Both the position numbers and the translations under genes were made by a program. Below, in pieces: positions 1-57,672 of a stretch of DNA of 57,672 bases; position 1 is the stretch's first letter, and each line of letters opens with the position of its first letter. Below the pieces are notes generated by a model that saw only the letters and a list, made by a program, of their open reading frames with translations, was not told the origin of the DNA and did no database searches. Origin of the DNA: Planctomyces sp. SH-PL62 (GTDB lineage: Bacteria > Planctomycetota > Planctomycetia > Planctomycetales > Planctomycetaceae); assembly GCA_945905295.1 (NCBI GenBank), contig CAMDPX010000012.1, positions 1 through 57,672 on the forward strand, read 5' to 3'.

Positions 1-104
1 GGGGCTAGCGCCGCGCGGCTAATTTTCGGAATGCGGATGAGTTCGATTCTTCCGCCGACTCATGGACGGGTCGGCGCGTTCCATATTGATGAAGGAGCAT
101 CGTC

Positions 105-1316
105 ATGCGTTGGATGAGAATCGGTGTCTGGCTGGCCGTCTTGTCGTTGGTGGGAACCAGTCACGGACAGGCACCGAACTCACCCTCGGCCATTCCGGGA
201 TTGGCGATGGTCGATCAGGTCACCGATTTTCCGCTGCTCGATCGCGCGATTGACACGCTGGATTTTTCCACCGAGAGTCATGGTTGGATCGTCGGCGAGT
301 ATTGGCTCGGTTGGGTGCATGGGCAGCGTTTGCCAGCTTTGCTGACGACCAGCCCGGATGGCACTGACGCGGCGACAGCCGGCATTTTGGGGCAGGCGAC
401 CACCAGCGTGCTGTTCAATGACCGAGTCAATTCCGATGTTCGTTCGGGCTTCCGTCTGGCGGGTGGCTACCTCTATGACCGTGAGCACGGCTTGGGAGTC
501 GAAGCCGGGGTTTCGTATTTGGGCAGTCAGTCCACGACCTTGTTGGCGTCGTCCGATGACTTCGCGATTCTCGCCCGGCCTTACACCGATGCGACGACCG
601 GTGATCCGGAAGCCGTATTAGCCGCGTTCCCCGGCACCTCGACCGGCTCCGTCGAGTTCACCGCCAATTCGGGCGACTTCTTCGAGACGCATGTGGGCCT
701 CACGGAGCGAATCTGGAGCACGGATTCCGCAAACGCCGGCGTGATTCTCGGCTATCGCTTCAACCATTACGACGACGGGCTGCGCATGCGGCAGACCATC
801 TTGGCAACAGATACGCAAATCGACTCGACGGACGACTTCGCGGCGAGAAACAACTTTCACGGTTTGGACATGGGCATGAGAGCCGAGATGACCTGGCGCA
901 GGTTGACGTGGAATTTGCTCGGCAAGGTGGCGGTGGGGCACCTGCAAAGCACCGTGAAGATCAATGGCCGCCAAGTGACCTCGGTCACGGGGTCCGCTCC
1001 CGACACTCAAACCGGCGGGGTCTATGCCTTGGCCAGCAACATCGGAACGTACCACGACGGCGAGTGGACCCTGCAACCGGAATTGGGTTCGACGTTGAGC
1101 TGGCAACTCCGGCCAAACCTGTCGCTCCGCCTGGGCTATTCGGCGATGTTTCTCAACGACTTCGCAGTGGCCGCCAACCAGATCGACCGCACCATCAACC
1201 CCGCTTTATTTCCGCCCGCCGATCTTTCGGCTGATCCGTTGCGACCACTGTTTCAATTGAGTCGCTCCGACCTGTGGATTCACAGCTTCAACCTGGGTGT
1301 TGATTACCGCTTTTAG
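105..1316 (+). CDS. BBP7-family outer membrane beta-barrel protein
   Basis: A 403-residue secreted protein with a signal peptide at residues 1 to about 22 (hydrophobic core after MRWMR, likely cleavage after SHGQA). The conserved planctomycete BBP7 pattern follows: EYWLGW near residue 65, then LLTTSP, GILGQ, TSVLF, a DVRSGFRLAGGY block, alternating beta strands, and a terminal aromatic residue (DYRF), as expected for an outer-membrane barrel. The role is inferred to be a structural or pore-like outer membrane protein; the family has no well-defined substrate. A GAAGGAG ribosome site lies 7 bases before the ATG. The gene stands alone, convergent with the next gene, with a perfect palindrome between the two stops. 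Confidence 0.93.
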   Translation: MRWMRIGVWLAVLSLVGTSHGQAPNSPSAIPGLAMVDQVTDFPLLDRAIDTLDFSTESHGWIVGEYWLGWVHGQRLPALLTTSPDGTDAATAGILGQATTSVLFNDRVNSDVRSGFRLAGGYLYDREHGLGVEAGVSYLGSQSTTLLASSDDFAILARPYTDATTGDPEAVLAAFPGTSTGSVEFTANSGDFFETHVGLTERIWSTDSANAGVILGYRFNHYDDGLRMRQTILATDTQIDSTDDFAARNNFHGLDMGMRAEMTWRRLTWNLLGKVAVGHLQSTVKINGRQVTSVTGSAPDTQTGGVYALASNIGTYHDGEWTLQPELGSTLSWQLRPNLSLRLGYSAMFLNDFAVAANQIDRTINPALFPPADLSADPLRPLFQLSRSDLWIHSFNLGVDYRF

Positions 1317-1344
1317 CGCGTCGTCAAGACTTGAAACGTGGGTT

Positions 1345-1409
1345 GTGAGCGGCAAGGCGCTAGCCGCCGGTGCCGCCAAATGACCGGCGGCTAGCGCCTT
1401 GCCGCTCAC
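1345..1409. repeat. Perfect 27-bp inverted repeat (family B), likely bidirectional terminator
   Basis: Arms 1345-1371 and 1383-1409 are exact reverse complements (GTGAGCGGCAAGGCGCTAGC plus seven more bases) around an 11-base loop. It lies between two converging stop codons, so a terminator role is plausible, although no T-tract follows. The GGCGCTAGCGCC / GCCGCTCAC core recurs in the termini of the insertion at 48831-49144, and a half copy (GGGGCTAGCGCC) opens the window at position 1. This places it in a dispersed family rather than being a unique terminator. Confidence 0.8.
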
Positions 1410-1442
1410 TCATGAACCCCAATTCTTAGCTTTGAAGACGCT

Positions 1443-3098
1443 CTAGCGGATGACGTTGGGGCGTCGGTGAATCGTCAACCGCGCGACAACGGAATTCACC
1501 GCTCGGAGGCACTGGCTTCGCCAAGTTTGCCATCTCGTTTTGGAAACACCGTCACTGCTCAAACTGAACTTCAACCAAGTCACGGCGATTCCCAGCGAGA
1601 GCAATCGTGTGGCGGTGGCAGTGAGCGAGGCGGCATTGTCCGAACTCGGCTGCGGTTCGACGGTCTCTGACGAAGCGTTGACTCGCGTGTTGCCAGAGAC
1701 TTGCCGGCCATGTGCGGGATCGTCGGCTCGTTCGAAGGCGACGAAGCGGCCGATGGCGGCATCCAATTGGTCGTGGCGTTGAAGGTTCGGATGTCGCTGC
1801 GGAGCGGTGCGCGAGCCGTGTGTTTCGTTCGTCGCCATCGCGAACAATTCGATGAATCCTCCCTCGCGAGTTGCCGCGAAGATCGACGGTGCTCGACGCG
1901 AGTCGGCGGACGTTGCGCGGCGCGTGGCCTTGTTGCCGGACACCGAGGGCGTGGTCATGTTGCTCTGCGATGGTGATTCACGATTCGCGGCGTCGTTCGA
2001 GCGGTTCTCGCTGATGTCGATCAGGCCGCCGAAGTCACTGTTGCTCGACACGACGGACGGCCGATGCGGTGACTGGGTCTGCGAAAGGTTGACATCCCTC
2101 GGCTGAGTCGGCGACGAAGCCTGCTGCTCATCAGCGGCTCGTGCTGGCCCGGTTGCCGAATTGAAAACGTGGGCCGAAGGGAACTCGTTGGAGGTGCCGA
2201 ATCGCGCCGCGATTACGAAGTCCGGCGGTGACCGCCGCTCGAACGGACTGCGCGGTCCGTCGGGACGCGGCCCGTTAAAAAACGGAAATTGGCCGAAGCC
2301 CGGCGGTCCGTTACCGGCCAATCGTTCTGCTGCGATCAGCGGCGGTCCCGGATGATCGTCGTTCAGCCTTGCGAACAGGAACGCGTTGATCGTTGGCAAG
2401 GGGCGTGACGGAGCATTCGCGAAGTCTGGGAACGGCGATTGGAAAGAGCGGTCCAGCGATTGAAGAAACGTCGATGAACCGACGGCCGATGTTCTGTCGC
2501 CCGCCAAATGTTCGGCCGCGCCAAACAGTGGTCCCATTGGTGCGAAGTTCGGCATCGCGTCCAGCCCACGGCTCTCCATTGGCAAGTCATTCAGCGGAGC
2601 GACCGCCCCGTCAGCGAATGGCGGTGAGAACTCTGAACCGCGGGCTTCCGCCCAAATTTCTTGGTCGACAACGGCAACGTGATCGAAGAATGCCCCACGG
2701 GATGGAATGTCTTGCGGTGGGAGGTTCCATTCCAAAACATCCAACGACACAAAACGCTCGCTAAGTTCCGGCGTGAACTCGACGGCCGACGGAGTGTTTC
2801 CAAACATCTCGAACGAGTCGAATTGACCGTCGGCAGTCTGCCTCCGCTCACCGGCGGCTCCTGGAGCGAGTTGGTCCATGTCGCGAGCGTGCTCGAAGAT
2901 TTGCGGAGGAGCGATGCTGTCAACAGCGACAGCGGACACCGCCGACAACTGCATGCGGATTTCGACGGCCTCAATCGTGGCGGCCCACGCCGCGAGACGC
3001 CGTCGTCGTGACGAACGCCGAGCTTCCATCCAGCGCCGCCACAGGCTGCCGAACGCGGGTGGGTTGTTGATCGCGAATGTGTTGAACGGTTGAGTCAT
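1443..3098 (-). CDS. Hypothetical low-complexity protein, third gene of the sigma-kinase operon
   Basis: 551 residues, no enzymatic domain recognised. The N-terminus has a very basic stretch (RRSSRRRRL, residues 29-37) followed by IEAVEIRMQLSA, which loosely resembles the planctomycete extracellular 'LExRxLLSA' motif seen better in two other large proteins here. The middle is rich in Pro, Ser, Phe and Asn, as in disordered or surface proteins. Near the C-terminus a short apolar stretch (LLSLGIAVTWLKFSL) could be a membrane segment. The ATG lies 13 bases after the upstream kinase stop with no clear Shine-Dalgarno, so coupling to the kinase is likely. A substrate or surface target of that kinase is conceivable but unproven. 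Confidence 0.65.
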   Translation of the reverse strand: MTQPFNTFAINNPPAFGSLWRRWMEARRSSRRRRLAAWAATIEAVEIRMQLSAVSAVAVDSIAPPQIFEHARDMDQLAPGAAGERRQTADGQFDSFEMFGNTPSAVEFTPELSERFVSLDVLEWNLPPQDIPSRGAFFDHVAVVDQEIWAEARGSEFSPPFADGAVAPLNDLPMESRGLDAMPNFAPMGPLFGAAEHLAGDRTSAVGSSTFLQSLDRSFQSPFPDFANAPSRPLPTINAFLFARLNDDHPGPPLIAAERLAGNGPPGFGQFPFFNGPRPDGPRSPFERRSPPDFVIAARFGTSNEFPSAHVFNSATGPARAADEQQASSPTQPRDVNLSQTQSPHRPSVVSSNSDFGGLIDISENRSNDAANRESPSQSNMTTPSVSGNKATRRATSADSRRAPSIFAATREGGFIELFAMATNETHGSRTAPQRHPNLQRHDQLDAAIGRFVAFERADDPAHGRQVSGNTRVNASSETVEPQPSSDNAASLTATATRLLSLGIAVTWLKFSLSSDGVSKTRWQTWRSQCLRAVNSVVARLTIHRRPNVIR

Positions 3099-3111
3099 GA
3101 GATCACATCAC

Positions 3112-6069
3112 TCACTGGGACCAGCCGAGCAAACTACGGAATTGGACATCGAGCATCAATTCACGGAACTCGTCGGCTTCCTCGGCCGCCTCGCGATTCA
3201 GCCCGTGTCGAACGCCGATGTTGAGAGTCTCGGCGACGAGTTGCAGGCAATCGTGGCGACTCATGGAAATGCTGTCTGAAGGGATTTGATCGCTTCCGAT
3301 CCGCTTCGCGATGTCGGAGAACTCGACGGCGATGGACCACAAGCGATCGGGGTTTTCGGGCCAAAGTTCACGGCGTCTTAACGCAAGTTGCAGAGCCTTG
3401 TCGAGACGATTTTGCTCGCGGCACACTCGCGCGTAGTTGACGCAGGTGCGGTCGAGAAACTCGCGGTAACGCGGAACCGAGGGTGCGTCCTTGAGCACTT
3501 GATTCTGAATTTTGTACGCCTGCTCGTAAGCCGCCAAAGCGTCGGCGACACGCCGCTGCCCCTCCAACGCCATGCTCAGATTGTTCCAGATACTGCCGAG
3601 GCTGCTGGCATCGTTCAGACTTTCGGGATGCTCGGCGGCCAATTGCTGTTGCATGTCGGCCGCTTGGCGAAAGGCGGACTCGGCTTCCGTCGCTCGGCCG
3701 TCGCGAGCCAACGCGAGACCGAAGTTATTCTGACTGAGCGCTAAGTCGCGGCGATATGCCGTGGACTTTGGCGACGCGGAGAGCAAACGCTGGATCGTCT
3801 CGATCGCTTCCGCGTAGGTTGCGGCGGCGGAAACGTGTTCCCCCAAACGCGACTGCAACGCGCCGAGGTTGTTGAAGGTGAGTGCCAGATCGCGCGCGAG
3901 GTCCGGTTGCTGCGGATGTCGGGTCACGAGCGAACGCAGGATCGACAACGCCTGAGCGTATGACTTGCGAGCCACCTCCGGCGCGCGATCCGCTTCCAGA
4001 GCCGCGATGTTGCCGTGAGTCGCCGCGAGATATCGCCCGGCCAGTTCGTCCTTCTCCGCGTCCGCCAAGCTGGACCGTTTGACGATCTCGCCATGCAGAC
4101 CTACCGCGGACTGATACGCCTCGGCCGCTTCGTCGCGCCGATCCTGCTCGCTGAGCAGCAGTCCGAGATTGTTGTATGAGAGCGCCAAGTCTCGCCGAAA
4201 TCGCAGTTCGCGATCCCGGCGTTGAACCAATCGTCTTTGAAGTTCAATGGCATGACGGAATCGCTTTTCGGCCTCGGCCGTTCGCGAGGTACGGCTCAAC
4301 AACAGTCCGATGTTGTTTTCGCAGAGTGCCTGATTCGCGAGATGCTCGACTTGAGCCGGTTCGTCCTTCGTGAGTTGCTCAAACGCAAGGCGAGCCTCTT
4401 CGTGAGCGGCGAGTGCTTCCTCGTTCGTGCCGACATGCTCAGTCAGCAGCGCGATCTTGTTGAGCGCGGTCGCCAGTTCGCTGCGCAGTCCCCCTTGGCC
4501 GCCCGACTGCTGAATGAAGTCGCGGTAGTAGTCGATCGTGCCCATCAGCAACGACCGCCGAATGTCCTCCGCTCCAGGAACAATCGCGAGTTGATCAGCC
4601 AGTTTTGCTCCGAAGCGGTCCACGACTTCTCGCGCCTGGCGAAAGTTGCGAGTCGCTTCTGCCAGCGCCGCGTCCTTCTTCACCTTCTCGCGATAGATCA
4701 GACCGGCTGCCACGATGCTCGCCACGCTGAGGATCAACAGCATCCCCGCCATTGTCGCGACCGCTCGACGATGACGCTTGACCCACTTACCGAGCCGTTC
4801 GGCAAACGTCGGAGCACGCGCCACGGTCGGCTCACCGGCGAGCACTCGCTCCAAGTCGTCAGCCAAATCTTGAGCGGTGGCATATCGCTCGTCGCGCGAC
4901 GGAGCGATCGCCTTCAAGATCACGTTTTCGAAATCGGCGGGCATGTCCGGAATGAACCAGCGCGGCCGAACGGGGCCTGCTTGTGCGATTTGAATCAGTA
5001 GCTCCGGGCCGTTCGGTTGATCGAAGGCTGGGCGGAGCGTCGCGAGTTCGTACAACGTGATGCCGAGCGAATAGACGTCGGTGCGATGATCGACGAGTGC
5101 CGATTCGCCGCGTGATTGCTCCGGGCTCATGTAGCGCACTGTGCCGACGATGTCCCCGGTGTGGGTCAGCAGGGAATTGGTCTGCCAGCGGGCCAAACCG
5201 AAATCGGCGACCCACGGCTTGCCAGTTCGATCCAGCAACAGATTCGACGGCTTGATGTCGCGATGCACGATGCCGTACTCATGAGCCGCATGAAGCGCTC
5301 TCGCGATTTTTGCTCCGAGGCTCGCGATCTGTGCGAAATACTGCGGCTTGTCCGCCGGGAAATGTTTCAGCACATCGGCACTGTCGTCCGAGCGAAACGT
5401 AGGTTGGGACTCCGTCCCGACCGGATCGGCGTCGCTAAAACGTTCTGGCGGGTCGGGACAGAGTCCCAACCTACGACCCTCTCCGCTCAGCAATTCGATG
5501 ACGCGATCCAATGCCAAGCCGTCGATCAAACGCATGGCGAAGTAATGCACACCGCGATCCTCGCCGACCGCGAAGATCGGGACGATGTGTGGATGCTCTA
5601 GCTGAGCCAGCGCCTGAGCTTCGTTGCGGAACCGTGCGATCTGCTTGGCATCGAGCATCGCCGCGAACGGCAGCACTTTGAGCGCGACCGTCCGGCCCAG
5701 CGACGCCTGCCAGGCTTCATGGACGACCGCCATGCCGCCACGGCCAATCTCGCGAACCAGTCGAAAGTCTCCCAACTGCTGACCGTCGCTCGGATTCTCA
5801 GGATCGACCGGAGTTCCAAAACCGCCGGCCGCCGTCTGGAGAAATTGCAGGCTGTCGAGATATTTTTTGAGATGCTCGGCCAAGTCAGGATGTTGAGCGA
5901 TCAACTCGCCTCGTTCGGAATGTTCGCCGGCTTCCAATCGCAGCAAATACTGATCGAGCACCTGCGCGAGTCGCTGTTGCTGATCCGGAGTCAGCCCCTG
6001 AATGACCGAGATATCGTGGCGGTCGCTGCCAACTCGGCTGATGGGAGAACGCGACGTGGTTCCGCTCAT
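3112..6069 (-). CDS. Membrane Ser/Thr protein kinase with C-terminal TPR repeats
   Basis: 985 residues. A helical N-terminal segment (residues 20-80) precedes the kinase domain (about 101-410): glycine loop GRGGMAVV (109-116), lysine 131 in VALK, HRDIKPSN (269-276), DFG (289-291) and YMSPEQ (313-318), all intact, so active. One transmembrane helix follows (about 437-459), then a long TPR-like region (about 540-950, repeated NNLGLLL / NNFGLAL units), probably extracytoplasmic. It starts in a 4-base ATGA overlap with the ECF sigma gene, so the pair is translationally coupled; coupling of ECF sigma factors to such kinases is known in planctomycetes. Residues 199-224, between the hinge and helix E, are encoded by a 78-bp palindromic insertion. 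Confidence 0.95.
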   Translation of the reverse strand: MSGTTSRSPISRVGSDRHDISVIQGLTPDQQQRLAQVLDQYLLRLEAGEHSERGELIAQHPDLAEHLKKYLDSLQFLQTAAGGFGTPVDPENPSDGQQLGDFRLVREIGRGGMAVVHEAWQASLGRTVALKVLPFAAMLDAKQIARFRNEAQALAQLEHPHIVPIFAVGEDRGVHYFAMRLIDGLALDRVIELLSGEGRRLGLCPDPPERFSDADPVGTESQPTFRSDDSADVLKHFPADKPQYFAQIASLGAKIARALHAAHEYGIVHRDIKPSNLLLDRTGKPWVADFGLARWQTNSLLTHTGDIVGTVRYMSPEQSRGESALVDHRTDVYSLGITLYELATLRPAFDQPNGPELLIQIAQAGPVRPRWFIPDMPADFENVILKAIAPSRDERYATAQDLADDLERVLAGEPTVARAPTFAERLGKWVKRHRRAVATMAGMLLILSVASIVAAGLIYREKVKKDAALAEATRNFRQAREVVDRFGAKLADQLAIVPGAEDIRRSLLMGTIDYYRDFIQQSGGQGGLRSELATALNKIALLTEHVGTNEEALAAHEEARLAFEQLTKDEPAQVEHLANQALCENNIGLLLSRTSRTAEAEKRFRHAIELQRRLVQRRDRELRFRRDLALSYNNLGLLLSEQDRRDEAAEAYQSAVGLHGEIVKRSSLADAEKDELAGRYLAATHGNIAALEADRAPEVARKSYAQALSILRSLVTRHPQQPDLARDLALTFNNLGALQSRLGEHVSAAATYAEAIETIQRLLSASPKSTAYRRDLALSQNNFGLALARDGRATEAESAFRQAADMQQQLAAEHPESLNDASSLGSIWNNLSMALEGQRRVADALAAYEQAYKIQNQVLKDAPSVPRYREFLDRTCVNYARVCREQNRLDKALQLALRRRELWPENPDRLWSIAVEFSDIAKRIGSDQIPSDSISMSRHDCLQLVAETLNIGVRHGLNREAAEEADEFRELMLDVQFRSLLGWSQ
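5398..5475. repeat. In-frame palindromic element (family M) inside the kinase gene
   Basis: Arms 5398-5422 and 5451-5475 (CGTAGGTTGGGACTCCGTCC and on) are reverse complements with one mismatch in 25. The element is 78 bp, exactly 26 codons, and adds residues 199-224 (RRLGLCPD ... VGTESQPT) to the kinase without disturbing either flank. The same family recurs at 55148-55213 inside another gene. Confidence 0.9.
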
Positions 6070-6821
6070 AATGCGTCGGCTCCGTCGGAAGAGGTCTGTC
6101 GAGCCGAGAGTCCGTCAGCGACAAGGCCGCTTTCTTCCAGCAAGCTGCGGAACCGATCAATCGCCCGCATCCACAGCATACGCACCGAACCCGTGGACCG
6201 TCCCATTTCCTGAGCGACTTCCTCAAACGGCATTCCCTGCAAGTTTCGCAACACAATCACTTCCCGGTAATGAGCCGGCAGTTTGGTCAATTGATCGGCG
6301 ACCAAGACTCCCGTCTCACGCCGCACCGCCGCCGCGCTCGGCGACGAAACATTGGCCACAACGAACCGATCAAAGCCAGCGACCGTGCTACTGAGCGAAT
6401 TGGAAAGCTGTTGCATGGAAACTTCGACTCGCACATCCCGCTTGGCGGTGTGAACGTGAACCGCGACGAAGCGCATCAGGTTGTTGACGAAAATCTGCCG
6501 CAGCCAAACGACGAATTCACGTTCGGTTGTTCCGTGAAATTGCCCGAAGTCACGCACGGCCTCCAGCATCGTCTCCTGCACGACGTCCGAGGGACTGACT
6601 CGCGCTTGCAGCCGACGACCGATCTGCGCTCGGGCCAGAATCGTGAGATAGTTGCGATAGCACTGCAACAACTCTCCAAGCTGCGCCGTTGCCCCGCGCC
6701 GCGCCGCATTCAACAAACGCAGCGGTGAGTCACCCGCCGACGACTCGTTCGCCCGCGCCGACTTCTGACTCTGTCGTGAATCGCTCTGAGTCTGCTTGCT
6801 CGCCAAAAGACCGATCCCCAT
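6066..6821 (-). CDS. ECF-type sigma-70 family RNA polymerase sigma factor
   Basis: 251 residues. Region 2 spans about residues 40-125 (LLQCYRNYLTILAR, then SPSDVVQETMLEAVRDF and FVVWLRQIFVNNLMRF). Region 4 spans about 175-226 (LTKLPAHYREVIVLR, then the helix-turn-helix MPFEEVAQEMGRSTGSVRML). A basic, Ser-rich N-terminal extension of about 30 residues is not part of the family core. AGGAAG lies about 10 bases upstream of the ATG. The stop overlaps the start of the downstream kinase gene by 4 bases. This arrangement fits planctomycete ECF groups that act with a cognate Ser/Thr kinase instead of a classical anti-sigma factor. The target promoters are unknown. Confidence 0.93.
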   Translation of the reverse strand: MGIGLLASKQTQSDSRQSQKSARANESSAGDSPLRLLNAARRGATAQLGELLQCYRNYLTILARAQIGRRLQARVSPSDVVQETMLEAVRDFGQFHGTTEREFVVWLRQIFVNNLMRFVAVHVHTAKRDVRVEVSMQQLSNSLSSTVAGFDRFVVANVSSPSAAAVRRETGVLVADQLTKLPAHYREVIVLRNLQGMPFEEVAQEMGRSTGSVRMLWMRAIDRFRSLLEESGLVADGLSARQTSSDGADAL

Positions 6822-6904
6822 CTGTGCTCACTTCCTGATGACGCATTGGCGATTGCCGCGATCACAACCGGGAGCATCTCCCAGTTCGATGGCGTCCTCG
6901 CATT

Positions 6905-7126
6905 CTAGCGAGCGACTCGCCACAGGCTGCCTCGCTCGGTCGAAGCCACAGTTGCCTCCACATTCGGGCCAAGTTCACCACGCCGGACCGGCACGTCGTC
7001 CGGCGCGTCGTCCGGCGCGTTGATCCCGATCTTCACCGTGCTGCCACGAATTTCGAGGACCGTCAGTTCCACATCCTCCTGGCCAATGCGAATGGTCTGC
7101 AATTTCTTTCGAGAAAGTACCAGCAT
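6905..7126 (-). CDS. csrA: Carbon storage regulator CsrA (RNA-binding translational regulator)
   Basis: 73 residues starting at the canonical MLVLSRK. A longer in-frame reading to 7207 exists, but AAGGAG 7 bases upstream of 7126 fixes this start. CsrA dimers bind GGA motifs in mRNA leaders and change translation or stability. The core fold is clear: LSRKKLQTIRIG, VELTVLEIRGSTVKIGINAP, then VPVRRGEL carrying the conserved arginine. Odd feature: APDD is tandemly duplicated (APDDAPDDVP) by a 12-bp direct repeat, lengthening the loop just before the RNA-contacting last strand. The C-terminal tail (about 20 residues after RRGEL) is non-helical in appearance. Confidence 0.93.
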   Translation of the reverse strand: MLVLSRKKLQTIRIGQEDVELTVLEIRGSTVKIGINAPDDAPDDVPVRRGELGPNVEATVASTERGSLWRVAR

Positions 7127-7335
7127 CCGTTCTCTCCTTCCCAAACGTCTGACTTTTCGAGCGTCCCGCCGCTGCTCGGTAAGGCCGATTTTGCTCAGGA
7201 TTTGCACGCGAAATCACCGCCAAAACCGCAAGACCCCTGAAAGTGCTCGCTGAACACAGGCTCGATTCCACTCAGTCGCGACGACCGTCTCACCGCCATC
7301 ACCGCATTGTCACTGCTGGGGAAGAATAAGGTGCG
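7127..7335. other. csrA upstream region
   Basis: No open frame with convincing coding character lies here. The stretch must hold the csrA promoter on the minus strand, but I could not pick out convincing -35 and -10 boxes. It ends at a run of tandem repeats. Confidence 0.3.
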
Positions 7336-7405
7336 GCGAAGAAAAGGTGTCAGCGAAGAAAAGGTGTCAAGCGAAGAAAAGGTGTCAAGCGAAGAAAAGG
7401 TGTCA
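7336..7405. repeat. Four tandem copies of an 18-bp unit
   Basis: GCGAAGAAAAGGTGTCAA is repeated at 7336, 7353, 7371 and 7389 (first and last copies 17 bp). It lies between csrA and the kinase gene and carries no coding signal. The last copy overlaps the stop of the frame that stays open downstream of the kinase. Confidence 0.85.
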
Positions 7406-7552
7406 GGAACCGATTGCGCCGCCTGAAGTCAGTTTGGAACGACCGCGCGGGCGGATGGTGACTTCCAACCCCGGACGTTTGACGATGCGTTTGGTCCAAC
7501 CCTTGGCTTCGCTCCAATTGGCGTGAGCTTCTTCACCCACAGCGAACAGCAA

Positions 7553-9049
7553 TCAGTCGTCATCCGGAAGTCGGAGCACGGGTTCGTCGTCGTCCTCAGC
7601 GGTTGGCTTGTCGGCCGTGAGGCTGGCCGGCCGCTCGTCGTCGAGCAATCCGGCGAGCTTGCGACCGGCACCGGTCATTGTCTCGGACGATTCCAGAGGC
7701 GCTTCACCTTCGGATTCGATTTCGATGCCATCGAATTCGTCCGACGATTCTTGCTCCGATTCGATGCCGTCGAGTTTATGGCCTTCTTCCTCGATTTCGA
7801 TGCCGTCGAATTCATCCTCGACGACAACTGGCTTGGCGATCGGTTTGGGCGTTGAAGACTTTTGAGAAGGTTTTCCCGACGAACTCTTGGGCGCGGATGC
7901 TGCGGTTTTTTCCGCAGGACGCAATTTCGGCGCGGCTGTGGAAGAGGGACGCGGCTCACTTGGCTGCGAAGGTTTGGCCGGAACCTCTGCCGGTTTCGGT
8001 TTGGGTTTGTCGCTGCGGGGCGGTGCGTCGCCGAGCAGAATCTGTTCAAAGAAGGCGTCGTCGTCCGCAGTCTTCTTCGCCTGAGCGGCGGTGGGGGATT
8101 TGTCTTTGGATTTCTCTTTACTCTTCGCTTTGGCGGACGCGGCCTTCATTTTTCGTTCGAGCGATCTCTTGGCTTCGATCTCTTCGTGAACCTTGCGCAA
8201 CGGAATCAACAACTCGGCCATCGATTGCCAACGGTCGTTGGGGTTCGGCAGCAGTCCCTTCATCAGGATGTCGGCGACGCGCGGGTCGATGTGTGGGGCG
8301 AGATTGGCGAGCGGTTTCGGAGGCTTGTTGATGTGTTGTAAGACGGTGTCGAGCGTTTCCTGATCGGGGACGTCCCAAGGGAGCCGCTTCGAGCACATCT
8401 CATAGGCTGTGACCGCGAACGAGAAGACGTCGATGCGCTGGTCGGTGCGTTGCCGCTTGATGAGTTCCGGAGCCATGTAATTGGCGGTCCCGGTGCGGTT
8501 GCCGGGCTTCTGGAAATCCGGCGTGTTCGGCACGACGAGGCCAAAGTCGATCAGCTTGACGGTGTTGTCTGAATCGACCATCACGTTCCGCGGACAGAGA
8601 TCGCGGTGAATCCAGTTTTGCTTGTGCAGATAGTCCACAGCCTCGCCGAGCTGGATGATGTAATTCAGGCAGTTGTCTTTCATCTGCTCGTTCTGGGTAT
8701 CGACCAGATAGCTCAGGCTCAGGCCATCGACGTAGTCCATGATCAAGTATTGTTCGTCGGTGGTCGTGATTCCGAATTCGATCGTCTTGACGAGGTTGGG
8801 ATGCTGCAAGCTGACCGCTATCTCTCCTTCGCTGGGCTTCTTGAGTCCCAGGAAGCGAGCCTCGAAACGCTCGGTCTTAATCTTGTCGAGCACTTTGACG
8901 GCGAGCATCCGGCCGGTCATCGAATCGCGCGCACGCCAGACTTTCGACATGCTTCCCTGGCCGACGCGGGCCAATAGCTCGAAGCGTCTAGCGACATCGA
9001 CTCGCTCGATCTTTCTTTTGTCGAACAGATTCTTCAGGAAATTGGCCAT
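7553..9049 (-). CDS. Cytoplasmic Ser/Thr protein kinase with acidic repeat tail
   Basis: 498 residues. Kinase domain is about residues 23-285: VGQGSMSKVW (glycine loop), lysine 52 in AVKVL, HRDLCPRN (148-155, with Cys in place of the usual Lys of HRDLKPxN), DFG (168-170; IDFGLV) and MAPEL. The HRDxxxxN Lys-to-Cys change removes a residue that normally helps position phosphate in Ser/Thr kinases, so activity may be altered. Then comes a Lys/Ala/Pro/Ser-rich linker (about 300-420) and an acidic tail with repeats of FDGIEIE / LDGIESE. No transmembrane segment is seen. The frame remains open for 49 further codons after the TGA at 7553-7555. Gene order puts it downstream of accD on the same strand, separated by a palindrome. 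Confidence 0.93.
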   Translation of the reverse strand: MANFLKNLFDKRKIERVDVARRFELLARVGQGSMSKVWRARDSMTGRMLAVKVLDKIKTERFEARFLGLKKPSEGEIAVSLQHPNLVKTIEFGITTTDEQYLIMDYVDGLSLSYLVDTQNEQMKDNCLNYIIQLGEAVDYLHKQNWIHRDLCPRNVMVDSDNTVKLIDFGLVVPNTPDFQKPGNRTGTANYMAPELIKRQRTDQRIDVFSFAVTAYEMCSKRLPWDVPDQETLDTVLQHINKPPKPLANLAPHIDPRVADILMKGLLPNPNDRWQSMAELLIPLRKVHEEIEAKRSLERKMKAASAKAKSKEKSKDKSPTAAQAKKTADDDAFFEQILLGDAPPRSDKPKPKPAEVPAKPSQPSEPRPSSTAAPKLRPAEKTAASAPKSSSGKPSQKSSTPKPIAKPVVVEDEFDGIEIEEEGHKLDGIESEQESSDEFDGIEIESEGEAPLESSETMTGAGRKLAGLLDDERPASLTADKPTAEDDDEPVLRLPDDD

Positions 9050-9053
9050 GAGA

Positions 9054-9136
9054 GTAGGTCAGGCTTTCCAGCCTGACTCAGCGAGCCAGGAAATCGTGGG
9101 ACCGTCGCAATGGTCAGGCTGGAAAGCCTGACCTAC
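9054..9136. repeat. Perfect 24-bp inverted repeat (family C) between accD and kinase genes
   Basis: Arms 9054-9077 and 9113-9136 (GTAGGTCAGGCTTTCCAGCC plus TGAC) are exact reverse complements around a 35-base loop. The right arm overlaps the end of accD: its CTAC supplies the accD stop codon TAG. On the left it starts 5 bases from the kinase start, so it occupies the kinase leader. Confidence 0.85.
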
Positions 9137-9975
9137 ATGTTGCAGTAGTCGATGATTCGGGCAATTTCCGTTCGCATGTGCTGCCGATCCACAATGCGAT
9201 CGACGAAACCCATCTTCAACAGGAATTCGCTGGTCTGGAAGCCTTCGGGAAGCTCTTGTTTAACGGTCGCGGCGACGACCCGCGGGCCGGCGAAACCGAC
9301 GAGCGCTTTGGGTTCGGCCAGCGTGATGTCGCCGAGCGATGCGAAGCTGGCGGCCACGCCTCCCATCGTCGGGTTCGTCAGCACGGAAATGAACAGCCCC
9401 CCCGCATCATGAAAGCGGCCCAGCGCGGCGGAGACTTTTCCCATCTGCATCAGCGACAAGATGCCTTCGTGCATCCGAGCGCCGCCGCCGGAGCCGCTGA
9501 CAATCACCAGCGGCAGCTTGAGCTCGGTGGCCTGCTCGATTCCGCGCGTCAACTTTTCGCCGACGACCGAGCCCATGCTCCCCATGATGAACGCTGAATC
9601 GGTCAGCCCCAGCACCAGCGGACGGCCGCGCATGTAACCTTTGCCGATGACGCAAGCGTCCGTCAGGCCGGTCTTCTTCTGTTCTTCTTTCAAGCGATCC
9701 TTGTACGGCTTCTTGTCCACGAAGCCCAACGGGTCCATCGGCAGAATGTTGGTGAACCACTCCTCGAAGCTTTCCTCGTCCAGCAACTGGGCGATGCGAG
9801 CTTTCGCCGGCACATAGAAGTGGTGATTGCATTCCGGGCAGCAATACAGGCTCTGCTGCATCTGCTTGCGATAGACCGTCGCTTTGCAGCCATCGCACTG
9901 AATCCACAGACCTTCGGGAACGCCGCGCTTCTGGCGTTTGCCGTTGTCAGGATCAGTGGCGGAAGGTCGGCTCAT
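9133..9975 (-). CDS. accD: Acetyl-CoA carboxylase carboxyltransferase subunit beta
   Basis: 280 residues. It forms, with AccA, the carboxyltransferase that moves CO2 from biotin to acetyl-CoA, giving malonyl-CoA for fatty acid synthesis. An N-terminal zinc ribbon is intact (C27-x2-C30 and C46-x2-C49). The crotonase-like carboxyltransferase core follows: [38 protein letters not shown] (acyl-CoA pocket and oxyanion glycines), [15 protein letters not shown], and [13 protein letters not shown]. Length and order match the family. The last codon and TAG stop lie at the edge of the adjacent palindrome, so the C-terminus ...DYCNM may be element-modified. accA is not in the window. Confidence 0.97.
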
Positions 9976-10008
9976 CGGTGTGGTTCTCAGGAACGGGTTG
10001 CAAATCTC

Positions 10009-10071
10009 GTAGCCTGACTCTCTGAGTCGGGTATTTTTCGGAAAAACTCCCGACTCGGAGAGTCAGGCTAC
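10009..10071. repeat. Inverted repeat (family D) between accD and phosphatase-like gene
   Basis: Arms 10009-10031 and 10049-10071 (GTAGCCTGACTCTCTGAGTC plus GGG) pair with one mismatch in 23. The element abuts the TAA stop of the phosphatase-like gene (10072-10074). A decayed relative lies at 20815-20871. Confidence 0.85.
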
Positions 10072-10680
10072 TTAGGTTGTCTCGTCTGCGTTGCTTTGCC
10101 GGATGTACTCGCCGTCGCGGCTCGACTCAAACACTTCGATGATCGGGTCACGCGGCTCTTCGGAAAATGCGGTCGTCAGATCGGGTGGTTCGCCGGTCAG
10201 CAGGGAAGATACAAGACTGGCCAAAGGCTCGGAAGCGACGATCACCAGCGCGTCAAACTTGCGGAGCGGCTTCTTGAGCGCTCGTTGCACACGAGTCACC
10301 GCGACTTCCCACGGCTCCCCTTCCGACGGGCAGACCGTCTCCGGAGCCTCTTGCCACTGATGAAAAATGCGCGACATGCGCCGACCGATGTCTTCAATCG
10401 TCGAGCTTTGCCACAAACCAAGATCCAAGTTCGCGAATTCCTCCGACTCGCGAACCGTCAGGTCGAACGCCTCGGCGATGGCCGCGGCCGTCCTTTTCGC
10501 CGGCTGAACCGTGCCGCACACGATCGCGTCCGGCGGATTGGGCAGCGCCTTCAGCCGCTCGATCAATGTCGCGAGCTGCGCTTCACCGCGCGAATTCAGC
10601 GGCAAGTCGAGCGAGCCAATCAGCCGATGCTGCTCGTCGAAATCAGTCCAGCCGGGACGAACCACGGCGACAATCGTCAT
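10072..10680 (-). CDS. Histidine-phosphatase-fold protein lacking both catalytic histidines
   Basis: 202 residues with the outline of the phosphoglycerate mutase/SixA family: VVRPGWTDFD at the N-terminus, RLIGSLDLPLNSRGEAQL, the SSPxxRAxxTA equivalent CGTVQPAKRTAAAIAEAF, NLDLGLW for the acidic ELDxGxW block, and VIVASEPLASLV near the C-terminus. Family enzymes need RHG near the start and a second His late (usually SHG). Here these read RPG and ASE, so phosphotransfer by the usual mechanism is not possible. It is therefore probably a binding or regulatory pseudoenzyme. It sits between accD and rpe on the same strand, each gap filled by a different palindrome. Confidence 0.8.
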   Translation of the reverse strand: MTIVAVVRPGWTDFDEQHRLIGSLDLPLNSRGEAQLATLIERLKALPNPPDAIVCGTVQPAKRTAAAIAEAFDLTVRESEEFANLDLGLWQSSTIEDIGRRMSRIFHQWQEAPETVCPSEGEPWEVAVTRVQRALKKPLRKFDALVIVASEPLASLVSSLLTGEPPDLTTAFSEEPRDPIIEVFESSRDGEYIRQSNADETT

Positions 10681-10698
10681 AGAGTCATCTTCAAAAAA

Positions 10699-10779
10699 GG
10701 TCGGGAGTCTTTTTCCGGCCGCCGCATTTGATGTCGGAAGTTTTTACGAACAAACGCGGCCGGAAAAAGACTCCCGACC
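10699..10779. repeat. Perfect 22-bp inverted repeat (family E)
   Basis: Arms 10699-10720 and 10758-10779 (GGTCGGGAGTCTTTTTCCGG plus CC) are exact reverse complements around a 37-base loop. It fills the gap between rpe and the phosphatase-like gene. Confidence 0.85.
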
Positions 10780-10786
10780 CCGTCGC

Positions 10787-11470
10787 TCAGCTCGCTAACC
10801 GAGTCAGCTCTTCGACCGCGACTGTGTAATCACTCTGATCGAAAATCGCGCTGCCGACAACGAACAGATCCGTGCCAGCCTGAGCACACGCGGCGATCGT
10901 CTTCAATCCGATGCCGCCGTCCACGGACAGAATCGTGTCGGCCGAAATCATCTGCCGAGCCTGCCGCAACCTCTCGACCGACGCCGGAATGAAGGACTGT
11001 CCGCCGAAGCCGGCTTGCACGCTCATCAGCAACAGCAGGTCGATCTCGCCCACGAAGGGAGCGACATCAGACAGCGGGGTCTTCGGATTCAACACCAATC
11101 CCGCGACACGCCCGGCCTCTCGAATGCGACGCAGCAACGCCGTCGGCTGCGGCACCGCTTCCAAATGAAAACTGATCGCGTCGCAGCCCGCCTTGAGATA
11201 CTCATCGAGATAATGGTCCGGGTCGGAGATCATCAAATGCGCGTCGAAGACCATGTCGGTCAGCGGCCGCACTTTTTCGATCACCATCGGCCCGTAGGAC
11301 AAGTTCGGGACGAAGTGCCCATCCATGACGTCCCAATGCAGCACCTTGGACTTCGCGGCGGTGAGCCGTTCGACCTCGTGCGCCAAATTGCCAAAATCAC
11401 ACTTGAGCATCGACGGCGCGATGATCGGCCGAGCGGCTCGCATACGTTGCAGAATCTCGGTTCGGTTCAT
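10787..11470 (-). CDS. rpe: Ribulose-phosphate 3-epimerase
   Basis: 227 residues. It interconverts ribulose 5-phosphate and xylulose 5-phosphate in the pentose phosphate/Calvin routes, as a TIM barrel with a metal ion. Seen: IAPSMLKCDF (Ser 20), HWDVMDGHFVPN (His 45 and Asp 47, metal ligands), FDAHLMI (His 78), MSVQAGFGGQSF, and SVDGGIG (Asp proton donor/acceptor). A longer open frame upstream overlaps the membrane protein in another frame and is rejected. The ATG at 11470 gives normal family length and a 4-base ATGA overlap with the upstream gene, implying coupled translation. Confidence 0.96.
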   Translation of the reverse strand: MNRTEILQRMRAARPIIAPSMLKCDFGNLAHEVERLTAAKSKVLHWDVMDGHFVPNLSYGPMVIEKVRPLTDMVFDAHLMISDPDHYLDEYLKAGCDAISFHLEAVPQPTALLRRIREAGRVAGLVLNPKTPLSDVAPFVGEIDLLLLMSVQAGFGGQSFIPASVERLRQARQMISADTILSVDGGIGLKTIAACAQAGTDLFVVGSAIFDQSDYTVAVEELTRLAS

Positions 11471-12021
11471 GATTGTTTCTTTCCAGGCAGTTTCCAGCCA
11501 AAGGCCAGCGCCAGCACCACGCCGGCGACGACCGCGGCCACCATCCAAGCATGGATGTGCGACCAAAACCAGTGCAGGACGATCGCGGACAACGTCAAAC
11601 TCACCGCGCTCACCAGCGCGAGGCGTTCCACTGTGGCGCAGCGGCGCAACCACGTCAAACAAAACCCCCAGGTGGTCAACGGCCGGAAGATCAACAAGCC
11701 ACCACCCCAAAACAGGCCCAGACCAATGAACGTCCCCAGCCAATTGACGATCGACGCCGTCGCCGAGCTCTCGATGTCTAAGACCTGCTGAACTTTCACC
11801 GGCGTCTGTTTGGAATCGGCAGACTGTTCGGTGAAAACTTTTTGTGCCGACGTCTGACTGGAAGTCGGCCGCGCCGACATCGTCGTGCGAGCATCCTGGT
11901 TCCACCACACCACCAGCCACGCCAGCACCCACACGATCAAGCCAGCCATGAATTGGCGGCGCGGTTCAGACGGAGCACCGTCGGCGTGAGTTCGGAACCA
12001 GTCCAAAGGATTGAGGGCCAT
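11467..12021 (-). CDS. Hypothetical membrane protein co-translated with rpe
   Basis: 184 residues, not recognised. Hydrophobic segments at about 25-40 (GLIVWVLAWLVVWW), 92-112 (NWLGTFIGLGLFWGGGLLIF), 132-148 and 155-173 suggest four membrane helices. A polar Ser/Thr/Gln-rich loop lies between the first two (about 45-88). The stop overlaps the rpe start by 4 bases. No motif points to a function, and the link to rpe may be only transcriptional. Confidence 0.75.
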   Translation of the reverse strand: MALNPLDWFRTHADGAPSEPRRQFMAGLIVWVLAWLVVWWNQDARTTMSARPTSSQTSAQKVFTEQSADSKQTPVKVQQVLDIESSATASIVNWLGTFIGLGLFWGGGLLIFRPLTTWGFCLTWLRRCATVERLALVSAVSLTLSAIVLHWFWSHIHAWMVAAVVAGVVLALAFGWKLPGKKQS

Positions 12022-12172
12022 GCGGAATTTGTAGCAGCACCTAAGTAGGCTAGACAGTTCGGCCGCTCGGCGATGGACAACTCAAGCGGCCGCCGAGGAT
12101 GGCGACCTGACCGAAGTGCGGGAGTCCTCTCGCCCATTACGGCTCCTGAGTTGCATCCGAAACCGGTCAACG

Positions 12173-12208
12173 AAAAAGCCTCATCTCCCGGCGGGAAATG
12201 AGGCTTTT
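12173..12208 (-). terminator. Rho-independent terminator downstream of tRNA-Cys
   Basis: On the minus strand, AAAAGCCTCAT and ATGAGGCTTTTT pair as an 11-bp hairpin around a 13-base loop, with the T-run forming the 3' side. It begins about 20 bases after the tRNA 3' end. Confidence 0.85.
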
Positions 12209-12227
12209 CGTGAGACCGCAGACTCAG

Positions 12228-12300
12228 AGGCGTCGGTGGGAGTTGAACCCACGCGTGACGGATTTGCAATCCGTTGCCTTAGCCACTTGGCTACGACGCC
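12228..12300 (-). tRNA. tRNA-Cys(GCA)
   Basis: 73 bases fold as a complete cloverleaf: acceptor GGCGTCG/CGACGCC, D-arm GCC...GGC, anticodon stem ACGGA/TCCGT with loop TTGCAAA (anticodon GCA, reading UGC), and T-arm GTGGG-TTCAACT-CCCAC. The discriminator is U, the base expected for cysteine identity. CCA is not encoded. Confidence 0.96.
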
Positions 12301-12368
12301 TGATGCGGGGCGGAATCTAGTTGTGGCTGAAAAGTGGGTCAAGGTGGCTCGTCGAGGGAGGGAGGGCA

Positions 12369-12406
12369 TTGCAAATTGCAAATTGAGAATTGCAAATTGC
12401 AAATTG
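12369..12406. repeat. AT-rich short repeat ahead of the HD gene
   Basis: TTGCAAATTGCAAATTG, then GAGAA, then the same motif again: five GCAAATTG-type units in 38 bases within otherwise GC-rich DNA. It lies about 60 bases upstream of the HD gene start and could belong to its promoter region. Confidence 0.6.
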
Positions 12407-12466
12407 TTGGACGACGGTGGACAGTCTGTGGACATCATCGTCGATCACAGCAAGAAGGGGCGTTTC

Positions 12467-13891
12467 ATGCCGCGTGATTTCAATACCGAGAGTTTGTCGC
12501 ACGATCCGATTCACGGTTACATCCCGTTCGTTTCCCAGGACGGGATTCCGGCTGGAGAAGTTTCGGAGCAAGAGCTGATCGATCATCCGTGGGTGCAGCG
12601 GATGCGACAGATTCATCAATTGCAGACGGCGTGGTGGGTGTTTCCGTCGGCGGAGCACATGCGGTTTCAGCACATCCTGGGAGCGATGCATCTCGCTTCG
12701 GTGTGCATCGAGCGTTGGTATGAGTCGCTGGTGGCCTCGTGCGCGAATGTCCCCTCGCGAGCTTGTGTCGAAAGCCTCGTTCGGTTGGCCGCGCTGTTGC
12801 ACGATGTTGGGCATGGGCCGTTCGGACATTTCTTCGATGATCATTACCTCGGCCAGTTTGGTGTCACGCACGAGGACATTGGCTCGGCGGTGATCCAACA
12901 AGAATTGGGAGATTTGATTCGCCGAGTGCGTCGGAATCCGAACGGCAAGCTGGGACCGCTGGAAGAACTCGATCCCAGCCAAGTCGCGTGGCTGATCCGT
13001 CGTCCGACAGGACGGCCGGAACTGGAACAAGGGCATCCCGTGTGGCTGCGGCGATTGCGGTCGCTCTTCAGTGGCATCTATACCGTGGACAACATGGATT
13101 TCGTGCTGCGCGACGCCTACATGTCGGGGTACAACACGAAAGCGTTCGACCTTTCGCGGATTCTGCACTACAGCTTCTTTTCTGCCGAAGGGCTGACGAT
13201 TCACGCTCGTGGGTTGCCGACGCTGGTCAACTTCATTGAAACGCGAGCGAATCTGTTTCGGACGATTTATTTTCATCGGACCGTGCGCGCGATTGATCTG
13301 GCTCTGGAAGAGATGTTCGGTCCGACGATGCTGCGGCTGTTCGGCGGTTCGGACGGGCAGCCGATGAATCCGCTGGAGCATTTGGACGAATACCGACGCT
13401 TGACCGAATCGACGTTCCTGGTCGATGTGCAGCGCTGGTCGCGGAGTTCCGATCCGGAGTTGAAATCGCTCGGCGAGCAGTGGGACGCGCTGCTGGCTCG
13501 GAACGTGACTTGGAAGATGGCGGTCGAGCGGACCTTCAACTTCCACGCCGGTCAGGCGGAACGGACTTCGATCTTCTCCGAGCCGGACTTGGTCGAGAAA
13601 CGCATTCGCGCGCACCTGCCCGCCGAGTTGAGAGAAATTGAACTGAAGATCGACGTGGCTCGGCACTATCACCGGCCGAGCGGCCGACTTCCCGCAGGCG
13701 GTCAGAATTTCCTGCTCGACTCGGTCGGCGGAACGCCGCGGGAACTGCACGACGACGAGCTCTTTCAGGCGTTGCCGACGAGCTTTTCGATCTTTCGCGT
13801 GTACGCGAAAGTTCATCGTCACGACGCGGCCCTCCATGCGGCGGTCAACGCGGTCTTGGGCGCGGTCGCGGACTCGAAGACAAACATGTGA
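12467..13891 (+). CDS. HD-domain phosphohydrolase (SAMHD1/dGTPase-like)
   Basis: 474 residues. The metal-binding HD pattern is intact: H69 in QHILGAMHLA, the H112-D113 pair in LLHDVGHGPFGH, H116 and H121, and a later Asp in YTVDNMDFVLRDAY. The opening SHDPIHGYIPF plus HPWVQRMRQIHQLQ matches the dNTP triphosphohydrolase-like group, so nucleotide phosphohydrolysis is likely, with unknown substrate. AAGAAGGGG sits 6 bases before the chosen ATG. The frame is open further upstream but crosses the tRNA, so that is rejected. The C-terminal 226 residues (from 13211) are duplicated at 21601-22281. Confidence 0.9.
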   Translation: MPRDFNTESLSHDPIHGYIPFVSQDGIPAGEVSEQELIDHPWVQRMRQIHQLQTAWWVFPSAEHMRFQHILGAMHLASVCIERWYESLVASCANVPSRACVESLVRLAALLHDVGHGPFGHFFDDHYLGQFGVTHEDIGSAVIQQELGDLIRRVRRNPNGKLGPLEELDPSQVAWLIRRPTGRPELEQGHPVWLRRLRSLFSGIYTVDNMDFVLRDAYMSGYNTKAFDLSRILHYSFFSAEGLTIHARGLPTLVNFIETRANLFRTIYFHRTVRAIDLALEEMFGPTMLRLFGGSDGQPMNPLEHLDEYRRLTESTFLVDVQRWSRSSDPELKSLGEQWDALLARNVTWKMAVERTFNFHAGQAERTSIFSEPDLVEKRIRAHLPAELREIELKIDVARHYHRPSGRLPAGGQNFLLDSVGGTPRELHDDELFQALPTSFSIFRVYAKVHRHDAALHAAVNAVLGAVADSKTNM

Positions 13892-13947
13892 GAGCGCGAG
13901 TCCTTGAGCAGCCGCAGCGCTCGTGGTTGCGTTCCGTTTTGGAGTCA

Positions 13948-14009
13948 CATCGTTCTGCCCCATCATTCTGCCAAAGTTCTGTTGGCAGAATGATCGGGGC
14001 AAAATGATG
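13948..14009. repeat. Imperfect palindrome (family I)
   Basis: The inner arms ATCATTCTGCCAA (13962) and TTGGCAGAATGAT (13982) match exactly. Outer arms CATCGTTCTGCCCC and GGGGCAAAATGATG extend the pairing with two mismatches. It lies in the 460-base gap before the large metzincin/RTX gene, which holds no convincing gene. Confidence 0.75.
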
Positions 14010-14063
14010 TTGGAATCGAAGTCCGGTCTGAGGCGGAGGCCCGCTCAAACTTCAAGGGGATTG

Positions 14064-14149
14064 ATCCGTGTGTGTTTCGATCCGTGTGCGAAGCGCGTTC
14101 GCCGGATTTTGAACACGCTTCGCACACGGATCGGAACTCACACACGGAT
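14064..14149. repeat. Long palindrome (family H)
   Basis: The left arm ATCCGTGTGTG...GATCCGTGTGCGAAGCG (14064-14096) pairs with the mirror sequence ending at 14149, with a small internal length difference. GATCCGTGTG occurs twice per arm, so the element has internal repeats. It lies upstream of the large secreted protein start. Confidence 0.7.
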
Positions 14150-14351
14150 GAAGGCAACACGACTCGCGGAGAGCCGTTTTCTCAACGCGATGGTTTTACG
14201 CGATGGTTCGATACGCGACGTGAAAAGTCTTGCGTCGTGCCGGGACGCTCAATTCTACTTCGCGGCTCAATCTTGGACCGGTTTCAACATTCGGTGTGTC
14301 AACGAACGGCTTCTCACGAGTCACCGTCACTCGCCCTTGAAAGATGACTTC

Positions 14352-17300
14352 ATGCAACTGACCAACTGGCTGCAGCGGATGTTTCCTCGGATGACTTCTT
14401 CACGCTACTGGGGAGCACACGCTGTGGTCCGCCGTCGCGAGTGCGAGTTGGCACGCGGTCAGCGTTGGTTGGAGCCTTTGGAAGCGCGGACGCTGCTGAC
14501 GACTGTGGTGATCGACTACTCGTTGGACACGAACAACTTCTTTGATACTCAGGACAAGAAGGATCTGCTGCAGACGGTCGCGGATTCACTGGCCAGCCGG
14601 CTAAATGACAATCTCTTGGCCATTACGCCCGGCCCATCCGGATTCGGCTTCCCTAACACCTGGGATACGATCTTCGATCACCCGGGGACGGGACTTGAAT
14701 TTAGCATCACCGATCTGACCGTGCCGGCCGACACGATCATCATCTACGCGGGTGGTCGTGAGCTGACGGCACCGACGGTCGGGCAGGGGGGGCCCGGCGG
14801 CTTCAGTACTTCGGGCACGACCGAGTTCAACGAAATTGTGGCGGCGCGAGGTCAGGCCGGTGCGCTGTTGGCGACGGAAACAGACTTCAGTCTCTTTGGT
14901 GGTGCGATCACCTTTGATACGGCCAACGAGTGGCACTTCGGGTTGACGACCGAAGGCTTGGACTCGAACGAGACCGACTTCTTTTCGGTCGCTCAGCACG
15001 AAGTTGGGCATCTGCTGGGAATCGGCACGGCGAGTTCTTGGCGGAATCAGGTGATCGACGGCAGCTTTGTCGGAGCGGCCTCAGTGATCTCGTTTGGCGG
15101 CGATGTTCCGCTCTTTGGTGATGAGACGCACTGGGCGGAAGACACGACTTCGAACGGTCAAATTGCGACCATGAATCCCATCTTGCTGAACGGCACTCGC
15201 GCGCTGTTCACCAATCTGGACTTCGCCGCGCTGAGCGATGTCGGCTGGGAAGTCGCTCCGGCGGTCACCGGCGAGCTACCGAGCGTCACGTTGAGCCTCT
15301 CGTTCGAGAACATCACGGAAGCCGGCGGCACGTCCACCGTCACGGCGACGTTGTCCGAGGAATCGGCTCAGGACGTCACGGTCGCTCTCAGCTTTGACGG
15401 CACGGCCACGATCGTCAGCGACTACACCCGCTCCGGCACGCAGATCGTGATCATGGCCGGCGACCTGACCGGCACCGTCACGCTCGCCGCCGTGCAGGAT
15501 GAATTGGATGAGGTGAGCGAGTTGATCGAGGTGGAGATCAGCAGCGTGACCAACGGCACTGAGTTCGAGACGCAACAAGTCATCGTCAGCATCACCGACG
15601 ACGATTCGCCGCAGGGGGTCGGTCTGCAATTGATCGATATCAATACCGAGCTTGGGGAAGGTTCGTTCCCTGGGAATCTGGTCGATGTCAACGGCACGCT
15701 GTTCTTCTCTGCCTTCGATGCAGAGCACCTCCGCGAACTCTGGAAAAGCGATGGGACCGTTGAAGGGACGGTGCTCGTCGCCGACATCAGCACCGATCCC
15801 AGCAATCCTTTCGGATCATCTCCCTTTGAGCTGACGAACGTGAATGGCACGCTGTTCTTCGTTGCCAATGACGACCTCCACGGCTTTGAGTTGTGGAAGA
15901 GCGACGGAACCGCCGAGGGAACGGTGCTGGTCAAAGACATCACGCCGGGGCCGGATGGCAATATCTCGGCGATCAGCGAACTGACGGCGGTGGGCAGCAC
16001 ACTTTTCTTTTCAGCGATCGACGACAAAGGGGTCGAGTTGTGGAAAAGCGATGGAACCGAAGAGGGCACCATGCGGGTATCGGACATTGCTCCAGACGAT
16101 GCGAGTTCGGTGCCGCAGTCTCTGACGAACGTCAATGGCACGTTGTTCTTTGTCGCCAACGATCAGGTTCACGGACTCGAACTTTGGAGAGTCGATCCGG
16201 TGACCGGTGCGGTCTTGATGCTCCGAGACATCGCCTCGGACATGTTCGATTCCGGCCCCGCCGACCTGACCGCCGTGGACGGCACGTTGTTCTTCTCCGC
16301 GACCGATGAGGAACACTCACGCGAGTTGTGGAAGAGTGATGGAACGGTCGAGGGGACGGTGTTCGTCAAAGACATCAATCCGAACGTCTTTTCGGGGACG
16401 ACGGTGGCACTCTCGTCCGATCCCCGATTTCTGGTGAACTTCAACGGCACGCTGTTCTTCTCGGCCGACGACGGAGAGCTTGGACACCAATTGTGGATGA
16501 GCGACGGCACGGAAGAAGGGACCGTCCTTGTCAAAGAGGTCTCGGTCGGATTTATCAGCTTCGGTCCCGAGTTCCTGACGGTGGTCAACGACACGTTGTT
16601 CTTCGTTGGCGAAGACGCGGAGGCGGGATACGAACTATTTATCAGCGATGGGACGACGGAAGGGACGCAGCTCCTCAAGGACATTCGGCCGCTGTCACTC
16701 GAGGGGAATGACTCGTTTGCCGAGAATCTGACGAACGTCGACGGCAGGCTGTATTTCACCGCCGATGACGGCACGACGGGACCGGCCTTGTGGACCAGCG
16801 ATGGCACGACCGCCGGAACCATGCTCGTCAGCGATATCGAACCGGATGAATTCGGTTTGGGGCCGACTCAATTGACGAGCGCGAACGGCCTCTTGTTCTT
16901 CACCGCCGACGATGGGACGAACGGCAATGAACTGTGGGTGTTGACTCCGCCCGCAGTGGCGCCGCCGCCGAACGTCACGCTGAGCCTCTCTTCGGCGACA
17001 CTCGCGGAAGCGGCCGGGACCACCGTCGTTACCGCGACGCTGTCGGCCGCTTCGGACATGGACGTGACGATCGTCTTGGGCTTCAGCGGCACTGCCACGA
17101 ATCCCGGTGACTACAACCGCTCGGCCACGCAGATCGTGATCGCCGCCGGCAACATGACCGGCACCGTCACGCTCACCGCCGTTCAAGACACTCGTGACGA
17201 AACCAACGAGACGATCGTCGTGGACATCACCGACACGATCAACGCCTTAACCCTCAACCAACAAGTCACCGCCACGATCATCGACGACGACGCGCCGCCG

Positions 17301-20300
17301 ACCGTCACCTTGAGCGTCACTCCGGCGACGATCGGAGAGAACGCGGGCCAAGCCGGACTCACCGCGACGTTGTCCGCCGTATCGGGTCGCGATGTCACCG
17401 TCTCTCTTGGCTTCGGCGGCACGGCCACGTTCACCGAGGACTACACGCGCACCGCCACGCAAATCGTGATCGCGGCCGGCAACATGACCGGCACGGCCAC
17501 GCTGACCGCCGTGCAGAACGCTCGCCACGAAACCAACGAGACAATCGCCGTCGAGGTCACCGGCGTGACCAACGGCACGGAATCCGGCACGCAGCAAATC
17601 ACCGTCACGATCACCGATGATGACCCGGTGAACAAGGCTCCGACCTTTACCAAAGGCCCCAACCAAACAACGTTGGAAGAGGTGGCTCAGTCCGTGAATT
17701 GGGCGACCGCGATCAGCGCCGGTGCGGGCGACCTGGGCCAACAGGTTCACTTCGAGGTCACGAACAACACGAACACGTCGTTGTTTGGTGTGTCGCCAGC
17801 GGTCTCGCCGACGGGAGTGCTGACATACACACCGGCCCCCAATGCGAATGGGACCGCGACCATCACCATCGTTCTGAAAGATGACGGCGGCACTGTGGAC
17901 GGCGGTAAGGATTCCAGTGCGGCGATGACTTTCACGATCACCGTCACCGCCGTGAACGACGCGCCGACCTTTACCAAGGGGCCGGATCAAACCGTGATCG
18001 AAGACGTTGCCGGAGTGCAGACTGTCACTGGCTGGGCCACGAATCTCTCCCGCGGCGCGGCGAATGAAATGGCTCAGACTTTGAAGTTCGTGGTGACGGG
18101 AAATACGAATCCCGCGTTGTTCAAAACTCCGCCAGCGATTTCGTCGCCGGCGAATTCGACCACGGGCGTGTTGACCTACGCGACCGCCGCGAACGCGAAT
18201 GGGTTCGCGGACATCACCATCCTCTTGGAGGACAACGGCGGCACGGCCAACGGCGGCTTAAACCGCAGCGCCGAGCAAACCTTTCGCATCACCGTCACCG
18301 CCGTGAACGACGCGCCGACAATCGTTGTGCCGGCGGCTCAAACGACGAACGAGGATACCGCCAAGCTCATTCCCGCCATCACGGTGGCGGACCTCGAAGC
18401 CACCACGCTGGATGTGAATTTGGCGGTCACTCGTGGTCAGCTCACGCTCGGTACCGTGACCGGGCTGACGTTCCAAAACAGCACGACCAACGGCAGCGCG
18501 AACGTGCGCATCCAAGGCAGCCAGACCGACGTCAACAATGCCTTGAAAACGCTGACTTACCTGCCGAACCAGAATGTGAGCGGCAGCGACACGCTGACGG
18601 CGACGGTTTCGGATTTGGGTGTGACCGGGACTGGCGGAACTCTGTCCGCCAGCAAAACGGTGGCCATCACGATCAAGCCGATCAACGACGCTCCGGTGCG
18701 GACGGCCGGAGTGCTGACCGCGATCAATGTGCTGGAAGACAGCGCGACCAGCACGGCGGCGTCGCTGGGCTTAAACAGTCTGACGTACGCTCCTGGACCG
18801 GCCACGGCCACCGATGAAATTGCGCCGCTGGCTCCAGCCGTGGCTCAGAAGCTGACGTTCAAGATCACGGCGATTCCGAATTTCGTGACGCTCTTCAAAC
18901 CGGATGGCACGACGCAGGTGAGACTGAATGGCCTCGTCACCGCGACGGAACTTCAAGGCTTGCAGTACAAGACCGTCGCCAATCTGTTCGGGACGGGCGA
19001 GCTGAAGTTCGCCGTGACAGACAACGGTTCGGGATCGCTTCCGAACGTGAATTCGCTCACCGAAACCTTGAGCATCACGGTCGCTCCTGTGAGCGACGCG
19101 CCGACGATCGCAAACATCGCCGACATCGCCATCGACGAAGACAAATCGACGGCGGCGATCGCGTTCAAGATCGACGACGCGGAAGACAAGCTGACGAGTT
19201 TGAACGCGCTGACGGTGACGGCCACGTCGTCGAACATCGGCCTGGTCCCCAACTCCGCCACGAACATCGTCCTTGGCGGGAGCTTGGGCAACCGCACGAT
19301 TCTGTTGAAGCCGCTCGCCAATCAATTCGGAGCGACGACGATTACCGTGACCGTCACTGACTCCAACCTCATGACCGCGACCGACACCTTTGTTCTGACC
19401 GTGCGGCCGATCAACGACGCACCGGTCGTGACCATCGCCACGTTGACCGTTCTGGAATACACGACGAACGGCTTCGTGGTCGGAACAGTGACCGCCACAG
19501 ATGCCGATCCGGCCGACAATCCCGCGTTTGAGTTTGTGCCGCTGGTCAACAACACGTTTGCCATCGATCGGACCACGGGACAGATCACCGTCAAAGACTT
19601 CACGAAAATCGACTTTGAAACGCTCGGCGTCTACAGGCTGACCGTGAAAGCCATTGATCCTCAAAATGCTTCGGCCACGGGCATCATTACCGTCAACGTG
19701 CAGGACCAAGCGTTCGATCTTCCGGTCATCACGCTGGGCGACACAGTCAACTCGGTCACGGTTGCCAGAGAGGCGAACAGTCTGGTCGTTCGGCAAGGGA
19801 CCACGAACTTGATTCCATCGACCACCCCGCCGCTGCCGGCCGTGATCGCGATCGAAGACATCGCGACGGTGGAGATCAACGGCGGCAGCTCTGCTGACAC
19901 GTTGTTGCTCGATCAGACGTTGAACACGGCGGGCACGGCGGCGAGTCACCGCTTCAAAGGTCGCATCCTCTTCAACGGACTCAACGGCAACGATGTGTTG
20001 GACGGTCGAGCAATCACGGTCGGCAGTTTCGGCGTCCAATTCGACGGCGGCGACGGCAACGATCTCGCCCAGGCCGGCGCGGAGATCGACACGCTGATCG
20101 GTGGAGCCGGCAACGACCTGCTCAGCGGCGGCAAAGGGAGCGACACCTACCGCTTTGCCGACCTCGCCGCCGACGCGACCGACGAGATCGACACGCTCAC
20201 CGAATTGCCGGGCACGGCCGAAGGAGCGGCCGACGTGTTGGACTTCAGTGCTCTGACCACCGACGTGGTCGTGAAGCTTACCAGCGAGACCGCGCTGGCG

Positions 20301-20687
20301 ACGCACGCTCACCGCGTCGTCAAAACCTCCGCGACAGGCACGATCAAGCTCGCACCGAACTTCGAAAACGGGACCGGCGGCGCGGGCAACGATTCGATTC
20401 TCGGCAGTGCCGTGGCCAACAGCCTGCTGGGCGGAGCCGGCATCGACACGATCATCGGCGGAGCCGGCAACGATACGCTCCGCGGCGGCGATGGCGATGA
20501 CACGCTGATCGGCGGTTTGGGAGCGGATTCCGTTTTCGGCGACTCCGGCAGCGACGTTGGACTCGGCGGTCGAGGCAGTGCGGCCCGCGGCGGTACGGGC
20601 GTCAGAGACGCGGGAGACATCCTGGACGCGTCCCTCGAAAGCATCAACGAAGCGTTCGCCACAGTCTTCGGGTTCGAGTCGTTGTGA
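14352..20687 (+). CDS. Giant secreted metzincin-like / Calx-beta / ELWxxDGT / RTX protein
   Basis: 2,111 residues from the ATG at 14352; upstream open sequence crosses two palindromes and looks non-coding. The N-terminus carries WLEPLEARTLLT, the planctomycete extracellular motif. A metalloprotease-like module follows: HEVGHLLGIG (about 216-225), a later HW in ETHWAED, and ATMNP as a Met-turn candidate. Then come one Calx-beta domain (about 307-418), some nine ELWKSDGTxEGT units (about 423-866; one degenerate, last truncated), two more Calx-beta domains ending TDDD, cadherin/Ig-like repeats with AVNDAPT linkers, and RTX GGxGNDxL repeats (about 1870-2070). Inferred calcium-dependent surface or secreted adhesin with possible proteolytic activity. 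Confidence 0.93.
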   Translation: MQLTNWLQRMFPRMTSSRYWGAHAVVRRRECELARGQRWLEPLEARTLLTTVVIDYSLDTNNFFDTQDKKDLLQTVADSLASRLNDNLLAITPGPSGFGFPNTWDTIFDHPGTGLEFSITDLTVPADTIIIYAGGRELTAPTVGQGGPGGFSTSGTTEFNEIVAARGQAGALLATETDFSLFGGAITFDTANEWHFGLTTEGLDSNETDFFSVAQHEVGHLLGIGTASSWRNQVIDGSFVGAASVISFGGDVPLFGDETHWAEDTTSNGQIATMNPILLNGTRALFTNLDFAALSDVGWEVAPAVTGELPSVTLSLSFENITEAGGTSTVTATLSEESAQDVTVALSFDGTATIVSDYTRSGTQIVIMAGDLTGTVTLAAVQDELDEVSELIEVEISSVTNGTEFETQQVIVSITDDDSPQGVGLQLIDINTELGEGSFPGNLVDVNGTLFFSAFDAEHLRELWKSDGTVEGTVLVADISTDPSNPFGSSPFELTNVNGTLFFVANDDLHGFELWKSDGTAEGTVLVKDITPGPDGNISAISELTAVGSTLFFSAIDDKGVELWKSDGTEEGTMRVSDIAPDDASSVPQSLTNVNGTLFFVANDQVHGLELWRVDPVTGAVLMLRDIASDMFDSGPADLTAVDGTLFFSATDEEHSRELWKSDGTVEGTVFVKDINPNVFSGTTVALSSDPRFLVNFNGTLFFSADDGELGHQLWMSDGTEEGTVLVKEVSVGFISFGPEFLTVVNDTLFFVGEDAEAGYELFISDGTTEGTQLLKDIRPLSLEGNDSFAENLTNVDGRLYFTADDGTTGPALWTSDGTTAGTMLVSDIEPDEFGLGPTQLTSANGLLFFTADDGTNGNELWVLTPPAVAPPPNVTLSLSSATLAEAAGTTVVTATLSAASDMDVTIVLGFSGTATNPGDYNRSATQIVIAAGNMTGTVTLTAVQDTRDETNETIVVDITDTINALTLNQQVTATIIDDDAPPTVTLSVTPATIGENAGQAGLTATLSAVSGRDVTVSLGFGGTATFTEDYTRTATQIVIAAGNMTGTATLTAVQNARHETNETIAVEVTGVTNGTESGTQQITVTITDDDPVNKAPTFTKGPNQTTLEEVAQSVNWATAISAGAGDLGQQVHFEVTNNTNTSLFGVSPAVSPTGVLTYTPAPNANGTATITIVLKDDGGTVDGGKDSSAAMTFTITVTAVNDAPTFTKGPDQTVIEDVAGVQTVTGWATNLSRGAANEMAQTLKFVVTGNTNPALFKTPPAISSPANSTTGVLTYATAANANGFADITILLEDNGGTANGGLNRSAEQTFRITVTAVNDAPTIVVPAAQTTNEDTAKLIPAITVADLEATTLDVNLAVTRGQLTLGTVTGLTFQNSTTNGSANVRIQGSQTDVNNALKTLTYLPNQNVSGSDTLTATVSDLGVTGTGGTLSASKTVAITIKPINDAPVRTAGVLTAINVLEDSATSTAASLGLNSLTYAPGPATATDEIAPLAPAVAQKLTFKITAIPNFVTLFKPDGTTQVRLNGLVTATELQGLQYKTVANLFGTGELKFAVTDNGSGSLPNVNSLTETLSITVAPVSDAPTIANIADIAIDEDKSTAAIAFKIDDAEDKLTSLNALTVTATSSNIGLVPNSATNIVLGGSLGNRTILLKPLANQFGATTITVTVTDSNLMTATDTFVLTVRPINDAPVVTIATLTVLEYTTNGFVVGTVTATDADPADNPAFEFVPLVNNTFAIDRTTGQITVKDFTKIDFETLGVYRLTVKAIDPQNASATGIITVNVQDQAFDLPVITLGDTVNSVTVAREANSLVVRQGTTNLIPSTTPPLPAVIAIEDIATVEINGGSSADTLLLDQTLNTAGTAASHRFKGRILFNGLNGNDVLDGRAITVGSFGVQFDGGDGNDLAQAGAEIDTLIGGAGNDLLSGGKGSDTYRFADLAADATDEIDTLTELPGTAEGAADVLDFSALTTDVVVKLTSETALATHAHRVVKTSATGTIKLAPNFENGTGGAGNDSILGSAVANSLLGGAGIDTIIGGAGNDTLRGGDGDDTLIGGLGADSVFGDSGSDVGLGGRGSAARGGTGVRDAGDILDASLESINEAFATVFGFESL

Positions 20688-20740
20688 GCGCCTATTCGAG
20701 AAGTCTGTCGCCTGGCTCTCCGAGTCTGTGAATAGATGAC

Positions 20741-20803
20741 GTGGGGCACGTTTTCAACGTGCCCAATCAGCCTGTTTTCGAGCACGTTGAAAACGTGCTC
20801 CAC
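20741..20803. repeat. Palindromic element (family G), copy 1
   Basis: GTGGGGCACGTTTTCAACGT plus GC (20741-20762) pairs with 20782-20803 with one mismatch. The arms themselves contain the shorter palindrome GCACGTTTTCAACGTGC. A second copy is at 50967-51019. It lies downstream of the giant protein and may help end its transcript. Confidence 0.85.
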
Positions 20804-20814
20804 GAAAACTTCAC

Positions 20815-20871
20815 AGCCTCTCCGATTCGGGACTTTTGCGAGAAAATACCCGACTCGGAGAGTCAGGCTAC
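20815..20871. repeat. Decayed family D palindrome
   Basis: CCCGACTCGGAGAGTCAGGC plus TAC at 20849-20871 is identical to the right arm of the element at 10049. The left arm (20815-20832, AGCCTCTCCGATTCGGGA) is shortened and diverged. Confidence 0.7.
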
Positions 20872-21243
20872 GGTTACAAGCCACTTTTCGGGCAGCCTCT
20901 GAGACAACCGAGTTTAGCCAACCTGCTTCCCAGCCGCTGGCGGCCAGAGTGACGAATCAGGCCCACATGCTCCGCCGGACGCTTACGCGTGGCTCTGCAA
21001 CTCGACTTTCAAAGCGAGTCACTTCCACTTCGTGAACCAAACACCAATCGGGAGCACGGTCGTTCTTCGCTCAATCCTCCGAAAGCGGATCGACCTCGAA
21101 TGTTGGACGTAGGACGGGCACTCTGGCTCGTCGCCGTGGGTAATGGAATCACCTATACGCGACTCAGGGGTTCGACGGATTTGCATTTTTGAAATCAGTG
21201 GCACAATCAAGTCCGTCAACGACAGCTTCTTCGATGGAGTGAT
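20872..21243. other. No convincing gene
   Basis: Short open frames occur on both strands, but none has a ribosome site or recognisable product. A fragment reading FEISGTIKSVNDSFFDGVIC near 21185-21245 looks protein-like but stops soon after, suggesting a decayed gene. Confidence 0.4.
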
Positions 21244-21504
21244 TTGTGGCCAATCATCTCCGCTGACTGCGACGAGCACACTCGGCCTCTCGAGCGGATC
21301 GCGTTTCGCCTGAATCGTATTTGGTCTCCGCCAGAGCTGGTGACGTTTGAGTCCTTCGATGGAGTACGCTCTTTGAGCAACAACTGGATCGGGACAGTTG
21401 GCTGGCAAGATTTGGATGAGATCTTCGGAATGACTGATCGACAATCAGCGCATGATGGCGCGCTGCGCGTTGGCACAGTCCTCCGCAGCAGGACGAGGGA
21501 CTGA
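21244..21504 (+). CDS. Possible small or remnant gene, unknown
   Basis: 86 codons from a TTG; amino-acid composition is balanced and contains ordinary-looking stretches (PPELVTFESFDGVRSL, NNWIGTVGWQDLDEIFGM). There is no good ribosome site, and the upstream frame is open to 21093 without an ATG. It could be the tail of a gene disrupted when the duplicated HD fragment arrived just downstream. Low confidence that it is expressed. Confidence 0.25.
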   Translation: MWPIISADCDEHTRPLERIAFRLNRIWSPPELVTFESFDGVRSLSNNWIGTVGWQDLDEIFGMTDRQSAHDGALRVGTVLRSRTRD

Positions 21505-21600
21505 CCGTACGGCGAAATAAGATTTGGTTGTGAGTTCGGCAATCGCAAAGTGCCAAGTGATTCCAGATGTCTTGAGCAACCGGCCGCGAAGAGTTCGTGT

Positions 21601-22281
21601 GGGGTGCCGACGCTGGTCAACTTCATTGAAACGCGAGCGAATCTATTTCGGACGATTTATTTTCATCGGACCGTGCGAGCAATTGATCTGGCCCTGGAAG
21701 AGATGTTCGGTCCGACGATGCTGCGGTTGTTCGGCGGTTCGGACGGGCAGCCGATGAATCCGCTGGAACATTTGGACGAATACCGGCGCTTGACCGAATC
21801 GACTTTTCTGGTCGATGTGCAGCGTTGGTCGCGAAGCTCCGACCCGGAATTGAAATCGTTCGGCGAGCAGTGGGACGCACTCCTGGCTCGGAACGTAACT
21901 TGGAAGATGGCAGTCGAGCGGACCTTCAACTTCCACGCCGGCCAGGCGGAACGGACTTCGATCTTCTCTGAGCCGGACTTGGTCGAGAAACGCATTCGCG
22001 CACACCTGCCCGCCGACTTGAGAGAAATTGAACTGAAGATCGACGTGGCTCGGCACTATCACCGTCCGAGCGGCCGGCTTCTCGCCGGCGGTCAGAGTTT
22101 CTTGCTCGACTCGGCCGGCGGCACACCGCGCGAACTACACGACGACGAGCTGTTTCAGGCGTTGCCGACCAGTTTCTCAATCTTTCAGGTTTATTCGAAG
22201 GATCATCGCCACGACGCGGCGTTGCATGCGGCCGTCAACTCTATCTTGGGCGCGGTGGCGGACTCAAAGACGAATATGTGA
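21601..22281 (+). pseudogene. Duplicated 3' fragment of the HD-domain gene
   Basis: A 681-bp segment aligns without gaps to 13211-13891, from GTGCCGACGCTGGTCAACTT to the shared TGA. Only scattered substitutions are seen, many at third positions (for example ELKSF for ELKSL, SIFQVYSK for SIFRVYAK). It encodes the C-terminal 226 residues but lacks the metal-binding HD half, so it cannot be the same enzyme. The frame is open a little upstream (to 21550), but that sequence is unrelated. Homology stops at the stop codon on the 3' side. Confidence 0.9.
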
Positions 22282-22421
22282 TGGTTGCTGGATTCGTTGC
22301 CGATGCTGTGATTTCGAGGCGTTGTCGATGCTCTGGAGTGCTCGGAACGGCACCAAACGACGCTGTAATCGCCGCTTTCCGACAGGCCACAGAAACCGCA
22401 GTGGGGCTACCGCAAGTCTTG

Positions 22422-22478
22422 ATTTTTGCGGTATTCAGCATTGTTTGCTGTATTCACCCTTGTTTGCGGTATTCACCC
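22422..22478. repeat. Three tandem copies of a 19-bp unit
   Basis: TTGTTTGCGGTATTCACCC-type units begin at 22422, 22441 and 22460; the first is more diverged. They lie in the roughly 440-base non-coding gap before the adhesin gene. Nothing else is recognisable in that gap. Confidence 0.75.
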
Positions 22479-22724
22479 CTGCGTAATTTGATTTTTCCTA
22501 AACATCCCAATGTTACAAGAATTGTGGCTGCGGTTGCTTTTTGTAAGTCTTGTCCGCAGATTGAGTTCCGTCTACGGCGACTCAAGCGGTCTCGCCAGGC
22601 CGGCGACGCGCGGAGATGGAGTCTTGAGTAGACGGTTCGATTGGGTAATTCCTCTTAACGAACGTCTTAATGGCCCGGAGTGCGTTTTTTTGATGCGCAT
22701 TTTTTACACAGAGAGAGAGTCACG

Positions 22725-24815
22725 ATGGTTTTCAGTGCTGCCAGTCTGATTCAGAGTCTATTTATTCCCACCAAATCCAAGTTTTCGAGAAGAAATCGTC
22801 GGACGAAAGGGTATCAATCGCGGCAGATGAACCGCGCACCTCAGTCGGGCTGGGTCGTTTCGCCACGTGCCGAGGGTTTGGAGGACCGAACTCTGCTGGC
22901 GTTTAACTTGAGCATCAGCACTTTGGCGACGACCGGTGTCACGAGCGTTGTTTCTGGCGGGAACCGGACCTTCACGGCGACGGCGGACGACGCGAACATC
23001 AACGTCGCCGAAATCCAGGCGGAATTTGTCGCGAATCTGAACGTCGTCATCAGCAACGGCAGCATGGGTGGCCAGCCGGGAAACATCAGTTGGAATTCAG
23101 CACTCGACTTCAACGGCTTCGACGGCACTCAGACGCTGACGATCAATACCGATCCCAGCGGTGCCAGCGCGTCGTTTACTCTGTTGAATGTCAGCATCTC
23201 GGACAGCGTCGCCGGCGGCGAGGTTCTGAATATTGTCATCAACGCACACAACGGCGTCCTCCTCTCAGGGGCGAATGCAGACGTGACGACCGGCGATGGT
23301 TCATTCACCGTCAATGCCGACATCGACGCCAACGGCACGGGCACCTTCACCTCGGGCGATGCGGGCAGCGCGGTCTCGGCGACAAGCGGTGCGGTCTCCA
23401 TCACCGCCGCGGATGTTGCTCTGACGGGAACGCTTGCCGGGACGTCGACCATTGCGCTCACTCCGTCGGTCGCCAGCAGCACGATCGGAATTGGCGCGGG
23501 GTCCACGGGAACATTCCAACTTCTGACCAGCGATCTAGCTCAACTGACCAATGGCTTCAGCTCAATCACGATCGGCGACGCGACCAACGGCACGGGCGCG
23601 GTGGACATTAACAGTTCGACATTCAACGACCCGATCACGATCGTCGGCGGTTCGATCGCAGTGACGGAGCTGAATGCCGGCTTGAACGATGTGACGCTGA
23701 CCGCTCGCACGGGCGCAATCACGGATGGTGGTAACGACAGCACGGACATTATCGGCGGCAAGGTGAATTTGGTCGTGATGGCCAGCGGGAACGAGATCGG
23801 CGTCGCCGGGCCAGTGGGTGGACCTTCCGACCCACTCGAGATTGATGTGGCGACCCTGCTCAATGCCAGCACCGTGGACGGCCACATCACCTTGGAGGAT
23901 GTGGGGGGCAACTTGCCGCTGGGTGTCCTGAATGCCGGCGCTGCGATGATTCTGCTGACCACCAGAGACGGCGCGATGACCGATGGGAATGACGGTATCG
24001 GGGCCGCCAACCTGACGGCAGCAGCGGGCGTGAACTTAACGACCAACGGATTTCTATTCGGAATTATTCTCGGCACCGCGATCGGTACCGAGGTCCGACC
24101 CATTCGGACCGTCACCGGATCGCTCTCGGCCACCACCAGCAACGGGGGCATTTTTGTTTCCGATTCAAACGCTCCGGGACTCATCATCAAGAACGTGCTG
24201 GCGAAAGAAGGGGGCTTCGGTCCGATCGTCGACGCGAGTAATCATGTCTCCGTGAACGCGGGCTCTCCGCACGCGGGCACCTTCGACGTCAGCATCACGG
24301 CGCAAGGGCCGATTGTGCTCAACAGTGTCATGGCACCTGATGCCGTCACGCTCAACTCCACAACAGGGGCCATTCTGGACTCGAATCAGCAGTTGACCGA
24401 CGTCCTGGCTCGAACGGTGAACCTGATTGCCAGCGGCGCGATCGGCCAGGTGACCGACGCCATCGAAATGACGGCCGAGAGCTTCAGTGCTAGCACAATG
24501 GATGGTGGCATCTTCCTCGCGGAAACACTCGTGGGAACGGCGGCGTCCGTCGTGGCTGGAGGGGCGAATAACAACGTCGTCGTGACGAGTTCGGCATCGA
24601 GCTTGCGCCTGGGCACCATCACAGCGCAGGGCAACGTGACGGTCAAGAACGACGCGGGATCGCTGGTCGATAGCAATGGCGCGACGTTGAATGTCACTGG
24701 CCAGATGGTCGATTTGATCGGGAAGTCTGGTATTGGAACTTCGACCGATCCGATTGAGACGACCGCTTTCGATCTGGTCGCCACAGCCAGCGACCTCGCC
24801 GCGCCCATTTTGTGA
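22725..24815 (+). CDS. N-terminal part of a frameshift-split giant beta-repeat adhesin
   Basis: 696 residues from the ATG at 22725, preceded by a purine-rich GAGAGAGAG. An earlier in-frame ATG at 22680 gives an unlikely leader. A basic N-terminus is followed by GLEDRTLLA, the planctomycete extracellular motif. Repetitive beta-strand sequence follows, with units such as GGIFVSDSNAPGL and GGIFLAE, as in filamentous-hemagglutinin-like parallel beta-helices. It ends at TGA 24813-24815 directly after AAPIL. One extra T in the TTTT at 24808-24811 would give AAPIFVTETDG, restoring the recurring xxIFVxE motif and joining the next frame. Confidence 0.85.
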   Translation: MVFSAASLIQSLFIPTKSKFSRRNRRTKGYQSRQMNRAPQSGWVVSPRAEGLEDRTLLAFNLSISTLATTGVTSVVSGGNRTFTATADDANINVAEIQAEFVANLNVVISNGSMGGQPGNISWNSALDFNGFDGTQTLTINTDPSGASASFTLLNVSISDSVAGGEVLNIVINAHNGVLLSGANADVTTGDGSFTVNADIDANGTGTFTSGDAGSAVSATSGAVSITAADVALTGTLAGTSTIALTPSVASSTIGIGAGSTGTFQLLTSDLAQLTNGFSSITIGDATNGTGAVDINSSTFNDPITIVGGSIAVTELNAGLNDVTLTARTGAITDGGNDSTDIIGGKVNLVVMASGNEIGVAGPVGGPSDPLEIDVATLLNASTVDGHITLEDVGGNLPLGVLNAGAAMILLTTRDGAMTDGNDGIGAANLTAAAGVNLTTNGFLFGIILGTAIGTEVRPIRTVTGSLSATTSNGGIFVSDSNAPGLIIKNVLAKEGGFGPIVDASNHVSVNAGSPHAGTFDVSITAQGPIVLNSVMAPDAVTLNSTTGAILDSNQQLTDVLARTVNLIASGAIGQVTDAIEMTAESFSASTMDGGIFLAETLVGTAASVVAGGANNNVVVTSSASSLRLGTITAQGNVTVKNDAGSLVDSNGATLNVTGQMVDLIGKSGIGTSTDPIETTAFDLVATASDLAAPIL

Positions 24816-27800
24816 CAGAGACCGATGGATTGAATTACGTCGTGGTTAAGACCAACGACGGCAACGTCACCATCAACTTCACGGGTGGACCGCTCTCGTT
24901 CACGGCGAGCACGGATGTGCTCAACGCATCGGGCGTGCCCGTGACGTTTGAGACCACTGGCGGCGGCATCAAACTGGGTGATGTCGATGTGGGAAGCAGC
25001 GCTGCCAGCATCACGGCCTTTGGAGCCATTCAAGACGACTCCAATAATTCGACGGTCGTTCGAGGAGGCACTGTTACACTCAAGGCGGGGACCGGCATCG
25101 GCGCGGTTGGAAATGAGATCGACACGGATGTCATGACATTGACCGCCACAACGACCTCGGGGGTCATCCAAATCCGCGAAGCTAACGCACTGACGCTGTC
25201 CGCGACCACTTCGAGTGGCAACATCGACGTGCGCAACACCACAGGCGATTTGACTCTGCTGACCGTCTCGACGACCGGTAACGCCACCCTGCATGCGGGT
25301 GGTGCCATTTTGGACGGGAACGCGAACTCCAACAATGTGTCTGCCAATATGCTCGAGCTCGACGCATCCAATGGCGTCGGTGCCTCCACGGACGTGCTTG
25401 AGACTTCGGTCAGCAGCCTGACGGCCCCCAGTGGATTGGGTGGTGGTTTGTTCTTGAGCAATAGCAAAGCGCTGAACTTGGACTCGGTAACCGCAACAGG
25501 GTCCGTGTCGGTGGCGACCACCGGAAACTTGACGGTCGGCACCATCACCGCCGAAGACCAGTCCGTCACCTTGAGTGCGACGGGCGAGTTGATCGATTCC
25601 AATGGTCCCACCCTCAACATCACCGCCGCGAGTGCCACGCTGAATGGATCAAAGATCGGAACATCCAGCGACAAGTTTGAAACGAGCGTGGCGACGCTCA
25701 CAGCCGCAACGTCGTCGGGCGGGCTTTTTGTGAGCGACTTCGGCACCACAAGCCTCACGCTTACCGCGACAGCGATTGGACAGGGAGCTGATATCGACAT
25801 CGACGGCGCGGGGGACATCGTCCTGGAGACAGCCACAGCGCAGGGCGATACGGTGAAACTGAACGCGGCCGGTAAGATCCTCGATGGCAATGACACACCC
25901 ACGACAAAACCGGTCAATATCACGGCCAATACGCTCGATATCGCCGCTCCGGGTGGAATTGGCACCCCCACGAATCAACTGGAAGTGAATGTGAATCAGG
26001 TGCTCGGTGCGGATGGCGGAGCCGGCGGAGGCAGTGTGGCCAACTCCGGCCCATTAGCGATCAAGGAAGAAGCACTTGAGAAATCCGGATCCGGAGAATT
26101 GGTGTTCGATGCCGAGTCCATCACCATTCTCAACATCGCCGACAACACGGCGACCGTCGCGTCCGGTCGCTCGGTGGTCTTCAGGACGCAGATGGGGAAT
26201 ATCGTGTTCCTCGATCCGGCCGACACGATTCAGGCTTCAGGTGCCGGTGGCATAACCGTTCAGGCAGGACTGGTCTCCGGAAGTGGAGCGGTCGCGGTTC
26301 TGGGAAACCTCAAGACCTCCGGCGGCGCCATTATTGTCAGTGCCGACCGAAACATCACGATTGGACTCTTGGATGCCGGCGCGGGGTCCGTGAGCGTGAT
26401 CTCAAAGGCGGGAGTTATCGTCGATGGTAACGGCCCGTCGCTCAACATCATTGGCGGCGCGGCGACCGTCAGCGGAGTGACGCCGACCGCTCGCCAAGCG
26501 GAACTCAACGAAATCAACAAAATTGCGGATGCCGCTGGCACGCGTGCCGAGGCAGCCGCCAAGCAGACTTCGTTTGAAGCATTCAATGCCGGGTCGGTGA
26601 TCACGGACGCTGCTCAGACGTCTTCCGCGAGCGCTGTCGCCAGAGCAGCGGACGATGTCGCTGTGAAGACGGAGATCGCTAGTGCAAAAGAGGACACCGC
26701 GGATTCCAGGCAACTTCGTGCGGATATCGCGGCAGGGGTGTCACAAGGCCTCGTCATCGCGGCGGATGTTGTCTTAGTCGTTGCCTCGGTTGCACAGGCC
26801 ATTCCTCTGACAGGTGACGGCGGGGCGTTTTCGGTTGCCGCAGGACTCACGGTTGCGGCCGATGTTGCGGGAGCTGTGGCCTTTGGACTTCAGATCGCCG
26901 CTGACATAGCGGCAGGCGAGGCAACCGATGCTGCGATTGCCGAGGCCAAAGCCGAAGCGCAGTTGTTTGCCGCACGCTCGACTTTAGAACTGGCAACCTC
27001 AACGGCAAATGCGTTCAAGGAGTCAACTTCGATTGCAAAAGCAGCCGCCGAGAAGGCGGCGATCGCTCGCGATGCGGCCGCACGCGTCAGCGATCAAGCG
27101 ACTCTGGCTCGCGACCAGGCCAATGCGCTCGGAACCGCCGCCGAGCCGCTGGGTATTCAAGCGACAGGCCCGGTCACCATCACGGCTGGCCAGAGCGACA
27201 TCTTCCTGCAACTGGTCGGCCCCACCACGTTGGGGAATGTCACAGCGACCGGCGCGGACAAAACCATTGAAGTCAGCGCGACTGGCAACATTACCATTCA
27301 AGGCACCATTTCCTCTCCAACTCAGGTGCGGATCGACACGTCGAGCGGCGCCATCGTCAACGGCGGCGGAAAAATTTCGGCGTTGGAATTCGTCGCGACA
27401 GCCACGGCTGGAGTGGGCACGTCCGGCCCACTGGCAACAATGGTCGACAAGATCGCCATCTCGGGTGGGACCGGCGGAGTGAACATCTCCAACACCGGCA
27501 ATCTTGAGGTCACGACCATCGACGGTGTAGTCGGAGTCGCGGCAACCGGGGCCGGCATCGCGATCCATGTCATGGGCTCGATCACCGTGACTCAACCAGT
27601 CGCCGGGACCGGTGCCTGCACGGTCTTGCTGGACGCAAAGGGTGGCAATGACGGCGACCTCTTCGTGAACAACGTGGTGTCGACCGTGAATGGTACGCTT
27701 GGGTTGAAAGCGACTGACGACATTGTGTCCAACGCCAGCGGCAGGCTCGTAACGACCAGTGGCGCGGTCGCGCTCACCGCCGATAGCGACAACACCGACG

Positions 27801-30800
27801 GCGGCACGATCACCTATACGGCGACGGTGAATCATGGTTCGGCGGGTTCGACCTGGAGCCTCTCCGACACGGACGGGACGATGAGTGCCGTCATCAGCGG
27901 CACTGGCCCATTGACCAAAACGGGAACGGGCACGTTGACCCTCTCCGCGGCGAACACCTACACGGGTGACACCATCATCAACCAAGGTTCGCTCGCACTT
28001 TCCGGTGGCGCTGCCATTGCCAATTCGGTGGCTGTCAAACTGACCGTGACTGGTGCGGATTTGACGCTGAATAACAGCGAAACGATCGGCAGCTTGGAGG
28101 GTGTGGCTGGCACGACAGTGACTCTCGGAGACCAGACCCTGACGACGGGGGGCAACAACAACACAACCTTGTATGCGGGTGCCATCGGCGGCCTCGGCGG
28201 CAAGTTGACGAAACTGGGAACCGGAACCTTCACCCTTTCCGGGACGAACAACTACACCGGTCTCACCACGATCAGCGGCGGTACACTCGCCTTGACCGGC
28301 GGCTCGGCCATTGCCGATACCGAGCCGGGGTCCGGGGCCGTCAGCATCAACGTCGCCGGCGCAAACATGCTGTTGAATGACAGCGAAACGATCGGCAGCC
28401 TGAGCGGCGTGACCGGCAGCACCGTGATGCTCGGCAACAAGTTGCTGACCACTGGTGATGCCAGTAGCACGACATTCGCGGGTGTCATCAGCGGCAACGG
28501 CGGCACTCTGACGAAGCAGGGGTCCGGCACCTTCACCCTTTCCGGCACGAACACCTACACCGGCGTCACCACCGTCCGTGCTGGTACGCTCGCACTCTCA
28601 GGAGGCTCGGCCATTCTCGATACCGTGGCCGTCAACCTCTCCGAAGCCGGCGCGGATTTGACGCTCAATGACAGCGAAACGATCGGCAGCCTGACCGGCG
28701 TGACCGACACGACTGTGACTCTCGGTGACCAGACCCTGACGACGGGGTTCAATGACACCAGCACCTCGTACGCGGGAGCCATCGGTGGCACCGGCGGGCT
28801 GACCAAGGTCGGAACCGGTACCTTCACACTCACTGGCGTCAACACTTACACCGGTCTCACGACCATCAGCGGCGGTACGCTGGCACTATCGGGCGGCGCG
28901 GCCATTGCCGATACCGAGCCGGGGTCCGGGGCCGTCAGCATCAACGTCGCCGGCGCAAACTTGCTGCTGAATGACAGCGAAACGATCGGCAGCCTGAGCG
29001 GCGTGGATGGCACCACCGTGATGCTCGGCGACCAATTGCTGACCACTGGTGATGCCAGTGACACGACATTCGCGGGTGTCATCAGCGGCGACGGCGGCAC
29101 TCTGACGAAGCAGGGGTCCGGCACCTTCACCCTCTCCGGCGTCAACACCTACACCGGTGTCACCACTGTCAGCGCCGGCACGCTCGCTTTGGGAGCATCG
29201 AACGCTCTCGCGGACGCATCAAAAGTCACCGTGAATGGCGGCACCTTCGACATTGGAACTTTCAGCGATACGGTCGCCGAAGTACTTCTGACAGAGGGTT
29301 CGATCACCGGAACAACAGGCGTGTTGACCTCAACCACGAACTACGATGTAAGATCGGGCTTGGTGAGCGCGATCCTGGGTGGCACAGTCGGCCTCGATAA
29401 GAGCACTGCCGGCACCGTCACACTCTCCGGAACGAACACCTACACCGGCACGACGACGATCAGCGCGGGCACGCTCGCGCTCTCGGGCGGCACGGCTCTC
29501 GAAGACTTGGGCCAGGTGATCCTCAGCGTCGCGGACGCGAACCTGACCCTGAACGCGAGCGAAACGGTCGGCTCTCTGTCGGGCGTCGCGGGGACTACGG
29601 TGACACTCGGAGCGAACACGCTGACGGCCGGCGGCAACGATGGGACGACGACCTATGCCGGCGTGATCGACGGCACAGGCGGGTTGACCAAGATCGGCTC
29701 GGGAACGCTGACGCTTTCCGGCGAGAACACCTACACGGGAGCGACGACGATCAACGCGGGCACGCTCACGTTGGGTGCTGCGGGTGGTGTGATCGCCGAC
29801 AGCTCTGCGGTGACCGTGGCGAACGGGACGACGTTCAATCTCGCGAACAACTCCGAAACCGTGGGCTCGATCGCGGGAGCGGGCCTGATCACGCTTGGCT
29901 CGGCGACGCTCACCGCCGGCGGGAACGATAGCAGCACAACCTTCTCCGGTGTCATCAGCGGCACAGGCGCGCTGACCAAAGAGGGAACCGGAACGCTGAC
30001 ACTCTCCGGAACGAATACTTACACCGGCACGACGACGGTCAGCGCGGGCTCACTCGCGCTCTCGGGCGGCACGGCTCTCGAAGACTTGGGGCAGGTGATC
30101 CTCAGCGACGCGGGGGCGGACCTGACCCTGAACGCGAGCGAAACGGTCGGCTCTCTGTCCGGCGTTGCTGGGACTACCGTGACGCTCGGAGCGAACACGC
30201 TGACGGCCGGCGGCAACAATGGGACGACGACCTATGCCGGTGTGATCGGCGGCACAGGCGGTTTGACCAAGATCGGCTCGGGAACGCTGACGCTTTCCGG
30301 CGCGAACACCTATTCGGGAACGACGACCGTCAGCGCCGGCACGCTCGCCCTAGGGGTGTCGAACAGCCTCGCGAACGATTCGGAACTCCTCGTGAACGGC
30401 GGCTCCTTCAGCATCGGAACCTTCAGTGATACGGTTAACGAGGTGCATCTGACAGAGGGTTCGATCACCGGGACAACGGGCGTGTTGACCTCGTTGACGA
30501 ACTACGATCTGCGAATGGGCTTGGTGAGCGCGATCCTGAACGGCACGGCCGGTCTCGATAAGACCACTGCCGGCACCGTCACGCTCACGGGGGCGAACAC
30601 CTACACCGGTGCGACGACCATCAGCGCCGGCCGGCTGGACGTCAACGGTTCGACAGCCGCCGGTAGCGTGGTCTCCGTGCAAAACACTGCCACGCTGGGC
30701 GGAACTGGCACGGTCTTTGGGACCGTGAACGTGCAGAGCGGCGGCACTGTTTCGCCAGGCACAAGTCCCGGAGTCCTCAACACCACCATCGTCAACTTCC

Positions 30801-31474
30801 TCGGCGGCTCGACGTTCGCGATCGACATCGGCGGCACGACACCTGGAAACTTAGCGACGAATTACGATCAACTGGTGGTAGCCGGCAACAACCGCGTCAC
30901 GAATCTTGGAGGTGCGGAACTGGTCTTCGCCCTCTCGGCCCCACCCGCCGCGGGCGGCGGTCAAGTCTATAAGATCATTGACAGCACCGGGACGATGGCG
31001 AGAGTGGCTGGCACCTTCAAGTACCGTGGCATCACGCTGAGTGATGGGGACACATTGACGGTCGATAGGTCGATCTTCCGGATTAACTACAACCCGAGAG
31101 GCGCGGCTGGCGACGTGATTTTGACCGCGGTGCCGGCCACGACGCAGGCAACTCTCAGCGCCGATGGAACGCTCACCATCACCGACATCGGCGCAGCGTC
31201 CAGTGACAAGCTGACGCTCTCTCTCGATGCCGGCGGCAATGTGGTGATTCACGATCCGAAGAATGCGATTGGCGTGTCGGTCGGTGTGGAATCGGGTAGG
31301 GTTGCACTTACGGCGTTGACGAAGATCGTCGTCAACACTGGTGTCGGTTCGGACTCGCTGCTCATCGATTTTACGAACGGCAATCCGATCCCCTCCGGCG
31401 GGCTTGCTTACGACGCCGGTGTCATTGGGGGGGGCCGACTTCCTGCTGTTGAAAAACTTAGGTATGCCGTTTAG
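24812..31474 (+). CDS. Central part of the split adhesin: beta-helix, helical insert and autotransporter-type repeats
   Basis: 2,220 codons counted from a GTG overlapping the previous stop, more likely a frameshift continuation than a true start. It continues the beta-helix repeats (GGLFLSNSKALNL, GGLFVSDFGTTSL). At 26485-27150 there is an Ala-rich, heptad-like alpha-helical insert enclosing two apolar segments. Then about ten autotransporter-associated strand repeats run from 27900 to 30700 (GTGTLTLSGxNTYTGxTTI and variants), with blocks nearly identical at the DNA level. The frame ends in EKLRYAV after the run of eight G at 31427-31434; removing one G continues into the next frame. A surface-exposed adhesin is the best inference. 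Confidence 0.88.
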   Translation: MTETDGLNYVVVKTNDGNVTINFTGGPLSFTASTDVLNASGVPVTFETTGGGIKLGDVDVGSSAASITAFGAIQDDSNNSTVVRGGTVTLKAGTGIGAVGNEIDTDVMTLTATTTSGVIQIREANALTLSATTSSGNIDVRNTTGDLTLLTVSTTGNATLHAGGAILDGNANSNNVSANMLELDASNGVGASTDVLETSVSSLTAPSGLGGGLFLSNSKALNLDSVTATGSVSVATTGNLTVGTITAEDQSVTLSATGELIDSNGPTLNITAASATLNGSKIGTSSDKFETSVATLTAATSSGGLFVSDFGTTSLTLTATAIGQGADIDIDGAGDIVLETATAQGDTVKLNAAGKILDGNDTPTTKPVNITANTLDIAAPGGIGTPTNQLEVNVNQVLGADGGAGGGSVANSGPLAIKEEALEKSGSGELVFDAESITILNIADNTATVASGRSVVFRTQMGNIVFLDPADTIQASGAGGITVQAGLVSGSGAVAVLGNLKTSGGAIIVSADRNITIGLLDAGAGSVSVISKAGVIVDGNGPSLNIIGGAATVSGVTPTARQAELNEINKIADAAGTRAEAAAKQTSFEAFNAGSVITDAAQTSSASAVARAADDVAVKTEIASAKEDTADSRQLRADIAAGVSQGLVIAADVVLVVASVAQAIPLTGDGGAFSVAAGLTVAADVAGAVAFGLQIAADIAAGEATDAAIAEAKAEAQLFAARSTLELATSTANAFKESTSIAKAAAEKAAIARDAAARVSDQATLARDQANALGTAAEPLGIQATGPVTITAGQSDIFLQLVGPTTLGNVTATGADKTIEVSATGNITIQGTISSPTQVRIDTSSGAIVNGGGKISALEFVATATAGVGTSGPLATMVDKIAISGGTGGVNISNTGNLEVTTIDGVVGVAATGAGIAIHVMGSITVTQPVAGTGACTVLLDAKGGNDGDLFVNNVVSTVNGTLGLKATDDIVSNASGRLVTTSGAVALTADSDNTDGGTITYTATVNHGSAGSTWSLSDTDGTMSAVISGTGPLTKTGTGTLTLSAANTYTGDTIINQGSLALSGGAAIANSVAVKLTVTGADLTLNNSETIGSLEGVAGTTVTLGDQTLTTGGNNNTTLYAGAIGGLGGKLTKLGTGTFTLSGTNNYTGLTTISGGTLALTGGSAIADTEPGSGAVSINVAGANMLLNDSETIGSLSGVTGSTVMLGNKLLTTGDASSTTFAGVISGNGGTLTKQGSGTFTLSGTNTYTGVTTVRAGTLALSGGSAILDTVAVNLSEAGADLTLNDSETIGSLTGVTDTTVTLGDQTLTTGFNDTSTSYAGAIGGTGGLTKVGTGTFTLTGVNTYTGLTTISGGTLALSGGAAIADTEPGSGAVSINVAGANLLLNDSETIGSLSGVDGTTVMLGDQLLTTGDASDTTFAGVISGDGGTLTKQGSGTFTLSGVNTYTGVTTVSAGTLALGASNALADASKVTVNGGTFDIGTFSDTVAEVLLTEGSITGTTGVLTSTTNYDVRSGLVSAILGGTVGLDKSTAGTVTLSGTNTYTGTTTISAGTLALSGGTALEDLGQVILSVADANLTLNASETVGSLSGVAGTTVTLGANTLTAGGNDGTTTYAGVIDGTGGLTKIGSGTLTLSGENTYTGATTINAGTLTLGAAGGVIADSSAVTVANGTTFNLANNSETVGSIAGAGLITLGSATLTAGGNDSSTTFSGVISGTGALTKEGTGTLTLSGTNTYTGTTTVSAGSLALSGGTALEDLGQVILSDAGADLTLNASETVGSLSGVAGTTVTLGANTLTAGGNNGTTTYAGVIGGTGGLTKIGSGTLTLSGANTYSGTTTVSAGTLALGVSNSLANDSELLVNGGSFSIGTFSDTVNEVHLTEGSITGTTGVLTSLTNYDLRMGLVSAILNGTAGLDKTTAGTVTLTGANTYTGATTISAGRLDVNGSTAAGSVVSVQNTATLGGTGTVFGTVNVQSGGTVSPGTSPGVLNTTIVNFLGGSTFAIDIGGTTPGNLATNYDQLVVAGNNRVTNLGGAELVFALSAPPAAGGGQVYKIIDSTGTMARVAGTFKYRGITLSDGDTLTVDRSIFRINYNPRGAAGDVILTAVPATTQATLSADGTLTITDIGAASSDKLTLSLDAGGNVVIHDPKNAIGVSVGVESGRVALTALTKIVVNTGVGSDSLLIDFTNGNPIPSGGLAYDAGVIGGGRLPAVEKLRYAV

Positions 31475-32300
31475 TTCGGTCACCTATCAACCGATCGCCC
31501 TTGATGCAACATTCCTCCTGAATCCCAAGACCCCGCCGGGATCGGAGCCGATTCGAGTGTCCTTCAAGGAGGTGTCGAATGTGTCGCTGGAGGGCACTCA
31601 AGCTGCCGACTTGATCTTCGAGATGTCGGCCAACAACGACTCGGTGGCACTGTCAGCAGCAACTGCCGGCAAGGAAAGCTTCACGGGTAGTGGTGGCGTG
31701 CAGAGGTTGGACTTCAGCGTGACTGGGATTACTGGGCTGACAGTCAATGGCAACAACGGCAACGACACCCTAAAGGTCAACAGTCTCGATTCGGCGTTCA
31801 ACGCGGGAATCGCGCTCAACGGCGGTGGCGGAAATGACATCCTCGACGCCACTGGCTCCAAGAAGACCGTCGGCGGAGTGACCACTGGAGTCAACACGGT
31901 TCAAAACGGAGGCAACAACGACGATAAGCTGACCGGCGGCATCGGCAACGACACGCTCGACGGCGGTTCTGGGAACGACATCCTGAAGGGTGGGGCCGGC
32001 AACGATGCGATCCTCGGAGGAGACGGCAATGACCAGATCTACGGCGACGCCGGCAACGACACGGTCTCCGGCGGAAACAACAATGATTCGATCCTGGGAG
32101 GTGCGGGCAACGACGTGCTGGCCGGTGAAGCTGGCATCGACACGGTGAAAGGTGAGGCCGGCTCGGACACGATCGCCGGTGGCAGTGGATCGGGCGCTGA
32201 TCTGGGAGACGTTGTCACCGATCTCGCCATCGACAAAGACGAGGATTTGATCCTGGTCTTCAACGACACCTCCAAACTATTTGAGATCATGGGTGTCTAA
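31341..32300 (+). CDS. C-terminal part of the split adhesin with RTX calcium-binding repeats
   Basis: The frame is open from 31341, but biologically relevant sequence probably starts at the G8 tract (31427), reading GGADFLLLKNLGMPFSS. It contains a beta-rich domain, then about eight RTX nonapeptide units (GGxGNDxLxGG, 31820-32190) typical of calcium-binding type I secreted proteins, and ends in KLFEIMGV. With one T added at 24808-24811 and one G removed at 31427-31434 the three pieces form one frame of 3,191 codons. No own ribosome site is seen near 31341, supporting a broken gene, a sequencing error or programmed slippage. Confidence 0.8.
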   Translation: MSVRTRCSSILRTAIRSPPAGLLTTPVSLGGADFLLLKNLGMPFSSVTYQPIALDATFLLNPKTPPGSEPIRVSFKEVSNVSLEGTQAADLIFEMSANNDSVALSAATAGKESFTGSGGVQRLDFSVTGITGLTVNGNNGNDTLKVNSLDSAFNAGIALNGGGGNDILDATGSKKTVGGVTTGVNTVQNGGNNDDKLTGGIGNDTLDGGSGNDILKGGAGNDAILGGDGNDQIYGDAGNDTVSGGNNNDSILGGAGNDVLAGEAGIDTVKGEAGSDTIAGGSGSGADLGDVVTDLAIDKDEDLILVFNDTSKLFEIMGV

Positions 32301-32592
32301 GGGTGTGGTTTCGGGATGAGTGGACTGCGTCCGCTTTGTGAGACTCGCGATCATCTTGACGGAACGCAGTCACTCATCTCGGCAGGCGCGCACATCACGG
32401 CTGTTCGACCGGCAACGGCGATGACAATCCGTGCGAGTGCGGCTAGTGGCCTGCCTATGACCTTCGCGGTCAAACCGACCTTGACGGCTATGTCCGTCGT
32501 GCGGCTCAGGCGTGTCGCAGCGGTCGTTGCAGTCGTGTCGGTGGATCGCGCTGGACTAGCCATCGGGGTCGTACCGGCCGATATCCAGCGTC
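32301..32592. other. No recognisable gene
   Basis: This 290-base gap follows the adhesin. It contains only short frames without ribosome sites and should contain the promoter of the next small gene. Confidence 0.4.
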
Positions 32593-32931
32593 ATGCTCGA
32601 CCTGGATTTCGTTGTGTTGGACGCTCATCCCGAATGGCGGCAATTACTGCTGGCCTACGGCGAAGGCGTTGAAGTCGCTTCGACGGCCGATGCCGAGACC
32701 GCTGAATTCTTGGCGCGAGGTTTTCGGCCGCGCGTTCGAGAAGTGGATGGCGTGCCGGCCGACCAGATGGCTCGCGTGCATGGCAAGCTGATTGCCCACG
32801 GGTTGCTTCAAGTGGAGATTGCCGGACGCGCGGGTGGCATGCTGTATCAACTGACGACCGCCGGTCGCCGCGCGTGCTTGCAGGTCGCCGAAAGCCTCGA
32901 AGAAGAGTCGCTGGAACCTGCCTTGGCTTAA
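32593..32931 (+). CDS. Small hypothetical protein with winged-helix-like C-terminus
   Basis: 112 residues. The second half (RVHGKLIAHGLLQVEIAGRA, then LYQLTTAGRRA) has the recognition helix, wing and TxxGR ending common in winged-helix/MarR-type folds, so DNA binding is possible. The first half (LDFVVLDAHPEWRQLLLAYGEG) is not recognised. No Shine-Dalgarno is visible. It converges with the HEAT-repeat gene, 16 bases apart. Confidence 0.65.
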   Translation: MLDLDFVVLDAHPEWRQLLLAYGEGVEVASTADAETAEFLARGFRPRVREVDGVPADQMARVHGKLIAHGLLQVEIAGRAGGMLYQLTTAGRRACLQVAESLEEESLEPALA

Positions 32932-32947
32932 CCGGCCCTACGCCGAG

Positions 32948-34690
32948 TCAGTCCAGGGATTCCAGAAACCATTTCGATTTGACGAAATTGACCGGACGAG
33001 CTGGTTCCGGCAAGGTCTCTCCCGTGAGTTCGTGGATCGCCCAGCGGATCGCCATCGAGGTGGTATCGAGTTCGGTGTTCGGGCCAAGAAACTTTCGCAT
33101 CGGATCCACTTGAGATTTGGCTTGCATCCGTCCCAGTGAAATCGCGCAAGCGTGACGGACTCGGGACGATTCCTGGGGGATCGCCGAGAGCGGTTCGGTG
33201 AGGCGTTCGGTCATGAGTTTTGCCAGCGGTTCATCCAATTTGTCGGCGTGCAGATGCCCCAACGCCCAGATGGCTCCGCCGCGAGTGAGCTCACCCAACA
33301 ACAGGTTCTTGGGGACGTAACTTCGCAGCACGGGATCGGCGGGAGCGTATTTCATCAGGCCGAGGGCTTCGCACAAATGGGCGACTTGTGCATCGGCGGC
33401 GTGCGTCGCTGTTCCCACTTTGCTCCGCACTTCGAATTCCTTCTGAACCTTTTCCAGAATCGCGGGGAGCGTGTCCTGCACGGCGAGCTTGCGCAGTCCC
33501 CAAGCGGTGGCGACGGTCACCTCGCCGCGCGGCGAATTCAACAATTGCGCCATTCGCGCGGCGGCGGGCTTGTGATCGAGCGCTGTGAGTAACAGAGCGG
33601 CTTGCTCCTGGCCTGGCCAACGGTCGCCAGCCAAAACCTCGGTGGCCGATTGGATGATGGGAGCAAATAGCTCGGCCTCTTGCGCCAGCACGAACAATCG
33701 TTCGCGAACCTGGCCGCGCACGCCCGGATGCGGATCATCCAGCAACCGTCCGAGTCGCGCGGCACGATCCGGCGTGGCGAGCGTCACGTAAGTCGCGACT
33801 CCCTGAAGTCGGACATTCGCATCGCGATTGGTTAAGACTTGTTCGCCGATCGGCAGAATGAGTTGAGGGTCCTTGAAGTTCAGCGCCGTGAGCGCCGCAG
33901 CCGCGATGGTTGGTTCTTCGTCTTGGGCCAGTCGGACCAAACGGGATTGCTCGGTCTGACTGCGATGCTGCTTGAGGAGCGATGTGGCACACAGTCGATT
34001 CACAATCGAGGGAGCGGGGGAATCAAGGAGCTTCTCCGCATCAGGTCCAAGACCTGAATTCTGAATTTGACCGGCCGCTCGCGCTGCCGCCAGCCGAGTT
34101 CCGCTCGGACGGAGCGGGTCATGCACGATCAACAGCAAAGCCGGAATCATGGAGCTGTCGCTGGTGACCTGTGCGGCGTCGATCGCCAGCATCAGATCGC
34201 GTTGCCGCGTGTCGGCGACGTCCAATCGCTGCTGCCAGACTTGGCGGATGGGCTGGTACTTCCACTTGGCCAAAGCCGGTTCGATCTGTTGCCGCAGATC
34301 GGTTCCGTATTTCTGCGAGACCGCGAATAAAGTGTCGGCCGACTCACGCGCTTCCAACACGATCAGCGCCCGCGCGGCCGGCACGCGAGCGGCTGGGTGC
34401 GTGCTTTCGGCCGAGACGATATTGACGAGTATCGGTTTCGCCTCGGCGAGGTCGGGAGTGCCGAGAAGATGCGCCTCGGCAATCGCCTCGGCAGCCCGGC
34501 GTTGCAGGTCGATCTCCGGCCGAGCCAGGGCTTTCAGCCAGAGCGGCCGGTGTTTGACCGGAAAGACAACGATCGGCTCCGGAACTTTGAGGATGGGATC
34601 GGAGTCCATCGCGAGTTCGGTCCGAATCTCGGCACGCGCGACCGCTCCCGCAGTCAGCAACAACGTCATCAGCAAAACGATTGGTCGCAT
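32948..34690 (-). CDS. Secreted HEAT-repeat protein
   Basis: 580 residues. Signal peptide at 1-20 (MRPIVLLMTLLLTAGAVARA). The remainder is helical with HEAT-like pairs, such as AARVPAARALIVLEA, GTRLAAARAAGQIQ, AAAALTALNFKDP, VRLQGVATYVTLATPDRAARL and VRHACAISLGRMQ. It is probably a periplasmic scaffold or protein-interaction subunit. It starts 10 bases after the permease stop, so it belongs to the ABC operon as the last gene. No catalytic motif is seen. Confidence 0.85.
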   Translation of the reverse strand: MRPIVLLMTLLLTAGAVARAEIRTELAMDSDPILKVPEPIVVFPVKHRPLWLKALARPEIDLQRRAAEAIAEAHLLGTPDLAEAKPILVNIVSAESTHPAARVPAARALIVLEARESADTLFAVSQKYGTDLRQQIEPALAKWKYQPIRQVWQQRLDVADTRQRDLMLAIDAAQVTSDSSMIPALLLIVHDPLRPSGTRLAAARAAGQIQNSGLGPDAEKLLDSPAPSIVNRLCATSLLKQHRSQTEQSRLVRLAQDEEPTIAAAALTALNFKDPQLILPIGEQVLTNRDANVRLQGVATYVTLATPDRAARLGRLLDDPHPGVRGQVRERLFVLAQEAELFAPIIQSATEVLAGDRWPGQEQAALLLTALDHKPAAARMAQLLNSPRGEVTVATAWGLRKLAVQDTLPAILEKVQKEFEVRSKVGTATHAADAQVAHLCEALGLMKYAPADPVLRSYVPKNLLLGELTRGGAIWALGHLHADKLDEPLAKLMTERLTEPLSAIPQESSRVRHACAISLGRMQAKSQVDPMRKFLGPNTELDTTSMAIRWAIHELTGETLPEPARPVNFVKSKWFLESLD

Positions 34691-34700
34691 GGATGGCCCC

Positions 34701-36431
34701 TCATTGCGGACGCGAGATGCGATGAGTTTGACCCATCAGAACCAAAAGACACACCACGGAGGCGATTCCGAGAAACCACCAGTTGCCGGGAATCAATTCG
34801 TAGTCGCGGAATCCCGGCAGCCGAATCACGGAGAGTGCCGCCGCCACCGGATTGATGAGCAACGCCTTCTCGACGGTGTTGTGGCCGAACGGCGCATCGC
34901 GTCCCAACCAGATCAGCAACGGTGTTCCGCACACGGCCAGCAACGCGGCGTAAGACGCGGCGGTGGCTGTCGCCGTGCGACGGAACAAACTGCCGACGGC
35001 CGCGCTCAGCAGCATCGCAAACCCGGCGGTCGCGAACAGGCAGATCACCACTCGTTCGACTTGCAGCCGCAGACCGGGTTCGATGTAGACCATCACCACG
35101 TAACCTGGCAGCGTCGCACACAAGACCAACAGCAAGGTCAGAATCACGCTCAGCAGTTTGCCCCACACGATGCGCGTGGGGGACAACGGAGTCATCTGCA
35201 ACAAGGGCCAACCGCCGCTCTCGCGTTCGGTGCTGAGCAAACCGGAGGCGAGGCTCGGCGTGATCAGCACCAGCAGCGCGACTTGCATCAGCACCAGGAT
35301 CGCGCCGATCGTGTCCACGCCCCAGTCGAGGGTGCCGGTCACGGTCGCATAGGTCAGCATCAGTGACAACACGGCGCAGACGGAGACAAGCCTCAGCAGC
35401 CAGTGCAGGCGGCCGAATCGGCGGCAGCGAAATTCTTTGACCATCACCGGATTCACGAACGGTCCAATGGCGCGTGACCGGCGTTGCGGATCGACGAGAA
35501 ACATCACTCGCCGCCACAACTGAATTCCGAAGCTCTGATCGTTGCTGATCAGGCCCGCCGCGCGAGCTTGATCGAAGATCGTGTGATTCAACCGGCTGAT
35601 TGTCCACAGCGAGAACACAGCCGACAGGATCAGTGAGACGACGGTGAATCGCCCCGGCACATCGCTGGTCGAGATCAAGCCCGAAGCTCCCAGATCACCG
35701 GCTCCCAGCAGCGACATCATGGCAGCGAACGGCGACACGCAGCGCAGCCAGTCGCTGAGGTCCGCCAAAGAGGTCTCGGTCCCTTGAAAGAACTGGTGCG
35801 GAGCGAGCAGCAACACGCTCGACAGCAACACCAGCCCGTAAGTCCAACGGACCGCCGCGTCGGTAGTCGTCGCGTAGGTGCTGACTAACAGACCCAGCGT
35901 CGCGAATTGCAGAGCGGTCAGCAGCAGCATTCCGTAAACGGCCAGCAAGTCGTGTGTCAGCGAGATACCGCCGAGCGCATAACACGCGGCGGCGGCCGGC
36001 AGGCTTAAGGAGAGCATCAGGCCGGCGAGCGACAGCACACTCAACAGCTTGCCCCAGAAGATTCGCCACGAGCCCAGCGGTGTGTTGAGCAGCAACGCCA
36101 GCGTGCCGGAGTTCCGCTCGCGAACGATGCTCGTCGCCGGGAAGACGGGCAACATCAACAGCAGTACCGACAACAAGCCGTAAGCAAACAACCGAAAGAC
36201 TTCCTGCGACCGCGTCCCCGACAGAGCCATGCGCGGCTCGGTCGGCCAGCGGAGGATCACCAACAGCGAGAACGACAGCGCGAGACCGCATTGCATCAAC
36301 AGCATCCGTCGTTGCCGAAGAGTTGTGATCAGCTCGCGTCGCGCGATGGGGCCAGCGACCAATTCGAGAATTGTCCGAAGTGGATGTTGCGACGCCGCGC
36401 TGTTTTGTAGTTCGTTCACTGGGCGACTCAA
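34701..36431 (-). CDS. ABC-2 type permease, two permease halves fused
   Basis: 576 residues with two ABC-2 style membrane blocks in tandem. The first (about 20-310) contains LPVFPATSIVRERNSGTLALLLNTPL; the second (about 330-570) contains TPSLASGLLSTERESGG and LSPTRIVWGKLLSV. Both carry the membrane-proximal ExxSG(T/G) motif of the family, suggesting an internal duplication that makes a full transmembrane dimer from one chain. It pairs with the ATPase upstream; the substrate is unknown. The proximity of large membrane and OmpA proteins suggests export or envelope work rather than uptake. Confidence 0.88.
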   Translation of the reverse strand: MSRPVNELQNSAASQHPLRTILELVAGPIARRELITTLRQRRMLLMQCGLALSFSLLVILRWPTEPRMALSGTRSQEVFRLFAYGLLSVLLLMLPVFPATSIVRERNSGTLALLLNTPLGSWRIFWGKLLSVLSLAGLMLSLSLPAAAACYALGGISLTHDLLAVYGMLLLTALQFATLGLLVSTYATTTDAAVRWTYGLVLLSSVLLLAPHQFFQGTETSLADLSDWLRCVSPFAAMMSLLGAGDLGASGLISTSDVPGRFTVVSLILSAVFSLWTISRLNHTIFDQARAAGLISNDQSFGIQLWRRVMFLVDPQRRSRAIGPFVNPVMVKEFRCRRFGRLHWLLRLVSVCAVLSLMLTYATVTGTLDWGVDTIGAILVLMQVALLVLITPSLASGLLSTERESGGWPLLQMTPLSPTRIVWGKLLSVILTLLLVLCATLPGYVVMVYIEPGLRLQVERVVICLFATAGFAMLLSAAVGSLFRRTATATAASYAALLAVCGTPLLIWLGRDAPFGHNTVEKALLINPVAAALSVIRLPGFRDYELIPGNWWFLGIASVVCLLVLMGQTHRISRPQ

Positions 36432-36514
36432 TCTTCGTTTGGGAAATCAGAATTCACCTTCCACCAGAACCATCGCTGGCTGCCTGCTGATCAAAACGTG
36501 AGTTTTAGACCGAT

Positions 36515-36643
36515 GATCCCCACGGATGGCATGGCGATACCACGGATAAAACAGGGCTTCTCGTTTTTCATCCGTGGTATTGCCATGCCATCCGTGGGGC
36601 TTTTAGGGCTCCCTGACAGTTCAATTGCGATCTGTGACACTAG
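36515..36643. repeat. 129-bp element (family F), copy 1, overlapping the ABC ATPase 3' end
   Basis: The palindromic part pairs GATCCCCACGGATGGCATGG (from 36515) with the sequence ending CCATCCGTGGGG near 36600. A conserved non-palindromic tail follows (TCAATTGCGATCTG, then CACTAG at 36643). The copy at 48935-49063 has the same length and tail. The tail supplies the final codons (SSVTDRN) and TGA stop of the ATPase gene. Confidence 0.85.
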
Positions 36644-37601
36644 ATTTTTCCGGCGGGCGTGTGAATGACATGAATGCCTCTTCGAGGTCGGTTTGCAATT
36701 CGCGGAACTGAGCCACACGCACGCCACCCCGCACCAGGGACGCGAGCAATTCGCTCAATTGATCTTCGGAAGCGGCGGTACGAAATCGGATGGCGGCCTC
36801 GGCGGCAGACTCCACGATTTCCGCTGCCGGTTCGATGGCCGGACGGATGATGCTGACCGCCGTCGCGATCTGTTCGGCGGACATCAATTGAGCTTCGATC
36901 GTGCGTTGCTGGCTGACCATGCGGCTGATCTCGGCCACCGTCCCGAAGGCGCGCAGCTTGCCGTGCGTCAGGATCGCGACGCGGTCACAGATGCGCGACA
37001 ACTCCGACAGAATATGACTCGTGACCAGCAGCGTCTTGCCGAGCTTCGCGAGCCGAATCAGCAGATCGCGCATCTCGACGCGGGCCTGCGGATCGAGGCC
37101 GTTCGCCGGTTCGTCGAGAATCAACACCTGCGGATCGTGTAACAGCGTGCGTGCCACGCCGACGCGCTGCTGCATGCCGTGACTCAGGCTCTCGACAAAC
37201 TTGTCGCGCATGTATGCGGTGCCGGTGGTCTCCAAGACCTCTTCGATGCGTGCCCTGCGTTTGCGGCGTGGGATGCCGAACGCGGCTCCGAAGAAGTCGA
37301 GGTACTCATGCACGCGCATGTTGTCATACGAGCCGAACCGATCCGGCATATAGCCGACGAGATTCTTGATGCTCCGCGCGTCGGTGGCACAGTCGGCATC
37401 GCCGATCCGCGCGGTGCCGCTGGTTGGACGAGCCAGGCCCACCATGATCTTGATGGCCGTCGTCTTGCCGGCTCCATTCGGTCCGATCAGACCGAGGATC
37501 TGACCGGCTGAAAGACTCAACGTCAGATCGTCGAGCGCGGTGAATTCGCCGTAACGCTTGGTGAGGTGTTCGATCACGAGGACCGGCTTTTCGGAATTCA
37601 C
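36621..37601 (-). CDS. ABC transporter ATP-binding protein
   Basis: 326 residues from a GTG with GAGGGG about 7 bases upstream. Walker A is GPNGAGKTT (40-48), the signature is LSHGMQQRVGVA, Walker B is VLILDEPANGLDP, and a switch His lies in LLVTSHILSE. The C-terminal 100 residues form the extra domain typical of ABC-2 exporters. It powers the fused permease downstream. Its last seven codons and stop lie within the family F element, so the original C-terminus was probably different. Confidence 0.95.
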   Translation of the reverse strand: MNSEKPVLVIEHLTKRYGEFTALDDLTLSLSAGQILGLIGPNGAGKTTAIKIMVGLARPTSGTARIGDADCATDARSIKNLVGYMPDRFGSYDNMRVHEYLDFFGAAFGIPRRKRRARIEEVLETTGTAYMRDKFVESLSHGMQQRVGVARTLLHDPQVLILDEPANGLDPQARVEMRDLLIRLAKLGKTLLVTSHILSELSRICDRVAILTHGKLRAFGTVAEISRMVSQQRTIEAQLMSAEQIATAVSIIRPAIEPAAEIVESAAEAAIRFRTAASEDQLSELLASLVRGGVRVAQFRELQTDLEEAFMSFTRPPEKSSVTDRN

Positions 37602-37615
37602 TTCAAATCCCCTCT

Positions 37616-37686
37616 GGCGAGCGGGGCGGCGTCAGCCCCCCGGTTGATTCGGCGCAGAACCGGGGGCTGACGCCGCCCCGCTCGCC
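37616..37686. repeat. Palindromic element (family A), intergenic copy
   Basis: GGCGAGCGGGGCGGCGTCAG... pairs with ...CTGACGCCGCCCCGCTCGCC over about 29 bp with a one-base bulge, around a 13-base loop. It exactly fills the gap between the large membrane protein stop (37691) and the ribosome site of the ATPase gene. Confidence 0.88.
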
Positions 37687-37690
37687 GGTT

Positions 37691-40276
37691 TCATTTTCCG
37701 GCGGCGATCGTCCTGACGTTCAGTTCCAAACTCAGTGACTCAATTTGCCAATAGCTCATGATGGAGTTTTCGGTCGCTTCCCGTTGCGTCAACTCCGGTC
37801 GGTCCGGGTCTCCGCCGGAGACTTGCAGCAGTAATCCGCCGTCTGCCGAAATGGTCAGCAGTTCGGGATCGGTGATCTCCAGCGACAGCGTGCCGACAGG
37901 ATCGGTCCAGGTTTTCAACGGCACAATGGTTTTGGTTTTCGATTGCAGGCCAGCCAGCGCGAGCTTCCCCACCGGGCCTTTGACCTGCACGGTGACTCGG
38001 CCACGTTCCACGGTGATCGGAAGCAGCACCGTGGGAATCTGAAACCGCAACCAAGTCTCGGCGGGTCGCGACTTCTCGATCCACTGGCGGCGAGAAGCAT
38101 CCCACCAGCCGGTCGGGGGCGCGTCATCGGGGCCATTCACTCCCAGATAAGGCAGGAAGGGAGATGCGATGCGCACCGCAGTCCCCGTTGCCGGACGTTG
38201 CAGTTTCAGAGGCACGGCCAGCAACGCCGATCCCAACGACCGCTGTTTCTCGCCGAAACGGAAACCGATGTCCCAAGGTTCGGTCCAGACAAAGACGTGC
38301 GGCACTTCCGGGAAATCGCGACGTTGCGGATTCGCCAAGAGCTGTTGCATCAATCGCCGCCGACGGCCTTGCTCGTCGCTTAACAATCCGGCTGCGAGGA
38401 ACTGTTCGTTCGCCAGGACGTTGTCCGCTTGCGCCGTGAACGTGCCGTCGTCTCGCAGTTCGACGCCGAATCGTCCGTCGTGAGTGGCCAACATCGCATC
38501 CGTGGGGCGGTACTCACCGGGCAGATGCAGTCGGCCGGTGAGTCCCTCCGGCCCGAAGGTCGCGCGAGCTTCCAATCGTTCGGGAAACTCGGCGGCGGTC
38601 AGGAACGTGGCGCTGCGAAGTCCCGCAGTCTCCGGCAAGTGCTCCCACCGCCAGGCGTCGTGATCGGTCCACACCATGCGGCGCGTGGTGACTTCCAGGC
38701 CGGATGTCTCCGGCCACAGCCAACCCCCTTGCTGAGCGCTGAGCGTGGCGGTCCCCGCGTCCGAAGAAAACAAACCGATCACTCCGGAGATGCGAACGTC
38801 GTCGGTTCCTGGAATCGCCTGCACAAACTGCAAATGGGCGACGGTGGGAGGGACCGCGTTTCTCTGCTGCCGACCGAGCAACACCAAGATCACGCTGATG
38901 CCCAGCGCGAGCCCCGGACCGATGGCTCCCAGCAACTCCAGCCGATTCTGACGCCGCAGCCAAGTCCCCAAGCCCATCAACAGCGCACTGAATCCGAGCA
39001 ACAGCCCAAGGATCATCGTGCGTGACGGAATCGCATAGCCGACATATTCCTGAGTCAGCGGTTCCAGGACGGTGTCGGGCAACAAACGTGGCGATCGACT
39101 CCCGAAAAACTCCAGAGCCAAATTCGACATCGGTTCCAAGGTCGCGAACCGAGTCGGCTCGTGAAGGTCGGATGGGAAGCTCGTCTCTGTCTGTGAAGGA
39201 AACTGCCGAGGGTTTCGGACCGGGACAGTGTCGGCGGCCGTGCGGAGTCGCATCCAACCGCGCGAGCCCAAGGTGGTCACGAGCAAACGGCCCTCACCGC
39301 AGTTCTTCCAGAAGGCGGCCGGCCAACCATCAACCGTGTATGCGACCTCCACGTCCGAAACCGCGACCCGCACGAAGTCGACCGGCTGCTCGTAATCTTG
39401 CGTCGAAACAACTTTCTCGCCGAATCGTGGGGCTCCGATACGGACCGTCGTCAGTCCCACGCGATCGACGACTTCACCAACGAATTCATCTCCCAACAAA
39501 AGTTGCAGCACGCGCGGATCGGTTTGATCCAGCATGACCCACAAGCGACCGCCGCCGAACAACCAGCGGCGCATCGCCGCCAGTCCGGCGCTATCGTTGA
39601 TGATGCGGCTGTCGGCCAGAACGATTTGGTCAAGCGTCTGCAAACATTCTTCCCGCGCCGGCAGGAATTGGTCGAGCAGGTTGGTCAACCGCCGCGTGCG
39701 CTGAGCGGCTAATCGCGCGGTGATGACGAGGTCCGCGTTCGCTTCATAATTCTCATCAGGAAACAACGTGCCCGGCGGCGGGGGGTTGTCGGGAGCCTCG
39801 ATGATCCCGGTCATGACCTCTTCGTCCGTCACTCGCAAGATGCCGTCAAATTGGAGCGCCCCGCTATCACTGCGCAGCAACACTTCCCGCTCCTGGCGAG
39901 CATCCATCACGAGCGTGCGGATGTTGACGCTGAGCTTGGCTCCTGTCTGCGACAATCGGAGAGGTTGCCAAGTCTGCAACTGAGATTTGGGAAGCATCCA
40001 AATCCGCCGGCCGTATTGCAGTGTCGGCTCGTTCTCAAAAAACGTGGAAACCAACAACTCCACCGGCGCATCGGTCGGATTCAGCAAATCCAGATTCACC
40101 TGGCCCCACATCTCGGACCGGTAGACGCCGATTCCGCCTGGTGCCACATGGACGATCGAACGGCCGATGCCGCTGGGGATCTCTTCCGCCGGCGCGAGGG
40201 ACGCCAACAGCAGACCGCTGGCGGTGACCAGCGCGCAGAGTTTTCCAAAACGCCACAGACCGCGACAGCACATCAT
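37691..40276 (-). CDS. Large secreted/membrane protein of the ABC module
   Basis: 861 residues, not assigned to a named family. Signal peptide near residues 12-30 (LCALVTASGLLLASLAPAEE). An extracytoplasmic beta-rich part follows, with a segment resembling a glutamine-amidotransferase-like or VWA-associated fold (ADSRIINDSAGLAAMRRWLFGGGRLWVML). Two adjacent membrane helices (MILGLLLGFSALLMGLGTWL and LGAIGPGLALGISVILVLLG) precede another beta-rich region. The layout resembles gliding-motility-type auxiliary proteins that accompany ABC-2 transporters, but that is only an analogy. It is upstream of the ATPase gene with one palindrome between. Confidence 0.75.
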   Translation of the reverse strand: MMCCRGLWRFGKLCALVTASGLLLASLAPAEEIPSGIGRSIVHVAPGGIGVYRSEMWGQVNLDLLNPTDAPVELLVSTFFENEPTLQYGRRIWMLPKSQLQTWQPLRLSQTGAKLSVNIRTLVMDARQEREVLLRSDSGALQFDGILRVTDEEVMTGIIEAPDNPPPPGTLFPDENYEANADLVITARLAAQRTRRLTNLLDQFLPAREECLQTLDQIVLADSRIINDSAGLAAMRRWLFGGGRLWVMLDQTDPRVLQLLLGDEFVGEVVDRVGLTTVRIGAPRFGEKVVSTQDYEQPVDFVRVAVSDVEVAYTVDGWPAAFWKNCGEGRLLVTTLGSRGWMRLRTAADTVPVRNPRQFPSQTETSFPSDLHEPTRFATLEPMSNLALEFFGSRSPRLLPDTVLEPLTQEYVGYAIPSRTMILGLLLGFSALLMGLGTWLRRQNRLELLGAIGPGLALGISVILVLLGRQQRNAVPPTVAHLQFVQAIPGTDDVRISGVIGLFSSDAGTATLSAQQGGWLWPETSGLEVTTRRMVWTDHDAWRWEHLPETAGLRSATFLTAAEFPERLEARATFGPEGLTGRLHLPGEYRPTDAMLATHDGRFGVELRDDGTFTAQADNVLANEQFLAAGLLSDEQGRRRRLMQQLLANPQRRDFPEVPHVFVWTEPWDIGFRFGEKQRSLGSALLAVPLKLQRPATGTAVRIASPFLPYLGVNGPDDAPPTGWWDASRRQWIEKSRPAETWLRFQIPTVLLPITVERGRVTVQVKGPVGKLALAGLQSKTKTIVPLKTWTDPVGTLSLEITDPELLTISADGGLLLQVSGGDPDRPELTQREATENSIMSYWQIESLSLELNVRTIAAGK

Positions 40277-40352
40277 GGCACGACCATTGACTGTGGAAGA
40301 GGATTCGTCGGAACCTCAAATCCGTGTCGGCCAATGTAGCGTGAATGCAGAC

Positions 40353-40410
40353 CAGCCCGAAGCGCGAGCGAGGGTTGATCGTAAAGATCCCTCGTTCGCG
40401 TTTCGGGCTG
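40353..40410. repeat. Palindromic element (family J)
   Basis: CAGCCCGAAGCGCGAGCGAG plus GGT (40353-40375) pairs with 40388-40410 with three mismatches. It lies between the OmpA lipoprotein gene and the 861-residue membrane protein. Confidence 0.75.
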
Positions 40411-40443
40411 TTGTCGTCGCCGCACTCGCAGTGGGCGGGCGGC

Positions 40444-40467
40444 CCGCGTTCTGGCGAACGCGGCTAC
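40444..40467. repeat. Family K half-element
   Basis: CCGCGTTCTGGCGAACGCGG plus CTAC is the reverse complement of the sequence at 53382-53405. It is itself a small hairpin (CCGCGTTC/GAACGCGG) just after the OmpA gene stop. Confidence 0.7.
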
Positions 40468-40477
40468 CGTAAGAAAC

Positions 40478-41287
40478 TCAACTCCGCGGCTGCTCCCAAG
40501 CGGCGACGTCTTTCGCATCCGGGGCGAGGATGTAGATTTCCACGCGGCGATTTTTCGCTTTGGCTTTCGGGTCTTTGCTGTCGGTGACTGACTCGTACAT
40601 AGCAGCTCCGGCGGCACGCATCCGTCGCTCGTCCACTTTGTTCTTCTTGAGCGCGAGCAACACGGAGTTCGCGCGGTTGGTGGAAAGGTGCCAGTTGGTG
40701 GGATGCTTGGCTTTGGTCGAAGCCTTCACGATGGGACGGTCGTCGGTATGGCCGACGATTTGAATGCGGAGCTGCTTGGTCGCTCCGTCGTTGAGAATGT
40801 TGGACACGGCACGCAGAGCGGCATCCGCTTGCGGCCGAATCTCGTCGCTGCCGGATTCAAACAGCAGGTCGGAGTCCAACTTGGCGACACCGGTGTTTCT
40901 GTCGAATTCGATGCCGGGAAAGTCGCGAGTCAATCTCTCTAAGCGGGCATTGGCATCGTCCGAAAGTGGACTGGACCGCCCCGTATTCTTGAATCGCTCC
41001 GCCAATTGCGAGCGTTCGTCGTTCAGATTCTTGATCCGCTCGTTAGCAACGTTGAGGTTGCCTTTGAGCTGATCGTTCTGCTGTTGCAGTTGCCCCAGCG
41101 TGCGACGGTACTGGTCGGTCTCCTGCGCCATCGAGCGGTTTTGGCCCCAGAGCTGTTGTGCTCGGTATTGGCTCTGGCGGTGTGTGGTTCGCGGCACAAA
41201 GCCGCCGTTCATGCAGCCGGTCAACGGCGCGGTGAGCAGTCCGAACAGGCAGCAAACGACCCATCGGTTCCGAAGAAAATGCGACAT
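40478..41287 (-). CDS. OmpA-family peptidoglycan-binding lipoprotein
   Basis: 269 residues from the ATG at 41287; a GGAG lies about 9 bases upstream. A lipoprotein signal ends in the lipobox LTGC (Cys 25). A coiled-coil segment follows (about 45-105, YRRTLGQLQQQNDQLKGNLN). The OmpA C-terminal domain is about 130-260: DLLFESGSDEI, IQIVGHTDDRP, LSTNRANSVLLAL and NRRVEIYI, including the Asp and Arg that bind diaminopimelate. It probably anchors the outer membrane to cell wall. First gene of the minus-strand ABC cluster, divergent from the HTH gene. Confidence 0.92.
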   Translation of the reverse strand: MSHFLRNRWVVCCLFGLLTAPLTGCMNGGFVPRTTHRQSQYRAQQLWGQNRSMAQETDQYRRTLGQLQQQNDQLKGNLNVANERIKNLNDERSQLAERFKNTGRSSPLSDDANARLERLTRDFPGIEFDRNTGVAKLDSDLLFESGSDEIRPQADAALRAVSNILNDGATKQLRIQIVGHTDDRPIVKASTKAKHPTNWHLSTNRANSVLLALKKNKVDERRMRAAGAAMYESVTDSKDPKAKAKNRRVEIYILAPDAKDVAAWEQPRS

Positions 41288-41775
41288 GGGATAGGACTCC
41301 GTTCGAGGCGGCAAAGCCACGGCGAGTCACGACGTCGTGTCGGGCGGGACCGACGCGCGGCGACGAACCAGTGCTTTGCGCAAAGAAGACTGTCGGAGAA
41401 GATGGAAGGAGGGGAAATCGAAGGGGCGAGTTGAGGCAGGGTCCGCTTCAGGCCGAGAACTGCGAGTGGGAAGGACTCCCGAAGGAAGGGGCGATGCCCT
41501 CGGCCGAACGAAGCGGGCGGGGTTGTAGTCGCATCTGAAAAACGTGCCAAGTCGAATCTGAGGATTTTTCCGGCGTGTTGCTCGTTGTCATCGAACCTGT
41601 GAGGCGGCTGTTTGTGATGCGAGCTGACGAAACTTCTTGCTCATGCCGTTCCGGCCTTTAGAATCTGATACCACGTTCCCACAACCGCCTTTCCGAGCAT
41701 GGTTTGCAAGGCCCGGTTGTGCCGGTGGCGACAGTCAAGACAATGCAGCGGACCGAAAATAGGAGTCGGTGAGTC
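41288..41775. other. Divergent intergenic region
   Basis: 488 bases between two divergent genes. It must contain both promoters. I found no convincing gene, hairpin or sigma motif apart from the AGGAG ribosome site at 41761-41765. Confidence 0.4.
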
Positions 41776-43734
41776 ATGGCCTCCAAGCGATATCTCAACA
41801 TTGACGAAGCCGCGGACAAACTCGGAATGAGCAAAGAGGCGCTGAATCGTCTCCGCACGAAGGGAGAGGTTCGCGGCTTTGCCGATCGCGGAACGTTCAA
41901 GTTCAAGGAAGACGACATTGACGAACTCGGTCGCCGGTTGCAGACATCGTCTGATCCCGAAGTGCAGATGATCGGCGAAGACGACGGCTCGGTGCTGGAT
42001 GACGAACCCACGGCGGATGGATCAGGCTTGGGGAGCGCACCGTCGGTCATTCGCCAACTGAGTGGCGACGCGCCGAGCATCGATCCCGACAGCGGCGACG
42101 CGGCCGGCAGTATCTTTGATGATTACGGAGCGGGAGGCGCGTCCGACAGCGACGTGCGGTTGGTGATGGACGACCGCTTGGATGCCGGTCACGACAGCGG
42201 TCCCGACGTCATGCTGCAATTTCAAGAGTCCGACAGCGACGTCCGATTGTCCTCGGACAGCGGCCGGATCAACCTGAATGATTCGGACAGCGACGTGCGA
42301 TTGGCGTCGGATGAGCCGACCGCGGCACCGGATAGCGTTCTGAAATTGGGACTGAATGATTCCGACAGCGACGTGCGCTTGGACGACGGAAGTAGCACGC
42401 GGTTCGCCAGGCCCGACAGCGATAGCGATGTCATGCTCGCACCGGATCCCTCGGATTCCGGCAAGCTCACGCCGAAACCCGATAGCGACAGCGACGTCAT
42501 GCTCGTCAGCGAAGAGCCGGATTCGGACAGCGATGTGCATCTGGCGGGTGAGGACTCCGGCCTGCCGCTCGGTCTGCAGAGCGACAGCGACGTGCAATTG
42601 ATCGGTGCCGATTCCGATAGCGACGTGCGGTTGCTGGACGACTCGCGGATGTCCGGTCCGAAGTCGAAGATCAAGAAGGACAGCGACAGCGACGTGGCGG
42701 TGCTGCCCGACAGCGGCGTGACCCTGGCGGATGGCAGAAACGTTGGTCCGAAGAGCGGCATTCGTGGCGGGGGATCGTCGGTGTTGATGGACGACAGCGA
42801 CATTGCGCTCGACGGAGGCAGTGGCATCTCGCTGACCAGCCAAAGCGGCATCAATCTGGTTGGCCCGCAAAGCGGTATCTCGCTGGATAATGTCTCCGAC
42901 AGCGGCGTGTCGCTGGAGAAGCGAAGACAAGACGACGACGACAGCGGTCTCTCGTTGTTCGCGGACGAGGAAGAGGGAGGCATCACGCTGGCGGGCGACA
43001 GCGGCATCGCTCTGCAAATGGACGACGACAGCGGCATTGCTCTGTCCGGCGATGATGACGAGGACGCGGGGATCACGCTGGCCGAGACCGGCACCGACAG
43101 CGGCATCTCGCTGAAGGATGACGACGGCGACTTACGGCTCACCGAAACCATGCCGGCCATGAAGATCCCCAAAGGGAGCAAAGGCAAAAAGAAGTCGGCC
43201 GATGAAGAGGACGGCATGGGTGACACGATGCTCGAAGTGCCGTCACTCGAAATGGAAGATGAGCCGGAGGCGGCCGAGAGCGATTTCGAGATCGGCACGC
43301 CGGACGGCGGCAGCACCGGCGATACCAGCGTGCTGCTCTTCGACGACGAGGATGAGACCGACGACGGCGGAGCCGCAATGGTCAAGAAGAAGGCCGAAGA
43401 AGTTGAAGACGAGGATGCCTTTGAATTCAGCGAAGGCGAAGAAGAAGTGGCCGAGAGCGAAGACGTCTTCGCCGGCGACGAAGCCTTTGAAGAGGACAGC
43501 GAATTCGGCGAAAGCGAAGCCGAGCTGGAAACCTCGTCTGCGAAAGCGTCTGTCGGCGTCGCGGTCGAGTATCCGTGGGGCGGCGGCTTGATCTCGATGC
43601 TGGCCGTTTCATCGGTCGTCATGCTGTTGTGCGGCATGGCCTCCATCGACCTCGTCCGCAGCATGTGGGGCCATCAAGGCTACAGCGCCGCCAACGGCTG
43701 GCTCATCGAAACGCTCGGCGGACTGTTTAAGTAA
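41776..43734 (+). CDS. HTH-domain protein with long acidic SDSDV repeats and C-terminal membrane anchor
   Basis: 652 residues. The N-terminus (about 5-55) is a MerR/excisionase-like helix-turn-helix: YLNIDEAADKLGMSKEALNR, then a wing GTFKFKEDDIDEL. The long middle consists of roughly ten SDSDVRL/SDSDVML repeats, then about twelve SGISL/SGIAL repeats, and a very acidic stretch (about 460-590). One or two apolar segments near the end (GGGLISMLAVSSVVMLLCGM) form a membrane anchor. Domain order suggests a DNA-binding head on a flexible, highly charged tether to the membrane, but the HTH may instead bind protein. AGGAG lies 10 bases before the ATG. Confidence 0.85.
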   Translation: MASKRYLNIDEAADKLGMSKEALNRLRTKGEVRGFADRGTFKFKEDDIDELGRRLQTSSDPEVQMIGEDDGSVLDDEPTADGSGLGSAPSVIRQLSGDAPSIDPDSGDAAGSIFDDYGAGGASDSDVRLVMDDRLDAGHDSGPDVMLQFQESDSDVRLSSDSGRINLNDSDSDVRLASDEPTAAPDSVLKLGLNDSDSDVRLDDGSSTRFARPDSDSDVMLAPDPSDSGKLTPKPDSDSDVMLVSEEPDSDSDVHLAGEDSGLPLGLQSDSDVQLIGADSDSDVRLLDDSRMSGPKSKIKKDSDSDVAVLPDSGVTLADGRNVGPKSGIRGGGSSVLMDDSDIALDGGSGISLTSQSGINLVGPQSGISLDNVSDSGVSLEKRRQDDDDSGLSLFADEEEGGITLAGDSGIALQMDDDSGIALSGDDDEDAGITLAETGTDSGISLKDDDGDLRLTETMPAMKIPKGSKGKKKSADEEDGMGDTMLEVPSLEMEDEPEAAESDFEIGTPDGGSTGDTSVLLFDDEDETDDGGAAMVKKKAEEVEDEDAFEFSEGEEEVAESEDVFAGDEAFEEDSEFGESEAELETSSAKASVGVAVEYPWGGGLISMLAVSSVVMLLCGMASIDLVRSMWGHQGYSAANGWLIETLGGLFK

Positions 43735-43983
43735 TTCTGCTGGCACTCACGAACTCCAAGTGCGGCCACCGTCGGCTTCGCCCCACGGGGCGTGAAATCC
43801 CGTGAGCCGCTGATGTCGCTGGCCAGTCATCAGCCCGCCGGGACGGGCTCGACGGCGGCGATCAACTACGGCATTCGGCATTGGCAGGTTGGCGATTGCG
43901 CGGCACACTGCTCGCAAGCTCGTCGGTCAAGGTGCGAGCACGATGCTCTCACCGGTTCAGATTTCTCTCTGCGAAAGGCGTCG
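43735..43983. other. Spacer before the PQQ-type gene
   Basis: The downstream frame is open back to 43792, but that portion has no ribosome site and odd composition. I regard it as non-coding leader. Confidence 0.4.
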
Positions 43984-46900
43984 ATGATGAGTCGCGTCGC
44001 AGGTCAGTGGAGATGGATGGCGTATCTCGCGGCGACGCTCGCAGGACTGCTGAGCGCGGCCCGGTGCGGAGTGACTCAGGAGCGGGCTGTTCCCCCGCGC
44101 GTGCTGCGGCCGGATCACCCCGATGCCGAGCCCACGATTCCGACGACGGCGGAAGCGACGTTTTATCTCAACAATGACGCCACCTTGCGAAGGTGGCTGA
44201 AGGAAGGCCGGTCGCGTCTCGATGGGGGACAACTCTCGGAAGGACTGACGCAGTGGCAGCGGATTTTGGATCGTGGTGATGACGGCTTCGTCCGTTTGCG
44301 GACCGACGGACCGTGGTTGGAAGTCCGCCACGAAGTGCAGCGCGGTCTGAGCGAACTCCCGCCGAGCGGACAGGCGATCTACGAACGGCTGTTCGGCACT
44401 GCGGCGCGGCAACTGTTGCAACAAAGCGCCGAGACGGGGCGGCCGGTGTTCGCCAGCGAAACGCTGCGGCGGTACTTTCACACGTCGGCTGGATTCGACG
44501 CCGCGAAATGGTTGGCATCACGGTGGCTCGACAAAGGTGAGTCGCGCATGGCGGCGCGGTTGTTCGAGCGACTGTTGACCGAGCCGGCCCATCGCGAACG
44601 AGTCACACCGAACTTGCTGGTGCAGGCGGCGGTTGCACAGCGGCTCGCGGGGAATGAACTCCGCGCGCGGGAACTCTTCGCGACGTTGGGTGAGACGCGC
44701 GTCCGCATCGCGGGTGAAGAGCGTGTGGCGACGCAGTTGGTCGAACAATTTGTCACGCGGCGTACTGAGCTTTCTCCGAAGCCGAGTCCCTCGCGCGAGT
44801 GGCTGGCGGCGGGAGGCGGATTCGGACGCAGTGCGACTTCGTCCGGCAGTATGCCGTGGCTCAAGCCGTTGTGGCCGCCGGTCCCACTGACGACAGATCG
44901 CGCGGCGATTCGAGAATGGCTGGAGTCACAAGACGAGCGCAACATGCAGCAACTGGCGGTCGCGGCGGAACCGTTGATCGTGCGCGGGCAAGTGGTCGTG
45001 CGCGAAATGAACGGACTCGTGGGATTTGATCTGCACACCGGCCGTCGGCTGTGGAGTTATCCGTCAGCGTTGCCTCTGAGCGAATGGTTGCCGCGCGTGA
45101 TGAGTCAAGCGGGCGAAACCAATCGCATCGGCGCGGTGCGTGAGACGCTGGTGACGAATTCGGCGTGCCGCACGATGTCGAGCGATGGCCGGCGCGTCTT
45201 CGCGATCGACGTGCTGCCAAACGAAGGCCCGAAAGATCTGCGAGACGAGTCGGGCAATGATGACTCCGTCAAACGCGAACTGGATGTGTTGACGCAGTTG
45301 GTGGCATTGCCATTGGGAGAGATCACCCTCGGCGCGAACAGCACGGGCGAGACGCCCGTGGCACGGCCGAGGCCGGTGTGGACACTGGATGGCTTGGCCG
45401 CCGCGAGCAAGCTGGGACATCGCGGTTGCGCGGTGCAGTTCTTGGGTCCGCCGGTGGTTGTGGATGACAGTTTGTTTGTGATGGGCGAACTGTTCTCGAT
45501 CGATGAATTCGCGACGGAGAAGAACAATCAAATCTGCCTGATCGCGATTGATGGCTCCAACGGCGAGCCGCTCTGGAGTCAGGGACTCGCGTTGGTCGAT
45601 GAGCCGTTCTTTCGGTTGAAGCAGCGGAGTCGCCGCAATCCAGTGGGCTCGCCGACGGTCGTCGATGGCATGTTGATCTGCCCGACCGATGTGGGATTGA
45701 TTGTCGGCGTGGACTTGGTCACCGGTCGGCAACGTTGGGTTTACAGCTATCGACTGGGTGAGACGGAAAGGCGTGGGGAGTACTTTCCGGAGCCGCTCGG
45801 CTGGGACGGCACGCCGACTTGGCCGGTGATTTATCGCGACCGCGTGCTGCTGCTGTCGCGGTTCTCGGACGAGTTGCATTGCCTCGAAGCCACGACGGGA
45901 AAGCTGGCTTGGCATGTGCCACGTGGCGACGCGGTTTACATCGGCGCGGTGACGGATGATCGCATTGTGTTGGTCGGCGAACGCGAGGTGCGCGCGATCG
46001 CGATGCCGGCGGATGGGACACAAACCAGCGACGCTGTCGAACCAATGTGGTCTCACGTGGTCGGGCCGGTGACCGGCCGAGGCGTGCGGGCCGGTGAGGA
46101 CTTTCTCGTGCCGTTGAAGTCGGGGCGGGTCGCTTGCCTCGAACTGACGACGGGGCGCGATCGGGGCTTCGCCGTGACGCGCACTTTCGATCCGGCGGCC
46201 ATTCGGCGAAGAGCCCGCAAAGTGAATGACGAGGAGGAGGATGATCAGGAACTCGCGCCGTGGCCGGGGAACTTGATTGCGTGCGATGATGTGGTCGTCT
46301 CGCTGGGACTCAGTCATTTGGCGGTGTACCCGCAGGCTCGGTCGAAGTTGGCCGAACTGCGCACTCAGCCGGAATCGGTGGAGCGTCGGCTGCTCGAATC
46401 GGAACTCTCGATGCTGCTCGGTTCGGAAGGCTCGCCGGTGGGCGAGTTGCGGAACGTGTTGCAGCAACCGCTCTCCCCCGAACTGCGCCGGCAAGCGCAA
46501 CGACAACTGCGCGAGTCGTTGTATCTGGAGTTGAATCGCGATCCCGATCAGGCGGACGATCTGTTGCCTCAGCTTGAAAAGCTGGCCGACACGACGGCCG
46601 AGCGAGCGCGCTTGCTGCGCCGCGTGTGCGAAGTCTCGTTGCCGCGCGATCCCGTGCGGACGGTGCGAGCGGCTCGCGATCTGGCCGCATTGTCGCTGGA
46701 CCATGAATTGGAGTTAGACGAGCACGGCGAGCATGTCGTGTCACTCGACACTTGGGCGCGCGGCTATTTGCGGCAGGTGCGAACGCGCGTCGAATCGTCG
46801 CCAGCCGAAGCGGATGCCGTCGATGCCGTGCTGGGGCTCGAACGTGATCGGTTGCAAAAAACGTCTGACCTCGGCGCGCTGCGGCAGTTCGTTCGGCTGT

Positions 46901-48759
46901 GTGACGATTGGCCGCAAGCGACTGGCGCGCGGTTCCGGTTGGTGGATTTGCTGATCGAACGCGGCGAGTTTCAAGAGGCGGAGTTGCTGCTGGTGCGCGA
47001 CCGGTTATCTGCCGATGTGGTCGTTGCGGGCAACGCGACTGCTCGACTGTTGCGGCTGTGGGAGCACGTCGGGTTGTATTCTCTCGCCGCGAATTTGCTG
47101 AGCGAATTGGAAGAGCGGTTCGGTGACGTTGAGTTGACTGTTGCATCAGGCGAGCGGGGCGGCGTCAGCCCCCCGGTGTCTTTGCCGAAGGCTGGTCCGG
47201 TCTCCGCGCCGAACACCGGGGGGCTGACGCCGCCCCGCTCGCCTGGGATGACGGGACGCGAGTTTGTCGCGGCGTTTTCGCGAGACTCGATGACGTGGCA
47301 GGCATTTGCTCGGAAGCGGCGGCCGGATTGGGATGTGCGGCGTGTCGTGATTTCAGAAGACCGCGCACGGGGCGGCGAGTTACGTCTGGCCGAGGCCTTT
47401 GGGAACGGCGAACCCCGCAATCGAGCGTTGGACCGCGCGGGCGTGGGCGTCCATCTTTTCCAAACGCCACCGCTGCTCAAACCGCTGGGGGACGCCGGCT
47501 GGCGCATCGTTGATCGGGACTCCGGCGTCGTGATGGGACAGTTGCCCGAATTGGATCGCTTCTATCCGACGGCTCTGCAACCGGGGTCGCCCAAATCCGT
47601 CAATCACTTCTTCCCGGTCGGTGGTCAAGGACGAATGCTGGGGTTCTCGCTGTTGGGCCGCGATCAAGAAGACCCGGCTTGGGAGACGCCGTTCACACCG
47701 TTGCACGCGACGCAAGAGTTTCTGCGCGTTGGCCCGGTCGGGCCGAGCTATTGCGTGTTTCAATCGCGGCAGCATTTGGTGATGGTCGATCCGGCCACCG
47801 GCCGCATCGCGTGGCGGCGCGAATTAGAACCACATGCGGGATTACTTGCCGAAACGGACACCGGTCTGTTCGGCGATCGCGAAGCGCTCGTCGTGTTTGG
47901 CGCGGACCAAGCCTCGTACACCGTCTTCGAGACCGCGACCGGCCGTGAACTCCGTCGCGGGAAGTTGCCGGTCGATCAGCATCAGACGCGGCGCGCGTTT
48001 GGCCGCAAGCTGTTTCACATCACCGATGCCAACAACGGTCGCCGCATGCGCATTTGGGATTCGTTGACCGATCGCAACGAGCTGGACGAGCCTCTGGCGG
48101 TCGGAGTTGCCGTCTTCCAGCCGACCGTGACGGTGGATGGCGAACTGCTGCTGGTTTTACGCTCCGGCCGCGTGCGCGTGATCGATGTTTACAACTCGCT
48201 GGTCAAGCTGGACGTCACGCTTCCCGAATCGGACGTGCGCGGTTCGAACACGCTGCGCGCGTTCTCGGATCGCGATCGCTACTACCTCAACCTGCAACGG
48301 CAGCTCGACAACTCTGGAAATTCGCCGTTCAGCTATTTCGTCAGCGATTCGCTGGTTCCGAAATCCGAAGTGCTGGGTGATCTGCACGCCTTCGCTCGGC
48401 CGAGCCAGCCGCAACCGCTCGACCGCGCCGCGGGACCGCTGGGCGAGAAACTGTGGCTGCGCGTCCTGCCGCAACGGACGATTCTGCGGTTGGACAATGC
48501 TCGCGTGCCGTTCCTGGTCGCGATCAGCCGGCAGCAGGATCGCACCCGCACGGACAAATCGGCGCTGCGTGTCGAAGCGCTCGACGCGCTCACCGGTAAC
48601 CAGCTTGGCGTTTGCGAGCATGTGCTCACGACTCGGATCGTGCAAACTCAGCATGATCCCGAAGCTTCCCGCCTCACGCTGATCGGTTTGACGACGCGGA
48701 TCACGCTGGATTACGGCCAAGACAAGCAACGGTTCGCGACGGTGTCTGATCCGCATTGA
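43984..48759 (+). CDS. Large secreted PQQ-type beta-propeller / TPR-like protein
   Basis: 1,591 residues from the ATG at 43984 (a second ATG follows at once), with AAAGG upstream and a signal peptide (WMAYLAATLAGLLSA). An N-terminal helical part (LNNDATLRRWLKEGRSRL) is followed by PQQ-like propeller blades: GLVGFDLHTGRRLWSY, IAIDGSNGEPLWSQ, GVDLVTGRQRWVY, LHCLEATTGKLAWHV and, late, MVDPATGRIAWRRE. A helical TPR-like section lies between (about 830-1050). PQQ cofactor binding is not shown; many such planctomycete proteins are structural propellers. Residues about 1056-1086 (ERGGVSPP ... GGLTPPRSP) are encoded by an inserted palindrome. Confidence 0.88.
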   Translation: MMSRVAGQWRWMAYLAATLAGLLSAARCGVTQERAVPPRVLRPDHPDAEPTIPTTAEATFYLNNDATLRRWLKEGRSRLDGGQLSEGLTQWQRILDRGDDGFVRLRTDGPWLEVRHEVQRGLSELPPSGQAIYERLFGTAARQLLQQSAETGRPVFASETLRRYFHTSAGFDAAKWLASRWLDKGESRMAARLFERLLTEPAHRERVTPNLLVQAAVAQRLAGNELRARELFATLGETRVRIAGEERVATQLVEQFVTRRTELSPKPSPSREWLAAGGGFGRSATSSGSMPWLKPLWPPVPLTTDRAAIREWLESQDERNMQQLAVAAEPLIVRGQVVVREMNGLVGFDLHTGRRLWSYPSALPLSEWLPRVMSQAGETNRIGAVRETLVTNSACRTMSSDGRRVFAIDVLPNEGPKDLRDESGNDDSVKRELDVLTQLVALPLGEITLGANSTGETPVARPRPVWTLDGLAAASKLGHRGCAVQFLGPPVVVDDSLFVMGELFSIDEFATEKNNQICLIAIDGSNGEPLWSQGLALVDEPFFRLKQRSRRNPVGSPTVVDGMLICPTDVGLIVGVDLVTGRQRWVYSYRLGETERRGEYFPEPLGWDGTPTWPVIYRDRVLLLSRFSDELHCLEATTGKLAWHVPRGDAVYIGAVTDDRIVLVGEREVRAIAMPADGTQTSDAVEPMWSHVVGPVTGRGVRAGEDFLVPLKSGRVACLELTTGRDRGFAVTRTFDPAAIRRRARKVNDEEEDDQELAPWPGNLIACDDVVVSLGLSHLAVYPQARSKLAELRTQPESVERRLLESELSMLLGSEGSPVGELRNVLQQPLSPELRRQAQRQLRESLYLELNRDPDQADDLLPQLEKLADTTAERARLLRRVCEVSLPRDPVRTVRAARDLAALSLDHELELDEHGEHVVSLDTWARGYLRQVRTRVESSPAEADAVDAVLGLERDRLQKTSDLGALRQFVRLCDDWPQATGARFRLVDLLIERGEFQEAELLLVRDRLSADVVVAGNATARLLRLWEHVGLYSLAANLLSELEERFGDVELTVASGERGGVSPPVSLPKAGPVSAPNTGGLTPPRSPGMTGREFVAAFSRDSMTWQAFARKRRPDWDVRRVVISEDRARGGELRLAEAFGNGEPRNRALDRAGVGVHLFQTPPLLKPLGDAGWRIVDRDSGVVMGQLPELDRFYPTALQPGSPKSVNHFFPVGGQGRMLGFSLLGRDQEDPAWETPFTPLHATQEFLRVGPVGPSYCVFQSRQHLVMVDPATGRIAWRRELEPHAGLLAETDTGLFGDREALVVFGADQASYTVFETATGRELRRGKLPVDQHQTRRAFGRKLFHITDANNGRRMRIWDSLTDRNELDEPLAVGVAVFQPTVTVDGELLLVLRSGRVRVIDVYNSLVKLDVTLPESDVRGSNTLRAFSDRDRYYLNLQRQLDNSGNSPFSYFVSDSLVPKSEVLGDLHAFARPSQPQPLDRAAGPLGEKLWLRVLPQRTILRLDNARVPFLVAISRQQDRTRTDKSALRVEALDALTGNQLGVCEHVLTTRIVQTQHDPEASRLTLIGLTTRITLDYGQDKQRFATVSDPH
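47149..47243. repeat. In-frame palindromic element (family A) inside the PQQ-type gene
   Basis: Arms 47149-47179 and 47213-47243 are perfect 31-bp reverse complements around a 33-base loop. They encode a Gly/Pro-rich insert (GERGGVSPPV ... GGLTPPRSP) between two helical segments, without a stop or frame change. The same sequence is intergenic at 37616-37686 and 48773. Confidence 0.9.
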
Positions 48760-48830
48760 GAAAACATCAACCGGCGAGCGGGGCGGCGTCAGTCCCCCGG
48801 TGGAGTGGCAAACTCACCGGGGGACTGACG

Positions 48831-49144
48831 CCCAATGGCACTCACTTTGAGCGGAATGGCGCTAGCGCCACAACTCAGAATTGATCGATCACCAGAGCCG
48901 CCGCTGCCGTTGAGAAAGTGCTTCTTTGGTCGAAGATCCCCACGGATGGCATGGCAATACCACGGATGGAGGGCAAGGGATCTTGCTTGATCCGAGGTAT
49001 TGCCATGCCATCCGTGGGGATTGTTGCTCTTCATGACAGGTCAATTGCGATCTGCGGCACTAGCCACCGGTGATTCGGGATCGACGTTATCCGGCGAATG
49101 ACCGGCGGCTAGCGCGTGCCGCTCACAAAGCGAGTGCCATTGGG
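48831..49144. mobile_element. MITE-like insertion with 13-bp terminal inverted repeats and 6-bp target duplication
   Basis: Ends are CCCAATGGCACTC and GAGTGCCATTGGG, an exact 13-bp inverted pair; pairing continues imperfectly for about 38 bp and includes the family B core GGCGCTAGCGCC/GGCGGCTAGCGC. CTGACG flanks both sides (48825-48830 and 49145-49150). It has no open frame for a transposase, so movement would need an enzyme from elsewhere. It encloses a family F copy. Confidence 0.75.
48935..49063. repeat. 129-bp element (family F), copy 2
   Basis: It matches 36515-36643 in length, palindrome (GATCCCCACGGATGGCATGG ... CCATCCGTGGGG) and tail (TCAATTGCGATCTGCGGCAC, then TAG). Only the loop differs strongly. 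Confidence 0.85.
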
Positions 49145-49246
49145 CTGACGCCGGCCCGCTCGCCTGTTTCATGGGAATTGCTTCGCCGTGTCGCGAGGGA
49201 TATACAACCCCGACGAATTGCGAATGACGTGAGGAGAGTGGCGGCG

Positions 49247-50959
49247 ATGGCACCGATGCCGAAGATTCTGTTGTTTAGCCGGCGGTTGGATCGCGTCTCG
49301 GCGTTGGCTGAGCAGCTTGGCGGCACGTTTGATGTCGTGTCCACCGAGTCGGTCGAGAATGGATTGGCACGACTCCGCGAAGGGAACTTTTTGGGAGTGT
49401 TCTTGTGCGGCGATGAAACCTCGCCGGCGAGCGCGATGATCCAGGGAGGCGGGCTGCTCGATCAGCTTCCCGATGGGTACGCGCTGCTCGACACCAACGA
49501 GCGAATCGTCTGGTGCAATGTGCCGCTGCGCAGGCTGGCTGGTCGCGACTCCGGCGGTGAAGGAGTGCCGTTCTTCGATCTGTTTGAGTCCGTACAACTT
49601 CGCGGCCCGGACTTCACGCCGATCAACACGGCATTGGCGACGAATCAAACGACGCGCGGATTGATGCAGGTCGGCGGCTCACGCTGGCTGGATCTGCAGA
49701 TGACACCCATCTTCGACAAAGATCCGGAGATTCCGTTTGGCCTGATCGCCTTCGTCCGCGATGTCACCACCGAAGTCAACGAACAGGAACGGATGAAGGC
49801 GATCTATCAGGCGGGCTTGGAACTCGGAGACCTGACGCCGCAGGAAGTGCTCGAGATGGGCTGGGAGGAACGCAAGGGGTTGCTCAAGGCCAAGATTGTG
49901 CATTTCACGAAAGACCTGCTGAAGTTCGAGACGGTTGAGATTCGACTGCTCGACCACACGAACAAAAAGCGGCTGGCTCCGTTGCTGGTCTACGGCATGG
50001 AGCAAGCCGCGGTCGAACGGGAACTGTTCGCCGAGCCAACGGGCAACGGCGTGACCGGCTACGTCGCTGCGACCGGCAACAGCTATCTCTGTTTGGACAC
50101 GGCTCACGACCCGCTGTATTTGGTCGGCAACTCCAATGCTCGCAGTTCGCTGACCGTGCCGCTCAAACGGCATGATGGCATCTTGGGAACGTTCAATGTC
50201 GAAAGCTCGCTGGAGAATGCCTTCAATGTGAAGGATCAGGAGTTCCTGGAACTCTTCAGCCGGGAGGTCGCTGTCGCGCTCAACACCCTTGAGTTGTTGG
50301 TGGTGCAGCAGAACGCCGCCGCCAACGAGAACACGACACGGATTCTGGTGAGCGTCGCTCAACCGGCGGACGACATTCTGGTCGATGCCTCGCAATTGAT
50401 GGAACGGTTCATCGGCCTCGACCCCGAATCGACGATGCGACTGCAACGCATTTTGCAGCACACACGCGAGATCAAGCAGTTGATTCACGAAGTCGGCCTG
50501 GGGGCCGCAGTCCCCGGTGCGCTCCCCGACGCCACGACGCAAGCGAGTCATCCACTGTTGCACGGCAAGCGGATTCTGGTCGTGGACAGCGACGCTTCGG
50601 TGCGCGACGCCGCGCGGGAATTGCTCAGCCAATTCGGCTGCGATGTCGAAGCATTCCACTGCGGCCAGGAAGCCTTCTCGCTGGTCCGCGGCACGCATTA
50701 CGACCTGGCGATCATCGACATCAATCTGTCCGACATGACCGGCTTCGAGTGCTTCCGCGACCTCAAACAAATCCACGAGAACCTGCCGATCATCCTGATG
50801 ACCGGCTTCGGCTACGACCCCGGCCACTCGATCGTGAAGGCGCGGCAGATGGGCTTGAAGCACGCACTCTACAAACCGTTCCGCCTGGACCTGCTGCTGA
50901 CCGCCGTCGAAGGCGCGCTCAGCCCGCCGACCGAGGCAAAGTTGCCGGTGACAACCTAG
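49247..50959 (+). CDS. PAS-GAF-receiver signalling protein
   Basis: 570 residues from the ATG at 49247, behind GAGGAG. Order: a degenerate receiver-like N-terminus (PKILLFSRRLDRVSALAEQL, no phospho-Asp recognised), a PAS domain (about 75-185, LDQLPDGYALLDTNERIVWC), a GAF domain (about 210-370, YLCLDTAHDPLYLVGN, SLTVPLKRHDGILGTFNVES), and a C-terminal receiver (about 448-560, RILVVDSDASVRDAA; phospho-Asp in LAIIDINLSD near residue 490; Lys in ALYKPF). There is no histidine kinase or DNA-binding output, so it probably acts as a sensor adaptor in a phosphorelay. The partner is not in the window. Confidence 0.88.
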   Translation: MAPMPKILLFSRRLDRVSALAEQLGGTFDVVSTESVENGLARLREGNFLGVFLCGDETSPASAMIQGGGLLDQLPDGYALLDTNERIVWCNVPLRRLAGRDSGGEGVPFFDLFESVQLRGPDFTPINTALATNQTTRGLMQVGGSRWLDLQMTPIFDKDPEIPFGLIAFVRDVTTEVNEQERMKAIYQAGLELGDLTPQEVLEMGWEERKGLLKAKIVHFTKDLLKFETVEIRLLDHTNKKRLAPLLVYGMEQAAVERELFAEPTGNGVTGYVAATGNSYLCLDTAHDPLYLVGNSNARSSLTVPLKRHDGILGTFNVESSLENAFNVKDQEFLELFSREVAVALNTLELLVVQQNAAANENTTRILVSVAQPADDILVDASQLMERFIGLDPESTMRLQRILQHTREIKQLIHEVGLGAAVPGALPDATTQASHPLLHGKRILVVDSDASVRDAARELLSQFGCDVEAFHCGQEAFSLVRGTHYDLAIIDINLSDMTGFECFRDLKQIHENLPIILMTGFGYDPGHSIVKARQMGLKHALYKPFRLDLLLTAVEGALSPPTEAKLPVTT

Positions 50960-50966
50960 CAGTTCC

Positions 50967-51019
50967 GTGGGGCACGTTTTCAACGTGCCCGTGATGAGCA
51001 CGTTGAAAACGTGCTCCAC
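50967..51019. repeat. Palindromic element (family G), copy 2
   Basis: GTGGGGCACGTTTTCAACGT plus GC (50967-50988) pairs with 50998-51019 with one mismatch. The arms are the same as those at 20741-20803; only the loop is shorter. It follows the PAS-GAF-receiver stop by 7 bases. Confidence 0.85.
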
Positions 51020-51079
51020 TTGATGGGACGTCGCCGTTCGCCTTTCCTCCATCAGAACAAGCGGGCTACATTGCCCGCG

Positions 51080-53380
51080 ATGCCGACTGAGCCGACCACA
51101 TCTCTGCGACTCGCTTTCGACCCGGTCTGGTCGTTGCCGGTGTCGCTGCTGACCGCCGTCGGGCTGATCGTCTTCGTCCTGCTGACGTACCCGCGCCGAG
51201 TACGGCATCAACCGCCATTCTGGCGACGCACGCTCGTCGCACTGCGAGTGCTCACCGCGATCGTGCTTGCCTTCGCGATCCTGCGGCCGGAGTTGCAATG
51301 GACGAAGAAGGATCGCAAGGCCGCGATGCTGGCGATGCTCGGCGATCGCAGCCGGTCCATGCAGACACCCGATGGTCCAGGCAACGCGACACGCCGCGAC
51401 GTCTTGCTCAAGACGTTGAAGGAGGCGGAGCCGACGATCGAAAAGCTGAAGAAGGAAATGGAAGTCCGCTATCACGATTTCGACCGCGAACTGCATGCGG
51501 CCGAGAAACCTGATCCCACCGCGCCGGGCGAGCAATCGGCCATCGGCTTCGCGCTGGAGTCGATCCTGCGTGACGCGCAAGGCCAAGGACTCTCTGGCAT
51601 CCTGTTGTACTCCGACGGAGCGCAGCGCGGATTGCCACCCCACGACGTCGATCCGCGAGCAATCGCGCGGCGATTGGGCGAGTTGCAAATCCCGATCTTT
51701 CCCGTCGCGCTCGGCACGACGGGGACGACCGACACGTCGCTCGATTTGATCGTCGAGGATTTGTTGGTCGATCCGTATGCGTTCGTGAAAAAGACGGTGC
51801 CGCTGCGAGCGAAGCTGCGCGTGCTGGGAGCCGCCGGACGCAAGCTGACCGTGCGGCTGCTGGTCGAAGATCCGAATACGCGCAAGGGACTCAAAAGCGG
51901 CGAGCTGAAAATCCCACCCGCGTCCAAGAACGCGCAGCCGGTCGTGTACCTCGAACCGACACGCAATGCCGATCTCATCCCGGTCGAGCTGTCGTACATC
52001 CCCGACCTCCCCGGCGAGTTCAAGATTCGCGTCGAAGTCGAGTCGCTCGATGGGGAGATCAAAACCGCGAACAACGCTCGCGAAACGCTACTGACGGTCC
52101 GTCGCGGCGGCATCAAAGTCGCCTACTTCGATTCGCTGCCGGGCGAGCAGAAACATCTGCGGTTGCTCAACGCGACCGATCAGGTGCAGTTGGACTGGCA
52201 ACCGATCCGAGGCGGCCGGCAACGCGATCTCAACGACATCGACCCAGAGCTATTCAAACGAGGTGCGTACGACGTCTACATCATCGGCGATGTCCCCGCG
52301 AAGATTATCGGCAGAGAAATGCTCCGACAGCTTGCCGTACGCGTGGAGGAAGGTGCCGGCCTGATGATGATCGGCGGCCATCACAGCTTCGGAGCCGGCG
52401 GCTATGCCGACACGCCGCTAGCCGACCTGCTGCCAGTCGCGATGCGAGCCAGTGAAACGGTCCCCGAAGAAGAGATCGATCCCGCGGTGCGACACACCGA
52501 AGAGTTGCAGTTGATCCCGACGGCAAGCGGCCTCCGCCATTACGTGATGCGCATTGAATCGGCTGAGAAGAATCGCGCCGCGTGGCTGGAACTGCCGCCG
52601 CTCGACGGAGCCAACAAGCTCAAGCCCAAGAACGAATTTGTGGACATCCTCGCAAAGTCCGAAGACGGCATCCCGTTGCTCATGTCGAATGAAGCCGGCA
52701 AGGCGCGCGTGATGGCGTTCGCCGGCAACACGACGTGGCGTTGGCCATTGCACGGTTTCCGCACGGCCCATCAACGCTTCTGGCGACAGATGATTTTCTG
52801 GCTGGCTCGCAAAGAGGACGACCAGGGCCAATCGGTCTGGGTCCGCATCGACCCGCGCAACTATCTGCCAGGAGTCCCGGTCCGCCTGGCCTTCGGAGCT
52901 CGCTCGCCCGATGGCGTGCCGCTCACCGACGTCGACTTCGACGTGTCGGTGACCAATCCGAAAGAGGAACGCCAAAAGCTTTCCGCACAGCGAGCGGGCA
53001 ACGAGTTCACGGCTCAGTTCACTCAGACCGAACATGCCGGGGACTACTGGGTCAGCGTGACGGCGAAATCAAAAAACGGATTGCCGATCAGTGACCCGGT
53101 GACGTCCCGTTTCCTGGTCGATGAACGCGACCTCGAACTCGACAACCCCGCCGCCGATCACGCGCTTCTCGCCGAACTTGCCAGCCTCACGGGAGGCCAC
53201 GTCGTCACCCCAGAGCAACACGGAGCCTTCCTCGAACGCCTCCAAAAAGAGGGCCTCGTCCGCCGTGAAGAGACCGAGATCACCCGCGCGACCCTGTGGG
53301 ACAACTGGCCGTTCTTACTCGTCTTCGTCACGCTGATCGCGATCGAATGGACGGTCCGCAAAAAACGCGGCTTGGTGTGA
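51080..53380 (+). CDS. Membrane protein with VWA-like and amidotransferase-like domains
   Basis: 766 residues from the ATG at 51080; a slightly longer frame exists upstream but overlaps the palindrome. Two N-terminal membrane helices (about 18-36 and 52-69) are followed by a VWA-like domain with a MIDAS-type DRSRS (89-93) and LLYSDGAQRG. Ig-like domains follow, then a class I glutamine-amidotransferase-like fold (GLMMIGGHHSFGAGGY, about 430-445, without the catalytic Cys), and a final membrane helix (FLLVFVTLIAIEWTV). This matches the periplasmic-loop layout of a widespread family next to Bat/MoxR-type systems, none of which is in view. Metal-dependent protein binding is inferred. Confidence 0.85.
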   Translation: MPTEPTTSLRLAFDPVWSLPVSLLTAVGLIVFVLLTYPRRVRHQPPFWRRTLVALRVLTAIVLAFAILRPELQWTKKDRKAAMLAMLGDRSRSMQTPDGPGNATRRDVLLKTLKEAEPTIEKLKKEMEVRYHDFDRELHAAEKPDPTAPGEQSAIGFALESILRDAQGQGLSGILLYSDGAQRGLPPHDVDPRAIARRLGELQIPIFPVALGTTGTTDTSLDLIVEDLLVDPYAFVKKTVPLRAKLRVLGAAGRKLTVRLLVEDPNTRKGLKSGELKIPPASKNAQPVVYLEPTRNADLIPVELSYIPDLPGEFKIRVEVESLDGEIKTANNARETLLTVRRGGIKVAYFDSLPGEQKHLRLLNATDQVQLDWQPIRGGRQRDLNDIDPELFKRGAYDVYIIGDVPAKIIGREMLRQLAVRVEEGAGLMMIGGHHSFGAGGYADTPLADLLPVAMRASETVPEEEIDPAVRHTEELQLIPTASGLRHYVMRIESAEKNRAAWLELPPLDGANKLKPKNEFVDILAKSEDGIPLLMSNEAGKARVMAFAGNTTWRWPLHGFRTAHQRFWRQMIFWLARKEDDQGQSVWVRIDPRNYLPGVPVRLAFGARSPDGVPLTDVDFDVSVTNPKEERQKLSAQRAGNEFTAQFTQTEHAGDYWVSVTAKSKNGLPISDPVTSRFLVDERDLELDNPAADHALLAELASLTGGHVVTPEQHGAFLERLQKEGLVRREETEITRATLWDNWPFLLVFVTLIAIEWTVRKKRGLV

Positions 53381-53445
53381 CGTAGCCGCGTTCGCCAGAA
53401 CGCGGGTGGCCTGTTCCCGATTGCCGGAACGCCGCGCATCCTACG
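53381..53445. repeat. Family K palindrome at a duplication boundary
   Basis: CGTAGCCGCGTTCGCCAGAA plus CGCGG starts directly after the VWA gene stop and pairs imperfectly with the sequence ending CTACG at 53445. The duplicated fragment begins at its right edge. Confidence 0.65.
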
Positions 53446-53835
53446 GGATCGCCGTCGCTGGCCGACGCCGGCCTGCAGCTTCAGAAGGTGCTCGACTTCC
53501 GCAAGTCGCTCGAAGAGTCGCGGCAGGTGCTGTCTCACGGCTTCGCGAACGAGGCCGAGTTCAAAGCGGAGGTGGACCGTCACCTGCGAGCGTTCGCCAA
53601 GGGGGAGTTACCGCCGGCCGACGCACCGCGTGACAAGGTGCTGCTGCCGCTCGCGGTCCTCGCCGAGGTGCAGAAGGAGACGGCCGAGAAGGAACAAGCG
53701 CTGGTCCGCGCCGAGCGTGAGCATCAGTTGGCTGAAGCGGTGTTTGGTGTCTCGGCGAGCGGGTTGTCGATGACGGTGCAACGGGCTGGCGAACGGTTGC
53801 GGAACGATGATACCTTGTTGGCCGTCGCGAATTGA
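53441..53835 (+). pseudogene. Fragment duplicating the middle of the DUF4062 chimera
   Basis: 53441-53737 aligns without gaps to 55209-55505 at about 92% by eye, encoding KSLEESRQxLSHGFANEAEF and onward to AEREHQLAEA. After that the sequences diverge and this copy ends in LLAVAN. The open frame starts with a GTG at 53488 with no ribosome site, and the DUF4062 head is absent. The fragment may be translated as a 115-residue helical protein, but is more likely a remnant. Confidence 0.75.
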
Positions 53836-53901
53836 GCGAGATATCGATTGGAACGGCGATGTGGAATTGACGTTGGGTGGAGTTAATAAACGGAGCGTAA
53901 A

Positions 53902-54162
53902 ATGAGCGTGTCGTTGATGGATGCGTTAGCCGACGTCGATTTGGCACCCGGTCAGACATATCGCTGCGTGGTCAAGGAGCATCATGTGGTTCTTCAAGTT
54001 CTCGCCCAGCCGCCCTCTTGTGACGCGGATGTTCCGATGGATGATCCGTTCGAGCACCAATTCCCGACACCGACGTTGCGGAGCAAAGTGTCGCTCGGAA
54101 ACCTACCGCTGCCCGATCCACTGGAATTGACTGGTGAAGACGACGAGGAGCCGTCCGCATGA
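53902..54162 (+). CDS. Small hypothetical protein, first of a coupled pair
   Basis: 86 residues with CGGAG about 7 bases upstream of the ATG. Acidic and proline-rich; no domain recognised (SLMDALADVDLAPGQTYRCV, then PTPTLRSKVSLGNLPLPDP). Its stop overlaps the next start by 4 bases (ATGA). The small-plus-larger coupled layout invites comparison to two-gene defence or toxin-antitoxin cassettes, but nothing in the residues proves it. Confidence 0.7.
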   Translation: MSVSLMDALADVDLAPGQTYRCVVKEHHVVLQVLAQPPSCDADVPMDDPFEHQFPTPTLRSKVSLGNLPLPDPLELTGEDDEEPSA

Positions 54163-54680
54163 TTTTCGAGGCACCACCGCCTGATTCTTCTGTCGATCAG
54201 GGCGACATCATTGATGGCTGTCCGCTGCATCACCTCGAATCTTTTGACCTCGCGAGCCTGCTCTCGGAACGTGAACTGGAATCGGTCGTGTCGACGTACA
54301 GCCGAGTTCTCGTCCTCACCCAAACCTGCGACTTGGCTCAGAAGAAGAGTTCCGTCGTCTTGGTCGCCGTCGTTCGCGATGCGGCGGAAATGGTGCGGCA
54401 CGGCATTCTCAAAGCTGTTGATGTGCAAGGGCCGATTCGCGGCGGCCGGGTCTTCGGTTGGTACTACCTGCCCAGCTTTGAGCCGTCCGGATTGCCGGAA
54501 TCGGTGGTTGATCTACGGCAACTTCACACGATTCGACGCGACCTGCTCACCACGCTGTGCAACCACGGCAAACGCCGGGCGAGAATTCGACCGCTCTATC
54601 GCGAGCATTTGGCGAGGCATTTCGCAGAGACCTATGCTCGAATTGGATTGCCTCAACCCTATGAGACACGGCCAGAGTAG
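54159..54680 (+). CDS. Hypothetical protein with conserved TQTCDLAQ motif, second of a coupled pair
   Basis: 173 residues. Contains VLVLTQTCDLAQKKSSVVLV (50-69), then GWYYLPSF, ESVVDLRQLHTI and a basic ending RARIRPLYREHLARHFAETY with RIGLP. These blocks recall a widespread uncharacterised family, found as a second gene after a small acidic partner. No catalytic assignment is possible from the sequence; the Cys-Asp pair is the most conserved-looking point. Translation is coupled to the upstream gene. Confidence 0.75.
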   Translation: MIFEAPPPDSSVDQGDIIDGCPLHHLESFDLASLLSERELESVVSTYSRVLVLTQTCDLAQKKSSVVLVAVVRDAAEMVRHGILKAVDVQGPIRGGRVFGWYYLPSFEPSGLPESVVDLRQLHTIRRDLLTTLCNHGKRRARIRPLYREHLARHFAETYARIGLPQPYETRPE

Positions 54681-54746
54681 TGGATTCAGACAGTTTGAAT
54701 GCGTCGCATCAAATCAAGAACTGATTCATCGTGCCTGGAAACTTCT

Positions 54747-54821
54747 AGGGTGCGGTCGAGTCATCGAGATCCATCAAATGGTCGCCGTCCCTGATGTGTC
54801 TCGATGACTCGACCGCACCCT
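54747..54821. repeat. Perfect 23-bp inverted repeat (family L)
   Basis: AGGGTGCGGTCGAGTCATCG plus AGA (54747-54769) is the exact reverse complement of 54799-54821 around a 29-base loop. It lies in the gap after the coupled pair, before the DUF4062 gene. Confidence 0.85.
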
Positions 54822-54931
54822 ACCTTTGGAAAACGATCCAGCCATGACGTCGCACCCGCTGTACTGGCGATGATGAACATGCCTTAGCACAATGCTCCGC
54901 GTCTCATTCCCGATTTGCAGGAGTACCGCGC

Positions 54932-55993
54932 ATGTCCGACGTCCGCACGATTCGCGTCTTCATCGCCTCGCCGGGTGATTTGGCGGTGGAGCGTGCGGCG
55001 TTCAAGCAGGTGCTGGAAGAACTCAACGCCGGCTTTGGCGACGCGCTGGACCTCACGTTCGAGCCGCTCGGCTGGGAGGACACGTTGGCCTCGACGGGGA
55101 GGCGGTCGCAGGAGGTGATCAATCGGGAGATTGACCGCTGCGCTGCCCGTAGGTTGGGACTCCGTCCCGACCGTGTTCGCATCCGGACGGTCGGGACGGA
55201 GTCCCAACCTACGAGATCGGCGTCGATGGCCGACGCTGGCCCGCAGCTTCAGAAGGTGCTCAAGTTCCACAAGTCGCTCGAAGAGTCGCGGCAGCTGCTG
55301 TCTCACGGGTTCGCGAATGAGGCCGAGTTCAAAGCGGAGGTGGACCGTCACCTGCGAGCGTTCGCCAAGGGGGAGTTGCCGCCGGCCAACGCTCCGCGCA
55401 ACAAGGTGCTCTTGCCGCTCGCGGTCCTCGCCGAGGTGCAGAAGGAGAAGGCCGAGAAGGAACAAGCCTTGGCCCGCGCCGAGCGTGAGCATCAATTGGC
55501 GGAGGCGGCGCGAGTTTCGGCAAGTAGTCGAATGGCGATGGAATTCTTGCGGGACCACTCTGGCCTCCCGATGGGAGAACCTAGCCAGGTCCAGTTCACC
55601 ATGCACTTCAAAAACGAAATGTTTGCCCTGTTGGATGGCGCTCTTTTCCGCGAGGCAGGTGATCCAGAGCGTTTGAGCTACCCCGCAGATCACCCGCTCG
55701 CAGGGGAACTGGAAGAGCAGATGACCGCCCTGATTCGGGAGTACGTCGGCCAGGGGGAGTACCTTTCACCCCACGCACCGGAAGAGACGGGAGCCCATGA
55801 CGACGCCTGTATGAATGACGCTGACTCTCGACTGTTTGGGGGCGAACCGTGCCCCCATCGGCTCGATTCTCTTCTTCTGATTCTCGGATTTTGTTTTTCT
55901 CTGCGATACAATGGGAATCGGCGAAAACACGATTTCCAGTTTTCCATACACCATGCTACTTTTGCGGATTCTGTCCATAATGGACATCGTTAG
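54932..55993 (+). CDS. Chimeric DUF4062-type protein
   Basis: 353 residues, GGAG 8 bases before the ATG. Residues 1-71 are a DUF4062 start (RVFIASPGDLAVERAAFKQV, GWEDTLASTGRRSQEVINRE, IDRCA). The family normally continues after IDxC with a buried strand and glycine-rich end; here it breaks off at residue 72 into a 22-residue palindrome-coded insert (RRLGLRPD ... VGTESQPT, 73-94). The helical, charged region that follows (KSLEESRQLLSHGFANEAEF) is also present as a fragment at 53441. Residues after about 300 look non-native and run up to the next gene. DUF4062 commonly heads STAND-type NTPases in defence loci; function here is uncertain. Confidence 0.75.
   Translation: MSDVRTIRVFIASPGDLAVERAAFKQVLEELNAGFGDALDLTFEPLGWEDTLASTGRRSQEVINREIDRCAARRLGLRPDRVRIRTVGTESQPTRSASMADAGPQLQKVLKFHKSLEESRQLLSHGFANEAEFKAEVDRHLRAFAKGELPPANAPRNKVLLPLAVLAEVQKEKAEKEQALARAEREHQLAEAARVSASSRMAMEFLRDHSGLPMGEPSQVQFTMHFKNEMFALLDGALFREAGDPERLSYPADHPLAGELEEQMTALIREYVGQGEYLSPHAPEETGAHDDACMNDADSRLFGGEPCPHRLDSLLLILGFCFSLRYNGNRRKHDFQFSIHHATFADSVHNGHR
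55148..55213. repeat. In-frame palindromic element (family M) inside the DUF4062 gene
   Basis: Arms 55148-55172 and 55189-55213 are perfect 25-bp reverse complements around a 16-base loop; 66 bp, exactly 22 codons. It is read in the same phase as the copy in the kinase gene, giving RRLGLRPD and VGTESQPT. Confidence 0.9.
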
Positions 55994-56009
55994 AAAGCCA
56001 GGCAACGTT

Positions 56010-57257
56010 ATGTGCTCCGAAATTCACATTGAGCCAAAGCGTCGTGTTGTGTCTTTAGACAATGCAGGCAGATTATTTTTGGCAGCAGTAGTCACGCTGG
56101 GATTTACAGGAGGAGAAGCGGACGCACAAACGAAAGCAGGTGCGGCAAAGTCCAAGAAACCGGTGTCTAAGGCCACGTTGAAATCAGATCCAGATGTTGA
56201 GCTTACAAAAAAAGCAGCGGTTCCGGCGGCAACTAAAAAGGAAGCTGCCGCCGAAGGCACTTCCGAGATGATCGACGCATTAACATCCGCGGGATATCTC
56301 ACTCTTGAGTACAATCCAGAAACGGGGTCGGAAACGGCAATTCGCGGTCCAAGTATCAGCCGTCCGTCAGGATACCGCGTGATGCCAGTAGAGATTACAA
56401 CAGAGGTGAAAGCACATGAAAAGGCTCAAATTATTTTGCCATGTCCCAGGGACATTATGGATCAGCGGCATGCAGGATGCCAGGTGATGGTGACGCTCAA
56501 TGGAAAACCGGTTCCGTGTGAATCGAAAATCGTGTATTCCGAAGCGACGGAAAGCGGCTTTGTGAATCCCTTCGTTTTGATCACAAACATTAAAACGAAA
56601 GGTTCAGTCACAGTGTACACACGTCATTGGCTTGTGATGCCTGAATATGACCCAATGCCGGAGGATCAAATGAGTAGGAAGTTGGGGCCTCAGGCTTCCG
56701 CGCATATCGGACGAGCATTCGATGCTGCGAATAATTTGCCATATGACCCTTCGATTGGTGGTTTCGATAGTGCAAAAGCGCGAAAAATGGGAAAGGGGGA
56801 TTGTGGCCAGAAGGCAGTATTGGCACGTGAAGTATCTGCACAGGGTGCAGGTGAGTTGCAGGTGAGTATTGATGTGCTAGAAGGCTATTCTCAGCGTGTG
56901 CCGGGAGTGGATAGCAAGTTTGGTGGCAATCATGCGTTGAATATAGTATCGACGAGACAGGGCTTGATGACTTTTGATGGACGCGGAATAGGCGGAAAAT
57001 ATATCGGTCCGCAGAACGGTTTTATAGCAACCAGTATCGGAGGTACTGAAACAATCAAGGGACTGCCGCTTGCAATCCATCAATGGAAAGAAGGAACAAA
57101 CCTCGGCTTGTATTTTAATATGACGCCCGGACGTGCTCATATGTCTGCACCTGGTTTTGGAACGAATGGTGCGGCGCTTCGACAAGCTCAACCGTCTCCA
57201 GAAGTCGCAAAATATGCCGCGTGGCTCCGCGCTCAGAATGAGACAAAATATCAATGA
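56010..57257 (+). CDS. Secreted transglutaminase-like protein, AT-richer than its neighbours
   Basis: 415 residues from the ATG at 56010, 16 bases after the DUF4062 stop; earlier in-frame ATGs (55911, 55980) would overlap that gene. Signal peptide about 20-40 (GRLFLAAVVTLGFTGGEADA). A Lys/Ala-rich linker is followed by a beta-rich domain and then a Cys-His-Asp arrangement like transglutaminase/cysteine-peptidase folds: GKGDCGQKAV (Cys 265), GGNHALNIVS (His 308), TFDGRGIGG (Asp 323). A cross-linking, hydrolytic or peptidoglycan-related role is possible. Codon use and base composition are clearly more AT-rich than surrounding genes, suggesting recent transfer. Confidence 0.75.
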   Translation: MCSEIHIEPKRRVVSLDNAGRLFLAAVVTLGFTGGEADAQTKAGAAKSKKPVSKATLKSDPDVELTKKAAVPAATKKEAAAEGTSEMIDALTSAGYLTLEYNPETGSETAIRGPSISRPSGYRVMPVEITTEVKAHEKAQIILPCPRDIMDQRHAGCQVMVTLNGKPVPCESKIVYSEATESGFVNPFVLITNIKTKGSVTVYTRHWLVMPEYDPMPEDQMSRKLGPQASAHIGRAFDAANNLPYDPSIGGFDSAKARKMGKGDCGQKAVLAREVSAQGAGELQVSIDVLEGYSQRVPGVDSKFGGNHALNIVSTRQGLMTFDGRGIGGKYIGPQNGFIATSIGGTETIKGLPLAIHQWKEGTNLGLYFNMTPGRAHMSAPGFGTNGAALRQAQPSPEVAKYAAWLRAQNETKYQ

Positions 57258-57300
57258 TGGTGCTTGCGTCGCGGGTGGCGCAGCTTGCTTCTGTTTAGAC

Positions 57301-57340
57301 CGGGGAGATAGGTAACAGTCGTTCGGGGACATGGGTAACA
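57301..57340. repeat. Two direct copies of a GGGGAxATxGGTAACA motif
   Basis: CGGGGAGATAGGTAACA (57301) and CGGGGACATGGGTAACA (57324) are 17-base near-identical repeats just upstream of the TIR gene. Such motifs resemble ends of some insertion sequences; no transposase is present in the window. Confidence 0.55.
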
Positions 57341-57381
57341 CATTTGGGTCAAGCTACCGGACCTCGGAAAGGAGGACGGGA

Positions 57382-57672
57382 ATGGCTTGGAAAGATGTGT
57401 CCGTGATGTCTCAGCGAGAAGAGTTCCTGCGTGGCTGCGGCGTGCCGGAGGATTTCATCACCGACCTGCCGTCGCTCATCGGGACGATGCAGCCGATTCA
57501 ATACCAATCGTGCTTCATCAGCTATAGCAGCCAGGACGATGAGTTCGCTCGGCGGCTGCACGAGAAGATGCGTGGCGACAAGCTGCGGGTCTGGTTCGCT
57601 CCGGAAGACATGCAGGGGGGCCAGAAACTCATCGAGCAAATCGACCGGGCCATCCAGGTCAACGACCGCCTG
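57382..57672 (+). CDS. TIR-domain protein, truncated by the window end
   Basis: 97 codons are visible and the frame is still open at the edge. AAAGGAGG lies about 7 bases before the ATG. After a short lead (REEFLRGCGVPEDFITDLPS) the TIR domain begins: YQSCFISYSSQDDEFARRLH, then LRVWFAPEDMQGGQKLIEQI. This is the TIR_2-like bacterial group, often NAD-hydrolysing; the catalytic Glu would lie beyond the window. In related proteins the FLRGCGVPE block follows pentapeptide repeats or other N-terminal domains, so this gene may be 5'-trimmed. Confidence 0.85.
   Translation, partial: MAWKDVSVMSQREEFLRGCGVPEDFITDLPSLIGTMQPIQYQSCFISYSSQDDEFARRLHEKMRGDKLRVWFAPEDMQGGQKLIEQIDRAIQVNDRL

Follow-up and report, generated by a model that had tools for sequence, protein, structure and literature searches.

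Two palindromic elements that lie in frame within genes of Planctomyces sp. SH-PL62 belong to a dispersed family whose copies are probably REPINs, i.e., nonautonomous elements handled by a RAYT that insert in genes as well as between them, find a long-lived niche in protein loops, and have their arms homogenized in place. Such a REPIN would consist of two inverted GTAG-headed REP hairpins and would be mobilized by a single-tyrosine HUH transposase (RAYT) of the same genome. A copy inserted in a gene would survive in a tolerant loop, provided that the net reading frame is preserved and that the left arm is translated in either of its open phases, of which there are two; in the remaining phase it runs into the TAG stop of the head. 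In that loop the spacer would drift as a hydrophilic linker, host codons would be lost around the element, and palindromes of other families would occupy the same place elsewhere in the genus. The constancy of the arms may come from RAYT-guided or recombinational homogenization among copies. The window, i.e., the whole 57,672-nt stretch of DNA that was analyzed, has the following features.

5398 to 5475: putative REPIN copy 1, inverted REP arms (5398-5422 and 5451-5475) around a 28-nt spacer
3112 to 6069, minus strand: host gene 1, Ser/Thr protein kinase with TPRs, 985 aa (PF00069, E 2.8e-36, and TPR families)
55148 to 55213: putative REPIN copy 2, perfect 27-nt arms (55148-55174 and 55187-55213) with a 12-nt gap
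54932 to 55993, plus strand: host gene 2, ORF derived from a DUF4062 gene (alignment of relatives and PF13271 search)
47147 to 47245: palindrome of another family in gene 43792-48759, 33-nt perfect arms, 99 nt
10699 to 10779: intergenic copy of a second family, GGTCGGGAGTCTTTTTCNGGCCGC
9054 to 9136: intergenic copy of another GTAG-headed family, GTAGGTCAGGCTTTCCAGCCTGAC

The initial annotation had described copies 1 and 2 as open palindromes in frame with their genes, and both are present with the peptides it gave. The 24-nt arm, at up to 3 mismatches, has 4 matches in the window compared with 0 in 100 shuffles. Copy 1, with arms complementary at 24 of 25 positions, is read on the minus strand as RRLGLCPD-PPERFSDADP-VGTESQPT and lies in the kinase between LDRVIELLSGEG and the stretch that leads to HRDIKPSN. 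When kinase orthologues were compared, as had been suggested, the one in genome G010 (86% identical over the matched stretch) was found without the insert, so the orthologues do not all carry a diverged ancestral insert. Copy 2, with arms complementary at 27 of 27 positions, is read on the plus strand as RRLGLRPD-RVRIRT-VGTESQPT. It had been taken for a simple in-frame insertion into a DUF4062 gene; the frame and the DUF4062 origin of the ORF hold, but the element occupies the place of 57 DUF4062-domain codons that intact relatives possess, those in G002 and G010 having 171 nt between the anchors that flank the element in the window ORF. PF13271 matches the G010 relative (E 2.1e-11) and not the window ORF. 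This replacement is also found in G000, the host genome, on C331 (L113) and in G005 (L416).

The arm, GTAGGTTGGGACTC(C/T)GTCCCGACC, is built like a GTAG-tagged REP hairpin: GTAG contributes its final G to the first pair of a 9-bp stem, which is closed by a loop of 3 nt. Its inverted pairs are arranged as REPINs. GTAG stands at the head of 459 of 478 arms, which were gathered with at most 5 mismatches to the consensus, GTAG included. Stem pair 11-17 has both sides changed to T-A in 43 of these arms against 6 one-sided changes, and pair 12-16 has 18 two-sided against 5 one-sided changes, while pair 4-24 does not covary (0 two-sided, 39 one-sided) and the remaining pairs vary too little to support pairing. 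These counts are of sequences and reflect two subtypes; the two covarying inner pairs point to a pairing constraint on a short stem-loop. That the family is dispersed, as initially proposed, is borne out by 129 + 136 arm matches in G000, where a reversed-pattern control gave 0. The stretches around the matches hold 115 units, of which 102 are inverted pairs and 13 are single arms (pairs more than 160 nt apart were not joined, and single arms were excluded from pair counts). Spacers between paired arms are 0 to 84 nt long and mostly unrelated in sequence. Arms are present in 12 of 12 genomes of the genus and in 0 of 47 other genomes searched, with about 60 matches per strand in G006 (91% complete) and about 50 in G010 (89% complete). 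All genomes are fragmented, G000 into 476 contigs and its relatives into about 210 to 1710.

Two copies of a RAYT-type transposase gene (RAYT A; C225 and C147) are situated among REPIN arms in G000, each with an in-frame VGTESQPT close to the N terminus. They match NF047646 with an E value of 9.8e-16 and 58 bits, below the curated cutoff of 80, and HVH and a candidate Tyr can be recognized by eye, so that G000 appears to have a single-Tyr HUH transposase gene of the RAYT type, bordered by this REP. It may be this enzyme that transposes the elements of G000. Across the genus, whose genomes are incomplete, a close RAYT A (at least 93% identity) was found in 3 of 12 genomes rather than in every REPIN-bearing one: G000 and, as pieces only, G007 and G005. 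G006 and G010 have only weak relatives and 4 of the 12 genomes yielded none, and upkeep of the arms by RAYT A is therefore not established there. RAYT copy number as an explanation of REPIN copy number was likewise unsupported across the genus.

A gene is read through in frame in 42 of the 102 REPIN pairs. Where both flanks are coding on one strand, phase is shared in 44 of 52 pairs (expected one-third, p 3e-14), and a genome-wide absence of in-frame excess, which would have spoken against frame-filtered insertion, was thus not found. The idea of a mobile palindrome filtered into frame stands as far as this excess and the absence from G010 are concerned; a fixed insert length and plain insertion everywhere do not. 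Lengths of 78 and 66 nt, multiples of three, are obtained only by including one extra flanking base on each side, and from GTAG to CTAC the two copies measure 76 and 64 nt. Among the 42 in-frame copies, length modulo 3 is 1 in 20, 2 in 16, and 0 in 6, which rules out a fixed length or a fixed duplication as the source of the frame. The frame is preserved in net, without the element length being a multiple of three. In a first comparison, 58 of 58 orthologous intervals have a length divisible by three; in a second, 46 of 49 do, the exceptions being two frameshifted DUF4062 relatives and a fragment of a kinase. These counts exclude matches that fell short of the identity filters and, in the second comparison, duplicates. 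Because the frame holds at any spacer length, we first suspected the spacer to be host DNA between two 24-bp inserts; this was rejected, as element-free congeners are without the spacer too (EKSA in leucyl-tRNA synthetase, NGSP at L061). Spacer peptides are more hydrophilic in frame than in the other frames (p 0.006, n 32).

At several loci, congeners have host codons at the position that the element takes up in the gene, and the orthologous loops elsewhere in the genus often have other palindromes, 58 of 83 loops of at least 30 nt being palindromic. From the alignments, the host sites are probably variable protein loops. They include loops of two tRNA-charging enzymes, leucyl-tRNA synthetase (LeuRS) and phenylalanyl-tRNA synthetase (PheT), whose known structures were compared by sequence only. 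At a DUF1592 locus, the left boundaries of the element vary between species. A SecA-like locus (L059, PF07517) was excluded since its congener matches are weak (about 39 to 49% identity), L033, L069, and L096 gave no orthologous interval above the filters, and palindromes of G006 and G010 at L105 (p 0.020 and 0.015) were left uncounted. Other families can be followed from the window into such loops. The palindrome at 47147-47245 encodes GERGGVSPPV...NTGGLTPPRSP in frame, and similar arms are found in orthologous loops of G007 (L092) and G010 (L002); an arm related to the GTAGGTCAGGCTTTCCAGCCTGAC family is found in G007 and G010 loops (VGQPFQAD...). The GGTCGGGAGTCTTTTTCNGGCCGC family flanks both sides of a Y1 transposase gene on C115.

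Over 27 corresponding copy pairs, the arms are 97.8% identical (1267/1296), the coding flanks 85.7% (4157/4848), and the spacers 76.2% (439/576), and arm identity exceeds flank identity in each of the 27. Since the arms do not follow the gene in its drift, they are either re-copied or strongly conserved in place. Unrelated spacers aligned in the same way are 46% identical (594/1285). In three pairs (L064, L139, and the DUF1592 paralogues) the spacers are barely more alike than that, and these may have arisen by separate insertions; four others (PheT, isomerase-like) have spacers too short for relatedness to be judged. The loops separate by their arm matches: 18 have no more than 3 mismatches per arm, and the others have at least 8 in both arms, bar three mixed cases (6/10, 7/0, and 8/1).

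Arm conservation of this kind might also come from the host. The arms could be under purifying selection for a useful DNA or mRNA hairpin, serving transcript stability, translational pausing, or nucleoid or gyrase binding, with mobility only incidental. The excess of arm over flank identity in all pairs, including species without a close RAYT A, fits this idea, as do the two covarying stem pairs. Nevertheless, we regard it as unlikely: the exact arm sequence is conserved beyond what pairing alone needs, and the same loops are short or have other palindromes in sister species, a switch of family at one site which argues against a conserved site function. Slightly less likely still, the copies would be neutral remnants of mobile elements that selection has left standing where loops tolerate them, which has been proposed for Rickettsia palindromic elements; nothing would maintain such relics in place, and arm identity would reflect nothing but recent insertion. 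Frame preservation and absence from a close relative are what such relics would show, and the three pairs that are not clearly one event make this explanation slightly more probable and the REPIN explanation, together with its extension to loops as a habitat, slightly less so. Most shared insertions, however, have clearly related spacers, their arms stay nearly identical while the flanks differ by 14%, and the arm matches split into two groups.

Exchange of loops with their palindromes among congeners by homologous recombination would make arms seem young at shared sites, and the sharing of loops by differing families within one genus is in line with it, as is L121, with 40/43 identical positions in the spacer and only 132/180 in the flanks. 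We consider it improbable, since recombination tracts would bring flanks along and the adjoining flanks are less alike than the arms in every pair, and since the left boundaries at DUF1592 vary. An assembly or binning artefact, for which the fragmentation of the draft genomes could be cited, is scarcely credible with arms in 12 separate genomes and corresponding insertions found in different species, their frames open and their spacers diverged; 24-nt arms are also shorter than a sequencing read.

Short mobile palindromic elements in well-studied bacteria are mostly intergenic. The REPINs of Pseudomonas fluorescens SBW25, as described in the available part of PMC3116915, resemble those considered here in their inverted short REP pairs, high copy number, and specific RAYTs, but only 14 of 1,067 occurrences of the commonest SBW25 REP 16-mers overlap genes and the distances within REP doublets have maxima at 71 and 110 bp, whereas the present family has 42 of its 102 pairs in frame in genes, with spacers that vary in length and sequence. 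The closest likeness is to the GTAG REPs and their HH dimers treated in the available part of PMC3733652, with GTAG outside, a stem of mostly 6 to 9 bp, and a short loop. According to that source, GTAG REPs are known in Planctomycetes (R. baltica), and intragenic dimers, most of them in O. terrae, give inserts of 20 to 30 aa in which GTAG may provide a stop, so an extragenic location, which the present family does not keep to, is not strictly defining. It also treats spacer conservation as a rough rule for HH dimers and describes Xanthomonas recB, where REPs of different kinds lie at about the same position. Beyond its available text go the arm conservation at shared in-gene sites, the replacement of host codons, and, apart from the recB case, the multifamily loops across a genus.

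Rickettsia palindromic elements, the analogy first suggested, also lie in frame within genes that still look functional, but they are CGTC tagged and, in the same portion of PMC3733652, without associated transposase genes; the GTAG head and the RAYT-type genes place the present family closer to the GTAG REP/REPIN class. In REPtron Sm of Stenotrophomonas maltophilia (PMC8266576, available part), GTAG directly precedes a perfectly paired stem of 8 bp with a loop of 3 nt, and the REP is cleaved as a single strand by its own TnpA-REP. The planctomycete arm, with its 9-bp stem, is of similar build, and its enzyme is not known to have been studied biochemically. We found no report of loop occupation by many families or of in-gene arm conservation in the open-license PMC papers searched. 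The present case stands out by its scale, by the many families that reuse the loops, and by arms that stay constant while the gene diverges.

A wider reading, which we offer tentatively and hold to be somewhat short of even, is that variable loops in the proteins of this genus form a standing habitat for about a dozen or more palindromic mobile families, which would displace one another, replace host codons, and have their ends kept by RAYT-guided homogenization in coding sequence, so that mobile hairpins would be a main source of the loop sequences of essential and regulatory proteins. The mover of the Rickettsia elements is hard to investigate because no transposase gene has been found for them (PMC3733652, available part); here, protein-coding palindromes are joined to RAYT-type genes with biochemically studied relatives (PMC8266576, available part). 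The finding raises the question of how arm sequences remain constant within drifting genes, and it provides a measurable case of mobile DNA repeatedly rewriting the loops of enzymes, leucyl- and phenylalanyl-tRNA synthetases among them, within one genus.

The two palindromes described in the window by the initial annotation are present and exceed chance, with four matches to their shared arm (family A) and none in 100 shuffles. Long palindromes of several distinct families also occupy many intergenic regions of the window.

5398-5475, minus strand: family-A palindrome in a Ser/Thr kinase gene
55148-55213, plus strand: family-A palindrome in a DUF4062-derived ORF
47147-47245: palindrome of another family, 99 nt with perfect 33-nt arms, in frame in gene 43792-48759 (GERGGVSPPV...NTGGLTPPRSP)
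37616-37686: intergenic palindrome similar to that at 47147-47245
1345-1409, 9054-9136, 10009-10071, 20740-20804, 36518-36599, 48936-49021 and 50967-51019: examples of the 13 intergenic inverted repeats

The family-A arm, GTAGGTTGGGACTC(C/T)GTCCCGACC, has a GTAG head, a 9-bp stem with one T-G pair, and a 3-nt loop. When 478 arms with up to five mismatches to the consensus were collected from all stretches fetched to that point, 459 started with GTAG. Stem pair 11-17 had both bases replaced, giving T-A, in 43 arms and one base replaced in 6; for pair 12-16 the corresponding counts were 18 and 5. These two pairs define two arm subtypes, so the counts are of sequences and not of events. Their covariation is consistent with an arm that is recognised in folded, single-stranded form. 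The outermost pair, 4-24, showed the opposite pattern (39 one-sided and no two-sided changes), and the other stem pairs were almost invariant. Of the 115 units found in stretches fetched from the window's genome (G000), 102 were inverted pairs with GTAG outside and 13 were single arms. GTAG REP dimers and REPINs are built in this way.

The G000 assembly (8.60 Mb, 476 contigs, of which the window is C12) contains 129 + 136 arm matches with up to two mismatches (reversed control, 0) and 53 + 24 + 10 exact-core pairs by gap class. The arm was found in all 12 genomes of the genus, G000 included, and in none of 47 other genomes searched. At least 98 stretches of public genome contigs carry it, and the titles among the matches listed are those of planctomycetes; because some titles bear other genus names (the names include Kuenenia, Anammoximicrobium, and Planctomyces), the arm may not be confined to a single genus.

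Coding potential was assessed in the flanks of 102 pairs, over as much as 240 nt either way, by means of a hexamer model for which long ORFs from the window and the fetched stretches served as training set. Both flanks were coding in 55 pairs, 44 of which had them on the same strand and in the same phase; the frame was open through the element in 42, and in the remaining 2 the GTAG head supplied a stop. The phase was common to both flanks in 44 of 52 one-strand pairs, with one-third expected (p 3e-14), an in-frame excess that the initial annotation had anticipated for in-gene copies. Its observation that the two window copies have lengths that are multiples of three does not generalise: the 42 in-frame lengths leave a remainder of 1 in 20 copies, 2 in 16, and 0 in 6, so element length is not what preserves the reading frame. 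The 42 copies represent about 38 insertion events, because four paralogous gene pairs (L026/L120, L037/L098, L038/L129, and window/L113) each share one insertion. In contrast to these 42 of 102 pairs, REP 16-mers of Pseudomonas fluorescens SBW25 overlap genes in just 14 of 1,067 occurrences (PMC3116915).

The in-frame left arm encodes xRLGLRPD (24 copies) or VGWDSVPT (18), and the right arm VGTESQPT (27), GRDGVPTY (11), or SGRSPNLR (4), with a preference for VGTESQPT (p 5e-5). In the frame used, spacer peptides are more hydrophilic (mean GRAVY of -1.17) than in the alternative frames (-0.59; n 32; p 0.006). Host genes include those for leucyl-tRNA synthetase (LeuRS), phenylalanyl-tRNA synthetase beta (PheT), protein kinases, a xylose-isomerase-like barrel, a DUF1592 protein, and a SecA-like protein. 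The LeuRS insert falls in a stretch that the solved enzyme 3ziu lacks, query positions 79 and 172 aligning to its residues 406 and 409, respectively.

The element often occupies a position at which host codons are present in congeners: these read PSDNSK in PheT, EKSA in LeuRS, NGSP at locus L061, and at L125 a 36-residue stretch common to three congeners. At 55148, the initial annotation was right that the palindrome is in frame, but the element stands in place of host codons, the window gene having 25 where intact relatives have 57 DUF4062 codons. This gene has probably lost the DUF4062 domain, since an intact relative in the congener G010 matches PF13271 (E 2.1e-11) and the window gene does not. 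DUF4062 genes are multicopy in the congeners G002 (L445/L447) and G010 (L444/L446), with frameshifted copies among them.

The insert is absent from the G010 orthologue of the window kinase (86% identical over the matched stretch), which has nine residues, ARLAETDLA, at the site. We compared 33 of the 42 in-frame loci with five congeners, obtaining orthologous intervals from 30, and four more loci (LeuRS, PheT, isomerase-like, and DUF1592) with up to eleven. The five-congener comparison gave two sets of intervals, with lengths divisible by three in all 58 cases of one and in 46 of 49 of the other. Among loops of at least 30 nt in the two sets, 34 of 50 and 24 of 33 held an inverted repeat (p no higher than 0.01, from 200 single-base shuffles); on reading, 18 of these 58 were family A and 40 were other palindromes. 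A score of 16 was reached in 52 of the 83 loops, against 3 such repeats in 50 kb of window coding DNA. Judged from these alignments, the comparison shows that tolerant loops are reused by palindromes; it does not extend to all loops, because loci were chosen for carrying the element in G000 and loops are partly non-independent (G002 and G010 have one in common at L092). At the PheT site, by eye, three species have family A, four have other inserts, and five are short. The left boundary at the DUF1592 locus varies between species, which argues for separate insertions. In the orthologues of L105:4635 in G010 (L442) and G006 (L441), the right family-A arm (VGTESQPT) is retained and the left arm is another palindrome-like sequence, possibly a snapshot of one family overwriting another. 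The orthologues of L039:1498 in G005 (L436) and G006 (L437) carry the arm GTAGGTTGGGCACTCTTGCCCGACC at the same boundary, with the outer stem of family A and a different inner stem and loop.

Corresponding copies, chosen by reading peptides and accepted with up to eight mismatches per arm, gave 27 pairs, 22 between species and 5 between paralogues. Identity was 97.8% in arms (1267/1296), 85.7% in 90-nt coding flanks (4157/4848), and 76.2% in spacers (439/576 aligned positions), and arms exceeded flanks in all 27; a first set of 14 pairs gave the same picture. Unrelated spacers under the same alignment were 46% identical (594/1285), and by this control three pairs (L064, L139, and the DUF1592 paralogues) may be separate insertions; without them, arms (1128/1152) still exceeded flanks (3735/4308) in 24 of 24. 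In four pairs (PheT, isomerase-like), the spacers were too short to judge common insertion. Across both sets of congener loops, 18 loops of at least 45 nt matched family A with up to three mismatches per arm, three were mixed (6/10, 7/0, and 8/1), and all others had at least eight in both arms. Because matches split in this way and arms differ less than flanks, we infer that the exact arm sequence is maintained, by copying, conversion, or selection.

Y1_Tnp, the model of Y1-type transposases, has 13 matches in G000. Contigs C225 and C147 each carry a gene for a matching 269-aa protein (RAYT A) surrounded by family-A arms, with one in-frame arm near the N terminus read as VGTESQPT. The C225 protein slightly exceeds the Y1_Tnp cut-off (25 bits versus 23) and matches the REP-associated tyrosine transposase model NF047646 at E 9.8e-16 (58 bits; curated cut-off, 80). 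Outside G000, RAYT A matches with at least 93% identity are confined to G007 and G005, where they are pieces; 4 of the 12 genus genomes have no match, and G006 and G010 are arm-rich, yet have only weak matches. This patchiness counts against a simple picture. Several further Y1 genes of G000 adjoin palindromes of other kinds, with none seen beside those at L050 and L051. Either side of the C115 gene is occupied by the GGGGTCGGGAGTCTTTTTC(A/T)GGCCGCC family (139 + 140 matches in G000, 61 + 71 in G010, and 51 + 46 in G002; controls, 0). The C-terminal part of a 327-aa Y1/RAYT-type protein on C288 (L054) matches the final portion of TIGR00362, the model for DnaA, at E 1.2e-7 and with a score well below its cut-off.

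PMC3733652 already describes the REP dimer class, its occurrence among planctomycetes, and REP dimers that lie inside genes. As far as our searches of the open-licence literature reach, three features have no earlier description: how large a share of copies is in genes, the use of common loops by many families throughout the genus, and the conservation of arms at shared in-gene sites. Family A is an unusually gene-invading REPIN family.
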